This document shows positions 1 to 64,000 of a stretch of 64,000 bases of DNA, in pieces. This DNA is from Anaerolineae bacterium (GTDB lineage: Bacteria > Chloroflexota > Anaerolineae > Aggregatilineales > Aggregatilineaceae), in the NCBI GenBank assembly GCA_023382715.1, contig JAHDWP010000002.1, positions 165,923 through 229,922 of the forward strand. Direction: 5' to 3'. The first letter of the stretch is position 1. The number at the start of each line of letters is the position of its first letter. The notes below the pieces were generated by a model, which saw only the letters and a list, made by a program, of their open reading frames with translations, searched no databases and was not told the DNA's origin. Both the position numbers and the translations under genes were made by a program.

Positions 1-146
1 CCGTCGCGCAGCGTGACGAAGAACGGGTTGTTGAGCGTGGACAGCGACAGGCCGATAGTCAGCGGCTCGTCCTGGGCGCTCACGGCTGCCAGCGGGAAGA
101 CCGCCAGCAGCGCAGCCAGCACTAGCATGATGCTTCTACGGAACAT
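1..146 (-). CDS. rbsB: Sugar ABC transporter substrate-binding protein (RbsB-like), N-terminal part only
   Basis: Only the first 48 codons lie in the window; the gene runs off the left edge. The start is the ATG at 146-144, preceded by a strong GGAGGT at 160-155. The peptide begins MFRRSIMLVLAALLA, a typical Sec signal sequence that ends near SAQ, followed by EPLTIGLSLSTLNNPFFV, which matches the first beta strand of periplasmic-binding-protein type 1 sugar receptors. It would capture ribose or a related sugar outside the membrane and deliver it to the RbsC permease encoded 128 bp upstream. The family and position are clear; the exact sugar is inferred from rbsD and rbsC. Confidence 0.8.
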   Translation of the reverse strand, partial: MFRRSIMLVLAALLAVFPLAAVSAQDEPLTIGLSLSTLNNPFFVTLRD

Positions 147-273
147 GTTTTTGTACCTCCAACCAATCACTACACAGCCAAGCGAGTGAGAATACGGGAG
201 TGAACTCAAAGAACGCGCGAATTGCAGATTGTCTACCTCCTTCTGTCACGTGGCCCTACGACGGCCATGCACG

Positions 274-1239
274 TCAGCGAATGGCGCGATGGAGCAGCAG
301 CGCCAGGGCGATGACCGCTCCTTTGGTGATGTCCTGGTAGAACGAGGAAACATCCAGCAGGTTCAGGCCGTTGTCAATGATGCCGATGATCAGCACGCCG
401 ATCAACGTGCCCATGATCGTCCCCTCGCCGCCGTCAAAACTGGTGCCGCCCACGACCACCGCGGCGATGGCGTTGAACTCGTACATCTCGCCCGCCGTCG
501 GCTGGGCAGAGTTGAGCCGCCCGACCAGGATGATCCCGGCCAGCGCAGAGAGCGCCCCTGCCGCCACATAGACGAACATTTTGATCAGGCGCACGGGCAG
601 CCCCGACAGGTAGGCCGCTTCCTCGTTGTCGCCCAGGCCGAAGATGTAGCGCCCGAACGGGATGTGGTTGAGCAGGATATACCCGGCCAGAAACACCAGC
701 CCGGCGACGATGATCGGCATGGGAATGCCCAAAGGCTCGGCGGTGCCCAGCAGGCGGAAGCCCCGCCCAAGCTGATCCAGCCCGCTGATCGGCTGGCCAT
801 CGGTGTAGAACTTGGCCGCGCCGCGCGCAAAGGTCATCATGCCCAGCGTGGCGATGAACGGGGGGATGTTCAGCCAGCTCACCAGCAGGCCGTTCACCGC
901 GCCGGCGGCGGCCCCCACCAGCAGGCAGACGCCAATCGCCTGCACCACCGGCATCCCCTCGTTCTTGAGCAGGTCCACGCCGATCACCGTCGAGAGCGCC
1001 AGCACCGACCCTACCGACAGGTCAATGCCGCGCGTGAGGATGACCAGCATCATGCCTATCGAGATAATGCCGTTGATCGAAGACTGGCGCAGAACATTGA
1101 GCAGGTTGCTGCTGGTCAGGAAGCGATCCGAAGCCAGGCTGAGCACGATACACAGCAGGATCAGCGACAGCAGCAAGCCATAGCGCTGGAAGAAGGTGCG
1201 CCAGTTGATCTCTTTGGGGAAGGTTTTGGCCGCGATCAA
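274..1239 (-). CDS. rbsC: Ribose/sugar ABC transporter permease RbsC
   Basis: A 321-residue polytopic inner-membrane permease of the RbsC/AraH family, which forms the channel of a sugar importer. A cytoplasmic N-terminus is followed by about eight to ten hydrophobic segments. The family signature GIDLSVGS sits at residues 71-78, and a conserved run MMTFARGAAKFYTDG lies in the middle. The length equals that of E. coli RbsC (321). Its ATG overlaps the end of rbsD by 4 bp (ATGA), so the two are translationally coupled. The usual ATPase gene rbsA is not between rbsD and rbsC nor between rbsC and rbsB; it may lie past the left edge. Substrate assignment rests on rbsD. Confidence 0.93.
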   Translation of the reverse strand: MIAAKTFPKEINWRTFFQRYGLLLSLILLCIVLSLASDRFLTSSNLLNVLRQSSINGIISIGMMLVILTRGIDLSVGSVLALSTVIGVDLLKNEGMPVVQAIGVCLLVGAAAGAVNGLLVSWLNIPPFIATLGMMTFARGAAKFYTDGQPISGLDQLGRGFRLLGTAEPLGIPMPIIVAGLVFLAGYILLNHIPFGRYIFGLGDNEEAAYLSGLPVRLIKMFVYVAAGALSALAGIILVGRLNSAQPTAGEMYEFNAIAAVVVGGTSFDGGEGTIMGTLIGVLIIGIIDNGLNLLDVSSFYQDITKGAVIALALLLHRAIR

Positions 1240-1631
1240 AAGGTTACTCCTGCGATCAAAATCACGTTCGCATACGGCGTGAACTCGCCAGTGCGCACCA
1301 CTGCCCGTGCTGCTGCCGTTCGCGCCTTGAATTCTTCGTGCGGGATCGCCGTCACCGGCACGTCGCCCAGCGCCGCCAGCAGCGCCGCGTGCAGGGTCGG
1401 GCTGTGGCTGGCCATCTCGCTGGCGATCACCGCGCCCTGCACCTGCATCTCGGCCAGCACCGCCCGCAGTACGTCCAGGAAGGGCGGGATGCCCTGGCTC
1501 ACGGCCAGGTCAATGCGCTGGGTTGCGGACGGGATGGGCAGCCCGGCGTCGGCGATGACCAGCGTATCCAGGTGACCCAGCCCGGCGACGGCGCTCGAAA
1601 GTGGCTGGTTCAGCAAGACCGTCTTCTTCAT
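1236..1631 (-). CDS. rbsD: D-ribose pyranase RbsD
   Basis: RbsD interconverts beta-pyranose and beta-furanose forms of D-ribose in the cytoplasm, so that ribokinase receives the furanose. The 131-residue protein keeps the family landmarks: His20 in LGHLDTL, Asp28 in ADAGLPIP, His98 in IPHEEF, and Tyr120/Asn122 in TPYANVIL near the C-terminus. It starts 16 bp after the stop of the regulator gene and overlaps rbsC by 4 bp, so it is the second gene of the rbsR-rbsD-rbsC-rbsB transcription unit. This gene is the best evidence that the locus handles ribose rather than another sugar. Confidence 0.93.
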   Translation of the reverse strand: MKKTVLLNQPLSSAVAGLGHLDTLVIADAGLPIPSATQRIDLAVSQGIPPFLDVLRAVLAEMQVQGAVIASEMASHSPTLHAALLAALGDVPVTAIPHEEFKARTAAARAVVRTGEFTPYANVILIAGVTF

Positions 1632-1646
1632 AGAGATTATCCCTGT

Positions 1647-2651
1647 TCACGCCAGCCGCCGGCATGAATCGCGCTCGACCAGCGCGACCGGCAGCGCCTC
1701 CTGCACCGGCGGTGTAGTGTCGGATTTCTGCAGCCGCGCCACCAGGCGCTCGACGGCCAGGCGGCCAAGCTCCTGGGCGGGCTGGGCAATCGTCGTCAGG
1801 CGCGGCACGGTGTACGAAGCGAGTGGAATGTTGTCGTAGCCGACCACCGAGATGTCGTCCGGCACGCGCAGCCCTGCCTCGTGAATGGCGCACAGCGCAC
1901 CGACCGCCATGAGATCGTTGCAGGCGAAGATCGCTGTTGGCCGGGCGTTGAGCGCCAGAAGCTGGCGGCAGGCCCGGTAGCCACTCTCGTGCTGGAAGTC
2001 CCCGGTCACGACGAGCGCCGGATTGATGGGCAGCCCTGCGCCGCGCAGCGCCTCGTAATAGCCCGTCACCCGGTCGGCGCTCGGCGTCAGGAACGATGGC
2101 CCGGTGATGCAGCCGATGCGATGGTGACCCAGGCCGAGCAGGTAGCTCGTCGCCAGCAGACCGCCCTCTCTGTTGGCCGTGAACAGCTCATCTACCTTCG
2201 GGATATTCGCAGAGCGATCCACCATGACCACCGGCTTGCCGTGCGCCGCCAGCAGGGCGATGGAGTCGTTGTACGCGCCAGTCGAGATGAGCAGAATGCC
2301 GTCCACCTGGCGGGAAATGAGCACCTCCAGGTAGGCCAGCTCGCGCGCGCGATCGTCGTTGGCGTTGCCGAGGATGATATTATACCCCCGGTCGAAGCAG
2401 GCCGCCTCGATGCCCAGCAGGATTTCGGCGAAGTAGGGGTTGGCGCTGTTGGGCAGCAGCACGCCCAGGGTCATGGACTGGCTGCTGCGCAGGCTACGCG
2501 CCAGGCGGTTGGGGCTGTAGCTGAGGTCGGCCAGGGCCTGCAGCACGCGCTGGCGGGTGTCCGGGCTGACATAGCGCGTCCCGTTGATGACGTGGGACAC
2601 GGTGGAGGTGGACACCTGGGCGGCTGCGGCCACATCGCGGATGGTCGTCAT
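1647..2651 (-). CDS. rbsR: LacI-family repressor of the ribose operon (RbsR-like)
   Basis: A 334-residue LacI/GalR regulator. An N-terminal helix-turn-helix (MTTIRDVAAAAQVSTSTVSH) and hinge are followed by a periplasmic-binding-like sugar domain (SMTLGVLLPNSANPYFAEIL onward). I place the start at the ATG ending at 2651. The ATG at 2699 lies inside the -10 box of the promoter and would add 16 residues before the normal LacI start. Head of the operon with rbsD 15 bp downstream. A perfect palindrome between the promoter and this start predicts autoregulation and sugar-relieved repression of the whole operon. The ligand (ribose) is inferred from the neighbours. Confidence 0.9.
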   Translation of the reverse strand: MTTIRDVAAAAQVSTSTVSHVINGTRYVSPDTRQRVLQALADLSYSPNRLARSLRSSQSMTLGVLLPNSANPYFAEILLGIEAACFDRGYNIILGNANDDRARELAYLEVLISRQVDGILLISTGAYNDSIALLAAHGKPVVMVDRSANIPKVDELFTANREGGLLATSYLLGLGHHRIGCITGPSFLTPSADRVTGYYEALRGAGLPINPALVVTGDFQHESGYRACRQLLALNARPTAIFACNDLMAVGALCAIHEAGLRVPDDISVVGYDNIPLASYTVPRLTTIAQPAQELGRLAVERLVARLQKSDTTPPVQEALPVALVERDSCRRLA

Positions 2652-2665
2652 GGCTTCTCGCTCGT

Positions 2666-2689
2666 CGAAACGATTGCGCAATCGTTTCG
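2666..2689. promoter_or_regulatory. Operator: 24-bp perfect palindrome for the LacI-family repressor
   Basis: The 24 bases read the same on both strands (arms CGAAACGATTGC and GCAATCGTTTCG, centre GC at 2677/2678). The arms contain CGAAACG, the half-site typical of LacI/PurR/RbsR operators. It starts five bases after the -10 box, so it covers the expected transcription start and leader of rbsR. Binding would block its own promoter. Confidence 0.8.
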
Positions 2690-2694
2690 CACTC

Positions 2695-2724
2695 ATCATA
2701 GCGCAGGTTGCCCGCCAGCGTCAA
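2695..2724 (-). promoter_or_regulatory. Sigma-70 type promoter of rbsRDCB
   Basis: On the minus strand: -35 TTGACG (2724-2719), 18-bp spacer, -10 TATGAT (2700-2695). Both boxes match the consensus at five of six positions. The palindromic operator lies immediately downstream. Confidence 0.8.
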
Positions 2725-2790
2725 GTGACTCGTTTGGCGCCGCCGAACAGCTTCATGGGGGTGCGTCGCGATACTACTGCGAAATACTTC

Positions 2791-2820
2791 CGTAGGGGCG
2801 TATTGCAATACGCCCCTACG
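2791..2820. repeat. 30-bp perfect palindrome (AGGGGCGTATTG family)
   Basis: Arms CGTAGGGGCGTATTG and CAATACGCCCCTACG are perfectly complementary with no loop. It lies in the 295-bp space between rbsR and the glycosyltransferase. The AGGGGCG core recurs in other intergenic repeats here (for example near 15410 and 38540). It may act as a bidirectional terminator-like structure, but there is no T-tract. Confidence 0.7.
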
Positions 2821-2946
2821 GGGCCGCAGCAGAGTTATGTCCCAGCCGTCTGGCAGGTCATGCGCGCCCAGCCGCGCCCAGGTCGTTGACGGGGCGCGGC
2901 ACATGGGGCATGATCGGGGTGCGGATCCATTCCCAGCGAGCAGCCC

Positions 2947-4050
2947 ATGCGTGTCCTGATGCTCTCCAAGGCGTGCGTCGTCGGCGCCTATCAGCGCAAG
3001 CTCGAAGAGATGGCGGCGCTGCCGGGCGTGACGCTGCGTGTCCTCGTCCCACCGGCCTGGCGCGACGCTGCACGCGGCGAGCTGCGCCTGGAGCGGGCGC
3101 ACGTCAGCGGCTACGATCTGCAGGCCACGCCGATCCGCTTCAATGGCAGCTTCCACCTGCACCATTACCCGCAGTTCGGGCGCGCGGTGCGCGCCTTCCA
3201 GCCGGACATCGTGCACATAGACGAGGAGCCGTACAACCTCGCCACCTGGCACGCATTGTGGCACGCTCGCCGGGCCGGGGCGCGCACCCTGTTCTTCTCG
3301 TGGCAGAATATCGCCCGCCGCTACCCGCTGCCCTTCCGCCTGGGCGAGCGCTGGGTGCTGCGCACGGTGGACTACGCTATCGCCGGGACGCAGAGCGCGG
3401 CGGATGTCTGGCGGGCGAAGGGCTACGCCGGGCCGCTGGCGATCATCCCACAATTCGGCGTGGACCCGGACGTGTTCTTCCCGGCGGAACACCCGCGCGA
3501 GGGTGAGCCGTTCGTTATCGGTTTTGTAGGGCGGCTGGTTGAGGAAAAGGGCGGCGCGATCCTGTTGGAGGCGTTGGCCCGGCTGGATGGCGCGTGGCGG
3601 CTCGACGTGATCGGCGAAGGGCCGCAGCGCACGGCGCTGGCCGGCCAGGCGCAACGGCTGGGCATCGCCGACCGCGTGACCTTCGCCGCGCTGCCCTCGA
3701 CGCAGATGCCGGACTTCTACCGGCGCATTGACGCGCTGGCTGTGCCTTCCCTGACACGCCCCAACTGGAAGGAGCAGTTTGGCCGCGTCATTGTCGAGGC
3801 GATGGCCTGCGGCGTGCCGGTCATCGGCTCAGCGAGCGGGGCGATCCCGGACGTGACCGGTGAGGGCGGGCTGATCGTCCCCGAAGGCGACAGCGCGGCC
3901 CTGGCCGACGCACTGCATCGCCTGCAAGCGGCGCCCGATCTGCGCCGCACTTTGGGAGAGCGTGGGCGGGCGCGCGTCCTGGCGCATTACACCCAGGCGC
4001 AGGTCGCCGCGCAGACGGTCGCCGTCTACCGGGCGCTGCTGGCGCGCTAG
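2947..4050 (+). CDS. Glycosyltransferase family 4 protein
   Basis: A 367-residue GT-B fold retaining glycosyltransferase. The N-terminal domain starts MRVLMLSKAC; the C-terminal nucleotide-sugar domain contains FVGRLVEEKG (about 193-202) and the EX7E catalytic signature (Glu276 and Glu284 in KEQFGRVIVEAMACGVPVIG). It would transfer a sugar from an NDP-sugar to a lipid, polysaccharide or small acceptor in the cytoplasm; the acceptor cannot be read from sequence. It stands alone, divergent from the ribose operon and 49 bp before the GxxExxY gene. No signal peptide. Confidence 0.9.
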   Translation: MRVLMLSKACVVGAYQRKLEEMAALPGVTLRVLVPPAWRDAARGELRLERAHVSGYDLQATPIRFNGSFHLHHYPQFGRAVRAFQPDIVHIDEEPYNLATWHALWHARRAGARTLFFSWQNIARRYPLPFRLGERWVLRTVDYAIAGTQSAADVWRAKGYAGPLAIIPQFGVDPDVFFPAEHPREGEPFVIGFVGRLVEEKGGAILLEALARLDGAWRLDVIGEGPQRTALAGQAQRLGIADRVTFAALPSTQMPDFYRRIDALAVPSLTRPNWKEQFGRVIVEAMACGVPVIGSASGAIPDVTGEGGLIVPEGDSAALADALHRLQAAPDLRRTLGERGRARVLAHYTQAQVAAQTVAVYRALLAR

Positions 4051-4079
4051 CCGCTGAGTGTGCTTTACTCTAAAGAGCT

Positions 4080-4544
4080 AACCGCAGAGGAAGAGATGTT
4101 TGACCAAGAGCAACAGCGTAAATGTGTTGACACAACAAATTATCGGCGTGGCGATTGAAGTACACCGGGCGCTTGGCCCTGGCTTGCTGGAGTCGGCCTA
4201 TGAGGCGTGTTTGTGCCGCGAGCTGAGCCTGCGCCAGATTCCATCCGAGTGCCAGGTACAACTTCCGGTCAGCTACAAGGGCGTTAGGGTGGATTGTGGC
4301 TATCGGCTGGATATTCTGGTTGATAACATAGTGCCAGTTGAGCTAAAGGCTGTGGAGCAACTGTCGCCTGTTCATGAGGCCCAGGTATTGTCACACCTAC
4401 ACCTGGGCAGTTGGCAGATTGGCTTGCTCATCAACTTTCATGTGCCTGTTCTCAGGCAGGGCATCAAACGCATTGTCTTGGGCTTGAGCGAAACCTGAGG
4501 AATGCTCAATCAAGAATCTCTGCGCTCTCTGCGTCTCTGCGGTT
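4080..4544 (+). mobile_element. Candidate mobile unit: inverted CTCTGCG-type ends around a GxxExxY gene
   Basis: The left end begins AACCGCAGAG (4080-4089); the right end finishes CTCTGCGGTT (4535-4544), its exact reverse complement. The right arm holds three CTCTGCG-like units (4518-4541). The only gene inside is the GxxExxY protein. The same arms recur without a gene at 10318-10392 and 37491-37571, and a lone right arm at 27454-27484. No clear target duplication is visible around this copy. Mobility is inferred from the scattered copies and is not shown directly. Confidence 0.5.
4100..4498 (+). CDS. GxxExxY protein, PD-(D/E)XK nuclease-like (PDDEXK_3)
   Basis: A 132-residue protein of the GxxExxY family, thought on structural grounds to have a PD-(D/E)XK nuclease fold. 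The name-giving motif is G28-LL-E31-SA-Y34. A likely metal site is Asp71 in YRLDILV with Glu81-Leu-Lys83 in VPVELKAVEQL, followed by QVLSHLHLG where the family has a conserved Q. The start is TTG at 4100 with AGAGGAAGAG upstream; the ATG at 4096 is out of frame. Biochemical activity of the family is not established. It lies between inverted repeat arms that occur elsewhere in the window without a gene, which suggests a role in moving or maintaining those repeats. Confidence 0.85.
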   Translation: MTKSNSVNVLTQQIIGVAIEVHRALGPGLLESAYEACLCRELSLRQIPSECQVQLPVSYKGVRVDCGYRLDILVDNIVPVELKAVEQLSPVHEAQVLSHLHLGSWQIGLLINFHVPVLRQGIKRIVLGLSET

Positions 4545-4575
4545 CAGACTGCATTTCACCAGGGGAGAGACCCGC

Positions 4576-5184
4576 ATGGCCGAAACAGAACAGACACCCA
4601 TCGTCGGCCAGGTGCTGCGCGCCAGCACGGTCGGCTTCGTCTGTGGCACGCGCAGCCAGCAGATCGAGCACCCGGCGTTTGGCGCGTTCGTGCGCACGCG
4701 GCAGGATTCCGCCGCCGACCTGGACGTGATCGGCGTGATTCACGCCATCAGCATTGACGACGATCCGCTCGTTCGCCAGATGATTCTGGCCAATAACATG
4801 ACCCAGGCCACCATCCGCGACCAGCGCGAGAACCGCCTGGTGCCGCTGGAAATCAGCGTGCTCAATGTGGGTTACATCCAGGGCGGGCGCATCTACCAGA
4901 CGCTGCCGCCGCGCCCGCCGCTCAGCCTGGACCCGGTGCTGCTCTGCGACGCGCCGACGGTCGCCCGCTTCACTGCGCGGCTGGACTTTCTGCGGCTGGT
5001 GCTCAATGCCAGCGATGTGCCGACAGAGCAACTGCTGGCGGCGGTGCTGAAGTTCGCGGCGGCGGCGCGCCCGGACGCCGAGCGGCGCGCTTTCCTGGTG
5101 GAGGCGGGGCGACTGTTGGCCGGCCTGCTGAGCCAGGACCTGCCGCGCCTGCAACACCTGTTGCAGTTGATCAGGCCGGCGTGA
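4576..5184 (+). CDS. HAS-barrel domain protein, partner of HerA-like ATPase
   Basis: A 202-residue protein starting at ATG 4576 after AGGGGAGAGA. The opening TPIVGQVLRASTVGFVCG followed by FGAFVRTRQ and DVIGVIHAIS resembles the HerA/ATP-synthase (HAS) barrel, a small beta barrel found at the N-terminus of HerA ATPases. The rest is helical and unrecognised. It ends 37 bp before the HerA-like ATPase, which carries its own barrel, so the pair probably assemble together. It could act as a regulatory or DNA-facing ring layer; this is inference. No nuclease motif is visible. Confidence 0.65.
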   Translation: MAETEQTPIVGQVLRASTVGFVCGTRSQQIEHPAFGAFVRTRQDSAADLDVIGVIHAISIDDDPLVRQMILANNMTQATIRDQRENRLVPLEISVLNVGYIQGGRIYQTLPPRPPLSLDPVLLCDAPTVARFTARLDFLRLVLNASDVPTEQLLAAVLKFAAAARPDAERRAFLVEAGRLLAGLLSQDLPRLQHLLQLIRPA

Positions 5185-5221
5185 GCGGCATGTTGTGCCA
5201 TTATCTGCGAGGAACACAGCC

Positions 5222-6919
5222 ATGACCACACGCGATCCGCTTTTCCCGGAAACAGACAGCCTGGACGACTGGTTCCCGCGCGGCGCGCACTCTACGCCGG
5301 CAGCGCCCGGTGCCGGTCAACGGCTGGGCGTGGTCGTCGGCGGCTCGCTCAGCCGGGGATTGGACATCAAGCTCGACCCGCAGGCGACCATCGAAGACCT
5401 GGCCGTGGGGCGCTACGTGGTCGTGCGCGGGCGCTCCAAACGCTTCTTCTGCATGATCACCGACGTGCTGCTCGACGCGACCAACCCGGCCATCCGCAGC
5501 GACCCGCCCGACCTGGGCGACGCCTTCCTGCGCGATGTGTACAGCGGCACGGCGGCCTTCGGCACGGTGCACGTCGCGCCCATGCTCAGCATTGACGAGG
5601 GCAGCGACGAGCCGAAACCGGTGCGCACCATCCCCAGCCATTTCACGGCGGTCGAGATCGCCTCGGCGCAGGACGTGGACGACGTGTTCGGCCAGGAAGA
5701 CGCCACCCACTTCCACGTCGGCGCGCCGCTGGAGCTGGAGGATACGCGCGTGCACCTCGACCTGCGCCGCCTGGTCGAGCGGTCGGTGGGCATCTTCGGC
5801 AAGAGCGGCACGGGCAAGAGCTTCCTGACGCGCATCCTGCTGGCCGGCGTGATCAAGAACGACGCGGCGGTGACGCTGATCTTCGACATGCACAACGATT
5901 ATGGCTGGGCGGTCAAGACCGAAGACGGGCCGCAGGCGAAGGGCCTCAAGCAGTTGTTCGGCGGGCGCGTGGTCATCTTCACGCTGGATGACGAAGCGAC
6001 GCGGCGGCGCGGGGCCAGCTACGATCACGAGGTCACCATTGGCTACGACGAGATCGAGCCGGAAGACCTGGCCATGCTCAAGACCACGCTCGACCTGTCC
6101 GACGCCATGATTGATGCTGCCTACGAGCTGCACAAGGTGTGGGGCAGGGGCTGGATCGGGCAGCTTATTAATGCCGACGCGGAGGCGCTGGAGGCGCTCA
6201 AGGCCCAGCTTGCCGCCAGCTTTGTCTCGGTGCTGGCCCTCAAACGGCGCGTGCAGCGCTTCGAGCGCTACGGCTTCCTCAAGCCGCACGCCGCCGAAGA
6301 CTCCGCCAGGCGCATCCTGGAGTACATCGAGAGTCGCAAAAACGTCGTGCTGGAGTTCGGGCGCTATGGCAACGCCCTGGACGCCTATATCCTGGTCGCC
6401 AACTATCTGACACGCCGCATCCATCAGATGTACGTGGAGCGTGTGGAGAAAGCCCTGGGCGACACCGCCCTGGAGCCGCCGCAACTGCTGATCACCATCG
6501 AGGAAGCGCACAAGTTCCTCGACCCGCAGATCGCTCGTCAGACCATCTTCGGCACCATCGCCCGCGAGCTGCGCAAGTACAACGTCACCCTGCTGATCGT
6601 AGACCAGCGGCCCAGCGGCATTGACGAGGAAGTGATGAGCCAGATCGGGACGCGCGTCACGGCGCTGCTCGACAACGAGCGCGACATCGCCGCCGTGCTG
6701 ACCGGCGTCAGCGGGGCGGGCGGGCTGCGCGAAGTGATCGCCCGGCTGGACACGCGCCAGCAGGCGCTGATCATGGGCCACGCTGTGCCCATGCCGGTCG
6801 TGGTCAAGACGCGCACCTACGACACTGAGTTCTACGCCAGCGTCAGCTCAGCGAGCACCCAGGACGCGCCCAAGCTCAGCGTCACGCCGTCCGACCCGGA
6901 GTCGCGCCGGCTGCGCTGA
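5222..6919 (+). CDS. HerA-like DNA translocase ATPase (HAS barrel + DUF87)
   Basis: A 565-residue FtsK/HerA-superfamily ATPase. An N-terminal HAS barrel (about 33-120) precedes the RecA-like core. Walker A is GKSGTGKS at 193-200, Walker B is LLITIEEAHKF near 422-432, and the sensor/arginine region is RELRKYNVTLLIVDQRP, followed by MSQIGTRVTALLDNERD. HerA proteins form hexameric rings that pump DNA, classically with NurA nuclease in end resection; no NurA is next to this gene. The start ATG 5222 has GAGGAACACAGCC upstream and is preferred to the TTG 27 bp earlier. It sits between the HAS-barrel protein and the tryptophan-repeat protein. Confidence 0.88.
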   Translation: MTTRDPLFPETDSLDDWFPRGAHSTPAAPGAGQRLGVVVGGSLSRGLDIKLDPQATIEDLAVGRYVVVRGRSKRFFCMITDVLLDATNPAIRSDPPDLGDAFLRDVYSGTAAFGTVHVAPMLSIDEGSDEPKPVRTIPSHFTAVEIASAQDVDDVFGQEDATHFHVGAPLELEDTRVHLDLRRLVERSVGIFGKSGTGKSFLTRILLAGVIKNDAAVTLIFDMHNDYGWAVKTEDGPQAKGLKQLFGGRVVIFTLDDEATRRRGASYDHEVTIGYDEIEPEDLAMLKTTLDLSDAMIDAAYELHKVWGRGWIGQLINADAEALEALKAQLAASFVSVLALKRRVQRFERYGFLKPHAAEDSARRILEYIESRKNVVLEFGRYGNALDAYILVANYLTRRIHQMYVERVEKALGDTALEPPQLLITIEEAHKFLDPQIARQTIFGTIARELRKYNVTLLIVDQRPSGIDEEVMSQIGTRVTALLDNERDIAAVLTGVSGAGGLREVIARLDTRQQALIMGHAVPMPVVVKTRTYDTEFYASVSSASTQDAPKLSVTPSDPESRRLR

Positions 6920-7009
6920 GGGCCACCATCTCAGCAACGTCCTGGCCCCTTCGCACGTATAGGGAATCAGAACCGAGCCTGCCTTGAGTGCGAATGAGAG
7001 GGAAACACC

Positions 7010-7648
7010 ATGACCGAAAACAACACGCCCAAGCCCGAAGACATGGGCGGACACCTGGACGAGGACATCAAGAGCACCGTGCACGACTGGGCCGAAAACC
7101 CCGACGAGAGCAAGTTCGAAGACCTGGACGAGCGCGTGGACGAGAAGCTGCGCCGCCGTGTCGCCGGCTGGGTCGGCGTGCAGGAAGATGCCGACTGGAA
7201 GACCATCGGCACCAAGATGGACGCCAACACCCGCGAGGCCATCGGCGGCTGGGTCGGCGCCGAAGCGGGCGCGGACTGGGCCGACATCAGCGGCAAGATG
7301 GAGAATCGCATCCGGCACGGCATCGCCAGGCTGGTACGCGCCGAGCCAAAGCCGGCCCCCGAAGCGGAGCCTGCCGAGCCGGGGTGGTCGGACATCGGCG
7401 CGAAGATCGAGCGCGACGTGCGCGGCTGGATCGGCCACCTGGTCGGCGCGAAAGAGGATGCCGACTGGAAGGCGGTTGGGGATCAGGTGGCGGACCAGGT
7501 GCGCACGGCCTTCGACAAGGTGGCTAGGTCCGCCAAGAAGAAGGAAGATGAGGAGCCGTTCTCCCCGCCCGCGCGCATCACCATCGAGGGCGACGAAGAT
7601 CAGCCTCCTGCGGTCGTATCGGAAGAGCCGGTCGAGCCGCCGCAATAG
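7010..7648 (+). CDS. Tryptophan-repeat protein of unknown function (five 27-residue repeats)
   Basis: A 212-residue acidic, soluble protein that I do not recognise. Five copies of a roughly 27-residue unit can be aligned at about 35-61, 62-88, 89-112, 125-151 and 152-178. The pattern is D-W-x-x-I-G-x-K-M, then an R and small residues, then G-W-V-G-A with acidic DA at the junction. A proline/glutamate linker (113-124) splits unit 3 from unit 4, and the C-terminus is disordered and acidic. Each unit probably forms amphipathic helices. It starts at ATG 7010 after GAGAGGGAAACACC, 90 bp behind the HerA-like ATPase, so it may be a cofactor of that system; this is only from position. Confidence 0.8.
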   Translation: MTENNTPKPEDMGGHLDEDIKSTVHDWAENPDESKFEDLDERVDEKLRRRVAGWVGVQEDADWKTIGTKMDANTREAIGGWVGAEAGADWADISGKMENRIRHGIARLVRAEPKPAPEAEPAEPGWSDIGAKIERDVRGWIGHLVGAKEDADWKAVGDQVADQVRTAFDKVARSAKKKEDEEPFSPPARITIEGDEDQPPAVVSEEPVEPPQ

Positions 7649-7698
7649 CCTCGCTGCGCGGGCGGAGATGAAGCCCCGCAGAGGCAGACGCTCCAGGG

Positions 7699-7734
7699 CA
7701 GACTTCGGAAGTCTCCGCAGACTTCCGAAGTCTG
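7699..7734. repeat. REP-type hairpin (CTTCGGAAG family)
   Basis: Two 16-base arms (CAGACTTCGGAAGTCT at 7699-7714 and its complement at 7719-7734) surround a CCGC loop. It lies 50 bp after the repeat-protein gene and lacks a T-tract, so it is a repeat rather than a standard terminator. Relatives lie at 55718-55746, 57939-57962, 63779-63811 and 63953-63985. Confidence 0.8.
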
Positions 7735-7811
7735 ATGCAGCGCCAGGCTCCTTCCCCAGGCTCCTTCTCCGCCGATCTTTCGTAGAGGCGCTGCCCCGCT
7801 ACACCCCTGCC

Positions 7812-7827
7812 GCCTGACAGGTTTTGC
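7812..7827 (+). repeat. End fragment of the GACAGGTTTTGC repeat family
   Basis: GCCTGACAGGTTTTGC here is identical to the right end of the composite repeats at 38488-38568 and nearly identical to that at 62277-62402; an inverted copy lies at 50372. Preceded by a degenerate GAGGCGCTGCCCC stretch. Confidence 0.6.
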
Positions 7828-7849
7828 ACTCCACCCCGCCAAACTGGCA

Positions 7850-7878
7850 TAGACGGAACGCGCGCGCCCCTCTATAAT
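7850..7878 (+). promoter_or_regulatory. Promoter of the EamA transporter gene
   Basis: -35 TAGACG (7850-7855), 17-bp spacer, perfect -10 TATAAT (7873-7878). The expected start near 7885 leaves a leader of about 36 bases to the GTG at 7921. Confidence 0.7.
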
Positions 7879-7920
7879 CGCGCGGCGTGCACCATCCGCT
7901 TGACCCGCCACGAGGTCGCC

Positions 7921-8799
7921 GTGCGCCTGACCACACTCGCTGCCGATTCCGCTCAACGCACCGGCATCACCCTGGTGCTGGTAGGCGCTTTCTGCTTCAG
8001 TCTGGCCATCCCCTTCACTCGCTGGACGGACGGGCTGAGCACGAGCACCATCGCCTTCTTCCGCGCGCTGTTCGGCTTCCTGTTCCTGTGCGCGCTGACC
8101 ATCGCCAGCCGCACGCCAGTGCGCCAGGCATTGAGCTGGGACACGATCCGCCGGCTGGTGCCGCTGGGATTGGTCGTCAGCGCGACGGTGATCCTCTATA
8201 CCTACGCTGTACAGCACACGACCGCGGCCAACGCCGTCCTGCTGGTCAACTCGGCCCCTATTTACGTGGCGGTGCTGGCCCCGCTGCTGCTGGGCGAGCC
8301 GCGCGCCCGCTACACCTGGCAGAGCCTGGCCCTGGCTTTCATTGGCATGGCGCTCATGACCGACCCGGCGCGGCTCGACGTGCGTTCGAGCGAGCTGAGC
8401 GGCATCGTCGCCGCGGCGCTCTCCGGCGCGTGCTACAGCCTGGTCATGCTGATCAGCCGCTCGCTGCGCGGGCGCATCAGCGGGCTGACGCAGAATCTAT
8501 GGTCGAACGGGACCATTGTGCTGGTGCTGCTCCCCTGGGCATTGCGCGCGCCGGGGGCGGTGGTGGTCAGCAACCTGCACCTGCTGATCCCGCTGGGCAT
8601 CTTCTCGCTCGGCCTGTCGTACCTGTTCTACTTCCAGGGCTTGCAGCGCATCAGCGCGCAGCAAGTGAGCATTGCCTCGCTGGCCGAACCGATCTTCGGC
8701 GTGCTGATGGGGCTGGCCTTCTTCGCCGAAGTTCCCAACACCCTGGGCTGGATCGGCGCGGCGCTGATTCTGACCAGCATCACCCTGATCACGCGCTGA
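7921..8799 (+). CDS. DMT-superfamily transporter (two EamA domains)
   Basis: A 292-residue inner-membrane protein with about ten hydrophobic helices in two tandem EamA halves, as in RhaT/YdcZ-type drug/metabolite exporters. Diagnostic stretches are FCFSLAIPFTRW in the first helix, FFRALFGFLFL, and in the second half SLAEPIFGVLMGLAFFAEVP, which is the usual EamA ending before the last helix. I use the GTG at 7921 because GAGGTCGCC precedes it and the promoter gives it a normal leader; a TTG at 7900 would add seven residues but has no ribosome site. The substrate is unknown. It converges with the CAP-domain gene, with only 9 bp between. Confidence 0.85.
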   Translation: MRLTTLAADSAQRTGITLVLVGAFCFSLAIPFTRWTDGLSTSTIAFFRALFGFLFLCALTIASRTPVRQALSWDTIRRLVPLGLVVSATVILYTYAVQHTTAANAVLLVNSAPIYVAVLAPLLLGEPRARYTWQSLALAFIGMALMTDPARLDVRSSELSGIVAAALSGACYSLVMLISRSLRGRISGLTQNLWSNGTIVLVLLPWALRAPGAVVVSNLHLLIPLGIFSLGLSYLFYFQGLQRISAQQVSIASLAEPIFGVLMGLAFFAEVPNTLGWIGAALILTSITLITR

Positions 8800-8808
8800 G
8801 CGGCTCCG

Positions 8809-10107
8809 TCACGGCAGATCGGCGGTGCACGTCCCCATCCCGCCGGGGCACGTGGCCAGCACGGCGTCGCCCAGCCGCAGCGCGAACGCGCCCGCCGTCC
8901 AGAAACGCTCCCCCGGCGCGACGTTGATCACGCTGCGCCGGAAGCGACATATGCCCGGCTGGGGCAGATCGCTCGCCTCCGTCCATGCCCAGACCTGCAC
9001 GCAATCTCCGCTAGGGAATGCCGTCAGCGATCCGCTGAGCCAGGGCGTCTGCCAGCGGGTAAGCGCCAGCGACTGCCCTTCGCCGGCGATGACCAACGGC
9101 GTCAGGTCGAGCAGCTTGCCCGACACGTTGACCAGACTCAGGCTGCGATTGTCATAGACCAGCAGCACGTCCGTGACGCTGCTGGGCGTTGGCGTGGCGA
9201 CCGGGACAGACGCAGCCGGTGGGCGCGGCGTCGGCGACGGTAACACGGGCGCGGCAAGCGTGCTGGACGGCTGTGTGGAGACCGCTGCGGCAGCGATGGG
9301 CGAGGGCGGCGCGGCGGCGACCGCGACCGCGGCTGGCAGCAGGGCCAGGTCGCTATCCAGGTGCACGGCGGCGAGCGTCTCCTGAGTCGCATTCCGATAC
9401 GCGACGAACAGGTGATTGCCCCCCGCGTCCGGCAAAGGCAGCACGAGTCGCCAGGGCATCCAGCCGCCCAGGGGCCGCCCGTCCTCGTCGAACAGGCGCA
9501 CTTCGCTCGCCCGGAACAGCCATTCCGCGCTGCGCGCCGCGCCGGGGAAGCGCTCGTCGGACAGGTAGAGCTGCTGTGTGCGCGGGTCGGCGAATGCGGT
9601 CAGGACATTGGGCCGCGCGCCAAAGACCACCAGGAACAGGTGGCCGAATTTGTGCGGCAGCACAGCGACGCCCACCTCCCGATAGGCGGGGTTCATCGCC
9701 GTGCGGTGGTGAACGTCTGAGCCTTGCCAGTAGGCGATGGCGTTGTCAACATCCGGGCCGACCTGGGCGATCTCGCCGATGGCGATCTGCTCCGGGCGAC
9801 CGTACACCGGCCAGCCCGCAGCACGGGCGCGATCCGGTGGGGTGCTGCCACCCGGCCCGGTGTGGACATCGTCGGGAATATCCGGCAGGCTCAAGACGTA
9901 TTGCGCCTGGCGGACGGCCAGCGTCGTCAGCAGGGGGTTGGGCCTCAGCGGCCACAGGTCCGCTTCCTCCAGACGCCAGGCGTTGAGTTCGGCGATCAGC
10001 TCGTCGGAGATGGACGTCGCTCCCTGGGCGGAAACGGTCGGTGGGGGTGCCAGCGCAGCCCCGGCGAAGAGCAGCGCACTGAGGAGCATGGTCAGACGGT
10101 GAGCCAT
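8809..10107 (-). CDS. Secreted CAP/SCP-domain protein with Thr/Pro linker
   Basis: A 432-residue exported protein. A signal peptide (about 1-27, ending VSAQ) is followed by a CAP (cysteine-rich secretory, antigen 5, PR-1) domain at about 33-165, recognised by ELNAWRLEEADLWPLRPNP and by YWQGSDVHHRTAMNPAYREVG with the paired histidines. A variable region, a Pro/Ala/Thr-rich linker (about 265-310, SPTPRPPAAS, ATPTPSS) and a C-terminal beta-rich module (VLLVYDNRSLSLVNVSGK onward, four cysteines) follow. The C-terminal module is reminiscent of extracellular domains attached to other surface proteins. Role outside the cell is unknown. Confidence 0.8.
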   Translation of the reverse strand: MAHRLTMLLSALLFAGAALAPPPTVSAQGATSISDELIAELNAWRLEEADLWPLRPNPLLTTLAVRQAQYVLSLPDIPDDVHTGPGGSTPPDRARAAGWPVYGRPEQIAIGEIAQVGPDVDNAIAYWQGSDVHHRTAMNPAYREVGVAVLPHKFGHLFLVVFGARPNVLTAFADPRTQQLYLSDERFPGAARSAEWLFRASEVRLFDEDGRPLGGWMPWRLVLPLPDAGGNHLFVAYRNATQETLAAVHLDSDLALLPAAVAVAAAPPSPIAAAAVSTQPSSTLAAPVLPSPTPRPPAASVPVATPTPSSVTDVLLVYDNRSLSLVNVSGKLLDLTPLVIAGEGQSLALTRWQTPWLSGSLTAFPSGDCVQVWAWTEASDLPQPGICRFRRSVINVAPGERFWTAGAFALRLGDAVLATCPGGMGTCTADLP

Positions 10108-10198
10108 GGACGGACTCCTCTGTAATAGACTTGGGCAGCGGATGCTTGAGATTATAAACTATCCGTCCGCTGCCCACCAACGTGCCCGTGCTTCCAGC

Positions 10199-10507
10199 GG
10201 CGTCGGGTGGGCGCTGCGCTGCGCGCTGGCTTACCTCACCCCCGCTCGGCGCGGGTGCGCCGTGCCGCCCCCTCTCCACACGCGGAGAGGGGGCAGGTCC
10301 GGGCAGCGGAATTCTGGAACCGCAGAGGCGCAGAGGACCCAGAGAAGAACGTAATAACTTGTCTTTTGCTGCGCTCTCTGCGTCTCTGCGGTGCTCCTTT
10401 GCTCCGAAGTCCGGCGTCGGGTGGGCGCTGCGCTGCGCGCTGGCTTACCTCACCCCCGCTCGGCGCGGGTGCGCCGCGCCGCCCCCTCTCCACACGCGGA
10501 GAGGGGG
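10199..10507 (+). repeat. Pair of 95-bp direct repeats enclosing a CTCTGCG-type element
   Basis: Positions 10199-10293 and 10413-10507 are identical except for one base (T at 10263, C at 10477). Each carries CCTCACCCCC followed by a CCCCCTCTCC/GGAGAGGGGG hairpin. The second copy continues to GGGGGTGAGG at 10538 and so forms the full hairpin repeat (10448-10538) also found at 30061-30150. The 119 bp between the copies contain the inverted-arm element at 10318-10392. This fills most of the 583-bp gap between the CAP-domain and flippase-like genes. Confidence 0.9.
10318..10392 (+). repeat. Empty copy of the AACCGCAGAG...CTCTGCGGT element
   Basis: Left arm AACCGCAGAGGCGCAGAG starts at 10318; right arm GCTCTCTGCGTCTCTGCGGT ends at 10392. 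The arms can fold on each other over about 25 bases around an AT-richer core. It has the same ends as the unit at 4080-4544 but contains no gene. Confidence 0.75.
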
Positions 10508-10592
10508 TAAGCCGAGCATAGCGAGGCTGGGGGTGAGGTCAATCAGCGAGGCGCTGGCAACTTTCGCGCGCACTCAACGACCGAACCGCCAA

Positions 10593-10621
10593 TTGGCGGG
10601 GCCTGATCGGTCTGCTATAAT
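10593..10621 (+). promoter_or_regulatory. Promoter of the flippase-like gene
   Basis: -35 TTGGCG (10593-10598), 17-bp spacer, perfect -10 TATAAT (10616-10621), about 70 bp before the ATG at 10691. Confidence 0.7.
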
Positions 10622-10690
10622 GGCGCGGGCCACTGCCGCGCAGCATTCACGCAAGCGCACCCATCTGTCCGAACGACGAGCACCGACGCG

Positions 10691-11803
10691 ATGCCCAGCA
10701 ACCGTCACTCTGCTGACCAGCCGGGTGAGACGAGCCTATCCCCTACCCGCAGCAGCCGCTCCCGGCTGATCCTGCGGCTGCGGCTGGTCATTGCTTTCGG
10801 CCTGATGGCCGTGGTCATCGGGTTGGTGGTCAGCAATCGTGACAAGCTGATCAACGTCAACTGGAAGCTCATCCCGCTGGCCTGGCTGCTGATGCTGCTC
10901 AGCACGGTCGTCAAGTCGTTCCGCTGGGGCCTGCTGGTGCACCAGAGCGCGATGGACCTGTCGTTCCGGCGGCTGCTGGGCACGTACCTGGTGGGGGCGT
11001 TCTTCAGCACCATCCTGCCCACGTCGGTCGGCGGCGACGCGGTGCGCGCGGTGGATACCGCCGCCAAGACCGGTCGCGTGGCCGACTCTACGTCGTCGGT
11101 GCTCATCGAGCGCGGCATCGGCCTGCTGTCCATCTTTGGCATGGCCAGCGCGTTCGCCTACACGCTCGAAGTGGGCGTGGTGCCCCATGCCTTCATCATG
11201 GCCGTCTATGCGGCGTTTGTGGGGGGGCTGGTCGGGCTGATCATGCTGCGCCAGGGCTGGTTCATCGAGCCGATCGCGCTGCTCATGACGCGGCTGCGGC
11301 TGCATGGCCTGCTGGCGATGGCGCGCAGCTTGCAGGCGGCGCTCAGCGAGCAATTGCTGCGCCCGCCCATCCTGCTGCTCATGTTTCTGCTCTCTCTCAT
11401 CGCCAACGCTCTGACCATGGGCGCCACCTACCTGGTGCTGGTCGCCGTGCGCGACACGATCCCGCTGGCCGCCTTCGTGCCGATGATCGCGCTCACCACC
11501 GTCGCCGAGATGCTGCCGATCTCAATCGCTGCGCTCGGCGTCAAGGAGTCGGCGTACATCTTTTTTCTGGGCCTGGCCGGGGTTTCGAGCGGTGAGGCCA
11601 GCGTCATCGCCATCATCATGCGCGTGCTCACCTGGGCGCTGGCCCTGGTGGGCGGCGTGGTCTTTCTGGCGCGCACAGTCTCTTCGCGCTCCGAAGACCC
11701 GCGCCGTCGCGCGAGTCACTCGCCGGCTGAGCGCGTTCCCGCGCTCGCCGATGAGTCTGACCTGGAGCAGGAACAACCCGTCCGCCTGCCGACTGCCGAT
11801 TAG
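10691..11803 (+). CDS. Lysylphosphatidylglycerol synthase transmembrane region-like flippase (UPF0104/YbhN)
   Basis: A 370-residue membrane protein with eight or so helices and family landmarks: SFRWGLLVHQ, FFSTILPTSVGGDAVRAV, LIERGIGLL and, late, IAALGVKESAYIFFLGLAGV. These match the membrane domain of MprF (LPG_synthase_TM), but there is no C-terminal aminoacyl-transfer domain, so it is more likely a lipid or polyprenyl-linked-sugar flippase. A short charged N-terminus and a polar tail flank the core. It starts a likely three-gene unit with the phosphatase (42 bp later) and the amidotransferase-like protein. Confidence 0.85.
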   Translation: MPSNRHSADQPGETSLSPTRSSRSRLILRLRLVIAFGLMAVVIGLVVSNRDKLINVNWKLIPLAWLLMLLSTVVKSFRWGLLVHQSAMDLSFRRLLGTYLVGAFFSTILPTSVGGDAVRAVDTAAKTGRVADSTSSVLIERGIGLLSIFGMASAFAYTLEVGVVPHAFIMAVYAAFVGGLVGLIMLRQGWFIEPIALLMTRLRLHGLLAMARSLQAALSEQLLRPPILLLMFLLSLIANALTMGATYLVLVAVRDTIPLAAFVPMIALTTVAEMLPISIAALGVKESAYIFFLGLAGVSSGEASVIAIIMRVLTWALALVGGVVFLARTVSSRSEDPRRRASHSPAERVPALADESDLEQEQPVRLPTAD

Positions 11804-11845
11804 CGCGCCCCTGCCCTTCACGCCGTACAGGAAGCCAGGCCTCTC

Positions 11846-12412
11846 ATGCTCACACTCGTCCAACGCGCTCTCAAAGCCCTGCATATTGTCACCGACCGGC
11901 TGCGCACTCAGGGCCTGCGCGCGACCCTGATCTGGATTTATGGTCGGGGCCTGCCCAAGCTGACCGGCGTGCCGCTGGCGCGCTTCAGCCAGATCACGCC
12001 GCAGATCTTCGTCGGCGGGCAGTACCGGCAGCGCGGCAAGCGCAAGCTGGAAGCGCTCGGCATCACCGGCGTGGTCAATCTGCGCGCCGAGGCGGACGAC
12101 GCCGCGCGCGGGCTGACTCTGGCCGAATATTGCTATCTGCCGACGATAGACGACACCGCGCCCACGCTGGAACATCTGGCCGAGGGTGCCGCCTTCGTCG
12201 AACGTGTCACGCGCAACGGCGGCAAGGTCTACATTCACTGCGCGGGCGGGGTGGGCCGTGCCCCGACGCTGGCCGCCGCCTACTTCATCACCCAGGGCAT
12301 GACCCTCGACGAGGCCCTCGCGCTGATCCGGCAGACGCGCCCCTTCATCCGCATCATGCCCCCGCAAATGGCCCAGCTCAAGCGGTTTGAGGCGCAGCAG
12401 CGCCGGGAATAA
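11846..12412 (+). CDS. Dual-specificity/tyrosine protein phosphatase
   Basis: A 188-residue cysteine phosphatase. The P-loop is HCAGGVGRAPT with nucleophile Cys132 and Arg138 (HCX5R); the likely general acid is Asp102/Asp103 in YLPTIDDTAPT. GVVNLRAEADD matches the strand before the acid loop in DSP/CDC14-like enzymes. It would remove phosphate from Tyr/Ser/Thr or from a phospho-lipid or sugar. Five bases separate it from the next gene, so the two are coupled; it follows the flippase-like gene, so a membrane-lipid or glycan substrate is possible. Confidence 0.88.
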   Translation: MLTLVQRALKALHIVTDRLRTQGLRATLIWIYGRGLPKLTGVPLARFSQITPQIFVGGQYRQRGKRKLEALGITGVVNLRAEADDAARGLTLAEYCYLPTIDDTAPTLEHLAEGAAFVERVTRNGGKVYIHCAGGVGRAPTLAAAYFITQGMTLDEALALIRQTRPFIRIMPPQMAQLKRFEAQQRRE

Positions 12413-12417
12413 CTCTC

Positions 12418-13095
12418 ATGCGCCTCTGCGCGGTCACGATGGATGTGCGCAATGATCGCCGCCCGGCGGACTATCTGCGCCAGACTTATGTGCCATTTCT
12501 GCAAGGGCTGGGCATCGCGCCCGCGTTGGTGCCTAACGCGCTGAGCGATCCCGCCGCTTACGCGACGGCACTCGGCGTGACGGGCGTCGTGCTGACCGGC
12601 GGCGGCGACGTGGCTCCGGCGCGCTACGGTCAGCCGAACGGGGGTTCGCGCGGCATCTCAGCGCAGCGCGACGCGACCGAATGGGCTTTGCTGGACCTGG
12701 CCCTGGCGCGCGGGCTGCCGGTGTTGGGCATCTGTCGCGGGCTTCAGGTGATCAACCTCTACTTCGGGGGCGGGATGGTCCAGGACTTGCCCGCACACGG
12801 TGCGCGTTTCCTGGCCCACGAGTCCGACGAGCCGCACGAGGTGACGCTCGTCCATCCCCCGCTGCGCCGCCTGCTGGAGACGGAAACGCTGCACACCAAC
12901 ACGCACCATCACCAGGGCGTCACCGCCGCCGAGCTAGCCCCCGACCTGATCGCGTTCGCCGTGTGCGCCGATGGCGTGATCGAAGGGTTGCTGCATCCGA
13001 CGCTGCCCGTGCTGGCGGTGCAGTGGCACCCGGAACGCCCGACTCCATCCGCCGCGCACGATCGGCGGCTGTTCGCGCACTTCCTGGGCGGCTGA
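12418..13095 (+). CDS. Gamma-glutamyl-gamma-aminobutyrate hydrolase family protein (peptidase C26, class I GATase-like)
   Basis: A 225-residue class I glutamine-amidotransferase-like hydrolase. The nucleophile elbow is VLGICRGLQVINLYFGG with Cys106; the His/Glu pair is His204/Glu206 in VQWHPERP. LTGGGDVAPARYG near residue 60 is typical of PuuD-type enzymes, which cleave gamma-glutamyl amides in polyamine breakdown. THHHQGV gives the usual substrate-side loop. No puu genes are nearby, so the natural substrate is open. The stop TGA is immediately followed by GAGCGTGTACG, part of a repeat seen after other genes. Confidence 0.88.
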   Translation: MRLCAVTMDVRNDRRPADYLRQTYVPFLQGLGIAPALVPNALSDPAAYATALGVTGVVLTGGGDVAPARYGQPNGGSRGISAQRDATEWALLDLALARGLPVLGICRGLQVINLYFGGGMVQDLPAHGARFLAHESDEPHEVTLVHPPLRRLLETETLHTNTHHHQGVTAAELAPDLIAFAVCADGVIEGLLHPTLPVLAVQWHPERPTPSAAHDRRLFAHFLGG

Positions 13096-13245
13096 GAGCG
13101 TGTACGAAAACCCCTCACCCCTGCACCCCTCTCCCTCACCGGGGAGAGGGGAAATCCTGCGCCTTGCTCCCCTTCTCCCCCTGGAGGGAGAAGGGGTTGG
13201 GGGGATGAGGGGGAGCTTACCAGACACCTTTTGACAGGTTTTGCG
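13096..13245 (+). repeat. GC-rich double-hairpin repeat after a stop codon
   Basis: Begins GAGCGTGTACGAAAACCCC directly at the stop of the C26 gene and contains CCCCTCTCC...GGAGAGGGG and CCCCTTCTCCCCCT...AGGGAGAAGGGG hairpins, ending near GACAGGTTTTGC (13231-13242). Its start resembles the AGCGTGTTATG ends found after two other genes in this window. It may serve as a transcription terminator. Confidence 0.6.
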
Positions 13246-13345
13246 GACATCCTACCACACAACACGGGCAGACCTGGGCGCTTCGCGCTACAATCGGGCG
13301 CGTAACACCAGCAACCACCGTTGCCAGGCGCAGGGAGGAAAAGAC

Positions 13346-13633
13346 GTGCAGGATGACATTCGCACCACGCAGGAGATCTTCGGGGACTTGTTCGGCGGGC
13401 TGGCCAGCCTGGGCGCGCGCGGCGTAGATGGATTTGTGATCGCCAAGGCGCTCGCCCGGCTGCTCATCCAGCAGGGCATCATCCAAAAAGAGACGTTTAT
13501 TGCCACAATGCGCGAAGTGGCCCACGAGGAATTAGAAGAATCAGAGGAGATCACGAACTTTCTTAGCGAGACTTTCGCCGAGATTCTCGATCAGCTTGCA
13601 GTGCGGGCCGAGAAAACCCGAAGCGAACAGTAA
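13346..13633 (+). CDS. Small acidic hypothetical protein
   Basis: A 95-residue soluble protein beginning at GTG 13346, chosen because GGGAGGA lies six bases upstream. The sequence starts MQDDIRTTQEIFGDLFGGLA and is predicted mostly helical, with an acidic centre (EVAHEELEESEEITNFL) that could form a coiled coil. I recognise no family. It is monocistronic; a possible -10 TACAAT lies at 13289-13294. It converges with the secreted PPC-repeat gene. Confidence 0.65.
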   Translation: MQDDIRTTQEIFGDLFGGLASLGARGVDGFVIAKALARLLIQQGIIQKETFIATMREVAHEELEESEEITNFLSETFAEILDQLAVRAEKTRSEQ

Positions 13634-13757
13634 GCCGACCGACAAAGCTGGCCACGCTGACTGCCGCTCGCCCCATGCAGCAGACAGCACAGCGGGGGAG
13701 CCAACCTGCGCTCCCCCGCTCGACCGATGCAGGGCAGTTTGCCCGGCGTTCTTCGCG

Positions 13758-15209
13758 CTAGTCAAGCGCGCCAGATTGAGCCAGCAGTGCTCTGACAGCG
13801 GGCCGGGCGCGCTGCAACGACGCGCGGCCAGGGAGCTGCTGATCGCCGCACACGCCAGCGAACACCCCTAGCTCCGAGCATTTCTCCGGGTTGTCCGAAG
13901 ACCCGAACCCGCGCAGGTAGAGCGTGCCGCTTTCGGTCTCAAGGGCGCGCCCCGGCAATCCGCCAAATCCGCCGGTGGACGAAGTGGTCCCGGTGGGCGG
14001 GGGCGGCGCACCGGCGGACAGTGTCAGCGAGTATGAGCCGGCTGTCGTCCCCGTGTCAAGGCCGTTGCGCGTGGCGATGATGAGGTAAGAGCCGCTCTCC
14101 GGCAGGCGGATGGAGATCTGAGCATCCAGGCCGCCGGCGCTGTCGTCATCTTCGGCGATCACCTGGTCGGTGGGATCCAGGATGGCCAGGTACGAGTCCA
14201 GCCCACCGCTGCCGATCATGGTGATCGTGATTTGCTCGCCAGCGGTGCCCATGTATTCGTAGATGTGAAAGTAGCTGTCGTCAGCGATCGTGCCCTTGAC
14301 AGAGGTGTCCAGGCTGAGTGTGCCTAAGAAGACCATGCCGGGCGGAAGCTGATCATCAGTGGTCGGCTCATCCACTGCCCCGGACTCCTCTGGGATGCCC
14401 GCGACGAGCACATAGTCACCGCTGGTAGTCCCGGTATCCAGCCCGGCGCGAGTCGCCAGGATGAGGTACGTGCCTGGCTGCGAAACAGTCAGGTCCAGGA
14501 AGGAATCGTATTGGCCACCTTCCACCTGCGGGCCGCTGTCGTCGTCTTCGGCCAGGACTGTACCATCTTCGGTGCCGAAGCCCAGATAGGCGTCGAGCGC
14601 GCTGCCTTCAGCAGCGAACATGGCGATTACCAGGCGGGTGCTGGTCTGCACCTGTACCGTGTAGATGTGGGCGAAGGCGTTGTTGGAAATCGTGCCGCCA
14701 ACCACCTCGCCCAGGGGCAGATTGCCCATGAGAAAGATGCCAGGGCTAAGCTCCTGCGGGCCGGTGGTTGAGGTGGTCGTGGATACATTGACCGGGCCGC
14801 TGCCGCCAGCTAATGACAGCGTATATCTGCCCGCCGAAGTCCCCGTGTCGAGGCCGTAGCGAGTGGCGACAATGATGTATTCGCCTGCCGCGGGCAACAC
14901 CATTTCCAGATAGGCGTTGGCGCCGCCCCCGCTGTCGTCATCCTCAGCGATGACTTCCTCAGTGGGGGAATAAATGAGACCCAGATACGGATCGAGCGCA
15001 CCGTCGCCCTCCATCAGAATCTGGACACGATCCCCCTTGGCCCCCATGAAGACCCACAACTCGAAGTAGACCTTGCTGTTAATGGTACCGGATACCGCTT
15101 CTCCATAGGCGATGGCACCTCCGGCTGCGGCAGCGCGTGGCAGTGCGGGTACGACTAAGGTGAGTACGATGACGATCACCAGCCAACGGGCAAAACGTTG
15201 TGCCAACAT
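13758..15209 (-). CDS. Secreted protein with three pre-peptidase C-terminal (PPC) type repeats
   Basis: A 483-residue exported protein. The start is the ATG ending at 15209 with GGGAGGAAAACAACC before it; a longer frame exists but would begin upstream of the ribosome site. Signal peptide about 1-29 (ends RAAAA). Three tandem beta-sandwich units of about 130 residues follow, each with LDxYLG/L, an AEDDDS loop (88-93, 220-225, 352-357) and ATRxGLDTGTxxGxY. The acidic loops probably bind calcium. PPC domains usually accompany secreted peptidases, but no catalytic domain is present, so this is an adhesin or cell-surface protein. The last 70 residues contain two cysteines. Confidence 0.8.
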   Translation of the reverse strand: MLAQRFARWLVIVIVLTLVVPALPRAAAAGGAIAYGEAVSGTINSKVYFELWVFMGAKGDRVQILMEGDGALDPYLGLIYSPTEEVIAEDDDSGGGANAYLEMVLPAAGEYIIVATRYGLDTGTSAGRYTLSLAGGSGPVNVSTTTSTTGPQELSPGIFLMGNLPLGEVVGGTISNNAFAHIYTVQVQTSTRLVIAMFAAEGSALDAYLGFGTEDGTVLAEDDDSGPQVEGGQYDSFLDLTVSQPGTYLILATRAGLDTGTTSGDYVLVAGIPEESGAVDEPTTDDQLPPGMVFLGTLSLDTSVKGTIADDSYFHIYEYMGTAGEQITITMIGSGGLDSYLAILDPTDQVIAEDDDSAGGLDAQISIRLPESGSYLIIATRNGLDTGTTAGSYSLTLSAGAPPPPTGTTSSTGGFGGLPGRALETESGTLYLRGFGSSDNPEKCSELGVFAGVCGDQQLPGRASLQRARPAVRALLAQSGALD

Positions 15210-15287
15210 GGTTGTTTTCCTCCCAGACAGCATCGCCCGCAGAGCGGCCATCTGTTGAGTGGCATCTGCGAGCATACGTTAGCCTTC

Positions 15288-15316
15288 ATTATGGGACACT
15301 TAGCGAAGTCATGCAA
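15288..15316 (-). promoter_or_regulatory. Promoter of the PPC-repeat gene
   Basis: On the minus strand: -35 TTGCAT (15316-15311), 17-bp spacer, -10 CATAAT (15293-15288). The leader to the ATG at 15209 is about 70 bases. Confidence 0.7.
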
Positions 15317-15960
15317 TACACGAACGGTAAATAAAACATTAAAGAGTTGTTGCTGTGCGTGCGCCGGCAGGCCGGTCGCGTCACAAGGGATACGTGCACA
15401 CCGGTCAGACGATAGGGGCGCTGCGATGCGGACTCCCTCTCTGCACGCAGAGAGGGATGGGCGCAAGAGACACATAGGGGCGCTCGGCGATGAGGCTTCG
15501 GGAGTCTGCTGGGCAGAAGGCTCTTCCCCCTGGCTGCCTCCCGTAGAAGCGCGGCTCTGTGTCACGCAACGCAGGGTTCTGCTGCAGAATCCGACTATAG
15601 AGGTTACCCTCTGTCGGTGATGACACAGGCGACCGTGTCGTACCAGGAGCCAGTTGATCTCACCTCTCGACTCTCTCTTCCACAAGGGAGACTGTTGACG
15701 AAATGCGTCCCCAGGGACGTGTTGCCATGCGTCTCTACGGGGGGCGCAGCAGAGCAACACCCTGGCTGACTTCACCCCCGCCGGGCCAGACGTACCGCTT
15801 CAGAGACTCCCCAACAGGCCGCTCTTGACCTTCGCGCGCGCCCGCCGCGCCGCCAATTCGCCGCCGCGCCCAACGCGCGGTAGACTTGGCGGCGCGCAGA
15901 GCGCTCTGAGATGGCGAGCCTGGAAGGCGCAGCAGCGCCCGCAAGGCTCAGAGAAACTGG
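15317..15960. other. Gene-free 644-bp stretch with hairpin repeats
   Basis: No convincing gene on either strand. It holds a perfect 10-bp stem CCCTCTCTGC/GCAGAGAGGG with a 2-base loop (15435-15456) flanked by two AGGGGCGCT copies (near 15414 and 15477), a second weak stem near 15605-15620 (GAGGTTACCCTC), and degenerate CTGACTTCACCCCCGCC sequence near 15765. The lower GC at 15300-15350 belongs to the promoter region of the upstream minus-strand gene. Confidence 0.6.
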
Positions 15961-15972
15961 TTGATCAAGGCT

Positions 15973-17175
15973 ATGTCAAGCTCGTCCTATGTCACAGATA
16001 CGGTCAGCGCTGCCCACAGCCTGACTATCGAGATCGGCCCGGAAATCTGGCGGTTGGTCAATGGCGCGTTCCCGCCCAGCCAGCGGACGGGCATGTCCCC
16101 GATGTTGGTCGAAGCGCACCCGGACGGTCTCGCCTATGCACCGGAGTTCGCCCGCGCCCGCCATCTCCCGCCGGGGGGCTGGCTGGCTCCTTCAGGGGTG
16201 GTGCGCGTAGTGGTCGGCTGGGCGCCGGAATTGCAGAGCTGGCACCTGGGGCTGCTGCTCGACGGGCCTGCTGAGGCCGCTGGAGAGTTGCGCTGGTGCG
16301 GGCTGGCAAGCTGGCCCCAGGGCGCAGCAGCTCAGCACGAAGCGGACGCGCGGCACGCGGCCCAGGCGCTGGCCCGGCTGCTGGATCGTCCTCTGCACGT
16401 TGTTGCGCCACCCAGGCCCGCGCCCATCCCTGCCCCGGCCCCGGCTGCGCGCTCCCTGCCTGTGGCGGCTCCGGCGGTTTCGCCCATGCCCGCGCCCGCC
16501 GAAGCGTCGCTGCGCGAGCCGCCGCTCACTTTCGATGCGTGGGCGTTCGTCGCCCGGCGAGCGAACTGGGTGTGGAAGCGGCGGGCGCATTGGGTCTGGG
16601 GTGGCCTGTTGCGCGCTGTGGGATTGGTGGTGCTGGCGGTCGTCTTCGTTTGGCTGGGGGCCGGCACACTGGACAGCGGCCTGGCCGCTGTGGATCCATC
16701 CTGGCTGCCTGCGCTGGGGCTGGCGGTGGCGGTGGCGCTGCTGGCGGCGGCGTTGCGCGCGCTGTGGAGCGCGATCACCACGACCGACGTGGTGTTGGAT
16801 GTCAAGAAGCGCGAAGTGCGTGTGCGGAGCCGGTTCACGGGCAGCACGCGCTGGCGCTTGCCGTTCGACCGGGTGAGCTATGTCCTGCTGACGCAGACAG
16901 CCCCCCGCCCGCAAGGGCGTAAGGGTAAGGACGGGCCGATGCGCGTCGCCCAGGATGTGTGGGTGCACCTCGCGGAAGGCGACCGTTTCTGGCAGGTCGT
17001 GGAGCTGGGCCGGGTCGAGGGTACCTCCCGGCAGTGGGATGCCGCGCGCGTGGCGCTCAAGCAGCCCGGTCGTCGCCGCATCCGGCTGGCCGATCTCGAC
17101 AGCCCGGCGCAGCACGCTGTGCTGCATATGGCGCGCGTTCTGGAGACGGACGTCTGGCTGGACGTGCGTAAGTGA
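15973..17175 (+). CDS. Hypothetical membrane protein with Pro/Ala linker and C-terminal PH-like region
   Basis: A 400-residue protein I do not recognise. The N-terminal part (about 1-135) is a soluble globular domain (LTIEIGPEIWRLVNGAFPP, GWAPELQSWHLGLLL). A Pro/Ala-rich linker (about 140-185) leads to two hydrophobic segments (about 210-232 and 243-265). The C-terminal 130 residues (VVLDVKKREVRVRSRFTG, WRLPFDRVSYVLL) look like the PH-type domain seen behind paired helices in bacterial membrane proteins. I start at ATG 15973 with AAGG just upstream; a TTG at 15961 is possible. Likely anchored in the cytoplasmic membrane. Confidence 0.65.
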   Translation: MSSSSYVTDTVSAAHSLTIEIGPEIWRLVNGAFPPSQRTGMSPMLVEAHPDGLAYAPEFARARHLPPGGWLAPSGVVRVVVGWAPELQSWHLGLLLDGPAEAAGELRWCGLASWPQGAAAQHEADARHAAQALARLLDRPLHVVAPPRPAPIPAPAPAARSLPVAAPAVSPMPAPAEASLREPPLTFDAWAFVARRANWVWKRRAHWVWGGLLRAVGLVVLAVVFVWLGAGTLDSGLAAVDPSWLPALGLAVAVALLAAALRALWSAITTTDVVLDVKKREVRVRSRFTGSTRWRLPFDRVSYVLLTQTAPRPQGRKGKDGPMRVAQDVWVHLAEGDRFWQVVELGRVEGTSRQWDAARVALKQPGRRRIRLADLDSPAQHAVLHMARVLETDVWLDVRK

Positions 17176-17327
17176 GGGCGCGATCATCTTCCGCGCCAGG
17201 TGGGGGTGGGGTCGCGTGCGGATGACGCCAGCCGCCTGAACGGTTTTGGGCGCGCCTCTGATTGGCACCTGCTTATGGCACGTGCTACCATTCGACTCAA
17301 CGCGCCGCTGGCGGATGAGAGACGACG

Positions 17328-17837
17328 ATGTCTGGCATCTTTTCGGGGCCTCTAGACAGCCGGCAGACCACTCGCCTGGTGCTGCTGGCCGTCATCCTGC
17401 TGACTGTGCCGTGCTATTGTCTTGGCGCGGTGCTGCTGGCTTATGCTCCAGCAGATACCCGCAAGACAGCCGTCCCGACCGATCCCACACTGGGCGGCGC
17501 AACGGCCTCTCCTGGTATCCCGACCTACACGCCGTTTCTCACAGCGACCTACACGCCCTATCAGCCGCCGCTCCAGCCGACGCCGCCTCAGCTTTACCTG
17601 CCAACCAACACACAGTTCGTCCTGCCGGCCACCTGGACGCCCATCCCCACCTGGACGTTCATACCGACGATCACGACCGCGCCCACGCTGACAGTGCCGC
17701 CGTCGCCCACAGAGCCACCCACTGCCGCGCCGACCACCGCGCCATTGCCCACCGAGACGGAAGCGCCGACTGACATTCCGCCGCCGACAGAAGCGCCGCT
17801 GGAGACGCCCACCCAGGAAAGCCTGGAAGGGAACTGA
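17328..17837 (+). CDS. Membrane-anchored Thr/Pro-rich surface protein
   Basis: A 169-residue protein with one hydrophobic segment (about 17-40, LVLLAVILLTVPCYCLGAVL) followed by a low-complexity exterior rich in Thr, Pro and Ala (YTPFLTATYTPYQPP, PTEPPTAAPTTAP). There is no folded domain. It is probably a signal-anchored stalk or O-glycosylated surface protein. The neighbouring gene starts 37 bp later and is in the same direction. Similar Thr/Pro tracts occur in the TPR protein and the glycosidase of this window. Confidence 0.65.
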   Translation: MSGIFSGPLDSRQTTRLVLLAVILLTVPCYCLGAVLLAYAPADTRKTAVPTDPTLGGATASPGIPTYTPFLTATYTPYQPPLQPTPPQLYLPTNTQFVLPATWTPIPTWTFIPTITTAPTLTVPPSPTEPPTAAPTTAPLPTETEAPTDIPPPTEAPLETPTQESLEGN

Positions 17838-17874
17838 TGCGCCCGTTCACGCCACGATAGGACTACACGAGCCG

Positions 17875-18957
17875 ATGCCACTAGACCTCCAAGAGCATTT
17901 GCAGGCACTGTGCGCTGCGCCCGCGCCTTCCGGCCACGAGGGGCCGGTTCGTGCCATCATCCAGGACGCCTGGGCCGGGCGCGCCGACAAGCTGCGCACC
18001 GACGCTCTCGGCAACCTGATCGCCGTCAAGCGGGGCAGCGGGCCAGAGCCGCGCCGCTCGATCATGCTGTGCGCGCATATGGACGAGATCGGCCTGATCG
18101 TCGCCGAAGTGCGCGAAGGCTTCATCCGCACCGCGTCCCTGGGTGGCATAGATTATCGCGTTCTGCTCGCGCAGCCCGTGCTGGTGCATGGCCGCCGCAC
18201 GCTCAAGGGGCTGTTCGGCGCGGCGCCGCCGCACGTGGCCCGCAGCCGCGACAAATATCCCGCCGCCGATGATCTCTGGGTGGATGTGGGCCTGCCCGCC
18301 GACGAAGTCAGCGCGCTGGTGCGCGTGGGCGACATCATCACCGTGGATGCGCCCGCCGTCCCGCTCAAGGGCGATTATCTGGCCGCCAAGTCGCTCGACA
18401 ATCGGCTGGCCGTCGCCGTGGTGACGCTGTGCCTCGACGAGCTGGCGCGCCGCGATCACGCCTGGGACGTGGTGGGCGTGGCGGCGGTGCAGGAAGAAGT
18501 CGGCAGCTACGGCGCGCTGGCCGCGGCCTACCAGATCGCGCCGGACATGGCCATCGCCATTGACGGCTCGTGGGGCGTGCAGACCGGTGTGGGGGACGAC
18601 GAAGGGTTCAGGCTGGGCGATGGCCCGACCATCGCTCGCGGGCCGAACTTCCACCCGCTGCTGGTCAAGGCGCTGCACGCCGCCGCTGACGACCTGGAGA
18701 TCGAAGTGCAGATCGAGCCGACCCCCGGCCACAGCGGCACCGACGCCTGGGAGATTCAGGTCAGCCGCGAAGGTGTCCCCACCGGGCTGATCGGCGTGCC
18801 CATGCGCAACATGCACACGCCCGCCGAAGTGGTCAATCTGCGCGATGTGACGCGCGCCGGGCGGCTGCTGGCGGGGTTCATCGCCGGGCTGGCGCCGGAT
18901 TTCCTGGACTCCCTCGCCTGGCCCGAAGCGGCCACTTCCAAGGAGCGTGACGCATGA
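17875..18957 (+). CDS. M42 family aminopeptidase (first of three)
   Basis: A 360-residue M42 (TET/FrvX-type) metallo-aminopeptidase. The two-metal site is complete: His68 and Asp70 in CAHMDEIGLIV, Asp175 in KSLDNRLA, the catalytic Glu207 with Glu208 in VQEEVGSYGA, Asp230, and the late His in NMHTPAEVV. These enzymes form dodecameric tetrahedral shells that trim peptides from the N-terminus in the cytosol. Its stop overlaps the start of the second M42 gene by 4 bp, so the two are made together and could co-assemble. Confidence 0.9.
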   Translation: MPLDLQEHLQALCAAPAPSGHEGPVRAIIQDAWAGRADKLRTDALGNLIAVKRGSGPEPRRSIMLCAHMDEIGLIVAEVREGFIRTASLGGIDYRVLLAQPVLVHGRRTLKGLFGAAPPHVARSRDKYPAADDLWVDVGLPADEVSALVRVGDIITVDAPAVPLKGDYLAAKSLDNRLAVAVVTLCLDELARRDHAWDVVGVAAVQEEVGSYGALAAAYQIAPDMAIAIDGSWGVQTGVGDDEGFRLGDGPTIARGPNFHPLLVKALHAAADDLEIEVQIEPTPGHSGTDAWEIQVSREGVPTGLIGVPMRNMHTPAEVVNLRDVTRAGRLLAGFIAGLAPDFLDSLAWPEAATSKERDA

Positions 18958-19994
18958 CGGACGTGCTGCGCGAGCTATGCGAGGCGGGAGGCATCTCCGG
19001 GGACGAGGGCGAGGTCCGCGCGCTGATTCTCAAACACCTTGAGGGCCATGTCGAGGATGTGCGCATTGACGCGCTGGGCAGCGTGCTCGCCGTCAAGCGC
19101 GGCACCGGCACGACCGGGCTGCGCGTCATGGCCGCCGCCCACATGGACGAAGTGGGCATGATGGTCATGGGCTTCGACAGCGACGGGACGATCCGCTTCA
19201 GCGCGGTCGGCGGGTTGGACGCGCGCATTCTGCCGGGGACGCGCGTGCTCGTCGGCCCGGACAGGATTCCGGGCGTGATCGGCTGGCCGCCGGTGCACCT
19301 CAACAGGGGCCAGGAGACTATGCCCATTGACCGGCTGCGCATTGACATCGGCCTGACCAAGCGCGAAGCCGCCCAGAAAGCCCTGACGCCAGGCGATCCG
19401 ATTATCTTCGCCAGCGCGTTCGAGGTGCTGGGGCCGACGGTGCGCGGCAAGGCGCTCGACGACCGCGCCGGCTGCGCCTCGCTGCTCAAGCTGGTGCAGG
19501 GCGACCCGTTCCCCTTCGACCTGCACGTGGCTTTCACCGTGCAGGAGGAAGTAGGCTTGCGCGGGGCGCGGGCTGCCGCGGGGCGCATCCGGCCCGATGT
19601 GGCCTTTGTGCTGGAGACGACCGCCTGCCACGACTTGCCGCAGGACCCCGACGAGCCGGATCAGACGACGATCACCCGGCTGGGCGGCGGCCCGGCGATC
19701 ACGGTGGTGGATCGCTCGATGGTCAGCGATCCGCGCCTGGTGCGCCACCTGGTGCGCTCCGCTGAAGCGGCGGGCATTCCGCATCAGTTCCGCTCGCCGC
19801 AGCACGCCGGCGGCACCGACGCGGGGGCCATTCACCGGGCGGGGGCGGGCGTGCCAAGCGCGGTCGTAGCCAATCCCTGCCGCTACCTTCACGGCCCGTA
19901 TGCGATCATGAGCATCGCCGACTGGGAGAACCAGGCGGCCCTGCTGCGCGCGGCGTGGCAAACGTTGGACGAGAATGTGCTCACGCGCCGCTGA
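18954..19994 (+). CDS. M42 family aminopeptidase (second of three)
   Basis: A 346-residue paralogue of the preceding enzyme. Metal ligands are present: His63 and Asp65 in AAHMDEVGMMV, Asp in GKALDDRAGC, Glu-Glu in VQEEVGLRGA, and His in CRYLHGPYAIM. Where the first enzyme has IDGSWG it has VLETTACHDLPQDPDEPDQ, a longer loop near the active site that should change specificity. It starts in the ATGA overlap with the first gene and ends 32 bp before the pRiA4b gene. Confidence 0.9.
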   Translation: MTDVLRELCEAGGISGDEGEVRALILKHLEGHVEDVRIDALGSVLAVKRGTGTTGLRVMAAAHMDEVGMMVMGFDSDGTIRFSAVGGLDARILPGTRVLVGPDRIPGVIGWPPVHLNRGQETMPIDRLRIDIGLTKREAAQKALTPGDPIIFASAFEVLGPTVRGKALDDRAGCASLLKLVQGDPFPFDLHVAFTVQEEVGLRGARAAAGRIRPDVAFVLETTACHDLPQDPDEPDQTTITRLGGGPAITVVDRSMVSDPRLVRHLVRSAEAAGIPHQFRSPQHAGGTDAGAIHRAGAGVPSAVVANPCRYLHGPYAIMSIADWENQAALLRAAWQTLDENVLTRR

Positions 19995-20026
19995 CAGAGA
20001 GCGGCAGACTGTGGGAGGGATCCCCC

Positions 20027-20626
20027 ATGAGCGAGACACAGGTCAAGTCAGAGACATCAATCTACCAGCTTAAGGTGACGCTGAGAGACAGCAAGCCACC
20101 CATCTGGCGGCGCGTGCTGGTGCCCGGCGACATCACCCTGGGTGAGCTGCATGATGTCATCCAGGCTGTGATGGACTGGGATAACAGTCACCTTCACCAG
20201 TTTACCTTCCCAGATCGGTATTACAGCGATCCCTTCTTCGGGCTGGATGAGCGCGTAGGCAATGTGGGGGACGAGAACCGCGTCATCCTCAGCCGCATCG
20301 TCCCCGGTGAGAAGTTCAAGTTTATGTATGAGTATGACTTCGGCGATAACTGGGAGCATATCATCCTGGTCGAGAAGATTCTGCCGCCCGACCCAGGGCA
20401 ACAACTGCCGGTGTGTGTCAAAGGGGCGCGCGCCTGCCCGCCGGAGGATGTCGGCGGCATCTGGGGCTATTATGGCTTTCTGGAGGCGCTCCAGGACCCC
20501 AATCACCCGGATCATAACATGTATCTGGAGTGGATTGACGGAGAGTGGGACGCGGAAGCGTTCGATCTGAATGAAGTCAACGACCAGCTGCAAGTCGTCT
20601 GGAGGAGATCAAGACGGCATCGCTGA
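20027..20626 (+). CDS. Plasmid pRiA4b ORF-3 family protein
   Basis: A 199-residue member of the pRiA4b ORF-3 family (MM3350-like), recognised by YQLKVTLRDSKPPIWRRVLV, LGELHDVIQAVMDWDNSHLH, FMYEYDFGDNWEHIILVE and CVKGARACPPEDVGGIWGY. The fold resembles a small alpha/beta barrel; the function is not established, and some relatives travel in transposons. The start ATG 20027 has GGGAGGGATCCCCC upstream. It sits between M42 genes 2 and 3 in the same direction with short gaps. There are no insertion-sequence ends around it, so it looks like a stable operon member. Confidence 0.9.
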   Translation: MSETQVKSETSIYQLKVTLRDSKPPIWRRVLVPGDITLGELHDVIQAVMDWDNSHLHQFTFPDRYYSDPFFGLDERVGNVGDENRVILSRIVPGEKFKFMYEYDFGDNWEHIILVEKILPPDPGQQLPVCVKGARACPPEDVGGIWGYYGFLEALQDPNHPDHNMYLEWIDGEWDAEAFDLNEVNDQLQVVWRRSRRHR

Positions 20627-20667
20627 GCACTGTGCCCGTCCTGCTGCACCAAGTGAGGATGACTCCT

Positions 20668-21663
20668 GTGGAAACCCTGATCAAAACCCTGGCCGAAGCC
20701 TGGGGGCCGCCCGGCTATGAGCATCACATCCGCAACCTGATCCGCGCCGAAGTCGCCGGCGCCGCCGACGAAATCGCCGTGGACGCGCTCGGTAACCTGA
20801 TCTGCCGCGTGGGAGATGGCCCCCGGCGCGTGCTGATCTCCGCGCATATGGACGAGATCGGCCTGATCGTCAGCCACATAGACCGCCAGGGCTACGCGCG
20901 TTTCGCTGGCATCGGGGCGCTCTTCCCGGCGACGCTGCTCGGCGCGCGCGTGCGCTTCGAGAACGGGGTCATCGGCACGATCGGCGTCGAGCACCAGTAC
21001 AGCAAGCGGCGCGATCTGCCCGACTTGGCCGGGTTCTACATTGACATCAGCGCCGGCGCGGAGGGCAACGCCCCTGTCGGCGTGGGCGACCCCGGCGCGT
21101 TCGTGGGCGAGGTCTTGCGGCGCGGCGAGCGCATCATCGGCAAGAGCCTCGACAACCGGTTGGGCTGCGCTGTGCAGATCGAGACGCTGCGCCGCGTCAA
21201 ACAGATCGGCACGCCGCACAGCGTCTACTTTGTCTTCAGCGTGCAGGAGGAAGTTGGCGCGCGCGGGGCGGGGCCGGCGGCCTATGGCGTGGAGCCGCAC
21301 CTGGCGCTCGTTGTGGATGTGACTTCCTGCGGCGACCAGCCGCACGGCAAGGAGATGGCGATTCGGCTGGGCGGCGGCCCGGCGATCAAGATGCGCGACG
21401 AGGGGCTGATCGTGCCGCCAGCGGTGCGTGACCTGCTCATCGCGCGCGCCGAGGAAGCGGGCATCTCCTACCAGCTTGAAGTGCTGACCGGCGGCGGCAC
21501 CGACGGACGCACGATTCAGGCGGCGCGGGCGGGCGTCCCCACCGGGGCGATCTCGCTGCCGCTGCGCTACGTGCACACGCCCAGCGAGACGGCGGACATG
21601 GGCGACGTGCGCGCGGCAGTGGACTTGCTGGCGGCAGTGCTGGTGGGGGAGGTTGCGCTCTAG
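20668..21663 (+). CDS. M42 family aminopeptidase (third of three)
   Basis: A 331-residue M42 enzyme. The ligand set is visible: His and Asp in SAHMDEIGLIV, Asp in GKSLDNRLGC, Glu-Glu in VQEEVGARGA, Asp in VVDVTSCGD and His in YVHTPSETADM. I use the GTG at 20668, nine bases after GAGG; an ATG at 20659 or a GTG at 20632 is possible. It is about equally distant from the other two copies by eye, so the three do not look like a recent tandem duplication. It ends the operon; a hairpin follows at 21701-21734. Confidence 0.9.
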   Translation: METLIKTLAEAWGPPGYEHHIRNLIRAEVAGAADEIAVDALGNLICRVGDGPRRVLISAHMDEIGLIVSHIDRQGYARFAGIGALFPATLLGARVRFENGVIGTIGVEHQYSKRRDLPDLAGFYIDISAGAEGNAPVGVGDPGAFVGEVLRRGERIIGKSLDNRLGCAVQIETLRRVKQIGTPHSVYFVFSVQEEVGARGAGPAAYGVEPHLALVVDVTSCGDQPHGKEMAIRLGGGPAIKMRDEGLIVPPAVRDLLIARAEEAGISYQLEVLTGGGTDGRTIQAARAGVPTGAISLPLRYVHTPSETADMGDVRAAVDLLAAVLVGEVAL

Positions 21664-21700
21664 ACGCGGGCGCTGGCGGGTCCATTCGACTCGACACAAA

Positions 21701-21734
21701 CCGCCCCCGCGCGACTTCTCTCGCACGGGGGCGG
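21701..21734 (-). terminator. Hairpin terminator of thrS (shared convergent gap)
   Basis: Arms CCGCCCCCGCGCGA and TCGCACGGGGGCGG with loop CTTCTC. Read on the minus strand it is followed by TTTGTGTC, so it most likely ends thrS transcription; on the plus strand there is no T-tract, but it may still slow transcripts from the M42 operon. Confidence 0.65.
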
Positions 21735-21759
21735 TGCATTGCCGCTAACCGTCGCCAGC

Positions 21760-23559
21760 TTATGCCAGTTCCAGCGACTTGCTTTCCACGAGGCGCGTCG
21801 CCAGGTCGGCGAAGGCCAGCACCGGCTGCGCGCCCAGGTCTTCGCCGGAGCGCAGGCGCACGCTGACCGTGCTCGACGCCGCGTCGCGGTCGCCGACGAC
21901 CAGCATCCAGGGGATTTTCTGCTGCGTCGCCGCGCGAATCTTGCCGCCCACGCGCCCGTTGGAGTCGTCCACCTGCACGCGCAGGCCCTTGCTGTGCAGG
22001 ATATTCGCCACGTCCTGCGCGTAAGCGATGTGCCGGTCGGCCACCGGGATCAGCGCGACCTGCACCGGGGCCAGCCAGGCCGGGAATGCGCCGGCGTAAT
22101 GCTCGATCAGCACGGCGACGAAACGCTCCATGCTGCCGTACAGCGCGCGATGGATCATGATCGGCTGGTGGCGCTCGTTGTCCTCGCCGACGTACTCCAG
22201 CTCGAAGCGCGCCGGCAGGTTGTAATCCACCTGGATCGTGCTGATCTGCCATTCGCGCTTGAGCGCGTCGCGCACGATGAAGTCCAGCTTGGGGCCGTAG
22301 AAGGCTGCTTCGCCTTCCTCCACCGTGAAGTCCAGGCCTTTTCTGGTTGCCGCGGCGATGATCGCCTGGGCAGCTTGCTCCCAGACCTCATCGCTGCCCA
22401 CGTATTTATCGCTCTGCGGGTCGCGGATGCCCACGCGCGCCCGGCGATCGTTCAGCCCCAGCCCGTTGAGGATAGACTCGACCAGATCGATCACGCCGAC
22501 GAACTCGTCCTCAAGCTGCTCCGGCGTGCAGAAGATGTGCGCGTCGTCCTGGGTGAAGCCGCGCACGCGGGTCAGGCCATGCAGCTCGCCCGACTTCTCG
22601 TAACGATAGACCGTGCCGAACTCGGCCATGCGCATCGGCAGGTCGCGGTACGAGTGCAGGTCGTCCTTGTAGACGTGGATGTGGTGCGGGCAGTTCATCG
22701 GCTTGAGCATGAACAGGTCGCCCTCCACCTCGAAGGGTGAGTATTGGCTGTCCTTGTAGTACGGGTAGTGCCCGCTCTTCTCGTAAAGCGCCACGCGCGC
22801 GATGTGCGGCGTGATGACCGGCTCATAGCCGCGCTCGATCTGCACCTCGCGCAGGAAGCGTTCCAGCAGGTCACGCAGGATCGCGCCGTTGGGCTTCCAC
22901 AGCGGCAGGCCCTTGCCCACCAGTTGGCTGAAGGTGAACAGGCCAAGCTGCTGGCCGATCACGCGATGATCGCGCTTGCGGGCTTCTTCGAGCAGGGCCA
23001 GGTACTCCTCAAGCTGCTCGGCTGTCTCCCAGGCCGTGCCGTAGATGCGGGTGAGCATCTCGCGGTTTTCGTCGCCGCGCCAGTACGCGCCCGCCGGCGC
23101 CTTGAAGGTGATGCTCAGGGCGTCAGGGTTGATCTCGCGCGTGTTGGCCACGTGCGGCCCCCGGCACAGGTCTTCGAACGAGTCCTGCGTGTAGGTGCTG
23201 ATCACCGGCGCTTCGTCGGTTTTCTCGCCATACTCGTCCACGCCGCCGCGCTCCAGCCCGTCAATCAGCTCGAGCTTGTACGGCTGGTCGTGGAACAGGG
23301 CGCGCGCTTCGTCGGCGCTGACCTCCTTGCGGACGAAGTCGTGCCCTTCGCGGATGATGTCGCGCATCCGCGCTTCGATCCCGGCCAGGTCTTCGTCGGT
23401 CAGCGGGCGCGGCAGATCGAAGTCGTAGTAGAAGCCGTCTTCGATGGGCGGGCCGATGGCGATCTTGGCCTGGGGGAATTTCTCCAACACGGCCTGGGCC
23501 ATGACGTGGGCCGTCGAATGGCGGATGCGATAGAGCTTGCTGTCCTGATAGCGTTCCAT
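21760..23559 (-). CDS. thrS: Threonine--tRNA ligase
   Basis: A 599-residue class II synthetase that charges tRNA-Thr. The editing (SAD) domain begins at once with RHSTAHVMAQAVL, then DLCRGPHV; the catalytic core has MNCPHHIHVYKDD, the TRVRGFTQDDAHIFC motif 2 and an anticodon-binding C-terminus (WLAPVQVALIPVAD). The usual N-terminal TGS domain is absent, so the protein is about 40 residues shorter than the E. coli enzyme (642). The nearest purine-rich ribosome site (AGGAG) is about 15 bases from the ATG, unusually far. Expression is controlled by the upstream T-box whose specifier is ACC. Confidence 0.95.
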   Translation of the reverse strand: MERYQDSKLYRIRHSTAHVMAQAVLEKFPQAKIAIGPPIEDGFYYDFDLPRPLTDEDLAGIEARMRDIIREGHDFVRKEVSADEARALFHDQPYKLELIDGLERGGVDEYGEKTDEAPVISTYTQDSFEDLCRGPHVANTREINPDALSITFKAPAGAYWRGDENREMLTRIYGTAWETAEQLEEYLALLEEARKRDHRVIGQQLGLFTFSQLVGKGLPLWKPNGAILRDLLERFLREVQIERGYEPVITPHIARVALYEKSGHYPYYKDSQYSPFEVEGDLFMLKPMNCPHHIHVYKDDLHSYRDLPMRMAEFGTVYRYEKSGELHGLTRVRGFTQDDAHIFCTPEQLEDEFVGVIDLVESILNGLGLNDRRARVGIRDPQSDKYVGSDEVWEQAAQAIIAAATRKGLDFTVEEGEAAFYGPKLDFIVRDALKREWQISTIQVDYNLPARFELEYVGEDNERHQPIMIHRALYGSMERFVAVLIEHYAGAFPAWLAPVQVALIPVADRHIAYAQDVANILHSKGLRVQVDDSNGRVGGKIRAATQQKIPWMLVVGDRDAASSTVSVRLRSGEDLGAQPVLAFADLATRLVESKSLELA

Positions 23560-23753
23560 GAGCTTGTCGGTCTTCTCCTGTCAGCTTGTGTTGCGGCTGC
23601 GGGCAGGTGCGCGCGTGAAGGCTGGCGCGCGCCCGGCAGCACCAGGCACACCCGGGGTGATGAGGCGCGAGGGGATGAGCAGGGATGCTCTGCGCTGGCC
23701 CCCGCTGCCGGCGTCAGTGCGGCGCGCCTGGCAGGGATCAGCGCAGAAAGTCC

Positions 23754-23810
23754 CTACCCAGATCGCCCGGCCAGTGTGTGCGTTTGGATAGTAGTAGGAA
23801 GATCGGTCAT
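23754..23810 (-). CDS. Possible Thr-rich leader peptide (18 residues)
   Basis: An ATG ending at 23810 is preceded by AAAGGAG six bases upstream and opens MTDLPTTIQTHTLAGRSG before a TAG at 23756-23754. Five of 18 residues are threonine. It begins 12 bases after the stop of the 115-residue gene and lies about 195 bases before thrS. The strong ribosome site and threonine content fit an attenuator-type leader, but the T-box already senses tRNA-Thr, and a chance open frame cannot be excluded. Confidence 0.35.
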   Translation of the reverse strand: MTDLPTTIQTHTLAGRSG

Positions 23811-23822
23811 GCGGCGCTCCTT

Positions 23823-24170
23823 TCAGCCAGGCAGCGGCCCGGCTTCGCTGGCGAACTCGACGAAGACGCTCTCGAACACGCCGAGCGCCATCAGGTTGTC
23901 CACGACATCTTCGATGATCTCCGGCATCAGCTTCTCGACGATGACGTGGGGCGTCTCCAGGGCCAGGAATTGTGTCGGGGCCAGCGCGCCATTGTGCTGG
24001 CGGGCGACATCCAGGCTGAGCTGCATTTCCTGCTGGAGATGTTGCAGGGTGACGAAGTGAGCCTGCCACAGCTTGTTGTCTTCCATCTCCACCAGAACAT
24101 CTGCGCTGTCGCTGAGCGGGTCGAAACCGATCCTCGGCTCAGGCTCAATCCACACACGTTTGACGAACAC
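23823..24170 (-). CDS. Hypothetical protein co-transcribed with thrS
   Basis: A 115-residue soluble acidic protein beginning at a GTG with AAGGATC nine bases before it. The opening MFVKRVWIEPEPRIGFDPLSDSADVLVEMEDN reads like a beta strand followed by a polar loop, and the rest is helical (LQHLQQEMQLSLDVARQHNG, MPEIIEDVVDNLMALGVFES). I recognise no family. It lies directly behind the T-box terminator, so tRNA-Thr charging should control it along with thrS, which suggests a job linked to amino acid supply or translation. Confidence 0.65.
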   Translation of the reverse strand: MFVKRVWIEPEPRIGFDPLSDSADVLVEMEDNKLWQAHFVTLQHLQQEMQLSLDVARQHNGALAPTQFLALETPHVIVEKLMPEIIEDVVDNLMALGVFESVFVEFASEAGPLPG

Positions 24171-24236
24171 GGCGATGATCCTTGGCTATCTCATGCGCTA
24201 CAAACTCATATCACCATACTACACCGATAACACCCC

Positions 24237-24274
24237 AAAAATGAAGACCCCCGCCCGAAGTTGGGGCGAGGGTC
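24237..24274 (-). terminator. T-box terminator hairpin
   Basis: On the minus strand GACCCTCGCCC pairs with GGGCGGGGGTC around a CAACTTC loop (24274-24246), followed by TTCATTTTT. It competes with the antiterminator formed by the T-box core just upstream. Confidence 0.85.
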
Positions 24275-24532
24275 GTCAGCATCCACGCGGTTCCACCCAA
24301 GTTTGACAGGGCGCGGCCCCCAGGCGGCGCGCTGTCCTCATGGCGGCTACTAACGGGGCCAGCCGGCATCGCTTACTGGGCGCTCAGAGCGCCGTTGGGC
24401 GACGCGCTCGCGGGGGGTTTTCCTGGCCTGCCGGATGAGCGGACTTCCAGTCGCGATCCGCTCTCTCTGGAACCGGGGATGGGCCAGTACTCGTCCCGGT
24501 CAACGCATTGACGGATATGAGTCTTGCGATTA
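24237..24532 (-). promoter_or_regulatory. T-box riboswitch (tRNA-Thr specific) upstream of thrS
   Basis: On the minus strand Stem I shows AGTA followed by CTGGCC, pairing with GGCCAG (24428-24423), then GAA, A and ACC (24418-24416). This is the same arrangement as the specifier loop of known T-boxes, so the specifier codon is ACC, threonine. A CAGAGAGAG/TGGAAG distal stem is present. The T-box core GGGTGGAACCGCG is at 24298-24286; TGGA predicts a tRNA with discriminator U. A strong terminator follows, so uncharged tRNA-Thr should switch on the downstream genes. Confidence 0.9.
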
Positions 24533-24538
24533 TGCAAC

Positions 24539-24567
24539 AGGATACTGGACGGTGCGGTTGCTGTCAA
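24539..24567 (-). promoter_or_regulatory. Promoter of the T-box/thrS unit
   Basis: On the minus strand: perfect -35 TTGACA (24567-24562), 17-bp spacer, -10 TATCCT (24544-24539). A CATAAT a few bases further on is an alternative -10. Confidence 0.7.
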
Positions 24568-24765
24568 GGCTTGGCTCAGGGCTATCGCACCAAAACCCGC
24601 TACGCAAGCGTCTCCTTGAGAGGCCGTCTGCGAAGAGAGAGGGCCGGGGGCGAGATTCTCAAACGGCTTCTCAGTCTTTACGCGCGCCTGCCTGGGGGGC
24701 ATTCTTGCTCCCCGGCGGGCGTGACGCTAGACTCAGGCCGGTCATTGAACCAGTGAGGGACAACC

Positions 24766-25821
24766 ATGCTCGACCGACGCACCCACGCTGTCCGCCGGGT
24801 GATGCGCGCCGCTGGCTGGCTGCTGCTCCGGCTGTTGGCGCGTCCGACTATCGCCGGGCGCGAGCATCTGGACGTGTCCGGCCCGGCGATCTACGCCGCC
24901 AACCACGCTTCGACGTTCGACGCGCTGCTGCTCTTCGTGCTGCTCCCGCGCGATACGATCTTCGTCGGGCCGGGCGATTTCCCCTTGCTATGGCCGGCCA
25001 ACTGGCTCGTGCGCCACGCCGGGCTGATTCTGATGAAGCGCGGCGCAGTAGACCGCGAGGGGCTGAAGCGGATGCTGGCCCATTTGCAGGACGGCGGTCG
25101 GCTGGGCATTTTCCCGGAGGGGGGCACCTGGGAGAAGCCGATTGACGACGTCAAGTCCGGCGCGGCGTACCTGTCGCAGGCGGCAGGCGCGCGCATCGTG
25201 CCGATGGCCTTCGGCGGCACCTACCAGGTCTGGCGGCGCATGTTCCTGCTGCGCTTGCCGCGCGTCACGGTGACCATCGGCCCGCCGCTGCCGCCTGTCG
25301 CCGTCTCGGGCGACCGTCAGCGCCGCCAGGCAGACCTGGAGGCGGCGTCGGTGCGCCTGATGCGGCAGATTTACACCATGCTGCCGCCCGCGACCCAGGC
25401 GCACTACGACCGGCAGGCGCGGCTGGAATTTCGCGGCGAGATGCTGTTCCGCCCGAACTCGCTAACGCTGCCCGCCGATATCTCGCTCGACGCGCTGGCC
25501 GAATTGGTCGCCAAGCCCAACCTGTTCAGCCCACTGCATCGCAACGCCCGGCTGCCGGTGCGCCCGTTCGTCCGTCATGGGCGCTTCGTGCGCCCGCGCG
25601 CCATGCAGCGCGCCGCCGACGCGCTGGCCGCTGCCTTCGACGGAGGGGACTTCGCCGGCTATGTGGAATACCGCCTCGGCGAGGCCAAGGCCGCCGAGAT
25701 TCGGGCCGCCCTGGCGGTCATCAGCGCGGCGATGGACGACGCCGAAGTCGCGCGCACCCGTGTCGCTTTTCGCCCGCAAGTGTGGGAGCGCGCGCCGCAC
25801 CAGGACGCGGCATCCCAATGA
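24766..25821 (+). CDS. 1-acyl-sn-glycerol-3-phosphate acyltransferase (PlsC family)
   Basis: A 351-residue PlsC/LPLAT enzyme that adds a fatty acyl chain to lysophosphatidate or a related lysolipid at the inner face of the membrane. The HX4D catalytic pair is His47 and Asp52 in NHASTFD; the second block is FPEGGTWEKP (about 119-128) and the third VPMAFGGTYQVW. A hydrophobic stretch near the N-terminus anchors it. The last 130 residues form an extra helical domain not present in the minimal enzyme. Divergent from thrS, sharing the intergenic region; the next gene begins 31 bp later. Confidence 0.88.
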   Translation: MLDRRTHAVRRVMRAAGWLLLRLLARPTIAGREHLDVSGPAIYAANHASTFDALLLFVLLPRDTIFVGPGDFPLLWPANWLVRHAGLILMKRGAVDREGLKRMLAHLQDGGRLGIFPEGGTWEKPIDDVKSGAAYLSQAAGARIVPMAFGGTYQVWRRMFLLRLPRVTVTIGPPLPPVAVSGDRQRRQADLEAASVRLMRQIYTMLPPATQAHYDRQARLEFRGEMLFRPNSLTLPADISLDALAELVAKPNLFSPLHRNARLPVRPFVRHGRFVRPRAMQRAADALAAAFDGGDFAGYVEYRLGEAKAAEIRAALAVISAAMDDAEVARTRVAFRPQVWERAPHQDAASQ

Positions 25822-25852
25822 TGTTCACAGTCGCGTGGCCCGGTGACGCCCC

Positions 25853-27415
25853 ATGATACTCAGCATCGCCATCTCCATCCTCATCCCGCTGGCCTTCATG
25901 CTCGGCATCTGGATGCTGGAGATTTATGCCCAGAGCCGGATGCGCACGATGGCGCTGGCGATGGCCTGGGGAGTGGTTGTTTTCATCGTGGCCAGCGTCT
26001 TTCACGACCGGCTGTTGGCCTGGGGTGCGCTCAACTTCGAGCAGGTTGCTACGCTCAGCGCGCCGGTGATCGAGGAATTGCTCAAGGCGCTGCTGATCGT
26101 CGCGCTAGCCTCGCACCTGGCGCTGACCTACACGGTGGACGGCACCGCCTACGGCTTCGCCATCGGCACCGGCTTCGGCATGGCCGAGAACCTCGACTAT
26201 GTGATCAGCAACCCCGACCGCGCTCTGCCCATTGCGCTGAGCCGCGTGCTGTCTGTCAGCCTGATGCACGCTTATACGACCGGCCTGGTGGGCACTGCTG
26301 CGGGCAGCAGCCTGTTCCTGACGCGGCGCGCGCAGCTTCTGCGCGTGGGGGTGAGCGTAGCCGTGGCCATGATCCTGCACGCCGTCTTCAACTGGCTGGT
26401 GCTGGACATGGAGGGCCTGCCAGCGCTGGTGGCCGCTCTGGCCATCGGGTTATCGGGCACGGCGGTGATTGTGTGGCTGATCCAGCACTCGCTCGCCCTG
26501 GAACGGCGCTCGCTCCTGGCGGAGCTGGCCGAAGTGACCAGCACCGGCGAGGCGGTGGCGAGCGCCAATCCCCAACAGATCGCCCAGATACTCACCCGCT
26601 ATCGCGGCACGATCGATCGCGGTCGCGCCGATCAGATTCGGCAGTATGTGACGCTGCAGGCGCGGCTGGGGATGCTGTTGCGCAGCGCCGCCGTCAACCA
26701 GCGCGCCGACGTGTTCAGCTATCTCGCCGGCGAGATAGCGCGCACCGAGCAACAATTGGGCGCGCTGCGCAGCGCGATGGGCCTCTACACGCTGATCTGG
26801 CTGCGCACCGTGCTGCCCAGCGAGGAAAGCCGCCTGTGGGCGCGCATCAATAGTCACCAGCAGACCGATACGCCCATGCTCGCCCTGATCCTGCACCTGG
26901 ACGAGCGGCGCGCGCGCACCCCGCGCAGTGAAGTGGAGACTCGCAAAACCCTGCTGCACCTGAACCCGCTGTTCCATGAATTGCAGGACAGCGAGCTGGA
27001 AGATGTCGCCCTGCTGCTCAACCAGCACACCTTCCGGGCGAACGATGCCATCATCGAGCCGGATGTGCCGAACGATAAGCTGTACATCGTCGCTTCCGGC
27101 AGCCTGGTATGGACGGCTATTGACGACGACGGCGCGGAGACGATCCTGACCGCCTACGTGCGCGGCGATGTCTTCGGCAAGCTGGGCGTGGTGGATGGGA
27201 TGCCCGACTCCACCCGCGTGAGCTGCCTGGAAATGGTGACCGCCTACTCGCTGGCGCGCGCCGATTTCGTGGCGCTGTCGTATGCCAAACCCCAGGTGAG
27301 CCTGGCCATGATGCGCGAGCTGGCCGGCGAGATTCGCAACCTGGCACTGCTCGCCATGTGGATTCGACGGACGCAGCGCGAGGGGGCCGAGCCGTCGTCC
27401 ACCGGGCGGCGCTGA
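25853..27415 (+). CDS. PrsW-family membrane protease fused to a cyclic-nucleotide-binding domain
   Basis: A 520-residue fusion. The first 225 residues hold about eight helices with the PrsW/CAAX-type intramembrane protease motifs: APVIEELLKALL (Glu74, Glu75), GTGFGMAENLDY, SLMHAYTTGLVG (His139) and ILHAVFNW (His176). A helical linker (about 230-370) leads to a cNMP-binding/CRP-like domain (about 375-505; HELQDSELEDVALLLNQHTF, DKLYIVASGSLVW, GDVFGKLGVVDGMP). PrsW cleaves anti-sigma factors in Bacillus. The fusion suggests that proteolysis of a membrane target is gated by a nucleotide or by CRP-domain dimerisation; that link is inference. Confidence 0.85.
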   Translation: MILSIAISILIPLAFMLGIWMLEIYAQSRMRTMALAMAWGVVVFIVASVFHDRLLAWGALNFEQVATLSAPVIEELLKALLIVALASHLALTYTVDGTAYGFAIGTGFGMAENLDYVISNPDRALPIALSRVLSVSLMHAYTTGLVGTAAGSSLFLTRRAQLLRVGVSVAVAMILHAVFNWLVLDMEGLPALVAALAIGLSGTAVIVWLIQHSLALERRSLLAELAEVTSTGEAVASANPQQIAQILTRYRGTIDRGRADQIRQYVTLQARLGMLLRSAAVNQRADVFSYLAGEIARTEQQLGALRSAMGLYTLIWLRTVLPSEESRLWARINSHQQTDTPMLALILHLDERRARTPRSEVETRKTLLHLNPLFHELQDSELEDVALLLNQHTFRANDAIIEPDVPNDKLYIVASGSLVWTAIDDDGAETILTAYVRGDVFGKLGVVDGMPDSTRVSCLEMVTAYSLARADFVALSYAKPQVSLAMMRELAGEIRNLALLAMWIRRTQREGAEPSSTGRR

Positions 27416-27453
27416 GTATGCCGAGAAAGGCACAACGGCAACTTTCCTGGGGC

Positions 27454-27484
27454 CTTCTCTGCGCTCTCTGCGCCTGTGCGGCTC
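27454..27484 (+). repeat. Right arm of the CTCTGCG-type element, degenerate copy
   Basis: TTCTCTGCGCTCTCTGCG followed by CCTGTGCGGCT matches the right arms at 4515-4544 and 37542-37571. No convincing left arm is visible. It lies 38 bp after the PrsW fusion gene. Confidence 0.65.
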
Positions 27485-27545
27485 AAGAGATTTCGCCTCG
27501 ACGTGGCGGCATGTCCTGCCTTGTATCCCAAAAACCAGGCTTGAC

Positions 27546-27551
27546 TATAAT
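27546..27551 (+). promoter_or_regulatory. Possible -10 box of the binding-protein gene
   Basis: A perfect TATAAT with no good -35 at 17 bp; the nearest is TTGTAT (27521-27526) with a 19-bp spacer. The leader to ATG 27709 would be about 150 bases with no folded motif that I recognise. The rest of the 293-bp gap holds the degenerate CTCTGCG arm. Confidence 0.4.
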
Positions 27552-27708
27552 AAGAGGGACTTGGGCATGGCGGGCGCAGCCGCGGCCTGCTCTCTGCTCT
27601 GTGCTAACGGTTACCGGTCGGCGGCCTGGTGCGCTGATCCCGGCCCTCGACCCCATCATCCGCGACGATGGCGCGACACTGGCTCGCTTCTTCCGTTCAG
27701 GAGGACTC

Positions 27709-29934
27709 ATGATGATGCAGAGAATTGCGATGGCTCACAGCAGAACCCGGCGTTGGCGTGTCGCCGGGCTGGTTCTCACCGTGCTGTTGGTGACTGGGTT
27801 AATCGCCCCGCTGGCCCAGGCCGCGCCGACCCCCCAGGGCAGCGTCTTCCGCATTGGCTATCTCGGCCCGGCGGGCAGCCCGACAGCCAACGGCGCGCAA
27901 CTGGCCATTGACCAGATCAACTCGGTCGGCGGCGTGCGCGCAGCGGGCGGGGCGACCGTCCAGTTGGAGTTGGTGACGCTCGAAGCAGCGCCCACCGTCG
28001 AAGCGCTGCCTGCGGCGCTGGCCGAGCTGCGCGGGCAGGGCGTGGGCGCGCTGCTCGGCCCAGACACGAACGCCCAGATCACGCCGGACACCATCGCGGC
28101 GCTGGCCGAAACCGGGCTGCCCATCTTCTCCCCGGCCACGCAGAACGCTATGACTGACGTGGACGCGACCAATACGCTCTTTCGCACGCGCGCCCCAGAG
28201 CGCGTGCTGAGCAACGCCATCGCCGCCTACCTGACCGGCGACCTGGGCGTTTCCAGCGTGGCCGCCGTGCAGACCGAGGTGGAGTTCACCGAGGCGCTGA
28301 TGGACTTTGAGGCGGCGCTGCAGGCCACAGGCCGCTCGCTGGCCGATTCGATCGCGCTGCCCGGCGGCAGCGACCTGCTCGACGAAGTGCCGCGTCTGCT
28401 CGGCGTCAATCCCGGCGCGGTGGTGATGTGGGGCGCGCCAGAGGACGCGGCGGCCCTTCTGGACGCGCTGCGCGCGGCGGGCTGGAACGGCATCTTCGCT
28501 CACCGCAAGGCCGAGGCGGCGGTGCAATTGGGCGTGCTGCCTGTTGCCCTGGCCGACGGCGTGTACGGCTTCGACTCGTGGTCCTACGCCGACGCGCTGC
28601 CCGCCTCGCGCATTTTCCTGCGCGATTACGTGCTGGCTTTCGGCGAGGTGCCAGGACCGCTGGCCGTGGCCGCCTATGACGCGATGTGGGCGCTGCGCGC
28701 GGCGATGATCGAGGGCGGCGTCACCCCGGCGGGGCTGCGCGCCGCGCTGCTCGGCGGCAAGGCGCGGGCGCTGGTGCAGGGCGTGCTGCGCCCGGTGGAC
28801 TTCGGCAACGGCGACCTGGCGCGCATCGGCGTCGTCTACCGCATCGCTCCGCGCGGCGGCTCGACGGTGGTGGCCCGCTTTGACGATATGGTGCGCCTGG
28901 AGCTGGACCAGGCCGGGGTGCTGCCAGAGCCAGCGATCCCGGAGCCTACCGCCGTGCCGGAAGAGGCGACGCCCGCCCCAACCGAAGTGCTGGAGGGCGT
29001 ATGGGCCGAGGTGACGGCCAACGTGCTCAATGTGCGCAGCGGGCCGGGCTTCGAGTTCGACCAGATCGGGCAGATCAAAGCGGGCGAGCGCTATCGCATC
29101 CAGGGGGCCTCTGCCGACTATAGCTGGCTGGTCATCGAGTATCAGGGTGCCTTCGGCTGGGTGAGGGCTGAGTACGCGCGGATTCTCGGCGACATCAACC
29201 TGGTATCCGTCGTGCAGTCGCCGCCCACGCCCACCCCGGCGGCCTCACCCACATCGCCGCTGCCAGCTGAGCCGGACATCGTGATTGACTCGGTCGCGCT
29301 CAGCCCCAGCCAGCCCATCCCCAACAAGCCGTTCACGGCGACCGTCACCGTGCGCAACGCCGGCGGCGGCGCGACGGGGCGCTTCGCGGTGGCGGCCACG
29401 TGGGAGCCGGGCGCGGTCTACACGTCGGCGTTTGTGGAAGGGTTGCCCGGTGGGCAGAGCATCCCCGTACAGCTCAGCGGCACGCTGATCGGCACCGGCG
29501 TCTTCCAGGTGGCGGTGGTGGCCGATCTCAACAACGAAGTGGTCGAGTTGAACGAAGGCAACAACCTGTTCAACGTGTCCTATCGTGTGGACTACCCGCT
29601 ACTGGCCAACCAGGTCAACATTCAGCTTGGGCCGAACACGCAGTGGGATATGTTCGGCGGCACGCCGGACTTCCTGTGGGATGGCTACAACATCGCCATG
29701 CTCAACGGCGCGCAGATCGGGGTGCTGAGCGGCGTCACCTATGAGAATGTGCACTACGACATGCTGACGCCCGCCGTGATCAACAACACGACCGGGGTCG
29801 GCACGGACAAGGTGCAGCCCGGCGCCGTGTTCGGCATGACCATCCCCGAAGGGCGGCGCGCTGTGATCCGCGTGGATAACCGTTCCGGCGAGACGGTTTG
29901 GCTTAGCTATCACGTCTACAACGACACGCCGTAG
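27709..29934 (+). CDS. Secreted multidomain protein: type 1 binding domain + SH3 + CARDB
   Basis: A 741-residue exported protein beginning at ATG 27709 after CAGGAGGACTC. Signal peptide about 14-39 (ends AQAAP). Residues about 46-400 form a Leu/Ile/Val-binding-like periplasmic domain (RIGYLGPAGSPTANGAQLAI, LLGPDTNAQITPDTIAALA, VAAYDAMWALRAAM). A bacterial SH3 domain (about 431-490, VLNVRSGPGFEFDQIGQI) and a CARDB/CBM-like sandwich (about 522-630, VTVRNAGGGATGRFAV, LNEGNNLFNVSYRVDYP) follow. A last beta domain of about 110 residues is unrecognised. It probably senses or binds a ligand at the cell wall; there are no permease genes here. Confidence 0.85.
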   Translation: MMMQRIAMAHSRTRRWRVAGLVLTVLLVTGLIAPLAQAAPTPQGSVFRIGYLGPAGSPTANGAQLAIDQINSVGGVRAAGGATVQLELVTLEAAPTVEALPAALAELRGQGVGALLGPDTNAQITPDTIAALAETGLPIFSPATQNAMTDVDATNTLFRTRAPERVLSNAIAAYLTGDLGVSSVAAVQTEVEFTEALMDFEAALQATGRSLADSIALPGGSDLLDEVPRLLGVNPGAVVMWGAPEDAAALLDALRAAGWNGIFAHRKAEAAVQLGVLPVALADGVYGFDSWSYADALPASRIFLRDYVLAFGEVPGPLAVAAYDAMWALRAAMIEGGVTPAGLRAALLGGKARALVQGVLRPVDFGNGDLARIGVVYRIAPRGGSTVVARFDDMVRLELDQAGVLPEPAIPEPTAVPEEATPAPTEVLEGVWAEVTANVLNVRSGPGFEFDQIGQIKAGERYRIQGASADYSWLVIEYQGAFGWVRAEYARILGDINLVSVVQSPPTPTPAASPTSPLPAEPDIVIDSVALSPSQPIPNKPFTATVTVRNAGGGATGRFAVAATWEPGAVYTSAFVEGLPGGQSIPVQLSGTLIGTGVFQVAVVADLNNEVVELNEGNNLFNVSYRVDYPLLANQVNIQLGPNTQWDMFGGTPDFLWDGYNIAMLNGAQIGVLSGVTYENVHYDMLTPAVINNTTGVGTDKVQPGAVFGMTIPEGRRAVIRVDNRSGETVWLSYHVYNDTP

Positions 29935-29958
29935 CCCCTGGCGAATCCCGCACTTCCA

Positions 29959-30000
29959 GCCGCCCCCTTCCCGCGCCGCTTTGCTTGGGGAGGGGGCGGC
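29959..30000 (+). repeat. GC-rich hairpin after the binding-protein gene
   Basis: Arms GCCGCCCCCTTCCC and GGGGAGGGGGCGGC enclose a 14-base loop, 25 bp behind the stop. No T-tract on either strand; it may still act as a terminator in this GC-rich genome. Confidence 0.6.
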
Positions 30001-30060
30001 GCAGCGCTGGTGGCCTTGGCGTGCGCCTGTTGCCGGTGATCAGTTGTCGGGGGCTGGTGG

Positions 30061-30150
30061 CCTCACCCCCGCGCGGCGCTGACACACCACGCCGCCCCCT
30101 CTCCGCGCCGGAGAGGGGGCAAGCCGAGCGCCGCGAAGCTGGGGGTGAGG
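30061..30150. repeat. CCTCACCCCC...GGGGGTGAGG hairpin repeat
   Basis: An outer 10-bp stem and an inner CCCCCTCTCC/GGAGAGGGGG stem. The same element is at 10448-10538, degenerate at 50417-50512, and a reduced form is inserted at 62316-62353. It takes up much of the 363-bp gap between the binding-protein gene and the EEP gene. A possible -10 TACAAT for the next gene is at 30225-30230. Confidence 0.8.
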
Positions 30151-30297
30151 TCAATCAGCGCGTCGCTGGCAGCCCTGGCACGTACCCCTCCTCGCCGACG
30201 GCTGGCAAGAACGGGAACTGTGCGTACAATACGGGGATAAAGCGCCGCAGTACCCGGAACGCTTGCTCAGAGCCGCATACACGAGGCCATCTGCCCC

Positions 30298-32475
30298 ATG
30301 TCGCACATACGACAGGACTTTCTCCGTACCCTGGAAGCTGGCGCTGTCGGCCTGTTCTTCGTCCAGGCCGTGCGCTTCACTTATGCCGCGCTCTACGCGC
30401 GGGCCAGCAGCGCCGATCTTGTCGGGCGCGTGCCCGACCCGGCGGCCATCGCCGGCGTGCCGGGGGTCGTCCAGTTGGGGACCGTCCAGGAAGAGATCGC
30501 CCTGCTCGCCGGGCTGCTGCTGGTGCTGCCCCTGCTCAGCCTGATCCTTCGCCGCTGGCGCTGGAGCCTGCCTTTTGCCGTGATCCTGGTGGCGCTGGGC
30601 CGTTCGATGGCCCTGCAGGCGGCTGACCTGCAGGTGCCCGCCGCCTCGCTGGTCGTTGGGGGTGGGCTGCTCTACCTGGCTTTGCTCGTGACGCGGCGAC
30701 CCACGTTCTTCCCGTCGGCGCTGCTGCTGGGCTTCGCTGGCGACCAGATCATTCGCGCGCTGGGCGACACGTTTGATCATAGCTGGCAGCGCAACTACCG
30801 GCTGGCTATCGCCGGGCAGGTGGATGTTGAGATGGGCACGCTCATCGCCGGGGCGGCCATCGCGCTCATCCTGCTCGCGGTGCTGCTGTGGTATTTGGAG
30901 CGGCGCTCGGCGCAAGCCGCGCAGCGAGAAGAAGGGTACGCGCCGCCGCTGGCCGGGCAGATGAACGCCTGGGGTGGGCTGGCCCTGGGCGCGCTGCTGT
31001 TCCTCGAATTCACTGTGCTGGCCCTGCCGAACGCCGCTGCCCGCTGGTCCGGGCTGGGCTACACCGCGCTGGTGCCCTGGCTGCTGGCAGCCACCACGCT
31101 GCCGCTGGTGCCGGAGGTGCGCGACCAGGCGCGGCGCTTCGCGGGCATGTTCGACACGGTCTGGCGCGGCTGGCTGTGGATGCTGCTGCTTGGCTTGCTG
31201 CTCGTCGTCGGGCGTCGCTATGACGGCCTGCTGGCCGGCCTCGCCCTGGTCTTCGCCCAGTTTCTGGCCGGCCTGACGTTGTGGTGGCTGTTCGACGTGG
31301 GGCTGCCTCGCCGCAACCTGACCGGCATCGCCATGCTGCTGTGCCCGATCGGTTTTGGAGCGCTGGCTGTCGGTGACTACTTCACCTATGACTACGCCTA
31401 TGTGCGCGACCTGGCCCCGCCGTACCAGAACGTGGACGACGTGTTGCGCTCCTTCCGGGGTATGGGGCTGGGGCTGGCGCTGGCCGCCGCGCTCGTGCTG
31501 TCCATCCCCATGATTCTGTGGCGGCGGCGCATCCCCTGGCGCGGCGGGCGCGGGGTCTACACCCTGGCTGGCTTGCTGCTGGTCGTCGGAGTCAGCTACG
31601 CCGGGGCATTGGCCGCGTCGGGCAGCATTGTCCGCCGTCCAGCGAACGCCGACTGCCTGCGCCTCGCCACCTTCAACATTCACGGCGGCTATTCGCAGTT
31701 CTTCGACGCCAACCTGGAGCGCGTCGCCCAGCTTGTCGAGCTGAACGGTGTGGATGTCCTGCTGCTGCAGGAAGTGGACACAGGGCGCATGGCCAGCTTC
31801 GGCGTGGACCAGGTGCTGTGGCTGGCCCGGCGGCTGCGCATGGAGGCCGCCTTTTACCCACAGAACGAGGCCCTGCAGGGCATCGCCGTGCTCAGCCGCG
31901 TGCCCATCGAAACCGTGCGCGGCCTAAGCCTGCCTGGCGATGGCAACCAGGCAGCGGTCATGCAGGTGACGCTCAACCCGGAACGTCTCGTCGCCGATCC
32001 GCTGGCAGGTGGGCTGGGGCCGCTGTACGTCTACAACGCCTGGCTCGGCTTTCGCGTCGCCGAGCGCAACGGCCAGCTCATCCCCGAAGGGGAGCAGGAT
32101 CAAAACCGACAATACCGGCGCATGCTCGACTGGATCGCGGCCTGGCACGACCCCGCCTGGAGCGATCGCATCGCCGTCGGTGGCACCTTCAACTTCGGCC
32201 CGGACTCGCCGCTCTATCGCGGCCCGGATTCGCCGCTCTATGCGGCGCTGGGCAACCCAGCCCTGCAAGACCCTGTCGCCAGCCTGCGCGCCGAAGAAGC
32301 CATGACTGTCTTCCTGGTTGACGGAACCACCGCCCGCTTCGATTATCTCTGGACGTACCGGCTGCCGCTCACCGGCGCGATGGTAGACCACAGCCCCGAA
32401 GCGGTCCGCGCGTCCGATCACCGTTCGACCATCGTCGCCGTCAGCCGCCGCGAGGGGATCGTCTGCCCGCCGTAA
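30298..32475 (+). CDS. Polytopic membrane protein with C-terminal endonuclease/exonuclease/phosphatase (EEP) domain
   Basis: A 725-residue protein. About twelve hydrophobic helices fill residues 10-445; an EEP-fold domain follows outside or behind the membrane (about 452-720). EEP motifs: TFNIHGG (near 458, Asn), LLLQEVDTG (Glu near 493) and late SDHRSTIV (Asp/His near 706). The motif normally written GDFN reads GGTFNFGPD near 628-636, so the conserved Asp is Thr. A GPDSPLY duplication (two copies four residues apart) sits at that point. It may act on lipids or be inactive. No ribosome site stands out; ATG 30298 fits the first helix. Confidence 0.8.
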   Translation: MSHIRQDFLRTLEAGAVGLFFVQAVRFTYAALYARASSADLVGRVPDPAAIAGVPGVVQLGTVQEEIALLAGLLLVLPLLSLILRRWRWSLPFAVILVALGRSMALQAADLQVPAASLVVGGGLLYLALLVTRRPTFFPSALLLGFAGDQIIRALGDTFDHSWQRNYRLAIAGQVDVEMGTLIAGAAIALILLAVLLWYLERRSAQAAQREEGYAPPLAGQMNAWGGLALGALLFLEFTVLALPNAAARWSGLGYTALVPWLLAATTLPLVPEVRDQARRFAGMFDTVWRGWLWMLLLGLLLVVGRRYDGLLAGLALVFAQFLAGLTLWWLFDVGLPRRNLTGIAMLLCPIGFGALAVGDYFTYDYAYVRDLAPPYQNVDDVLRSFRGMGLGLALAAALVLSIPMILWRRRIPWRGGRGVYTLAGLLLVVGVSYAGALAASGSIVRRPANADCLRLATFNIHGGYSQFFDANLERVAQLVELNGVDVLLLQEVDTGRMASFGVDQVLWLARRLRMEAAFYPQNEALQGIAVLSRVPIETVRGLSLPGDGNQAAVMQVTLNPERLVADPLAGGLGPLYVYNAWLGFRVAERNGQLIPEGEQDQNRQYRRMLDWIAAWHDPAWSDRIAVGGTFNFGPDSPLYRGPDSPLYAALGNPALQDPVASLRAEEAMTVFLVDGTTARFDYLWTYRLPLTGAMVDHSPEAVRASDHRSTIVAVSRREGIVCPP

Positions 32476-32519
32476 GAGGCGGGTGCGCTGTACCGCTACA
32501 CCTGTGAGGAGCCGCCTTC

Positions 32520-33815
32520 TTGTCCGACTCTGTCCAATCCTATAGCCAGCCGCTCGGCGATGGCCTCGTCCTGCGTGCGCTCGCCGCGCCCTTCGACCCC
32601 GCTGAAGTCGAGCGCCTGGCCCTCTTCAACGCCGCCGTTCACCAGGACCCGCAGGTGGCCGCGCTGACGCGCGGTCTGACTCTGCACTATCCTGCTGCGC
32701 GCCCGGAACACTGGCTGATCGTGGAGGACACAGCGACCGGGCAGATTGTCTCGTCGCTGTGCCTGATTCCCTGGACGTGGCGCTATGCCGACGTGGCGCT
32801 GCGCAGCGGAGAGATGGGCATCGTCGGGACGCTGCCGGACTATCGCCGGCGCGGGCTGGTGCGCGCGCTCGACCATCGCTTCAAGCGCCTGCTCGCCGAG
32901 GAGGGTTTTCACCTCAGCCATATCCAGGGCATCCCTTACTTTTACCGCCAGCTTGGCTATGAGTACGCGCTCCCGCTCGAGGGCGGCTGGCATCTGCGGC
33001 TCGACCAGGTGCCGGACGAGGCGTCAGCGCTCGCCGGGCGGAGCCGCTTCTGCCGGGCCACGCTGGACGATGTGCCTGCGCTCGTCCGCCTGTACGACGA
33101 AGCGGCGCGCCACCTGGACATCAGTGCACCGCGTGACGAGCGCGCCTGGCGCTTCTTGCTGGAACACGAGCCGCTCACGGCCCATGCCTCCGAAACCTGG
33201 CTGCTGCTCGGCCAGGACGGCGAGCCGCGCGGCTATTGGCGCGTGGCGCGTTTCGGCTTTGGCGACGGGTTGATCGTGGACGAAGCATCCTGGCTGACGC
33301 TGGACGCGGCGCAGGCGGTTCTCGGCGAGGCCAAGGCGCAGGCAGCCGAGCGCGGCAAACCGTTCATTCGCCTTTCTGCGCCGGACAGCAACCCCCTGAT
33401 CACCATTGGGCGGGCCTGGGGCGCGCAGGATGCCGGGCGCTATGCCTGGCAGATTCACGTGCCGGACCCGGTGCGCCTGCTGCGCCAGATCGCGCCGGTG
33501 CTGGAGCGGCGGCTGGCGGAGAGCTTCCTGGCGGGGATCACGCGAATCATCTGCTTCGACCTGTACCGCGAGCAGATCGCGCTGCACCTGTCCGAGGGAA
33601 AGGTGACGCGCGTGGAGCGAGGCCCTGTCGCAGAAGTCGCGGGGGCGGTGTATCTGGCGCTGCCGCCCAACCTGCTGGCTCCGCTGGTGCTCGGCTGGCG
33701 CGGACGCGCGGCGCTGGCGGCAGCTTACCCGGACGTGGGCATCTGGGGCGATGCCGAGCCGCTCGCCGACGTGCTCTTCCCGCCGATGACGGCCTTCTTG
33801 CAGACGCAGTATTGA
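32520..33815 (+). CDS. GNAT family N-acetyltransferase
   Basis: A 431-residue acetyltransferase. The first half is a GNAT domain with motif A at about 98-118 (MGIVGTLPDYRRRGLVRAL, the acetyl-CoA loop) after IVSSLCLIPWTWRY. The second half (from about residue 180) looks like a degenerate second GNAT unit plus a C-terminal SCP2-like region (LHLSEGKVTRVERG), the layout seen in Eis-like proteins. It starts at TTG 32520 with GAGGAG ten bases upstream. The substrate is unknown. It follows the EEP gene by 44 bp, probably in one unit. Confidence 0.8.
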   Translation: MSDSVQSYSQPLGDGLVLRALAAPFDPAEVERLALFNAAVHQDPQVAALTRGLTLHYPAARPEHWLIVEDTATGQIVSSLCLIPWTWRYADVALRSGEMGIVGTLPDYRRRGLVRALDHRFKRLLAEEGFHLSHIQGIPYFYRQLGYEYALPLEGGWHLRLDQVPDEASALAGRSRFCRATLDDVPALVRLYDEAARHLDISAPRDERAWRFLLEHEPLTAHASETWLLLGQDGEPRGYWRVARFGFGDGLIVDEASWLTLDAAQAVLGEAKAQAAERGKPFIRLSAPDSNPLITIGRAWGAQDAGRYAWQIHVPDPVRLLRQIAPVLERRLAESFLAGITRIICFDLYREQIALHLSEGKVTRVERGPVAEVAGAVYLALPPNLLAPLVLGWRGRAALAAAYPDVGIWGDAEPLADVLFPPMTAFLQTQY

Positions 33816-33830
33816 TGGGGGTTCCTGGTT

Positions 33831-33865
33831 TTTGGTGATTGGTGATTGGTGATTGGTGATTGGTA
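33831..33865 (+). repeat. Tandem heptamer repeat (TTGGTGA)
   Basis: Nearly five copies of TTGGTGA in a row, followed at 33892-33920 by ACCAAC-rich sequence of the opposite sense. It lies between the convergent GNAT and rnc genes. A looser relative (GATTGGTTGTTGGTGATTAG) is at 45590-45610. Confidence 0.8.
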
Positions 33866-33932
33866 AAAGCAGTACTGCTCCCGGTATGTTCTACCAGGAA
33901 CCAACAACCAACGACAACCAATCCGCCTGCTG

Positions 33933-34646
33933 TCAGCGATTCCCAAAGACGACTTCGCCCGCTTCGATGGCGGCCAGCGCGCGCTGCGCCGCGTCCTGCG
34001 CGGCGACCTGCTTGCTGTGGCCGACGCCCACCCCGCACACTGTCGTCCCGATCAGCACCTGCACCGTGAATTGCTTGGCGTGGTCGGGGCCATAGCTCTC
34101 GACGGTGCGGTAGGCGGGCGTCTCGCCGAGCGCCGCCTGGCTCCATTCCTGAAGCAGGCTCTTGGCGTCCTTCTCAGTGTCGCGCTCCAGCATATCAGCC
34201 AGGGCCGGTTCCAGCAGCGGCTCGACGAAGGCGCGCGCGGCGGACATGCCCTGGTCCAGGTACAGCGCGCCGATCAGCGCCTCGAACGCGCCGCACAGGT
34301 TCTTCGGGCGATGACGCCCCCCGGAGTCGTCTTCTCCCTTGCCGAGCAGCAACGCCTCGCCCAGCCGGTAACCCGCCGCGAAGGAGGCCAGCGCCTCCGT
34401 CCGCACGAGTCCGGCGCGCAGGCGGGTGAGCCGGCCCTCGTCCATCTCCGGGAAGCGATCATAGAGCCACGCCCCGGCGATGAAGTCCAGAACAGCATCT
34501 CCCAGGAACTCCAGCCGCTCATTGTCTTCGAGAGAATGCTCGGGGTGCTCGTTCAGGTACGACCGATGCGTGAGCGCGCGCTGCAACAGCGAGAGGTTGC
34601 GGAATTCGACGTTGAGCCGTTCTTGAATTCTGGTCAGTTCAGTCAT
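33933..34646 (-). CDS. rnc: Ribonuclease III
   Basis: A 237-residue double-strand-specific RNase that processes rRNA and regulatory RNAs. Signature ERLEFLGDAVLDF carries the catalytic residues Glu43, Glu46 and Asp50; GAFEALIGALYLDQG supplies the second acidic cluster. A dsRNA-binding domain (about 160-235, LLQEWSQAALGETPAYRTVE, KQVAAQDAAQRALAAIE) completes it. I start at the ATG ending at 34646 because it gives the normal family length; the frame is open 114 bp further up. A short hairpin lies in the leader at 34711-34730. Confidence 0.94.
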   Translation of the reverse strand: MTELTRIQERLNVEFRNLSLLQRALTHRSYLNEHPEHSLEDNERLEFLGDAVLDFIAGAWLYDRFPEMDEGRLTRLRAGLVRTEALASFAAGYRLGEALLLGKGEDDSGGRHRPKNLCGAFEALIGALYLDQGMSAARAFVEPLLEPALADMLERDTEKDAKSLLQEWSQAALGETPAYRTVESYGPDHAKQFTVQVLIGTTVCGVGVGHSKQVAAQDAAQRALAAIEAGEVVFGNR

Positions 34647-34710
34647 AGGTATCTGCGTGTCAGCCGCCAGGGCAGAACGTGGCCCGTTGGGGCGAGCGTG
34701 CTCTGGGAAG

Positions 34711-34730
34711 CTCCCCGCTTTAGCGGGGAG
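34711..34730. repeat. Hairpin in the rnc leader
   Basis: CTCCCCGCTTTAGCGGGGAG: 8-bp stem, 4-base loop, 65 bp before the rnc start. It could be a processing or attenuation site for rnc, or a small repeat. Confidence 0.55.
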
Positions 34731-34812
34731 AGTCGTCACTGCGAGCTTGTTATACCGCATACAAGCACAAGGCGGCTACCCGGCGCTGCTATGCCTGAAT
34801 CGCTCCGGTGCC

Positions 34813-34993
34813 CTAGAGGCTGTTATGAACTTTGGCAGGCGGGCAGCTCCTGTGCTTGCCCCCCATCCTCGGTCCTTCCCCCGCACGGGGGGAAGGAAGA
34901 AGCCCGCCCTGGCCCCTTCCCTCCGCTTGCGTGGGGGAAGGGATCAGGGGATGGGGGGATGTCCACCCGGCAGAAGTGCATAACACGCTCTAG
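34813..34993. repeat. 181-bp element with inverted CTAGAG...TGTTATG ends
   Basis: The left end reads CTAGAGGCTGTTATGAACTT; the right end, on the other strand, reads CTAGAGCGTGTTATGCACTT. About 24 of the outer 31 positions agree. Inside are GC-rich hairpins (CCTTCCCCC...GGGGGAAGG). The outermost four bases are CTAG on both sides, possibly a duplicated target. The TAG of the right end is the stop codon of the neighbouring hydrolase gene. A second end is at 62581-62600. Confidence 0.75.
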
Positions 34994-36474
34994 CTGCTTT
35001 CGTAGGTGGCCCTCAAGACCCTCTTCATGAGCGCGGCGAATTCCGCCGGTTCCTCAAACAAGGGGCGGTGGCCGGAGTGCTCAAAGACGAGCATCTCCTT
35101 TGAGGGCGCTTCCAGGATTTCAAACCACTCGTTGGCGAGGACGGCCCGACCGCGAGCCTCGTGTTTGCCGATCACCAGGTACACGGGAATGTCGAGCTTC
35201 GGAACGTCGCTGCGAAAATCAATGTTCTGTAGCTGGGGATACAGGACAGAGAAGGTGTCGAGGAAAGCGCGCAGCCCATTGATCCTGTCCATCAGCGTGT
35301 TTTCGGGGACGAACAGGTTGGCCGGCATCTCTTTGCTCGTGTCCAGTTCTGGGTACGCATTCCACTCGTGCTCATACGAGAGGGCCGGCTCGTATTCGAG
35401 CAGATCGCCGTAGGGCGGAGGCCCATTTTTGCGCAGGGTGGCAGCCAGCGACTTGTTGCCGGTCTGGTCTGCCCAGGCCAGAGTATCTTCGTAGAACATC
35501 CTGTCCGTCTCGCGCGGGCTGACCATCTGCCCGGTCCCGATAAAAGCGTGAAACAGATCGGGCCGTTCCTGAACAACGAGCACGCCGAGGAGAGTCCCCC
35601 AGGAGTTGCCCACCAGGTAAATCTTGTCCTCATCGAACCGATCGCGCAGATAGTCGGTGATTTCGATGGTATCGGCCACCATCTGGCTGACGGTGAGCGT
35701 CTGCACGGGATCGAGCGCCGAATAGGACTTGCCAGAGCCGCGCTGATCCCAGGTGACCACCACGAAGTCCTGCTCCAATGCGGTATCAGCGCGCATGGCG
35801 CCGAGATCGGTGCCGCCGGGTCCCCCCGCCAGATACAACAGGACGGGGCTTTCGACGCTTCTCCCCCGGATCATCATCGCCTGCTCGTGCCCGCCGATGC
35901 GCACCGTGATCAGCTCCGCGATGCTGCCCGGCAGGGGTTTGCCGTCGGGGCCGGGGATAGCAGCGGTAGTGGCCGGGCGGCTTATCGCGATGGCCAGCGC
36001 CATGAGCGCCGCGGTCAGCAGGCCGGTGAACACCCAGCCCACCGTACTCGTCCTGGGGGCCGTGGCGTGACCCAGGCGGGAGGCAATCCAGATCCCATAG
36101 ACCGTGCCCAGCATCATGGGGACCAGCACGAGGACTCCCTGTACGCCGCGCCCCAGGACGAACGCCAGGATGCCATAAGTTGAGTTGAGATGGAGGCCGT
36201 CCACGGTGGGGCCGTCAGTCCCGCTTCGGGCGAACTCAAACACAGCCATGAAGATCACCGGCGCGACCAGGATGCTCCAGCGGCTCCCCATGACAAGGCC
36301 CGCCACCACCCCAACGCCCAGCGCAATACCCATAGCCAGCAATGCCTGGGAAGAAGTCACCGGGCCGCGCGGCATCAGCCAGGCATTGACCCACCCCGCA
36401 GCGCCCGCTGCCACAACTGCAACAGCGAGACTCATTCGCCAGTCTGACCACAGAGGCTTCAACAGGGCATCCAT
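34990..36474 (-). CDS. Membrane-anchored alpha/beta hydrolase (proline iminopeptidase-like)
   Basis: A 494-residue protein. Four to five hydrophobic helices occupy residues 15-170; an alpha/beta hydrolase domain follows with LLYLAGGPGGTD (oxyanion region), WDQRGSGKS as in S33 proline iminopeptidases, the nucleophile elbow GNSWGTLLG (Ser near 288) and the late His in EHSGHRPLF. The acid is probably the Glu of VIGKHEARG or a nearby residue. It would cleave small peptides or esters at the cell surface. The last codons read ESS and then TAG, and that TAG is part of the repeat element's end. Confidence 0.85.
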   Translation of the reverse strand: MDALLKPLWSDWRMSLAVAVVAAGAAGWVNAWLMPRGPVTSSQALLAMGIALGVGVVAGLVMGSRWSILVAPVIFMAVFEFARSGTDGPTVDGLHLNSTYGILAFVLGRGVQGVLVLVPMMLGTVYGIWIASRLGHATAPRTSTVGWVFTGLLTAALMALAIAISRPATTAAIPGPDGKPLPGSIAELITVRIGGHEQAMMIRGRSVESPVLLYLAGGPGGTDLGAMRADTALEQDFVVVTWDQRGSGKSYSALDPVQTLTVSQMVADTIEITDYLRDRFDEDKIYLVGNSWGTLLGVLVVQERPDLFHAFIGTGQMVSPRETDRMFYEDTLAWADQTGNKSLAATLRKNGPPPYGDLLEYEPALSYEHEWNAYPELDTSKEMPANLFVPENTLMDRINGLRAFLDTFSVLYPQLQNIDFRSDVPKLDIPVYLVIGKHEARGRAVLANEWFEILEAPSKEMLVFEHSGHRPLFEEPAEFAALMKRVLRATYESS

Positions 36475-36677
36475 TGTAAATCTCCTTTTGCTGAATGATC
36501 TGAGCCTATCCTAGAGTGCGGGGCAGCGCGCCTATTGAGGGAAAATCTCGCGAGCAAAAGGCAACGCGGCGCTGATTCGCACGACAACCATCTTCGCGCG
36601 CGGCGGATCCTCAGGGGCCGGTTATGCACTTAGCGAGCGCCAGGAGGATATGAGAGCGCAGCGCTTCGAGCGCGCGC

Positions 36678-37190
36678 TCAGACAAATGAGACCCGGACGA
36701 CCAGCCGCCCCAGACGTAGCTCGTCATTGTCGCGCAGGATGCGCGGCTCGAAAGGCATCAGGCGCTGGCCGTTCAGGTAGGAACTGTTGGCGCTGCCCAT
36801 ATCGCTGACTACCACCGTGTCGTGGTCGCGCATCAGCACCAGATGATTGCGCGATACGCCCTTTTCCAGCGCTCCATACGGCGACAAGTCCACGTCCGGC
36901 AGGGCTACGTCCGGCTCGTCGTGAGCGCGCCCCAGGACAATCTCGCGATCCACGTCCAGGACGATGGTCGCATCGGCATCGCGGAAGTGCAGGCGGAGTT
37001 TGCTCTCGCGGTCGAAGTATGCCGTTCCCCAACGGCGGCGTGGCTCAATTGCCTCATAGAGCGCATCGCTCAAGCGGCCCGTCGCGTCGCGTTCGGTGTC
37101 GGCGAGGGCGTTGGGCAGGATATGGCCGCAGGAGTAGCAATAGGCTTCCACAGCAGGATTTTGGCGGCCACAGTGGGGGCAGACTTGCAT
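36678..37190 (-). CDS. Zinc-ribbon and FHA-domain protein
   Basis: A 170-residue cytoplasmic signalling adaptor. The N-terminal zinc ribbon has Cys4, Cys7, Cys18 and Cys21 (CPHCGRQ, CYSCGHI). The FHA domain (about 70-170) keeps the phosphothreonine-binding residues Gly87-Arg88, Ser113-Arg114-Asn115-His116 and Asn140-Gly141. It should bind Thr-phosphorylated partners of a Ser/Thr kinase. The start is the ATG ending at 37190 with GGAGG about nine bases upstream; the promoter at 37243-37271 excludes the longer frame. The space after its stop, 36475-36677, holds nothing I recognise. Confidence 0.88.
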   Translation of the reverse strand: MQVCPHCGRQNPAVEAYCYSCGHILPNALADTERDATGRLSDALYEAIEPRRRWGTAYFDRESKLRLHFRDADATIVLDVDREIVLGRAHDEPDVALPDVDLSPYGALEKGVSRNHLVLMRDHDTVVVSDMGSANSSYLNGQRLMPFEPRILRDNDELRLGRLVVRVSFV

Positions 37191-37242
37191 AAATCGCTTG
37201 TCCTCCACGTAAGGAGACAGCACAGGCGTCACGATCCACTCA

Positions 37243-37271
37243 ATGATACGTGCTACGTGACGAAATGACAA
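37243..37271 (-). promoter_or_regulatory. Promoter of the FHA gene
   Basis: On the minus strand: -35 TTGTCA (37271-37266), 17-bp spacer, -10 TATCAT (37248-37243); each box matches at five of six positions. Confidence 0.75.
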
Positions 37272-37490
37272 TTGGCATTGTTGGGTATTGGAATATCAGG
37301 GCGCTGCTCATGATGGGGCGAAATGCTTGCGCCGCACGATGGGTGTGTGCGAGTCATAGGGGCGCGGCCACACGACCATGCCTTCCTGGAACACTCTCTA
37401 TCTATTCTACCACTGCCTGTCAGACTTCAGTGGTGCTGTGTAGAAGATGGAAGTTTGCAGGGGCGCGTTCCAGTTCCGAGGCAAAGTATC

Positions 37491-37571
37491 ACCGCAAGGG
37501 TGCAGTGAGCGCGAGGAAAAGCGAGGAGCCTTCACAAAGCTCTTCTCTGCGTTCTCTGCGCCTCAGCGGTT
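37491..37571 (+). repeat. Empty copy of the CTCTGCG-type inverted element
   Basis: Left arm ACCGCAAGGGTGCAG (from 37491), right arm TTCTCTGCGTTCTCTGCG then CCTCAGCGGTT (ends 37571). No gene inside. It lies 17 bp beyond the stop of tlyA. The remaining part of the 398-bp gap (37272-37490) contains nothing else I recognise. Confidence 0.7.
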
Positions 37572-37588
37572 TAGCAAGTCCCCGCGCC

Positions 37589-38404
37589 TCAGCGACTCTC
37601 TCCCCTGTCCGCCGGACTCTCTTCGCCGGCCACTGCTGCCGCGACCAGGTCCTGCGCGGAGAGGGGCGGAGCGCCCTGGCCGGCGTGCAGCCACACCAGG
37701 AACTCTACGTTACCCGCTGGCCCCTTCAGCGGCGAGCGGATCAGGCCGCCCACCGCGAACTCTTCAGCCTGGGCCGCGCTCAGCACGTCGGTCAGCACGC
37801 GGCGGTGCGTCTCCGGGTCGCGCACCACGCCCCCTTTGCCCACCTGGCCTCTGCCAGCCTCGAACTGCGGCTTGATCAGCAAAATGAGGTCTGCCGGGCT
37901 GCTCAGCCAACCGCGTACCACCGGCAGCAGGTAGCGCAGCGAGATGAACGATACGTCGGCCACCACCAGGCTCACCGGCTCGTCCAGCGCCGCCACATAG
38001 CGCGCGTTGGTGCGCTCCATCACCACCACGCGCGGATCGCAGCGCAGCCGGTAGTCAAGCTGGCCATATCCCACGTCAATGGCGTAGACGCGCCGCGCGC
38101 CGTGCTGGAGCAGGCAGTCAGTGAACCCGCCGGTGCTCGCGCCCACGTCGGCGCACACCTGGTCGCGCGCGTTCACGGCGAAGGCCGCCAGCGCAGCCGC
38201 CAGCTTCTCGCCGCCGCGACTGGCGAAGCGCGGCGTCTGGCGCACTTCGACCGTCGCCTGGCGCGCGACGCGCATACCGGGCTTGTCGCGCACCTCACCC
38301 TCGACGCGCACCTCGCCCGCCATGATCATGCGTCGCGCCGCCTCGCGGCTGGGGGCCAGCCCCAGCTCGGCGAGCAACACATCCAGCCGTACCTTGTCCG
38401 CCAT
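37589..38404 (-). CDS. tlyA: TlyA-family rRNA (cytidine-2'-O)-methyltransferase
   Basis: A 271-residue S4-domain methyltransferase of the TlyA/hemolysin A family, which adds 2'-O-methyl groups to 16S/23S rRNA cytidines and affects capreomycin sensitivity in mycobacteria. The S4 RNA-binding domain is at about 4-62 (MADKVRLDVLLAELGLAPSR). The FtsJ-like core has the SAM site ADVGASTGGFTDCLLQ, the acidic VYAIDVGYGQLDYRL and VVADVSFISLRYLLP. I start at the ATG ending at 38404, where the S4 domain begins; the frame is open for a further 333 bp without function. Divergent from the ubiA-like gene. Confidence 0.92.
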   Translation of the reverse strand: MADKVRLDVLLAELGLAPSREAARRMIMAGEVRVEGEVRDKPGMRVARQATVEVRQTPRFASRGGEKLAAALAAFAVNARDQVCADVGASTGGFTDCLLQHGARRVYAIDVGYGQLDYRLRCDPRVVVMERTNARYVAALDEPVSLVVADVSFISLRYLLPVVRGWLSSPADLILLIKPQFEAGRGQVGKGGVVRDPETHRRVLTDVLSAAQAEEFAVGGLIRSPLKGPAGNVEFLVWLHAGQGAPPLSAQDLVAAAVAGEESPADRGESR

Positions 38405-38487
38405 CACCCTGTTCCGTTTCCGTTTCAGCGCGGCGAGTCTACCGCATCGCCCGGCGCGCTCCCACCCTCCGCATTCTCTGGGTGCGT

Positions 38488-38568
38488 GCAAAGGTTGGCA
38501 GCGACTCGCCGGGTGAGGGTCAGGGGGGGCGCAGCAGAGCAGCGCCCCTACCGCCTGACAGGTTTTGC
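38488..38568 (+). repeat. Composite repeat GCAAAGGTTG...GACAGGTTTTGC, short form
   Basis: Starts GCAAAGGTTGGCAGCGACTC and ends CCGCCTGACAGGTTTTGC; the ends are imperfect inverted repeats of each other. The middle is GCGCAGCAGAGCAGCGCCCC. The 126-bp version at 62277-62402 has the same ends and middle plus an inserted hairpin. Confidence 0.75.
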
Positions 38569-38604
38569 CCGCGCTACGCCGAACTATGGGCGGGCGCGCA
38601 ACCC

Positions 38605-38613
38605 TGGTATAAT
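38605..38613 (+). promoter_or_regulatory. Extended -10 promoter of the ubiA-like gene
   Basis: TGGTATAAT: a TG one base before a perfect TATAAT (38608-38613). No good -35, which fits an extended -10 promoter; 39 bp before the GTG start. Confidence 0.65.
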
Positions 38614-38651
38614 GCGCCCACAGTGAACGGCGTTGGAGTGGAGGAAATCGC

Positions 38652-39575
38652 GTGACTTCAGTGAAGACCGCGCTGCGCCCCCTGTGGAACACGCTGCCGA
38701 TCCCCGTGCGGGGCCTGCTGGCGACGATGCGGCCCATTCAGTGGTCGAAAAACGGCTTCGTCTTCGCCGCCGTCCTGTTCGACCAACAGCTCACCCAGGC
38801 CGGGTCGCTGGCGCGGGTGGTGGCGGCCTTCCTCTTGCTCTGCCTGGCGGCCAGCACCATCTACCTGATCAACGACCTGGTAGACATCGAGCGCGATCGC
38901 CTCCACCCGCGCAAGCGCCAGCGCCCGCTGCCTTCCGGGCAATTGCCGGCCAGTTGGGCGATTGTTGCCGCCGCCGTGATGCCGGTGATCGCGCTGGCGG
39001 CCAGCCTGCTGCTGACCTGGCAGCTGACGGTGGTTCTGCTCGCCTATCTCGCCCTGCACATCGCTTACTCGTTCTTTCTGAAGAACATTGTGCTGCTCGA
39101 TGTCTTCGCCATCGCGGGCGGGTTCGTGCTGCGCGTGGTCGCTGGCATCGTGGTCATAGATGTGACCCACTTCTCGCCCTGGCTGTACCTGTGCGCGGGG
39201 CTGCTGGCGCTCTTCCTGGCCATCGGCAAGCGCCGCCAGGAGCTGATTCTGCTGGCCGAAGACGCCGAAAACGTGCGCGCGACCTACAAAGACTACAACA
39301 TGCCCCTGCTGGATGACATGCTGCGCATGGTCACCACCGGCAGCGTGCTCACCTATATGCTCTACACCGTCGAGGCGACGACCATCCGCGTCAACGGTTA
39401 CAGCATGATGCTGACGATCCCCTTTGTCATCTACGGCATCTTCCGTTACCTGTACCTGATCCATGTGCGCGGGCAGGGCGGTGCCCCGGACGAACTGCTG
39501 TTCGAGGACATGCCGCTGCTGCTGGCTGTCGTCCTCTGGGTGATCACCGTCGGCGTCGTCCTGTACGCCCTGTGA
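38652..39575 (+). CDS. UbiA prenyltransferase, decaprenyl-phosphate phosphoribosyltransferase-like
   Basis: A 307-residue membrane prenyltransferase with about nine helices. RPIQWSKNGFVFAAVLF (27-43) and YLINDLVDIERDRLHPRKRQ with Asp75, Asp78 and Asp82 match DPPR synthase (Rv3806c type), which transfers phosphoribose from PRPP to a polyprenyl phosphate, the first step to decaprenyl-phospho-arabinose or -ribose. The second region is YSFFLKNIVLLDVFAIAGGFVLR. It starts at GTG 38652 after GGAGG with seven bases spacing. Eighteen bp separate it from mevalonate kinase, so polyprenyl supply and use are linked in one unit. Confidence 0.82.
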   Translation: MTSVKTALRPLWNTLPIPVRGLLATMRPIQWSKNGFVFAAVLFDQQLTQAGSLARVVAAFLLLCLAASTIYLINDLVDIERDRLHPRKRQRPLPSGQLPASWAIVAAAVMPVIALAASLLLTWQLTVVLLAYLALHIAYSFFLKNIVLLDVFAIAGGFVLRVVAGIVVIDVTHFSPWLYLCAGLLALFLAIGKRRQELILLAEDAENVRATYKDYNMPLLDDMLRMVTTGSVLTYMLYTVEATTIRVNGYSMMLTIPFVIYGIFRYLYLIHVRGQGGAPDELLFEDMPLLLAVVLWVITVGVVLYAL

Positions 39576-39593
39576 GGGAGCCGCTGTACCGCT

Positions 39594-40547
39594 ATGGCTG
39601 CTGTCAGCGCCTCAGCGCCGGGCAAGATCATCCTCTTCGGCGAGCACGCCGTCGTCTATGGCCAGCCGGCCATCGCCGCGCCGCTGACCGCCGTCCAGGT
39701 GACTGCCACTGCTGAGCCAGGCGCGCCGGGGAGCGGGCTGGTTTTCTACGCCGCCGATCTCGGCCAGACCGTCGCCGTGACTGAGGCCACGCCCGACAAT
39801 CCGTTCTTCAATGCGCTGATCTATCCCGCGCAAGTGCTCCTGCAACACCTGCGCGCGCCCACGCCTGACCTGCGACTGACCGTGCGCTCGACGATTCCCA
39901 TCGCCAGCGGGCTGGGCAGTGGGGCCGCCCTGGCCACGGCCATCATGCGCGCGCTGGCCGCTGCGCTGGGCGCGCCCCTGACCGACGACGCGCTCAACCC
40001 GCTGGTCTATGAAGTGGAGAGGCGCCACCACGGGACGCCGAGCGGCATTGATAACACGGTGATCGTCTACGCCCGCCCCGTCTATTTCGTGCGCGGGACT
40101 GCGCCGCAGACCTTCGCCGTCGCCCGGCCCTTTACTCTGCTCGTCGCCGACAGCGGCCAGAGCAGCCCCACCCGCCTGACCGTTGCCGACGTGCGCGACC
40201 TGCACGACGCCGATCCGCCCCGCCTGGATGCTCTCTTCGCCCGCATCGGCGCGATCGCGCGCGCTGCTCGCCAGGGCATCGAGACGGGCGATCCGGATTC
40301 GCTCGGCCCGCTCATGGACGAGAATCACGCGCTGCTGCGCGAGCTAACCGTCTCTTCCGAGCGGCTGGACAGGCTGTGCCAGGCGGCGCGCGATGCGGGC
40401 GCGCGCGGCGCCAAGCTCTCTGGCGGCGGGCGCGGTGGCGCGATGATCGCCCTGGTGGACGAGACGAAAATCGCGCCGGTGACCGCTGCCCTGGGCCGGG
40501 CTGGTGCGCTGCGCGTGCTGGCTACGCGCATCGCGGGAGGCCCCTAG
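39594..40547 (+). CDS. mvk: Mevalonate kinase
   Basis: A 317-residue GHMP kinase that phosphorylates mevalonate. Motif 1 is APGKIILFGEHAVVYGQP near the N-terminus, motif 2 is PIASGLGSGAALATA (ATP loop), and motif 3 is KLSGGGRGGAMIAL. NDLV-type and archaeal homologues share HHGTPSGIDNTVI with the catalytic Asp. It indicates isoprenoid supply through mevalonate, which in Chloroflexota occurs along with alternative downstream steps; no other pathway gene is in the window. It sits between a polyprenyl transferase and a small membrane protein, 18 and 14 bp away. Confidence 0.92.
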   Translation: MAAVSASAPGKIILFGEHAVVYGQPAIAAPLTAVQVTATAEPGAPGSGLVFYAADLGQTVAVTEATPDNPFFNALIYPAQVLLQHLRAPTPDLRLTVRSTIPIASGLGSGAALATAIMRALAAALGAPLTDDALNPLVYEVERRHHGTPSGIDNTVIVYARPVYFVRGTAPQTFAVARPFTLLVADSGQSSPTRLTVADVRDLHDADPPRLDALFARIGAIARAARQGIETGDPDSLGPLMDENHALLRELTVSSERLDRLCQAARDAGARGAKLSGGGRGGAMIALVDETKIAPVTAALGRAGALRVLATRIAGGP

Positions 40548-40561
40548 CCGGGGGCGCGCTC

Positions 40562-41161
40562 ATGCTGGTCGCCGCGCTCATCACCGCGCTGATTCTGCTC
40601 GCCGTGACCGTCGTGGTGCTGCTGCGCGCGCTCGGCTACGTTCATCAGCACCCGGAGCTGGTCGCCAGCGAAGCGCCGCTCGATTACGCGCGCTGCCAGA
40701 ACACGCTGAGCCGCATTGTGGCGCGTTATCATGAGATCGCGCCGCTCGCGCTCGGCACGGGCGTGCTGTCCTGGAAGTCGCCCTTCGGTCACATCTACCT
40801 GCTGAGCGCGGCAGGCGTCGAGCGGCGGCGCACCCCGGCCCCCGCCAGCGCCACTGCTGCGCTGCGTTGGGCCGACATTGGCGGCGTGGGCGTGCGGATG
40901 CAGCCCGGCTTCAGTTTCGCCGATTCCGATGGGGATGGCTCAACCGACCGCCAGACGACCACGTCCTACACCTTCGCCCTGATCATCGTCCCCTTTCAGG
41001 GCCGCACCATGACGATCCCTATCCCCACCGATGACCGCGCCGACGCGGTGGATTTCGCCGCGCACGTGCTGGCCCAGGCGGAGCGGATGCACAAGCGCAT
41101 CAATGTGTTCGGCTTTCACAAGCCGCCGGCGCCCCGTCGCCAGCGTCTCACGCGCATCTGA
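40562..41161 (+). CDS. Single-pass hypothetical membrane protein
   Basis: A 199-residue protein starting at ATG 40562, 14 bp after mevalonate kinase. One N-terminal helix (about 2-24, VAALITALILLAVTVVVLLRAL) is followed by a soluble domain with beta-rich segments (GTGVLSWKSPFGHIYLLSAAG, LRWADIGGVGVRMQPG, SYTFALIIVPFQGRTMTIPI) and a basic tail (KPPAPRRQRLTRI). FADSDGDGSTD resembles a calcium loop but lies between strands. I recognise no family. Its coupling to the isoprenoid genes is the only clue to function. Confidence 0.65.
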   Translation: MLVAALITALILLAVTVVVLLRALGYVHQHPELVASEAPLDYARCQNTLSRIVARYHEIAPLALGTGVLSWKSPFGHIYLLSAAGVERRRTPAPASATAALRWADIGGVGVRMQPGFSFADSDGDGSTDRQTTTSYTFALIIVPFQGRTMTIPIPTDDRADAVDFAAHVLAQAERMHKRINVFGFHKPPAPRRQRLTRI

Positions 41162-41199
41162 GGGGAAACCGGGCCGGGGCGCGCTCCGCTCAGCGGTCG

Positions 41200-42405
41200 T
41201 CATAGCGCGAAGCCGTCCACGTGATACGGCGCGACAATCGCTTCTGGAGCCGCCGCGCGCATCTGTGCCTGCAACGCCTGGCGCTGCGCGTCAATTTCCA
41301 TGCCGCTCAGCGGGCGAATCCCCGCCTCCGCCGCCAGCGCGTCGTATTCCGTGCCCGGCGCGGAGACGTAGTTGGACAGGTACACCTGGTCGCCAGCGCC
41401 CAGGCCCATCGCCCGGATAGCCTCCACTGACCCGGCGACGTGCGCGTCTGCGTAGCGATCGCCGCCGATGCCCGCCATGACGATCACGCCCACCGCCACG
41501 CCTCCGGCGCGCAGCGCGCGCACGGCCTCCACCGCATCGGCGACCGTCCCCGGCTTGTTGAGGAAGCGCAGCAGCGCGTCGTCGCCCGTCTCCAGGCCGA
41601 CGTAAGCGCGGCGCAGCCCCAGCGCGGCCAGCTCCGCCCATTCGCCCGCCGATTTACGCCCCACGTCGAACGCGCTGACGAAGGAGAAAACCGGGCGCGG
41701 CCCGTCCGGCAGCCGGAAGAAGTCCTGGGCGATGGCGAAGATTGTGCGCAGCCGCTCCAGCGAGAGCACCAGCGCGTTGGCGTCGGCCAGGAAGATGCCG
41801 CGCCGCAGGCTGATCCCCTCGCCGAAAAAGGCTTGCACGGCGGCGCAGTGCGCTTCGAAGGACTCCGGGCTGCGCGCGCGGAAGGCGCGGTCGCGGTACA
41901 GCCCGCAGAAGGTGCAGCGGTTCCATGTGCAGCCCTCCGTCGCCTGCAACACGAGCGCCAGGTATTGGTCAGGCGGCAGGATGCTCACCGGCTTGTACAG
42001 GCGGCGGAAGGTCGCCCCGTCGGCGGCCAGGCGTTCCGGCCCGAAGGCCAGCACTTTGGCCAGGCCATCGGCCAGCAGGCAGTGGTCGTCGGGCGGCACG
42101 CCCAGGCGCGGCAGCGCCTCGGCGAGCGCGCGCAATCCGGCGAACGCGCGCTGCAACAGGGCATCCGCCTCGTCCGGCGACAACTCGCGGCGGCGCGGGC
42201 CGTTGTTGTGCCCGCTGAGCCGCTCCAGCAGGCGGTGATCGAGCGTCCGCTGGTAGCTGCGCTCGTCGCGGAACAGGCCGAGCAGCCGCCCGGCGCGGTC
42301 GAAGCTGTAGCTTTCGCCGAAGCGCGGCGAGATGACCAGCGCGCTGCCCGCCAGGTTGGCGGTGAGAGTGTCCCCGCTGGCCGGGTCGGTGATGTGGATG
42401 GGCAT
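41200..42405 (-). CDS. Radical SAM protein with CX4CX2C cluster motif
   Basis: A 401-residue radical S-adenosylmethionine enzyme. The 4Fe-4S ligands are Cys159, Cys164 and Cys167 in EGCTWNRCTFCGLY; the spacing is CX4CX2C rather than CX3CX2C, as in some B12-linked or Elp3-like groups. A TIM-barrel follows with SFVSAFDVGRKS, YVGLETGDDALLRFLNKPG and AGIGGDRYAD. The first 140 residues are a separate, unrecognised domain. Substrate unknown. A -10 TATAAT on the minus strand at 42446-42441 is a likely promoter. Confidence 0.85.
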   Translation of the reverse strand: MPIHITDPASGDTLTANLAGSALVISPRFGESYSFDRAGRLLGLFRDERSYQRTLDHRLLERLSGHNNGPRRRELSPDEADALLQRAFAGLRALAEALPRLGVPPDDHCLLADGLAKVLAFGPERLAADGATFRRLYKPVSILPPDQYLALVLQATEGCTWNRCTFCGLYRDRAFRARSPESFEAHCAAVQAFFGEGISLRRGIFLADANALVLSLERLRTIFAIAQDFFRLPDGPRPVFSFVSAFDVGRKSAGEWAELAALGLRRAYVGLETGDDALLRFLNKPGTVADAVEAVRALRAGGVAVGVIVMAGIGGDRYADAHVAGSVEAIRAMGLGAGDQVYLSNYVSAPGTEYDALAAEAGIRPLSGMEIDAQRQALQAQMRAAAPEAIVAPYHVDGFAL

Positions 42406-42652
42406 AGGTGCGTTCCCGTTTGGTGCGTCGCTGTGATCAGATTATAGCCTGCTGGCGGCTGAAAGATGCCTGCATCGCGCAGATGCAGCGGGCGCGCGCG
42501 CCCTCGCGGGGGAAGGTCAGGCCAGGGATGGGGGCAAAGGCCGGCGCGCGACTTCTGAGACGCCCCGTCAGGCGCTTGACTTTTCGCTCGCTTGGGCCTT
42601 AACTAGGGAAGCGAATACGCGCGGCGATCACTGAGCGGGGAGGCAGCAGCAT

Positions 42653-43633
42653 ATGGAATATCGCAGGCTGGGCCGGACGGGGCTGAAAGTCAGCGCGCTG
42701 GGCCTGGGCACGATGACCTTCCGCTGGACGAGCACCGAGCAGCAGGCGCTGCGCGTGCTCGACCGGGCCTATGACGCGGGCATCAACTTCATTGACACCG
42801 CCGACATCTACAGCAATTGGGCGCCGGGCAACCCCGGCGGTGTCGCCGAGCGGATCATCGGCAAGTGGCTCAAGACCAGGCTGCGCCACACGGTGGTCAT
42901 TGCCACCAAGGTGCGCGGGCGGATGTGGGCCGGGCCGAACGGCGAGGGCCTCAGCCGCCAGCACATCATGCTCGCCGTCGAAGACAGCCTGCGCCGGCTG
43001 GGGGTGGAGACGATTGACCTCTACCAGACCCATCACCCCGACTGGGACACGCCGCTCGACGAGACGCTGCGCGCGTTCGATGACCTGGTGCGCGCGGGCA
43101 AGGTGCGCTATATCGGGGCCAGCAATCACGCCGCCTGGCTGCTGACGAAGGCGCTGTGGGTCAGCGACAAACACGGGCTGGCCCGCTACGACTGCATCCA
43201 GCCGCACTACCACCTGCTCAACCGCGCCGAAGTCGAGCCAGACCTGGCCGCGCTGTGCCTGGATCAGGGCATCGGCATGATCCCCTACAGTCCGCTGGCG
43301 GGCGGCTTCCTCACCGGCAAGTACACGCGCGACACTGTGCCGCCCGATTCGCGCGGGGCGCAGAGCGCGCGCATCGCCGGCTACTGCACCGAGCAGAACT
43401 TCGCCATTGTGGACGCGCTGCGCGAAATGGGCGAGCAGCGCGGGGCGACCGTCGCCCAGATGGCGCTGGCCTGGCTGCTGACGCAGCCGTTCGTCAGCGC
43501 GCCGATTGTCGGGGCGAACACCGTCGCCCAGTTGGACGAGTCGCTGGGCGCGGTTGACCTGCGCCTGACCGAAGACGAGATGCTGCGCCTGGACGAGCTG
43601 ACCGGGGTGACTCGCAACTGGTTCCGCCGCTGA
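42653..43633 (+). CDS. Aldo/keto reductase
   Basis: A 326-residue NAD(P)H-dependent oxidoreductase. It opens [20 protein letters not shown], standard for the AKR superfamily. The catalytic tetrad is Asp51-Tyr53 region in FIDTADIYS, Lys in VIATKVRG and His in [23 protein letters not shown] and [17 protein letters not shown] place it in the YajO/YghZ-like voltage-channel-beta-related group. It would reduce an aldehyde or ketone; the substrate is unknown. It stands alone and converges with uvrC. Confidence 0.9.
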
Positions 43634-43688
43634 GAGTGTCTGCGAGGGCGTATGCGATCCGCTTGCAATTGTTCGCAAAGCTACGTCG

Positions 43689-45581
43689 CTACCCGCCCAG
43701 CGCCGCCTTGAGGTTGGCGGCGATCTCGCGGGTGATGCCCGGCACGGCGGTTAATTCCTCAACGCTCGCCGCGCGGATGGCCTCGAGGTCGCGGTCGAAC
43801 GCCTTGAGCAGCGCCTTGCGTCGCTGCGGGCCGATGCCCGGCACGTCCTCAAGCTGGCTGGCCAGGCCGGCCTTGGCCCGCCGCTGGCGATGGCTGGTGA
43901 TGGCGAAGCGGTGCGCCTCGTCGCGCACGCGCTGCAACAGGAACAGCCCCTCGCTGCGGCGCGGCAGCAGGATGGAGTGCGAGCGGCCTGGCAGGAAGAC
44001 CTCCTCGAACTGCTTGGCCAGCCCGGCCACCGGCACGCGCTCCGTCAGCCCGAACCCGGCCAGCACCTCGACCGCCACCCCAAGCTGGCCCTTGCCCCCG
44101 TCCACGATCAACAGGTCGGGCAGCAGTCGCCACGTCTCGTCGTGATCCTGCTTGCCCGGCTCAGTTGGCCGCGAGTTGGCGACAGCGTCGGCGTGGCGCT
44201 GGAAGCGGCGAGTCAGCGCCTCGCGTATGGACTGGTAGTCGTCGGAGCCTTCGTGGGCCACCGTGCGAATGTTGAAGCGGCGGTATTCGCTCTTGCGCGG
44301 CACGCCCTGGGCGAAGACCACCCGGCTGGCGACGATGGCCGTGCCCTGCGTCGTGCTGATGTCGAAGCACTCGATGCGGTTGGGCGGGCGCGGCAGGCTC
44401 AGCGCCTCCTGGATTTCGCGCAGCGCCGCCTCCTGCTTGACCGTGTCGGACTCCCACTGCGCGCGCAGGATTTGCAGCTTTTCGGCGGCGGTCTGCGCGG
44501 CAAGCTGCACCAGCTCGCGCTTGTTGCCGCGCTTGGGCACGGTCAGCTTCACCTTTTTGCCGCCGCGCTTGTCGCCGAGCCACTGCTCGATGATGCGCGC
44601 TTCCTGCACATTGGCGGGGAGGACGACCTCGCGCGGGATGTCCGCTGCGTCCTGGTAGAACTGCGTCAGGAAGCCCTCCACGATGTCCGCCGCGCCGGTG
44701 TCTTCGGAGCCGGTCAGGGCGAAGTACTCGCTGCCGATGAGCCGCCCGCTGCGGATGAGGAACATCTGCACGACGGCGTCGCTGCCCTCCTGGGCGAAGG
44801 CGATCACGTCCTGGTCGGCGTCAATGTCCGAGACCAGCCGCTGGCGCGAGGAAATCTGGGCCACGACCTTGATGCGGTCGCGCAGGATGGCCGCCCGCTC
44901 GAAGTCGAGCGCCTCCGCCGCCGCTTCCATCTGCGCGCGCAGGTCGGCCAGCACTTCCTGGGCGTGACCGGAGAGCACGCGCATCAGCCCGTTGATGTTC
45001 TCGCGGTATTCGTCGCGCGTCTGCGCCCCGATGCACGGCGCGCCGCACAGCTTGATGTCGTAGTACAGGCAGGCGCGCGTGTCCTGCCCGGTGATCTCGC
45101 GATCGCAGGTGAGGTAGGGGAAGGCGCGGCGCAGCACGTCGAGCGTCTCGCGCACGCCGCCCGCCGAGGTGAAGGGGCCGAAGTAGCGGTGCCCGTCGCG
45201 GCGGTCTACGCGGCGCGTCATCTCGACGGTGGGGAAGGCGTCGGCGGTCGTCACGCGGATATACGGGTAGCGCTTGTCATCCTTGAGCAGGACGTTGTAG
45301 CGCGGCTTGTGGACGCGGATCAGCTCCGCCTCGGTGATGAGCGCCTTCAGCTCGTCGCCGGTGAGGATGAACTGGATGTCCGCCGTCTCGTGGCGAATCT
45401 TGAGCACTTTGGGGTCGTGGTTGCCCGGCTGGAAGTAGCTGCGCACGCGGCTGCGCAGGCTCTTGGCCTTGCCCACGTAGAGGATCGTCCCGTTGGGATC
45501 GAGCATCTGGTAGACGCCCGGATCGGCGGGCAGGTTGGCGAGAATGTCCTGGATGCGCTCGGACGGTGTGTAGTCGGCCAT
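43689..45581 (-). CDS. uvrC: Excinuclease ABC subunit C
   Basis: A 630-residue nucleotide-excision-repair endonuclease that makes both incisions around UvrB-marked lesions. The N-terminal GIY-YIG domain is PADPGVYQMLDPNGTILYVG; a UVR/UvrB-binding segment (LRAQMEAAAEALDFERAAIL) follows; the RNase H-like C-terminal nuclease has RIECFDISTTQGTAIVAS and LLIVDGGKGQLGVAVEVL; the helix-hairpin-helix pair ends it (DVPGIGPQRRKALLKAF, AVPGITREIAANL). Length and order are normal. It stands alone. Confidence 0.97.
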   Translation of the reverse strand: MADYTPSERIQDILANLPADPGVYQMLDPNGTILYVGKAKSLRSRVRSYFQPGNHDPKVLKIRHETADIQFILTGDELKALITEAELIRVHKPRYNVLLKDDKRYPYIRVTTADAFPTVEMTRRVDRRDGHRYFGPFTSAGGVRETLDVLRRAFPYLTCDREITGQDTRACLYYDIKLCGAPCIGAQTRDEYRENINGLMRVLSGHAQEVLADLRAQMEAAAEALDFERAAILRDRIKVVAQISSRQRLVSDIDADQDVIAFAQEGSDAVVQMFLIRSGRLIGSEYFALTGSEDTGAADIVEGFLTQFYQDAADIPREVVLPANVQEARIIEQWLGDKRGGKKVKLTVPKRGNKRELVQLAAQTAAEKLQILRAQWESDTVKQEAALREIQEALSLPRPPNRIECFDISTTQGTAIVASRVVFAQGVPRKSEYRRFNIRTVAHEGSDDYQSIREALTRRFQRHADAVANSRPTEPGKQDHDETWRLLPDLLIVDGGKGQLGVAVEVLAGFGLTERVPVAGLAKQFEEVFLPGRSHSILLPRRSEGLFLLQRVRDEAHRFAITSHRQRRAKAGLASQLEDVPGIGPQRRKALLKAFDRDLEAIRAASVEELTAVPGITREIAANLKAALGG

Positions 45582-45792
45582 GATGAGAGTGATTGGTTGT
45601 TGGTGATTAGTTGTCAGCGATCAGCCGTCAGCTATCAGTTGTCAGCCGGAAGTCTCGGGTTGGGAGCGCGGCAGGGATGCACCCTATGTCTGATTGTAAC
45701 GCGTTTAGGGTGGGGCGGGACAAACCCCCTATAAACACGCAGGGCGCGCCGCACGGCACGCTCTGCGCTCATACCCCACAGCAGCGCCGCGC

Positions 45793-46176
45793 TCAATAGA
45801 GGCCTGCGCTCATCGCCACCTGCTGCGCTTTGCTCAGATCGCTCACGTCGAGCACAAGCTGCCCGGTCATGGTGATGTACACAGCGTTGATGTTGATCGC
45901 AGCGTTGGCCAGAGCGCGCGCCAGGCGCGCCAAGGCCCCTGGCTGGTGAACCAGCCCGACGAAGAGCACATTGTGCGTCGTGTAGTCGAAGCCGCCATCT
46001 TTGAGCGCTTCAATAGTCGCGTCGGGGTTGTCGGCGACGAACTGTACCACCCCTTGCCCCGTACAAGGTGAAGCATGGATCGCCAGGATGTTGACGGCAT
46101 TCTGCGCCAGCACTTCGGTCAGGTCGGCCAGAGCGCCTGGGCGATCCTGGATGACAATCGTGAACTCCGTAGCCAT
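45793..46176 (-). CDS. Tandem ACT-domain protein
   Basis: A 127-residue protein composed of two ACT-like domains and no enzyme domain. Start ATG (46176) after AAGGAGGGCATC. The first half reads EFTIVIQDRPGALADLTEVLAQNAVNI, the second VLFVGLVHQPGALARLARAL, both with the ACT dimer-interface glycine turn. Such free-standing ACT pairs usually sense amino acids or modulate a partner enzyme. There is no obvious partner next to it. The gap before it contains an 11-bp inverted repeat (46268-46334) between this gene and the divergent small protein. Confidence 0.82.
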   Translation of the reverse strand: MATEFTIVIQDRPGALADLTEVLAQNAVNILAIHASPCTGQGVVQFVADNPDATIEALKDGGFDYTTHNVLFVGLVHQPGALARLARALANAAININAVYITMTGQLVLDVSDLSKAQQVAMSAGLY

Positions 46177-46267
46177 GATGCCCTCCTTGTCTCGGTGCCC
46201 AGCAGCGCTGAACGCGCTCCCTGCTTTCAGTATAGGGCAAGATGCCTCTGGCGAAAACCCGGACATG

Positions 46268-46334
46268 ATGCGCATTCTGCAACACCCGCCGCTTGCCGCT
46301 TGTGCAAACTGGCAACTGGTGCGAGAATGCGCAT
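46268..46334. promoter_or_regulatory. Inverted repeat between divergent ACT and BON-like genes
   Basis: ATGCGCATTCT (46268-46278) and AGAATGCGCAT (46324-46334) are exact complements 45 bp apart. The space between two divergent starts makes a two-site operator plausible. Confidence 0.45.
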
Positions 46335-46432
46335 TGGGGCTTCCAAACGGAGCGGATAATTCAGGGGGCGAATGCGCCAGCGCCAGACTTGCGGGCTATC
46401 TCAGCAGCACGCAGGGATCAGTGAGGAGCCTC

Positions 46433-46672
46433 ATGTCTTATCAGCGTGAGATGTTGCACCATCTGATCACTCGCGCCCTCAAGCGCAACACCTTCACCGC
46501 CGATCAGGATATCGCTGTCTTTGTGCTGGGTGAGGACGTGCTGCTCTACGGCGCGGTTACTCACCCCGATCTCATCCCCGAGGCGGTCGTCACCGTCGAA
46601 GCGGTGGCCCCTTTTCTCCAGGTTCACAGCCATCTGCGCGTCATCAGCACGCATGCGTCAATGAGCGGTTAG
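46433..46672 (+). CDS. Small BON-like domain protein
   Basis: A 79-residue protein with start ATG 46433 and GAGGAGCC just upstream. ITRALKRNTFTADQDIAVFV, LGEDVLLYGAVTHPDLIPEA and VAPFLQVHSHLRVIS follow the alpha-beta-alpha-beta pattern of BON domains, which bind phospholipid or other envelope targets. No signal peptide is evident, so it may be cytoplasmic. The assignment rests on pattern only. It converges with purC 42 bp away. Confidence 0.6.
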   Translation: MSYQREMLHHLITRALKRNTFTADQDIAVFVLGEDVLLYGAVTHPDLIPEAVVTVEAVAPFLQVHSHLRVISTHASMSG

Positions 46673-46713
46673 CTCCGAGCCTCCGAGCGCCCGGCTCTGC
46701 GGCGCGGCGATCT

Positions 46714-47694
46714 TCAGTCGAGCACCTGGGCATAGCGCAGCGCGACGAGGATGCGCTTGTGCGCTGGGTAGCTGGCCGGCTGGAAGCGGGTGCCGGTCAG
46801 TACCTCGTAGACACGCTGGTAGCGCTGGCTGACCGTCACGATCATGTCCTCGAACAGCGGGGGAAGCGTGTCGCTCTCGCTGTAACCTTGCCCCTGGTAC
46901 CACAGGCGGATCAGCTCGCGGTCGAAGCTGTCCGGCTCCGCCCCTTCTTCGAGGCGCTCAGCGTAGGTGTCGGCGCGCCAGAAGCGGCTGCTGTCCGGCG
47001 TATGCAGCTCGTCAATCAGCACCAGGTCGCCGTTGAGGTCCAGCCCAAACTCGTACTTGCTGTCCACCAGGATCAGGTCGGACAGGATGCAAAGCTGCCG
47101 CCCGCGCAGGAAGAGCTTGAGCGCCACTGCGCGAATGCGCTCCCACAGCGCGGGCGCGATGCCCGTCGCGATGACTTCGGCATCGGTCAGCGGGGACTCG
47201 TGCGTGCGCCCGAACGATTTCTCCGTCGCGGTGACAATGGGATGGGGCAGTTCCTGATTCTTGCGCAGCTCATCGGGGAAGGTGATCCCGTAGATGGTGC
47301 GCTTGCCCGCCGCGTACTGCGCCCACAGGCTGGTCGGCGTGATGCCGCTGATGAAGCCGCGCACAATGACCGCGATGGGCAGCGGGTTGGCCTTGAGCGC
47401 GATGGTCACGTTAGGGTCGGGGATGTCAATGACGTGGTTGGGCACGAGATCGGCGGTGTGCTCAAACCACCAGTTGGTCAACTGGTTGAGCACCTGCCCC
47501 TTGTAGGGCACCTGGCCGATGGGCTGGTTGAAGACCGTGCAGCGGTCGGTCGCCACCACTACACGCCGCCCATCGGCCAGCTCGTAGTTGTCGCGCACCT
47601 GGCCACGCTCCAGCGCCAGGCCGGGCAGATCGAGCGCTTCCAGTGCGCCAGGGATTGCGCGACGAATCTGTGCGGGCCTTAACATGGTCCTCAT
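46714..47694 (-). CDS. purC: Phosphoribosylaminoimidazole-succinocarboxamide synthase (SAICAR synthetase)
   Basis: A 326-residue ATP-dependent enzyme of purine synthesis that joins CAIR and aspartate. ALERGQVRDNYELADGRR forms the ATP-binding region; QVLNQLTNWWFEHT, IVRGFISGITPTSLW, KNQELPHPIVTATEK and LVLIDELHTPDSSRFW are family blocks. The length fits the longer (eukaryote/actinobacteria-like) form rather than the 237-residue E. coli one. No other pur gene is next to it. The 608-bp region upstream (47695-48302) has no purine riboswitch that I can find. Confidence 0.95.
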   Translation of the reverse strand: MRTMLRPAQIRRAIPGALEALDLPGLALERGQVRDNYELADGRRVVVATDRCTVFNQPIGQVPYKGQVLNQLTNWWFEHTADLVPNHVIDIPDPNVTIALKANPLPIAVIVRGFISGITPTSLWAQYAAGKRTIYGITFPDELRKNQELPHPIVTATEKSFGRTHESPLTDAEVIATGIAPALWERIRAVALKLFLRGRQLCILSDLILVDSKYEFGLDLNGDLVLIDELHTPDSSRFWRADTYAERLEEGAEPDSFDRELIRLWYQGQGYSESDTLPPLFEDMIVTVSQRYQRVYEVLTGTRFQPASYPAHKRILVALRYAQVLD

Positions 47695-48263
47695 CCTCTG
47701 TCGTGTGCGGCCACCGTTGCAGGCCGAGCCATTGCGCCCATTCTGGTGGGGCAGAAGGCAGGCAGCCTGCGGGGAAGCCCCACCCTCTCATGCCCCTTAT
47801 GCCACCAATCATAATGCTGAATGCGCGACAAGGGAAATCCGCCAGGCGAACAGCCGGACGACGCGGGTATTACCTGATGATATATTACTTATTTAGTTAT
47901 AATCGTATTTATACGCTACAATTGATGGCAGATCAGCGAGCATCGCCGCGCGCTCCCACGTCCACGCCACCTGTTCATCTGTCTGGCGTCATTTGGTGGG
48001 CAGTGGAAAGAGGACATGCGATGGACTGCCGTCACAACGATCCGATCATCTCGCTGACGCTGTGGATAGACCGGGCGAACCCACTCTGGCTGTGGTTTGT
48101 CGGTGTGATGAGATCGCTGGCTGCTGGCTGCTCTGGGCTGACGGAGAACGGTGCGCGCCGGGCCTGTCTGGGAAGGGTGTCGCTCTGCTGCGCCTGGCCC
48201 GGATTCAGGGGCCGTTTGAAGGGCTTGCAGCTTGACTCCAGGCCCCTCTTCGCAGACGGGAAA
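47695..48263. other. Gene-free 569-bp stretch with an AT-rich island
   Basis: No gene is supported on either strand. At 47876-47932 the sequence is unusually AT-rich for this genome (ATATATTACTTATTTAGTTA and onward), with several -10-like TATAAT/TACAAT runs, which may be the purC promoter region on the minus strand. The remainder up to 48263 has normal composition and no recognised repeat. Confidence 0.55.
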
Positions 48264-48300
48264 GGCCGGGGAAGGGGTCAAGATACCTTGCCCCCCGGCC
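48264..48300 (-). terminator. Terminator after the SDR gene
   Basis: GGCCGGGG (minus 48300-48293) pairs with CCCCGGCC (48271-48264) and is followed by TTTCCC on the minus strand. It lies immediately behind the SDR stop and would end the aldolase-SDR unit. Confidence 0.6.
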
Positions 48301-48302
48301 CC

Positions 48303-49043
48303 TCACAGCAGGCTGCTGCCCCCATCCACGACAAGTGTCTGCCCGGTGATGAACGACGCGCCATCCGAACACAGGAACAGCACGGCGCTGGCGATCTCGT
48401 GCGGCTGCCCGACTCTGCCCAGCGGCGCGGGCGGCGGCGCAGCGCTGCTCTCTGGTGCGGGCGCGATATTCGCCGCGCAGACGGCGTTGACGCGCACGCC
48501 ATATCTCGCCAGCTCGCGCGCCGCCTGCCGCGTCAGGCCGACCAGGCCGGCTTGCCCGGCGGCCTGGGGGGCCGCCTCTTCGCCTGACCTCAACACGCCC
48601 GCCGTGCTGGTCACGTTCACGATGATTCCGCCCCCTTCGTCCGCCATGACGCGCCCGACGAGCTGCGTGCAAAAGAAGGCGCCGCCCAGGGTGATCTCAA
48701 TGGCGCGCCGCCAGTCGTATTCGTCGAGGGTCAGCAAGGGAGCGCGCCGGGCGGCGCTCGCCGCGTTGACCAGGATGTGCAGCCCGCCGAACGCCTCGCG
48801 CGTCGCTTCGATCATGGCCGCCGCCTGAAAGCGGTTGGAGACATCGCCCGTCCAGCCGATGGCGCGTCCTCCGTCCTCGCGGATCAGCGCGACTGTCTCG
48901 TCGAGGCGATCGGGGTTGACGTCAACGGCGCACACGGCGGCGCCCGCGCGAGCCAGGGCGCGGGCGATGGCGCGGGGAATGTCGCGCGCTGCGCCGGTGA
49001 CGATGGCCACCCGTCCGCTGAGATTGGCCGAGAAGCTGATCAT
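48303..49043 (-). CDS. SDR-family protein with degenerate catalytic and cofactor motifs
   Basis: A 246-residue short-chain dehydrogenase-like protein. The Rossmann start is [20 protein letters not shown], but the TGxxxGxG glycines at positions 21 and 23 are Asp and Pro. Ser146 (NVTSTAG) is present, while the catalytic Tyr and Lys of YxxxK are Gln160 and Gln164 ([12 protein letters not shown]). The Asn of the tetrad appears to be Thr118. The end is normal ([20 protein letters not shown]). So the fold is kept but the reaction is probably lost. It follows the aldolase gene by 78 bp and may bind or regulate something in sugar metabolism. Confidence 0.85.
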
Positions 49044-49067
49044 GGAGTTCTCCCCCGCGCAGACGAA

Positions 49068-49093
49068 CAGGGGCAGCGCGCTGGCTGCCCCTG
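49068..49093. terminator. Intercistronic hairpin between aldolase and SDR genes
   Basis: CAGGGGCAGC and GCTGCCCCTG arms with a 6-base loop, no T-tract. It could reduce readthrough from the aldolase to the SDR gene or stabilise the upstream mRNA. Confidence 0.45.
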
Positions 49094-49121
49094 CGACATG
49101 GTGAGGCTGGTCTGTGCTTGC

Positions 49122-50186
49122 CTAGGCGATGGTCACGCTCTCGTCCAGGTACACGTCCTGGATGGCGTTCAGAATCTCGACGCCCTCGCTCATCGGGCGC
49201 TGGAACGCCTTGCGCCCGCTGATCAGGCCCATGCCGCCCGCGCGCTTGTTGATCACCGCCGTGCGCACGGCCTGCACCAGGTCGTCCTTGCCGGACGGGC
49301 CGCCGCTGTTGATCAGACCGATGCGGCCCATGTAGCCGTTGGCCACCTGGTAGCGGCACAGATCGATCGGGTGATCGCTGCTGAGTTCGCTGTACATCTT
49401 CTCGTGATACTTGCCGAAGCCGATGGCCTTGAACCCGCCATTGTTCTCCGGCAGCTTCTGCTTGACGATGTCCGCCTCGATGGTCACGCCGAGATGGTTG
49501 GCCTGGCCGGTGAGGTCGGCGGCGACGTGGTAGTCCACGCCGTTGTGCTTGAAGGCCGAGTTGCGCGTGTAGCACCACAGGATGGTGGCCATGCCCATCT
49601 CGTGTGCCACCTTGAACGCCTCGCTGACCTCGACGATCTGGCGGGTCGACTCCTCGGAGCCGAAGTAGATCGTCGCGCCGACGGCGACCGCGCCCATGTC
49701 ATAGGCCTGCTCGATCTGGCCGAAGAAGACCTGATCGTACTTGGCCGGGTAGGTCAACAGCTCGTTGTGGTTGAACTTGAGCACGAACGGGATTTTGTGC
49801 GCGTACTTACGCGCCACCGCCCCCAGCACGCCGAGCGTCGAGGCGACGGCGTTGCAGCCGCCCTCGATGGCCAGCTCGACGATCTTCTCCGGGTCGAAAT
49901 AGATTGGGTTCGGGGCGAAGGACGCGCCCGCCGTGTGCTCGATGCCCTGATCCACCGGCAGGATGGACAGGTAACCGGTGCCGGCGAGCCGCCCATGATC
50001 GAACAACTGCTGCAGGCTGCGCAGCACAGGCGTGGGCCGGTCGGACCCCAGGAAGATGCGGTCCACCCAGTCCGGGCCGGGGATGTGCAGCATTGCTGAG
50101 GGGATGGTCTTGCTGACGTGGCCGAGCAGGTACTCGGCGTCTGCCCCCAGCAGGGACTCAACGTTGATTGCACTAACCGTAGTCAT
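49122..50186 (-). CDS. fbaB: Class I fructose-bisphosphate aldolase (DhnA/FbaB type)
   Basis: A 354-residue aldolase of the archaeal/bacterial DhnA family, which splits fructose 1,6-bisphosphate in glycolysis by a Schiff-base lysine. [52 protein letters not shown] and [20 protein letters not shown] (phosphate-binding end) are family blocks. The start is the ATG ending at 50186; the longer frame to 50273 has no ribosome site. A promoter lies 130 bp upstream. The SDR-like gene follows in the same unit. Confidence 0.93.
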
Positions 50187-50321
50187 GTCTGGCTCTCTTT
50201 CTGCACTGACCGAGTGTGATTTTGGCAGCAACCCTCGATGATCGCCGATAGCGGCCAGAAACGGTATGGCCATTGGTCATAGTTCGAGGGGTCAATTGGC
50301 ACTCACCGGCCAATCGGGGCG

Positions 50322-50349
50322 ATCATAACACGCTGCGCGGTGGATGCAA
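50322..50349 (-). promoter_or_regulatory. Promoter of fbaB
   Basis: On the minus strand: -35 TTGCAT (50349-50344), 16-bp spacer, -10 TATGAT (50327-50322). Confidence 0.65.
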
Positions 50350-50371
50350 GGCTGTGGTGCGGGTGGGCGGT

Positions 50372-50512
50372 GCAAAACCTGTCAGGTAGGGGGGCTGCTC
50401 TGCTGCGCCCTGGCTGACCTCACCCCCGCCCGGCGCTGATGCGCCTCGCTGTCCCCTCTCCACACGCGGAGAGGGGGCAAGCCAGGCGGGGCAAGGCTGA
50501 GGATGAAGTCAA
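50372..50512. repeat. Inverted GCAAAACCTGTCAGG end plus degenerate CCTCACCCCC hairpin
   Basis: 50372-50412 is the reverse complement of the right half of the 38488-38568 repeat (GCAAAACCTGTCAGG, GGGGCTGCTCTGCTGCGCCC). 50417-50512 is a degenerate copy of the hairpin repeat at 30061-30150. Together they fill the middle of the 462-bp gap between fbaB and the TPR gene; the rest shows only promoter-like sequence (TACAAT 50611-50616). Confidence 0.7.
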
Positions 50513-50648
50513 GGCCCTGCGTCCGGCAAGTCGTTTGACGCGGGACAGGGTGCGGCATTGCGCCCAACTGCGCCCCGGGCGGGGCCACTTTCGCGTTGGC
50601 GCGTGATGACTACAATGGGCGGTAATGCAGGATGATGAGGGGGCGATC

Positions 50649-51488
50649 ATGCGCCGGGCAGAGATCACCGAGAAGTTGCAGCAGGCCATTGCGCTGGCCC
50701 AGGCCGGCCAGCAGGCGGACGCGCGCCGCCTGCTCGAAGAAGTGGTCGCGGCAGACCCACAGCAGACGCTCGCCTGGATGTGGCTGGCGACCGTGGCCGG
50801 CGACCGTGACGAGCGCGTGCGCTATCTGGCGCGCGCCCTGGCGCTGGAGCCGGGCAATCGCGCAGCGCAGGACGCTTATCAACAGCTCACCGGCCAGGTC
50901 TATGCGCCCCCGCCAACGCCGCCCTCGCGCGCCGGCTGGCGGCGCGCCTTGCTCGGCGATGCCCCGCTGGGGCTGGGCAGCTACCTGATTCTGCTGCTGG
51001 TCGGCGCGGCTGCGGTCGTGGTGATCGCGCTGGCAGCGGGCGCGCGTGACGATGAGAAGCAGCCCAGCAGCCCGCCCACGCCGCGTTTTGCCCTGCCTTC
51101 AGCCACCGCCAGCCCGCTCCTGTCACTGACGCCCAGCGACACACCCCGGCCCACGCACACGCCCGGCCCATCGCCTACCTTGCTGTGGGACGTGCCGCCG
51201 CCTACCTGGACGCCTGTGCCGACGGATACGCCCGCGCCGACCCGGACGCCTATGCCAACGGAGACGAGCACCCCTACAGCGAGCCTGATGCCGACGTTGG
51301 TACCCCCCAGCGCCACCTTCACCCCGCTCCCGCCGACCAGCACGCGCACGCTCAGCCCTACTGCTCAGCCCGCAACGGAGACGCCTGCGCGAACAGCCAC
51401 GCGGACGGCGATGCCTTCACCGCCTGGGGCGGGGTCTGCTACTGCGTCGCCGGGGGACAGCGCAGGCGACAAGGCGGGCGGATCCTGA
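50649..51488 (+). CDS. TPR and membrane-anchor protein with Thr/Pro-rich exterior
   Basis: A 279-residue protein. Residues about 1-70 form two TPR-like helix pairs (KLQQAIALAQAGQQADARRLL, ADPQQTLAWMWLATVAGDRD). A hydrophobic helix at about 108-131 (LILLLVGAAAVVVIALAAG) is followed by a low-complexity tail rich in Thr and Pro (TPVPTDTPAPTRTPMPTETS). The TPR part is probably cytosolic and the tail outside. I start at ATG 50649 (GAGGGGGCGATC upstream); an ATG at 50625 coincides with the expected transcription start. It may couple an inner complex to a surface stalk. Confidence 0.72.
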   Translation: MRRAEITEKLQQAIALAQAGQQADARRLLEEVVAADPQQTLAWMWLATVAGDRDERVRYLARALALEPGNRAAQDAYQQLTGQVYAPPPTPPSRAGWRRALLGDAPLGLGSYLILLLVGAAAVVVIALAAGARDDEKQPSSPPTPRFALPSATASPLLSLTPSDTPRPTHTPGPSPTLLWDVPPPTWTPVPTDTPAPTRTPMPTETSTPTASLMPTLVPPSATFTPLPPTSTRTLSPTAQPATETPARTATRTAMPSPPGAGSATASPGDSAGDKAGGS

Positions 51489-51639
51489 TGCAGATTTGAC
51501 CCGATGGAGCGCGATGCGCGCCCCGTCGCTGCCCGAAAACGGCCAGACAAGCGCGCCAGAGGACGCCTGATAGCAGGGGAAAGGAGATATCCCAGGGAAG
51601 CTCAGGGGGAAATTGTGTGCACTTTCTCGCGTATCGTGA

Positions 51640-51645
51640 TACAAT
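51640..51645 (+). promoter_or_regulatory. -10 box and structured leader of the small basic protein gene
   Basis: TACAAT at 51640-51645 overlaps a small palindrome GTATCGTGATAC (51631-51642), a possible operator. In the leader GCGTAAG (51652-51658) pairs with CTTACGC (51671-51677). No strong -35. Confidence 0.5.
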
Positions 51646-51714
51646 AGGCAAGCGTAAGGTGCTGTACACACTTACGCAGGTGCTAGAAAGAGCCCATAAG
51701 AAGGAGAGATGACA

Positions 51715-51915
51715 ATGGCGATTGAATTCTACGATGTCAAAATCCGTCAGAAGGTGAAGGTTGATGAAAAGGGTGTCAAGCGCGTGACCTTCAAGACGAA
51801 GGGCGGGCAGATCCGTTACGGTCTGCAGGCGAAGACATCCGATGGCCGCAACCTCACCAAGTTCGTGTCCAAGGCTGACTGGGATAAGCTGACGAACCTG
51901 CCGATTGCCAAGTAA
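51715..51915 (+). CDS. Small basic hypothetical protein (66 residues)
   Basis: A 66-residue lysine-rich protein (MAIEFYDVKIRQKVKVDEKG, VTFKTKGGQIRYGLQAKTSD) that ends in LTNLPIAK. It is predicted to be beta-rich. Start ATG 51715 with AAGGAG eight bases upstream. The codons are clearly less GC-rich than neighbouring genes. I recognise no family name; the basic charge suggests nucleic-acid or ribosome binding. It has its own promoter with a palindrome, a hairpin in the leader, one across the stop and a strong terminator, which fits a highly expressed monocistronic gene. Confidence 0.75.
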   Translation: MAIEFYDVKIRQKVKVDEKGVKRVTFKTKGGQIRYGLQAKTSDGRNLTKFVSKADWDKLTNLPIAK

Positions 51916-51926
51916 GTAGCAATCGG
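51901..51926 (+). terminator. Hairpin across the stop codon of the small basic gene
   Basis: CCGATTGC (51901-51908) pairs with GCAATCGG (51919-51926), with the TAA in the loop; CGGCTGTTTTG follows. It may stop or stabilise the transcript. Confidence 0.5.
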
Positions 51927-51959
51927 CGGCTGTTTTGTCATAACAGTCACACGCCAGGG

Positions 51960-51999
51960 GACAAGCCCGCACATCATCCGTGCGGGCTTGTCTCTTTCA
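51960..51999 (+). terminator. Rho-independent terminator
   Basis: Perfect 13-bp stem GACAAGCCCGCAC/GTGCGGGCTTGTC (51960-51992) with a 7-base loop, followed by TCTTTC. It ends the small basic gene. Confidence 0.85.
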
Positions 52000-52035
52000 T
52001 GGGGCGGTGCGCCAGTGCCCTTGACGCACAGGCGA

Positions 52036-54021
52036 TCAGGGTGTGGGCGCGGTCACGGTGACCGGCGCGAAGGCTGGCTGGCCCGCGTAGGCCAGCAGCA
52101 CGGCGCTCGGCGCGCCCTCCGCCAGCCAGTAGAGGGCCGGCTGCGGCTGGGTTGCGCGCAGGGCCAGCGCATCCCCGCCCGCGCGGAATGCCTCGACCAG
52201 CGCCAGGCCGCTCGGCACCACGCTGAACAGCACGCCGCTGCCGTCCGGCGCAGGGGCGATGCGCCCCACCGCGCGCCCCTGCCCGCGCCAGATCAAGGTC
52301 TGCGCGCCGCTCGCCACGTCCAGGCGGACGAGCGCCAGATCGTACACGCCGACTTCCACCGGCCAGCGCCCGAAGGCAGCCTCCGCCTCCGCGCGCTCTG
52401 CCGGGTCATCGAGCGCCACCCGATCCACGAGAGTTTCAGTCGCGTAGAGGATCGCCGTCCCGTCCGCTGTCCAGGCCAGGGCGCGCACGGCGCTGTCGGC
52501 GGGCAGATCGTCCCGCTCCCCGCTGGCCAGGTCGAGCACGGCGATGCCCACATCCGTCCGCGCGGCCAGGCGCGCCCCGTCCGGCGCCATCACCGCGCCG
52601 CGCAGATCGGCATCGAGCGATTGCGCTTCGCCTGTCGCCGGGGCGAGCAAAGTCAAGCCGCCCGCGCAGCGCGTCGAGACGACGAAGCGCCCATCCGGCA
52701 GCCAGGCCAGCACCGCCGCGCCATCGCCCGGCCCGGCCTCGGCGGCGGTCACTTCGTCGGCGGGATCGGCGCTGGGTGGGGCGCAGTCGTCGCTGAAGGC
52801 GAAGGTCGCCAGGCGCTCGGCATCTCCGCCCAGGGCGGGCACCGCATCAATGGCCAGCAGCGCGCCGTCCGCCCCTTGCTGTGCGCCGTTGCTGCTCACG
52901 TAGGCGATGCGCGCGCTGTCCGCGCTCCACGCCGCCGGGAAGCGCGCGTCCACCTTCTGCGCGACACGGCGCGGCGACAGCCCGGCGGCGGTGTCCATCG
53001 TGCGCAGCTCACTGTTGCTGGCGTCCACATAGGCCAGCAGCAGGCCGTTCGGCGCGAAGCCGACATAGCGCCGATCGAAGGTGGGCACGGTGGTCAGGCC
53101 GCGCCCCGGCACGTCGTTGAGCGCGCCCAGGAACACGTCCCCGGCGAAGTGCAGGGCCAGCGGCAGAGCGGAGCGCTCAGCGGCGGCGGCATCGCCGCTG
53201 CCCTCGGCTGGAACGGTGGCCCCCGCCGGGCTGAACTGGCTGAGCATATTCTCGAAGCGGATGTTCCACTGGTCGAATTCCGCGCCGGGCGCCCATTGCA
53301 GCACGCGATAGGCGCTGCCAAGCTGGACGAAGGCCGACACGCGCCAGCCGCGCGTCCCGCCATCGCAGGGCGTCTCGTAGCGCGTTGAGCGGCCCGCCGT
53401 GCCGGCAGGCTGGCGGCTCGTCGGGGCATCGCTGCGACCTGCGCCGGCCAGGTAGTCGTCGAGCAACTGGTCGGGCGTCACCCCGGCGGCGACGCGCCCC
53501 AGCGCAGTGACAACCATGCCGGGCAGCGCGCAGTCGGTGGACGGCCCTGGCGCGAAGAGCGTCTCGGCGTCGCTGCCGGTGCTGAAGACCAGCCAGGAGT
53601 CCGGCACCAGGATCGAGAAGTCGCGCCCGGCGTAGGTGCTCATGCGCACCTCTGGGGCGATGTTCACCGACCCGCACAGCACGGCGGGAGCGCCGCCCAG
53701 GCCGCTGTGCACCTCATAGCGCACCATGTTGTCGAAGGTGAAGTTCCAGCGGTAGCCGTGTACCACCCCCGGCGTGATCGCCTGGCCCGGCGTCGGGCAG
53801 CCCAGGCTGGAATCTGGCCAGCTTGTGCTGGAAAAGGTGTACTCGACCAGGATCAGGCCGGGCTTGCCCAGCGTTTGCAGCAGCCAGCTCTGCACAACCG
53901 CCCGCACTGTGTCCATATCGGTCTGCGCGCGGGCGGCGGGCGCCGACGCGACTCCGACAAGCAGCGCGGCCAGCCCGATGATCAGCGCCAGCCGCGCGAC
54001 GTGCCATCTGTGACCTGCCAT
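52036..54021 (-). CDS. Secreted beta-propeller protein
   Basis: A 661-residue exported protein with a signal peptide (about 1-32, ends ARAQ). A first domain (about 33-270) contains several cysteines and a PROKKA-unknown fold; the second part (from about 300) is a run of TolB/WD40-like blades with repeating D-G-x-x-L-A and W-S-x-D-S-x-R-I motifs (FAPNGLLLAYVDASNSELR, AAWSADSARIAYVSSNG, MAPDGARLAARTDVGIAVLD, WTADGTAILYATE). It has no catalytic motif. It probably binds a protein or glycan outside the cell. It is followed by the glycosidase gene 75 bp upstream in the same direction. Confidence 0.75.
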   Translation of the reverse strand: MAGHRWHVARLALIIGLAALLVGVASAPAARAQTDMDTVRAVVQSWLLQTLGKPGLILVEYTFSSTSWPDSSLGCPTPGQAITPGVVHGYRWNFTFDNMVRYEVHSGLGGAPAVLCGSVNIAPEVRMSTYAGRDFSILVPDSWLVFSTGSDAETLFAPGPSTDCALPGMVVTALGRVAAGVTPDQLLDDYLAGAGRSDAPTSRQPAGTAGRSTRYETPCDGGTRGWRVSAFVQLGSAYRVLQWAPGAEFDQWNIRFENMLSQFSPAGATVPAEGSGDAAAAERSALPLALHFAGDVFLGALNDVPGRGLTTVPTFDRRYVGFAPNGLLLAYVDASNSELRTMDTAAGLSPRRVAQKVDARFPAAWSADSARIAYVSSNGAQQGADGALLAIDAVPALGGDAERLATFAFSDDCAPPSADPADEVTAAEAGPGDGAAVLAWLPDGRFVVSTRCAGGLTLLAPATGEAQSLDADLRGAVMAPDGARLAARTDVGIAVLDLASGERDDLPADSAVRALAWTADGTAILYATETLVDRVALDDPAERAEAEAAFGRWPVEVGVYDLALVRLDVASGAQTLIWRGQGRAVGRIAPAPDGSGVLFSVVPSGLALVEAFRAGGDALALRATQPQPALYWLAEGAPSAVLLAYAGQPAFAPVTVTAPTP

Positions 54022-54096
54022 ACATGCTCCTCAGTAAAGCGCAGCCTCACCCCCAACCGCGCTGCGCCGGGCGGGGATGAGACTATCCGTCCTTCC

Positions 54097-55521
54097 CTAC
54101 CGCTTGGGCGCGGCCTCGATCTGCACGAAGGCGGGGCGCAGCGGGTCCTCACCGCCGCGCAGCAGGGCATAGGCGGCGCGCGGATCGCGGGCGTCAATCA
54201 GCTCTTGGTTCGAATAGTTCAGGTTCCACAGGATCAGCGGCCCCATGAAGGGCTTACCCTGGGCGATCTCGAAGGCGCGGAGAATGTAATGCGCCTGGGT
54301 CTGCTGGTCGAGCCACTGCAAGTACGGCGGGTCGTCTGGCGGCGGGGCGGGGTCGCCTTCCAGGGTGGTGAAGCCCTCATAGGTGCCCCAGCCGAACTCG
54401 GTCGCCCACAACTGGCGGCCTGCGTCGCCGCTCTGCTCCATGATCGCGCGGTAGTCTTCGATGGTGTTCAGGAAGAACCACGATGGATGGTTGTTGTAGC
54501 CGGGCGCGCCGCAGTCGGCCTGGCCGCACCAGTGTGCGTCGGGGGCGTTGGCTGCGCCGTAGGGATGGATGCCGATGGCGATGTTCTGATAGGCGGGGTT
54601 GTTCAGCCCTGCTGCGTACATCTGGCGCAGGTACTGGCGGTCGTCAATGGCCGAGACACCGTCGTTGATGCCGGTTGGGGCCAGGCCCGCCGTCACTATG
54701 GTGACGCTGTGTCCGCCCTCACCGGCGCGGATGCCGTTGTAGGCTGCGTCGAAGAGGCGCATGTACTCAGCGCCGCTCAGCGTCCCGCCGTTCCATTCAC
54801 GGCGCAGATTCGGCTCGTTCCACACTTCGATGGCCGAGAAGTACGAATTGCCATAGAGGTCAACGCGCACCTCGCCCATCATGCGCGTCAGGAAGCTGGC
54901 CAGGTCTGCTGGGTCGCGGGGCGGGCCATCTTCTTCCAGAGTGGCGCGCGCCCAGTCCGGCGCTTTGGCGACGCTGATCAGCACCTTGAAGCCTTCCTGG
55001 TTGGCCCGCTGCACGAAGACGCGGTAGCTGTAGAAGGTCTGGCTGAGCGTGCCCCGTTGCGGCTCCAGGATGTCCCAGGCGAATTGCAGCTTGACCCACT
55101 CCACGCCCAGGCGCTTGGCCAGCCAGAGCATGGTCTCGAACCCGTCTACGGACATATCCGGGTTGATCTGGATGCCCATCAGCCCGGCGGTGAGGGTGGG
55201 CAGCGGCGTAGGGCTGACCGTCGGCGTCAGCGAGCCGGCGGGCGTCACAGTCGGTGTGGCCGAGGGGCGCGGCGTGGAAGTGACCGGCTGGGTGGGGGGC
55301 GCGCCAGGGGTGGGCGTGGGCTGTGGCGGCGCGGTGATGATCGGCCCGAAGCCCTGCGTCGGGGTGGGCGCGGCCTGGGCGACGCCTTCGGGGGGAGCGC
55401 CTGCTGCGCCCGGCGAGTCCGCGCCCGACCTGGCAGCGAGCACCTGCGAGCCGATGATCAGGCTGGCAGCCAACACGACGACAAGCCACAGCGCATAAGA
55501 GCGTTGGATTCGGAAGCGCAT
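54097..55521 (-). CDS. Secreted glycoside hydrolase, clan GH-A (GH5/GH39-like)
   Basis: A 474-residue exported enzyme. Signal anchor about 8-29; a Thr/Pro-rich linker (about 45-105, TPTPGAPPTQPVTSTPRP) then a TIM barrel. The acid/base is Glu in AIEVWNEPNLRREW (near 237) and the nucleophile is Glu in LWATEFGWGTYEG (near 375), the pattern of retaining clan A glycosidases. The glycan is unknown. Start is the ATG ending at 55521 with GAGGAAACCTCT before it. It runs with the propeller gene downstream and may act with it on an outside polysaccharide. Confidence 0.85.
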   Translation of the reverse strand: MRFRIQRSYALWLVVVLAASLIIGSQVLAARSGADSPGAAGAPPEGVAQAAPTPTQGFGPIITAPPQPTPTPGAPPTQPVTSTPRPSATPTVTPAGSLTPTVSPTPLPTLTAGLMGIQINPDMSVDGFETMLWLAKRLGVEWVKLQFAWDILEPQRGTLSQTFYSYRVFVQRANQEGFKVLISVAKAPDWARATLEEDGPPRDPADLASFLTRMMGEVRVDLYGNSYFSAIEVWNEPNLRREWNGGTLSGAEYMRLFDAAYNGIRAGEGGHSVTIVTAGLAPTGINDGVSAIDDRQYLRQMYAAGLNNPAYQNIAIGIHPYGAANAPDAHWCGQADCGAPGYNNHPSWFFLNTIEDYRAIMEQSGDAGRQLWATEFGWGTYEGFTTLEGDPAPPPDDPPYLQWLDQQTQAHYILRAFEIAQGKPFMGPLILWNLNYSNQELIDARDPRAAYALLRGGEDPLRPAFVQIEAAPKR

Positions 55522-55712
55522 AGAGGTTTCCTCTGGCTCGACTGGACGGAAAGGGATGTGCAGTGCTGCGCCCGCGCTATACGGCTGCGCTGCGAGCTGA
55601 TCGCGACGCTGGCACTGCGAGCAGACAGAACTATAAAGGAAGCGGCCCCGTTCGGCAAGACTGCGCCGGGAAAACGCAGCGGAATCAGAGGACACCGCAC
55701 CTGTGCCCACAT

Positions 55713-55746
55713 AAAAAGCTTCCGAAGCCAGCAAGACTTCGGAAGC
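55713..55746 (-). terminator. Terminator of hsp20 (CTTCGGAAG repeat)
   Basis: On the minus strand GCTTCCGAAG (55746-55737) pairs with CTTCGGAAGC (55727-55718) around a 9-base loop, and TTTTT follows (55717-55713). It ends hsp20 63 bp after the stop and belongs to the same hairpin family as 7699-7734. Confidence 0.75.
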
Positions 55747-55809
55747 CTGTCACGCTATGAGCCTGGGTTGCGCCCGCCGGTTATCCCGGCGCTGGAGCGA
55801 AGACTGCGC

Positions 55810-56268
55810 TTACGCCGTGCGCACCTCGATGCGCTTGGGCTGAGCTTCCGGGCGCACGGGCACGGCCAGCGTCAGCACGCCGTTCTCGAAGGTGGCCTCG
55901 ATGTGCTCCAGGTCCACCGTGTCGCCGAGGCGCAGGCTGCGCTTGAACGCGCCGGCGCAGCGCTCGCGCACGTGATACTGCGCGCCTTCGCGCTCCTCGG
56001 CGGCCTTGATCTCACCGCTGATGGTCAGCAGATCGCCGTGCACTTCCACGGACACGTCCTCGGCGGTCAGGCCGGGCAGGTCCATGCGGATGGTCACGCC
56101 GGCCTCATTCTGAGTCACGTCCATCGCCGGGCGCAGCATGGGGCGCGCCGTGTCCGTGTTGTAGCGGGCCGGGTTCGACCAGCCCGAACGCCACAGGTCA
56201 TCCACGACCTGGTCGAGCGTGCGATAGCTATGCGGGGTGGGGGCAGCCCAGCGGATAAGTTTCACCAT
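55810..56268 (-). CDS. Hsp20/alpha-crystallin family small heat-shock protein
   Basis: A 152-residue ATP-independent holdase. The alpha-crystallin domain (about 48-140) shows MDVTQNEAGVTIRMDLPGLTAEDV, VEVHGDLLTISGE and FENGVLTLAVPVRPEAQP, followed by the C-terminal I-x-V (KRIEVRTA) that docks on neighbouring subunits. Start ATG 56268 with GGAGAAAAACACC upstream. I see no CIRCE operator in the region before it, so its heat control is unclear. Confidence 0.94.
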   Translation of the reverse strand: MVKLIRWAAPTPHSYRTLDQVVDDLWRSGWSNPARYNTDTARPMLRPAMDVTQNEAGVTIRMDLPGLTAEDVSVEVHGDLLTISGEIKAAEEREGAQYHVRERCAGAFKRSLRLGDTVDLEHIEATFENGVLTLAVPVRPEAQPKRIEVRTA

Positions 56269-56446
56269 GGTGTTTTTCTCCTGATCGTCTGTGGGTAGTC
56301 AGCCGCAACTCGGTCTGTTGCACCAATACGTCTCGTTGCTTCGTTCAAACACTATGATGCCACGCCCGCATAAGAACGGTCTTGGCGCGACATTAGAAGC
56401 GTCTCTGCGCTGCGTAAACGTTGTGCAAGAAAGGGGAAAACCAGCG

Positions 56447-57709
56447 TCAGCGGCGCACAAAAACCGGCGGCCAGCGCCGGATGTGCACCAGCCAGCCCTT
56501 GCAGTCCAGCGCGACGAACCCCGCCGCGGCCAAACGCAGCGCCATGCCCAGCGCCAGCACGGTCGTCAGGCTCAGCGAGGTATTGGCGAGCTGGCTGCCC
56601 AGCAGCGGCCCGACGAAGACCGCCAGCAGCACGACCTGGTTGTAGACGGTCATGAAGCGCGTCAGGTTCTCGGCGGGCGCGTTCTCGCTGAAGTAACCGA
56701 AGAGACTGATGGCCGCCATCGTCCAGCCCGCGCCAGAAAGCATTGCCCCGATCATGGTGAGCGGCAGGCTTGACGCGATGACCAGGACGCCCGCTGCCAC
56801 GCCAGCCACCCCCAGGCCGATGGCGATGACCATCAGCGCGCCGATGCGCCGCACGATGCGATAGGTGACGCTGGCGATGAGCGCCGCTGCCGCCAGCTCC
56901 GCCACCGAATACACCGACATGAACGCCTCATCGGCGCCCAGCTCATTCATCAGGCGCAGCGGGATGATCGCCGAGATGAAGAAGAAGGCAATGTGCACAA
57001 ATGCCGCGATGAGGGCTATGCGGCGGAAAATGGGCGACTGCCAGGGGCGCACCGGCGACTGGTCGGGTGAGGGGATGTCAGCGGGGGCCAGCTCGCGCGT
57101 GCGCTGGATGTTGATGAAGCTGCCCAGCGACAGGACGAAGGACACGACGAACATCACCTGGTAATTGACCGGGAACGGCATCAGCTCCAGCCAGAAGCCA
57201 AAGGCCAGCGTGCTCATCCCCACCGCCAGGTTAAAAGCGAGCGACCGGCGACCGAGCAGCACTGTGAGCCGCGGGGGTTCGACCGCCTGGCGCATCAGCA
57301 CGAGGAACAGCACCGAGCTGATGCCGTTAGCCGCCGCCGGGAGCGCCACCGCGGCAACCAGCCACCAGGGTTGCAGCCCAGAGGGGAACAGGGGGGTGAA
57401 GGCCGGCAGCAGAAAGGTCAGCCGGTAGAGCAGGCCGGGCCACCACATGGCCTGCGTCATGGTGGGATACCGCCCGCGCCACCAGGCCGCCCACGACGAC
57501 GTGATCAGCGCGATCAGCGAGGGCAGCGCGGCTATCCAGCCGAGCAGCGCGGCTGAAGCGTCCAGACGGATGGCGTAGACCGACAGAAAGCGCGCCGTCG
57601 CGGGCACGGCCAGCCCGAACCAGGCGATGTCTCGTACCAGATAACGAAAATTCGCCCGGCTTTGACTGGCGTCCTCTGAGGACGTGGTCGCGTCGTCTTG
57701 GTCGTCCAT
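56447..57709 (-). CDS. MFS transporter
   Basis: A 420-residue Major Facilitator transporter with twelve hydrophobic helices. WFGLAVPATARFLSVYAI and ALLGWIAALPSLIALI open it; WWRGRYPTMTQAM is the cytoplasmic loop 2-3 (a weak A-motif); WTMAAISLFGYFSENAPAENLTRFM is in the second half. It may export a small compound; the substrate is unknown. The start is the ATG ending at 57709, which leaves a charged 30-residue N-terminus. It stands alone. Confidence 0.85.
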   Translation of the reverse strand: MDDQDDATTSSEDASQSRANFRYLVRDIAWFGLAVPATARFLSVYAIRLDASAALLGWIAALPSLIALITSSWAAWWRGRYPTMTQAMWWPGLLYRLTFLLPAFTPLFPSGLQPWWLVAAVALPAAANGISSVLFLVLMRQAVEPPRLTVLLGRRSLAFNLAVGMSTLAFGFWLELMPFPVNYQVMFVVSFVLSLGSFINIQRTRELAPADIPSPDQSPVRPWQSPIFRRIALIAAFVHIAFFFISAIIPLRLMNELGADEAFMSVYSVAELAAAALIASVTYRIVRRIGALMVIAIGLGVAGVAAGVLVIASSLPLTMIGAMLSGAGWTMAAISLFGYFSENAPAENLTRFMTVYNQVVLLAVFVGPLLGSQLANTSLSLTTVLALGMALRLAAAGFVALDCKGWLVHIRRWPPVFVRR

Positions 57710-57938
57710 CACGCTCGTCTTGTTGCCCCCATGCGGCTCACCGCAAACCAGCACCCCGCGACACGATACGTGCCGGGCGTGCTGGCGTTCAGCGCCTTCA
57801 TGATCATCTTGTTTGGCGGGCGTGTCAAGCGCCAGATAGGTGCTTTCTGCACTACGCCTGGCCGACGCCGGCGGAGAGTGGACGGGTTGGCGAAATCCTT
57901 TCGGGCGCAGAAAGGGATGCAGGCGCTCCGCAGCCAGG

Positions 57939-57962
57939 CTTCCGAAGTTGGCAAAACGGAAG
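57939..57962. repeat. Degenerate CTTCGGAAG-family hairpin
   Basis: CTTCCG and CGGAAG arms 12 bases apart, immediately beyond the stop of the alpha/beta hydrolase. Shorter than its relatives. Confidence 0.5.
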
Positions 57963-57965
57963 TCT

Positions 57966-58922
57966 TTAGTGGTTCAGAGAGTCATGATCCAGGATATGTT
58001 TCTGCACGGCGGCGCGAATAGCCGCCTGCTCGACGGCCATGAGCAGGTGGCCCCCTCTCTCGAAACGCACCAGCCGCGCACCGGGAATGGTGGCCGCAGC
58101 GAACTCGGCGTTGTGGAAACGCTGCAGCGTGTCATCTGTGGCGTGGAATATCAGTGTCGGCGCCCGGATTGCGGCGATGCGGCTGCCCGGCAGCGCTGCG
58201 CGATTATCGAACAAAGCGCCGGCGCTCCGCAGCGAAACCGGATTCATCTCCTCGATGATGCGATTGACCAATTCCTTTTGCGCAGGCGCAAGCTCCGCAA
58301 GGATGGCCTCAGAAGCTCCCATAAGACTTATAAACTGTTTCTTGAACAGCTTAGTCAGACCCCAGTAGAGCCAATCATACTTGTAAACAGTGACAAGGGC
58401 GTTACCCTTCTGATCCGCCTGCTGCTGGTCTTCCGAAGAGGCCGTCGCTACGCCGGTTGAGATGAGGATCAACGACGATACCCGTTCGGGATGCAGGGCC
58501 GCAAAGAGCAGCGCTGAAGGCCCCCCGTGAGATACCGCCATCACCGCAGCTTTCTCGATACCCAGATGGTCAAGCAGGGCGGCATAAGCATGCGCCTGGT
58601 CGTCGAAAGTCGCAGCGTCGGGAACGGTTGAGCGCAGGTAGCCAAAGCGGGAAGGAGCAATCCAGTGGAAGCGATCATCGAGGAACGACTGGGCGATGAG
58701 TTCTCCTTGATCGTAACCGCCTCCACTGCCGTGGCTCACCAGCACGTGCGCTCCGCTTCCCCCTTCGCTGTACTCGATGTCACCATGCGGTGACGATATA
58801 ACCACGCTCTTCCCGCGAACCCGTCTATAAGCTTGATTCATGTCGCGGCGGTACGCTGCCGCCCCCAGGCCGCCCGCTGCGAGCAACCCAACGGCACTCC
58901 ATCTCAGCAACCCCCTGGGCAT
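57966..58922 (-). CDS. Alpha/beta hydrolase with N-terminal membrane anchor
   Basis: A 318-residue hydrolase. An N-terminal hydrophobic helix (about 4-24, LLRWSAVGLLAAGGLGAAAY) anchors or exports it. The nucleophile elbow is AVSHGGPSALLFA (Ser), the acid is Asp in IFHATDDTLQRF, and the His is in FERGGHLLMA. HVLVSHGSGGGYDQG is the oxyanion region. It would cleave an ester or amide. The start is the ATG ending at 58922 with GGCGGGGAAG before it. A small membrane protein gene is just upstream in the same direction. Confidence 0.85.
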   Translation of the reverse strand: MPRGLLRWSAVGLLAAGGLGAAAYRRDMNQAYRRVRGKSVVISSPHGDIEYSEGGSGAHVLVSHGSGGGYDQGELIAQSFLDDRFHWIAPSRFGYLRSTVPDAATFDDQAHAYAALLDHLGIEKAAVMAVSHGGPSALLFAALHPERVSSLILISTGVATASSEDQQQADQKGNALVTVYKYDWLYWGLTKLFKKQFISLMGASEAILAELAPAQKELVNRIIEEMNPVSLRSAGALFDNRAALPGSRIAAIRAPTLIFHATDDTLQRFHNAEFAAATIPGARLVRFERGGHLLMAVEQAAIRAAVQKHILDHDSLNH

Positions 58923-59070
58923 CTTCCCCGCCTTTCTCAACGCTACCGGAACCAGAGTGCTCCGCAGAATGGGAACACACGCGAAGAAGCCGCAGCGGAA
59001 GCAGACCAGGCACTCATCAGTGCGGCCCTCTCCGTCACCACAGACCAGAGGAAGCCCCTTGGGCTGCGTA

Positions 59071-59508
59071 TCAGGCTCTGCTCGCTGGCCCTCGCAGGCT
59101 ATCCACACTAACGCGCTTGCTGAAGATCAGCCACAGAAGCACGGCGTCCACGAGAAGTGGGAGAACGGCCCAGCCGGTGAACCAGATAAGCTGTAGCGCG
59201 ATCGAAAAGACTGCCCCGGCGACGGTGAGCCACGCAAACCACTTGCGCGGCACGCGCCACCGCAGAAGAGCCGCCGCCGCCATAAGGAAGCACACGCCGG
59301 ATGTGATCCCCAGGATGGGTGCGAGCGCGTTGCGTCCATCTCTTGAGAGCAGGAGCGTGTCCGCCTCCTCAGCAAACGGCCAGAGCAGTTGGCCGCCCAC
59401 CCACCAGGGAGGCGGGTCATCACCAATCTGGAGAGGAACGAGCGCAGCCAAGTTGAAGTGCGCAGCCAGGACCAACAGGATGACCAGTAAAATCCACATT
59501 TTCTGCAT
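59071..59508 (-). CDS. Small hypothetical membrane protein
   Basis: A 145-residue protein with about four hydrophobic helices (ILLVILLVLAAHFNLAAL, ITSGVCFLMAAAALL, WFAWLTVAGAVFSIALQ, LPLLVDAVLLWLIFS). The loop LQIGDDPPPWWVGGQLLW is tryptophan-rich. Start ATG 59508 with AAGGAGACACCGA before it. I recognise no family. It runs towards the hydrolase gene 148 bp away, so the two may be expressed together. Confidence 0.7.
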   Translation of the reverse strand: MQKMWILLVILLVLAAHFNLAALVPLQIGDDPPPWWVGGQLLWPFAEEADTLLLSRDGRNALAPILGITSGVCFLMAAAALLRWRVPRKWFAWLTVAGAVFSIALQLIWFTGWAVLPLLVDAVLLWLIFSKRVSVDSLRGPASRA

Positions 59509-59621
59509 TCGGTGTCTCCTTCAATCGTGTCGTGAATTTCGTTGTCATGCCGGGCTGATTCGCCTTACACCGTCCGTCAGCAAGGCCACCGAAAGCCGCT
59601 TTCCGCCGGCTGCCGTTTTGC

Positions 59622-62174
59622 CTACGGGAAGCGTTTGAAGTGGTAGAGCCGGTTGCCAGCCAGCAGGTACATGTTGTTGCGGGCCACAGAGTCCGCGTAG
59701 AAACCGCGCGCATCCTGGAAAGCATCGTGCGCGCCGCGCGGGCGGTAGCCCTGGTTGAACGTCCCGGCCCACGAGGTTTCGTAGACGGTTTCGTTCACCC
59801 CGTCCACGATGTACAGGCTGCGCGAGGCCGGGTCGTTATCCACGAACAGCGCCGTGCCGCTGGCCATCGCACCGGGAGGGGCCTGGCGGAATTCGAACGG
59901 CTCTTCTTCGACGATGCCCTGCACGTTGCGCCGATAACGCCGCATCGTCCCATCGGCGAAGAGGATGTACACGGCCCCGTCGTCGCTGATCCCGAAGTCC
60001 ACCGCGCCGGCCAGGTTCGGAAGCTGGTCGCCGTTGAAGTACTCTTCGGGCGCGTTGGGATAGCTCTCGGCTCCGGCGGGCGGGACGTAGCGCCAGACCT
60101 GGTTGGAGGGGGGATCCATCACGTACAGGTTGCTGCGATACACGGCCAGGGCGATCGGCTTCTGCCAGCGCCCCTCGGTGACCAGCGCCTGGGCGCTGGT
60201 GAAGTAGGTCGGCGAATAGGCGATGAGCAGGCCGTTGGCGTCCAGCGCGACGAGCACATTCTTGGGGCGCGTGCCGCCGTCGGCTAGCCACTCGATGTCA
60301 ATGAGAGGGCCAACGGTGTAATTGCCCGTCGCCCCGCTGATCGTCTGCCCCGTCCAGATCACCCGCTTGTCGCCGCTGTCGGTCAGGCCGTCGCCGCGCT
60401 CGTTGAGCGTGTTCTGATAGACCACGCCGTTCCTGCGATCCAGCGCATAGAGATCCACGCCGCCATGCACGATGGGCGCGACCATCTCGGCATCGCGCGG
60501 GTAGGCGCGCAGCAGCGTCAGATCGCGGCGCACCACGTCGTCGAAACAGTCGAGATAATTCTCGGCGTCGGCGCGTATGGTGAGCACGTTGGTGTCGTTG
60601 GGGCGCAGCACTTCGGCGCGCTCGGCCAGGTCGAGCACCTCCACCCACAGCGGGCGCAGCGCCGGATTTTCGCAGCTTCCCCCCGAAAGGCGCAGCGCGT
60701 CGGCGTGGGTGGTCTGGGCGCGCTCCATGTACTTCTGAAATTCGCTCTTCTCCGCGCCGAGCAGCGCCATGCCCACCGCCGCCACGACGATCACCACCGG
60801 GATCATCACCGCCAGCCCGATGGCGATGTTGGTCGGGATGGTCGAGCGGCGGCCCTCTTCCGGCTCCGGCACCAGTCGGTTGAGCGCCCCCGACAGGAAG
60901 TTGACCACGGCGAGCGCGGCGACCAGCACTGCGCGCAGCCCCTGGCGTCCGCGCTGAGCGACGGCTTCGCGCGCGTGGTCGAGAGGGGTGGGGCCGGTGG
61001 GCACCGGGGGCGCTGAGGGCGGCGACGAGCCGCCCGATTCCGGCCCGCTGGTGAAGCGCCCGGCCACGCCCCCCAGGGCGGCGCGCAGTCGCGCTGCGAC
61101 CGGCGGGCGTGTGGCGGCGTCTGGAGTCTCTGCGAGAGCGGGCGTAGGCGGCGGCGCAGCGCTGGCCGGGATCGCTGGAGTGGCCAGGGCTTCGGCTTTC
61201 CGGCTGAGCGGGATGTCCTGCGGCAGCGGCAGCGGCGCAGTCTCGACGGGCGCGGGTATCTCTGCGGCGAGAGCCAGCATCTCCGCGGGGAGCGCCTCGG
61301 CAAATGGCGATTCGGTGGGGGTTGATGCGGGTTCCGGCTCTGCGCCGGCCTCGCCTGGCGCGATTTCCCCCTGCGCTGGCGCTGATTCGCGCAGCACAAC
61401 CTGGCCCCAGTCCGGCTCGGAGCCGCTGACCGGGCCGACCGCCGGCTGGGGCCTGCGCGGCTCGCGCAGGCTGTGTTGGAGCGCGTAACGCCCGGCATCT
61501 GGCGCGCCGGGCGGGGCGAAAGCGACGGCGCTGACGGCCAGGTGCTTGCTGCTGAGAGTCTTCAGCCGCTCCAGGACCTCGCTCAGCGTGCCCTCGCGCA
61601 GCACAATATCGAAAGTGGTGGTCGGGGCGTGTTGCAGGCTTTCGTCGCAGAGCAGCAGCAGGTCGCCGGGCGCAATAGCCAGGCGCGCAAGCTGGATGTC
61701 CGGCGGATCGCCGCTGCCCAGCGGCGGCAGGTTGATCGCCAGCGGATCGCGGCGCTCTTCTGGGAAGAATGTCAGACCACCCGCCCCACGCCAGACCATG
61801 AACGCGCGCCCGCCGCGCGCCACGTACAGATCGCCCCCGTGCAGGGCCAGCGCCAGCGCGTTGACCGGCTCTCCGGCGGGATCGTCGAGGATGTGGCGGT
61901 TGACGGCGGCCAGCGCCTCGCGCAGCCCGCCGGTGATGCCGCCGCTGCTGCCGAAGTAAGTGTCCGCGCCAAGCTGAGCCAGGGTCTCGAAGTAGGGCGC
62001 GGGCGCGTTCGTGTCGCCGTGCGGCGTGATCAGAATGGCGAAGGCGTGCCCTTCGCGCGCGCGAGGGGCGCGACGTGGCGCAAGCTCGGCCAGCGCGCCC
62101 GGCGGCGGCACGCGCACCGCCCGTCCCCCCACCACCAGCACATGCCCGACCAGTACCTGTGCATCCTCTGGCAT
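59622..62174 (-). CDS. PP2C-like domain + transmembrane helix + extracytoplasmic beta-propeller
   Basis: An 850-residue fusion. Residues about 1-240 resemble a PP2C phosphatase (FGSSGGITGGLREALAAVN, ALALHGGDLYVARGGRAFMV, LAIAPGDLLLLCDESLQ), but the metal aspartates are missing: the usual GDSR reads GGRA and SDG reads CDE. A Pro/Ala-rich linker leads to one helix near 455-475 (IAIGLAVMIPVVIVVAAVGM type) and a propeller-like exterior (about 520-850). It may sense an outside signal and bind a phosphoprotein or kinase inside. Start is the ATG ending at 62174 (GGGGTG six bases upstream); a -10 TACAAT is at 62229-62224. Confidence 0.75.
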   Translation of the reverse strand: MPEDAQVLVGHVLVVGGRAVRVPPPGALAELAPRRAPRAREGHAFAILITPHGDTNAPAPYFETLAQLGADTYFGSSGGITGGLREALAAVNRHILDDPAGEPVNALALALHGGDLYVARGGRAFMVWRGAGGLTFFPEERRDPLAINLPPLGSGDPPDIQLARLAIAPGDLLLLCDESLQHAPTTTFDIVLREGTLSEVLERLKTLSSKHLAVSAVAFAPPGAPDAGRYALQHSLREPRRPQPAVGPVSGSEPDWGQVVLRESAPAQGEIAPGEAGAEPEPASTPTESPFAEALPAEMLALAAEIPAPVETAPLPLPQDIPLSRKAEALATPAIPASAAPPPTPALAETPDAATRPPVAARLRAALGGVAGRFTSGPESGGSSPPSAPPVPTGPTPLDHAREAVAQRGRQGLRAVLVAALAVVNFLSGALNRLVPEPEEGRRSTIPTNIAIGLAVMIPVVIVVAAVGMALLGAEKSEFQKYMERAQTTHADALRLSGGSCENPALRPLWVEVLDLAERAEVLRPNDTNVLTIRADAENYLDCFDDVVRRDLTLLRAYPRDAEMVAPIVHGGVDLYALDRRNGVVYQNTLNERGDGLTDSGDKRVIWTGQTISGATGNYTVGPLIDIEWLADGGTRPKNVLVALDANGLLIAYSPTYFTSAQALVTEGRWQKPIALAVYRSNLYVMDPPSNQVWRYVPPAGAESYPNAPEEYFNGDQLPNLAGAVDFGISDDGAVYILFADGTMRRYRRNVQGIVEEEPFEFRQAPPGAMASGTALFVDNDPASRSLYIVDGVNETVYETSWAGTFNQGYRPRGAHDAFQDARGFYADSVARNNMYLLAGNRLYHFKRFP

Positions 62175-62276
62175 GACCATCACCCCGTTCGCTGCCCACC
62201 GTGCCATGAAGAGCCGTGCCCTGATTGTACCCCAAGTCGAGGATTCGAACGCAGAGGAGGGGCGGGAGGGGTGCGT

Positions 62277-62402
62277 GCAAAGGTTGTCAGCGACTCGCCG
62301 GGTGCAGGACAGTGACCTCACCCCCAGCCGCGCTGCGCCGAGCGGGGGTGAGGTAAGCCAGGGCGCAGCAGAGCAGCGCCCCTACCGCCTGACAGATTTT
62401 GC
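62277..62402 (+). repeat. Composite repeat GCAAAGGTTG...GACAGATTTTGC, long form
   Basis: Same ends and middle as 38488-38568, with a hairpin CCTCACCCCC...GGGGGTGAGG (62316-62353) inserted in the left half. Flanks the start side of the PP2C-like gene. Confidence 0.75.
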
Positions 62403-62479
62403 GCGCACCCGCGCGGGAGGTAGTGTGCCGAATTCGGTTGAAAGGGCGCGGGTACTGGCTACTGTGTGCCTTCCCCCGT

Positions 62480-62600
62480 TCCCGGCCCTTCCCCCTCAAA
62501 AGGGAAGGGGGAAAAGCGGCGAGCCTGCTCCCCTTCCCTCCGCGCAGCGTGGGGGAAAGGGCTGGGGGATGGGGGGCGAAAAGTTCATAACACGCTCTAG
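62480..62600. repeat. GC-rich hairpins ending in AGTTCATAACACGCTCTAG
   Basis: CCCTTCCCCCT...AGGGAAGGGG and a second CCCCTTCCCTCC...GGGGGAAAGGG hairpin end in AGTTCATAACACGCTCTAG (62582-62600), the same terminus as the 181-bp element at 34813-34993. The last CTA, on the minus strand TAG, is the stop codon of the URO-D gene. No matching left end is visible. Together with the composite repeat it fills the 422-bp gap. Confidence 0.7.
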
Positions 62601-63670
62601 AAGCGGCTGGGGTAGTCGGCTCCCCAGATGTCAGCGGCTTGGAAGAACGTGGTCACGTTCTCCCAGCGACACTCAGGCTCCAAGTCATAGGCGGGGCTGA
62701 GGATCAGCCCGCCGCCGGCCCCCACAGTCATGATCCGCTCGAAGACTTCGCGCCGGATGTCTTCCGGCGTGCCCCAGGCCCAGCGCTGCGGCGTGCCGAC
62801 CGTCCCCCAGAAGGCGAGCCGGTCGCCGTATTCGCGCTTGAGCCTGGCGGGGTCCATCACGTCCGGCTGCACGGGGTTGAGCACATCCACGCCGATCTCG
62901 ATCAGGTCGGGGATGATCGGCTCGATGTTGCCGTCGCTGTGCCAGAAAATGAACAGATCGGGGTTGATGGCGCGACAGGCGGCGATGATCGCGCGCACGC
63001 ACGGCTTGAAGGTGCGCCGCCACGCTTCCGGGCTGATCAACATGCGAGTCGGCTCGGCCACGTCGTCGTCGAGGGCCAGGATGTCAACACCGGCCCTGGT
63101 CAGAGCCACCGAGAGGGTGACGTGCATCGCGGTAAGCTGCTCCAGCAGGTAGTCCACCAGCGGCGGGTTCTCGACCAGATCGATCATGAACTGCTCGAAG
63201 CCGCGCAGCCGCCAGGCCGTCTCGAATAGCTCCCCGCCGAGATGAGGCGGCGAGGCCATCACCGCGTAGCCCTGCTGTTGGTGATGCTCAACGGCGCGGC
63301 GCAGGCCGTCGGAGTCGAACCGCTGCATGAAGTCCGGCAGCGGTGCGGCGGCGATCTGGGCGATGGTCTCCGCGCCGCCGAGCGGCGCATCGCGCGCGAC
63401 TTCCGGGTGATAGCCCCAGTCGTGGTAGGTTTTCAGGATGGGCCGCGAGCCGACGTAGACATCGTCCGGCAGGGACTTCAGATAGCTGAGGAAGCTGGCC
63501 TGCTGGCTCGGCGGGTCGGCGGTGACGAAGCGAATCTCACAGTCGAACATCTCGCCCGCATCGCGATCCGGATACTGGGGAAACGACCAGGGATAGAAAT
63601 TGACCATCCTCGGCAGGCGGTCGGGCGGCTGGTGGCGCAGTACGGCCTGTACACGCTCGCGCGGTCTCAT
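62597..63670 (-). CDS. Uroporphyrinogen decarboxylase (URO-D) family protein
   Basis: A 357-residue TIM-barrel protein of the URO-D/methyltransferase superfamily. It opens MRPRERVQAVLRHQPPDRLP as usual for the group. FIFWHSDGNIEPIIPDLIEI and VDVLNPVQPDVMDPARLK mark the active-site face; the His and the acidic residues could bind zinc, as in cobamide-dependent methyltransferases (MtaA/MtbA). True HemE is unlikely because its N-terminal RxR signature for porphyrin acetates is not evident. The substrate may be a methylated compound or sugar derivative. The C-terminal SRF is followed by a TAG that belongs to the repeat end. Confidence 0.85.
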   Translation of the reverse strand: MRPRERVQAVLRHQPPDRLPRMVNFYPWSFPQYPDRDAGEMFDCEIRFVTADPPSQQASFLSYLKSLPDDVYVGSRPILKTYHDWGYHPEVARDAPLGGAETIAQIAAAPLPDFMQRFDSDGLRRAVEHHQQQGYAVMASPPHLGGELFETAWRLRGFEQFMIDLVENPPLVDYLLEQLTAMHVTLSVALTRAGVDILALDDDVAEPTRMLISPEAWRRTFKPCVRAIIAACRAINPDLFIFWHSDGNIEPIIPDLIEIGVDVLNPVQPDVMDPARLKREYGDRLAFWGTVGTPQRWAWGTPEDIRREVFERIMTVGAGGGLILSPAYDLEPECRWENVTTFFQAADIWGADYPSRF

Positions 63671-63778
63671 GGATACCCCCGATCAGGGCGCTGCGCGGCC
63701 CCTCTGTAGTCGGTTGTCGGTGAGGATAGTATAGACCGGGGTTGCGGAGAGGGATACCTGGGGGCGTTGCGCAGAAAG

Positions 63779-63985
63779 AGACTTCCGAAGTTTTGGAAAC
63801 TTCGGAAGTCTGGCCTCGGTGCGTCTGCGCCTCACCCCCTAAATCCCCCTCTCCAGCCGAGCTAGAGAGGGGGACTTGACTCGCTGGCGCGGCACTTTCC
63901 CCCTCTCGGGCTTTGCCGGGGAGGGGGCCAGGGGGAGGGGCGTTAAGCAGAGAGACTTCCGAAGTTTTGGAAACTTCGGAAGTCT
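63779..63985. repeat. Two identical CTTCGGAAG-type REP hairpins as direct repeats
   Basis: 33-bp units at 63779-63811 and 63953-63985 are identical: AGACTTCCGAAG, loop TTTTGGAAA region, CTTCGGAAGTCT. Both are followed by TGGCCTCGGTGCG. Between them lie CCTCACCCCCT and CCCCCTCTCC hairpins. The 330-bp segment 63671-64000 has no gene; the second copy runs to the window edge. Confidence 0.85.
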
Positions 63986-64000
63986 GGCCTCGGTGCGCCT

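Follow-up and report, generated by a model that had tools for sequence, protein, structure and literature searches.

The locus

Within the 64,000-nucleotide stretch of DNA analysed here (the window), an alpha/beta hydrolase gene on the minus strand ends at a short repeat that has the properties of an IS5-family MITE. The terminal sequence of this repeat also follows the stop codon of a URO-D-like gene, and a different repeat follows a C26 peptidase gene. The features discussed, including an intact insertion sequence (IS) elsewhere in the same genome, are as follows.

34816..34990, plus strand: IS5-family MITE, 175 bp, with imperfect inverted repeats GAGGCTGTTATG.. / GAGCGTGTTATG.., delimited by alignment of copies
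34814..34815, no strand: left TA target-site duplication (target CTAG), from alignment of flanks
34991..34992, no strand: right TA target-site duplication, which forms the first two bases of the hydrolase TAG stop on the minus strand
34990..36474, minus strand: alpha/beta hydrolase gene; the last letter of its TAG stop, at 34990, is also the terminal base of the MITE
62597..63670, minus strand: URO-D-like gene; the first base of an element forms part of its TAG stop
62586..62597, minus strand: lone GAGCGTGTTATG end of the MITE/IS type, following the URO-D stop
13096..13232 (right limit approximate), plus strand: GC-rich repeat after the TGA of the C26 peptidase gene, unrelated to the MITE
C2:40654-41524 (= L017:1001-1871): resident IS5-family element, 871 bp, intact, recognized by its ends and transposase

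The hydrolase gene starts at 36474 in the longest open reading frame and at 36414 according to a codon-usage caller. Read on the minus strand, it ends with AGC, the stop codon TAG at 34992-34990, and then AGCGTGTTATG, which confirms the preliminary description of a repeat end adjoining this stop. The "CTAG" at this end is composite: the C belongs to the element, the TA to the duplication and the G to the flank.

At the URO-D-like gene, TAG at 62599-62597 is likewise followed by AGCGTGTTATG. The preliminary description thus placed this stop correctly at a repeat end, but only one end is present, not a whole repeat. No partner of the end at 62586-62597 was found, and the DNA behind it mostly matches other repeats that lack this end. 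Well-preserved GAGCGTGTTATG ends without a recognizable partner end within approximately 380 bp occur at L016, L019, L020, L022 and L028, as well as at 62586-62597 of the window.

The site at 13096, previously listed as carrying a similar end, contains another GC-rich repeat. It was rejected as a third family member because it has only GAGCGTGT in common with the MITE, follows TGA rather than YTA, and lacks a matching inverted end. This repeat (13096-13232) lies directly after the C26 TGA and is palindromic (GAGCGTGTACG/GAGCGTGTCTGG...CCCCTCACCCC); L019 and L010 contain related pieces, as does L017 next to the resident IS. A separate stretch, GTAGTGGACCCATAAAGCTGGACACAATTATCGC, is common to L013, L027 and L031 near contig breaks in the source genome, and probably represents a further mobile element that interrupted the assembly.

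A recently spread family of short elements

Alignment of copies and their flanks sets the limits of the 34816-34990 body as TA/GAGGCTGTTATGAAC...GTGCATAACACGCTC/TA, or in short form TA/GAGGCTGTTATG...CATAACACGCTC/TA. The source genome (3.88 Mb in 82 contigs) contains about 14 copies, ten of them nearly identical. Twelve matches are full or nearly full length at 92-100% identity, and further copies comprise one that is truncated, one at 82% and one that is split. Pairwise differences among the ten full copies average 1.4 of 175 bases, with a maximum of 3; the family has therefore spread recently. The terminal sequence GAGCGTGTTATG has 23 exact matches in the genome, versus 0 for the reversed control, and 59 versus 7 when at most one mismatch is allowed.

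These properties are those of a MITE. The element is short and multicopy, carries no transposase gene, has terminal inverted repeats (GAGGCTGTTATG / GAGCGTGTTATG) and is bordered by a TA duplication. Copies are inserted in both orientations, and relatives retain orthologous sites without the element (G004 for L008 and L011; G001 and G004 for L003).

A potential autonomous partner

The 871-bp resident IS has the ends GAGCGTGTTATGCACTTT / GAGCCTGTTCTGCACTTT, which match those of the MITE, and is flanked by TA on both sides within a CTAG target. Its 269-amino-acid transposase is of the IS5-type DDE kind: it scores 204 bits against NCBIfam NF033580 (transpos_IS5_3; cut-off 110) and contains the Pfam domains DUF4096 (PF13340) and DDE_Tnp_1 (PF01609). 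In these domains, its length of about 870 bp, its GAG-starting ends and its YTAR-type target, the resident IS resembles the IS5 family and its MITEs. The IS and the MITE may belong to the IS427-like subgroup of IS5, with which a TA duplication is consistent.

Relatives of the resident IS are found in Anaerolineae and, patchily, in cyanobacteria, Rubrobacter, Acidobacteria and other groups. One of these, L126 from Anaerolineae LM3-B4.2, carries the asymmetric pair of the MITE itself, GAGCGTGTTATG / GAGGCTGTTATG, with identical 12-bp ends. Beyond the ends, the MITE interior and the resident IS have no common sequence, which rules out a simple internal deletion of this IS as the origin of the MITE. 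An Rfam scan gave no match to the MITE body, and in this and in its interior the MITE departs from the IS5-family pattern.

Target site and duplication

The MITE begins with G, ends with C, and is inserted into YTAR, mostly CTAG. Most copies sit in CTAG, where duplications of TA and of CTAG are indistinguishable. In the copies located in TTAG and CTAA (L004, L005 and L009), the outer base alone varies while the G and C of the element are constant. The duplication is therefore TA and the target YTAR, and a 4-bp CTAG duplication is rejected on the same grounds. A set of 80 MITE and IS insertions, drawn from many genomes and each flanked by TA at both ends, has CTAG as the target in 53 cases and YTAR in 72; 77 have G...C ends, a figure somewhat biased because the pattern used to search for ends favours a leading G. 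The targeting of CTAG suggested in the preliminary description is thus upheld, more exactly as YTAR.

Because the element begins with G and TA is duplicated, insertion into TAG regenerates TAG. The element is G-first on either strand, so TA plus G is rebuilt at both junctions and TAG is retained. By the same rule, a TAA stop would become TAG after insertion.

Distribution relative to stop codons

When the empty sites are rejoined, eight of the 14 MITE copies fall within the stop codon of a called gene and six fall elsewhere. Pfam supports five of these eight genes, which encode the alpha/beta hydrolase, a glutamate-type dehydrogenase, a peroxiredoxin, a multihaem cytochrome and an exo/endonuclease-like protein. 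Other elements with the same end are in a stop codon in 5 of 17 cases, including that at the URO-D-like gene.

The placement is not peculiar to the MITE. In other genomes and lineages, full IS copies are also found at the stops of Pfam-supported genes (pyridine nucleotide oxidoreductase, glycosyltransferase, integrase and MGS-like). In Anaerolineae FR_5, a full IS copy (L073:1456-2326) occupies one CTAG that provides the stop of two convergent genes, an F420H2-dependent quinone reductase-like gene and a type IV leader peptidase family gene, both of which keep TAG. These cases imply that stop placement follows the IS5-type target rule and not the MITE body.

The source genome is GC-rich, and many stop codons lie in CTAG. 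In 464 kb, made up of a 400-kb stretch of contig C1 and the window, with genes called by a codon-usage gene caller written for this analysis, CTAG sites outside coding sequences comprise 38 at a stop codon and 58 that are intergenic. Because about 40% of the noncoding CTAG sites are already stop codons, special targeting of gene 3' ends, as had been proposed, is not needed. For the targets used, 4.9 stop-codon copies are expected versus the eight seen, and this excess is weak. Most of the pattern is accounted for by CTAG targeting combined with the loss of insertions that disrupt genes, although a mild further bias may exist.

Such a bias might reflect active targeting of gene 3' ends in addition to CTAG, perhaps through transcription complexes at termination or through DNA structure at the 3' end. 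Among CTAG copies, 8 of 10 are at stops, compared with 40% of the CTAG sites outside coding sequences (Fisher P approximately 0.02), and in G001 and G028, three of four copies with called flanks are at stops. However, the first P value rises to 0.09 when divergent intergenic sites, where counter-selection is expected, are left out; for all CTAG ends it is 0.04 or 0.2, and the choice of null moves it between 0.01 and 0.2 overall. Moreover, only 2 of 13 sites are at stops for a related MITE family in G041, a genome of the same order but a different family, and the six copies away from stops in the source genome also argue against such targeting, which we consider unlikely. It is similarly improbable that the elements have a real preference for CTAG at stop codons or 3' ends beyond its availability, as a "safe-site" strategy by which the G-first end, together with the duplicated TA, re-forms TAG on both strands.

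Possible function as a terminator or 3' UTR

The preliminary description also proposed a role as a ready-made 3' UTR or terminator, such that the MITE would be retained as a terminator or protective 3' UTR hairpin of the upstream genes. As an RNA, the whole MITE forms a single long hairpin (-105 kcal/mol, z -5.2), but a palindromic element will fold in this way regardless of function. No terminator-like stem with a T-run is present at 34600-35200, and a promoter scan at the MITE found none. The near identity of the copies reflects recent spread rather than long conservation, and both orientations and non-stop locations occur. A terminator or 3' UTR function therefore finds no support, and retention for this purpose is very unlikely.

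Stop codons are kept

The joined flanks of every stop-codon MITE copy still read TAG; those of the 34813 copy read AGC TAG GGC. Sister species have four of the sites without an insertion and with an identical CTAG stop, namely L003, L008, L011 and the URO-D-like gene. The URO-D orthologues in G001 (95% amino acid identity) and G004 (92%) end in ATC TAG without an element. At L007, relative G001 stops at the same codon, as TGA, and at L014 relatives also stop at the same codon, as TGA in G003 and TAG in G005. No hydrolase orthologue was found in close relatives; the more distant homologues that were compared end within a few residues of the same C-terminal position.

The sequences indicate that the stop of a resident gene is preserved by the insertion, not created by it, contrary to the earlier proposal that insertions create or replace stop codons. 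That an insertion made or shifted a stop and so altered the C-terminus of a protein is hardly credible in view of the hydrolase homologues, the joined flanks and the four element-free orthologues, even though the peroxiredoxin at L010 ends two codons before that of G004.

Proposed mechanism and relation to known systems

The repeat at 34816-34990 is very probably a nonautonomous IS5-family MITE that is moved in trans, and whose YTAR target, combined with selection, gives the appearance of 3'-end targeting. The ends, copies, TA duplication, targets and pre-existing stops are observed, whereas mobilization of the MITE by the transposase and the removal of gene-breaking insertions by selection are inferred. 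A DDE transposase of the IS5 type, for example the one encoded by the resident IS, would bind the matching MITE ends in trans and integrate the element at the TA of YTAR, with CTAG preferred, so that TA is duplicated. With TA plus G restored at both junctions, an interrupted TAG stop remains TAG. Insertions within genes would be lost, and those at stop codons and other noncoding CTAG sites would survive, which would account for the apparent preference for 3' ends.

IS5 of E. coli has CTAG/CTAA-type 4-bp targets and an intergenic bias (PMC11677980). The type of target is thus common to IS5 and the MITE, whereas IS5 is reported to duplicate 4 bp and the MITE duplicates TA alone. Our literature search found no direct report of IS5-type insertion into stop codons, but an IS481-type precedent was found. 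TnRErm46 / ISRe46 (IS481 family) of Rhodococcus equi targets CTAG and thereby provides the TAG stop of genes, parB among them, without interrupting their function (PMC6794481). Like the MITE, TnRErm46 has a CTAG target with the TAG stop kept; in contrast, it uses another transposase family, makes an NCTAGN duplication and is an autonomous resistance transposon (PMC6794481).

The stop-codon placement is therefore neat yet essentially ordinary, in that a known kind of element has a known type of consequence. The choice of YTAR and the G-first terminus make insertion into a stop codon harmless, which allows a transposon to persist in a gene-dense, GC-rich genome. Repeats that adjoin stop codons are not necessarily terminators or regulatory 3' UTRs, and the TA/G rule could help to refine the annotation of IS5-type MITEs in Chloroflexota.
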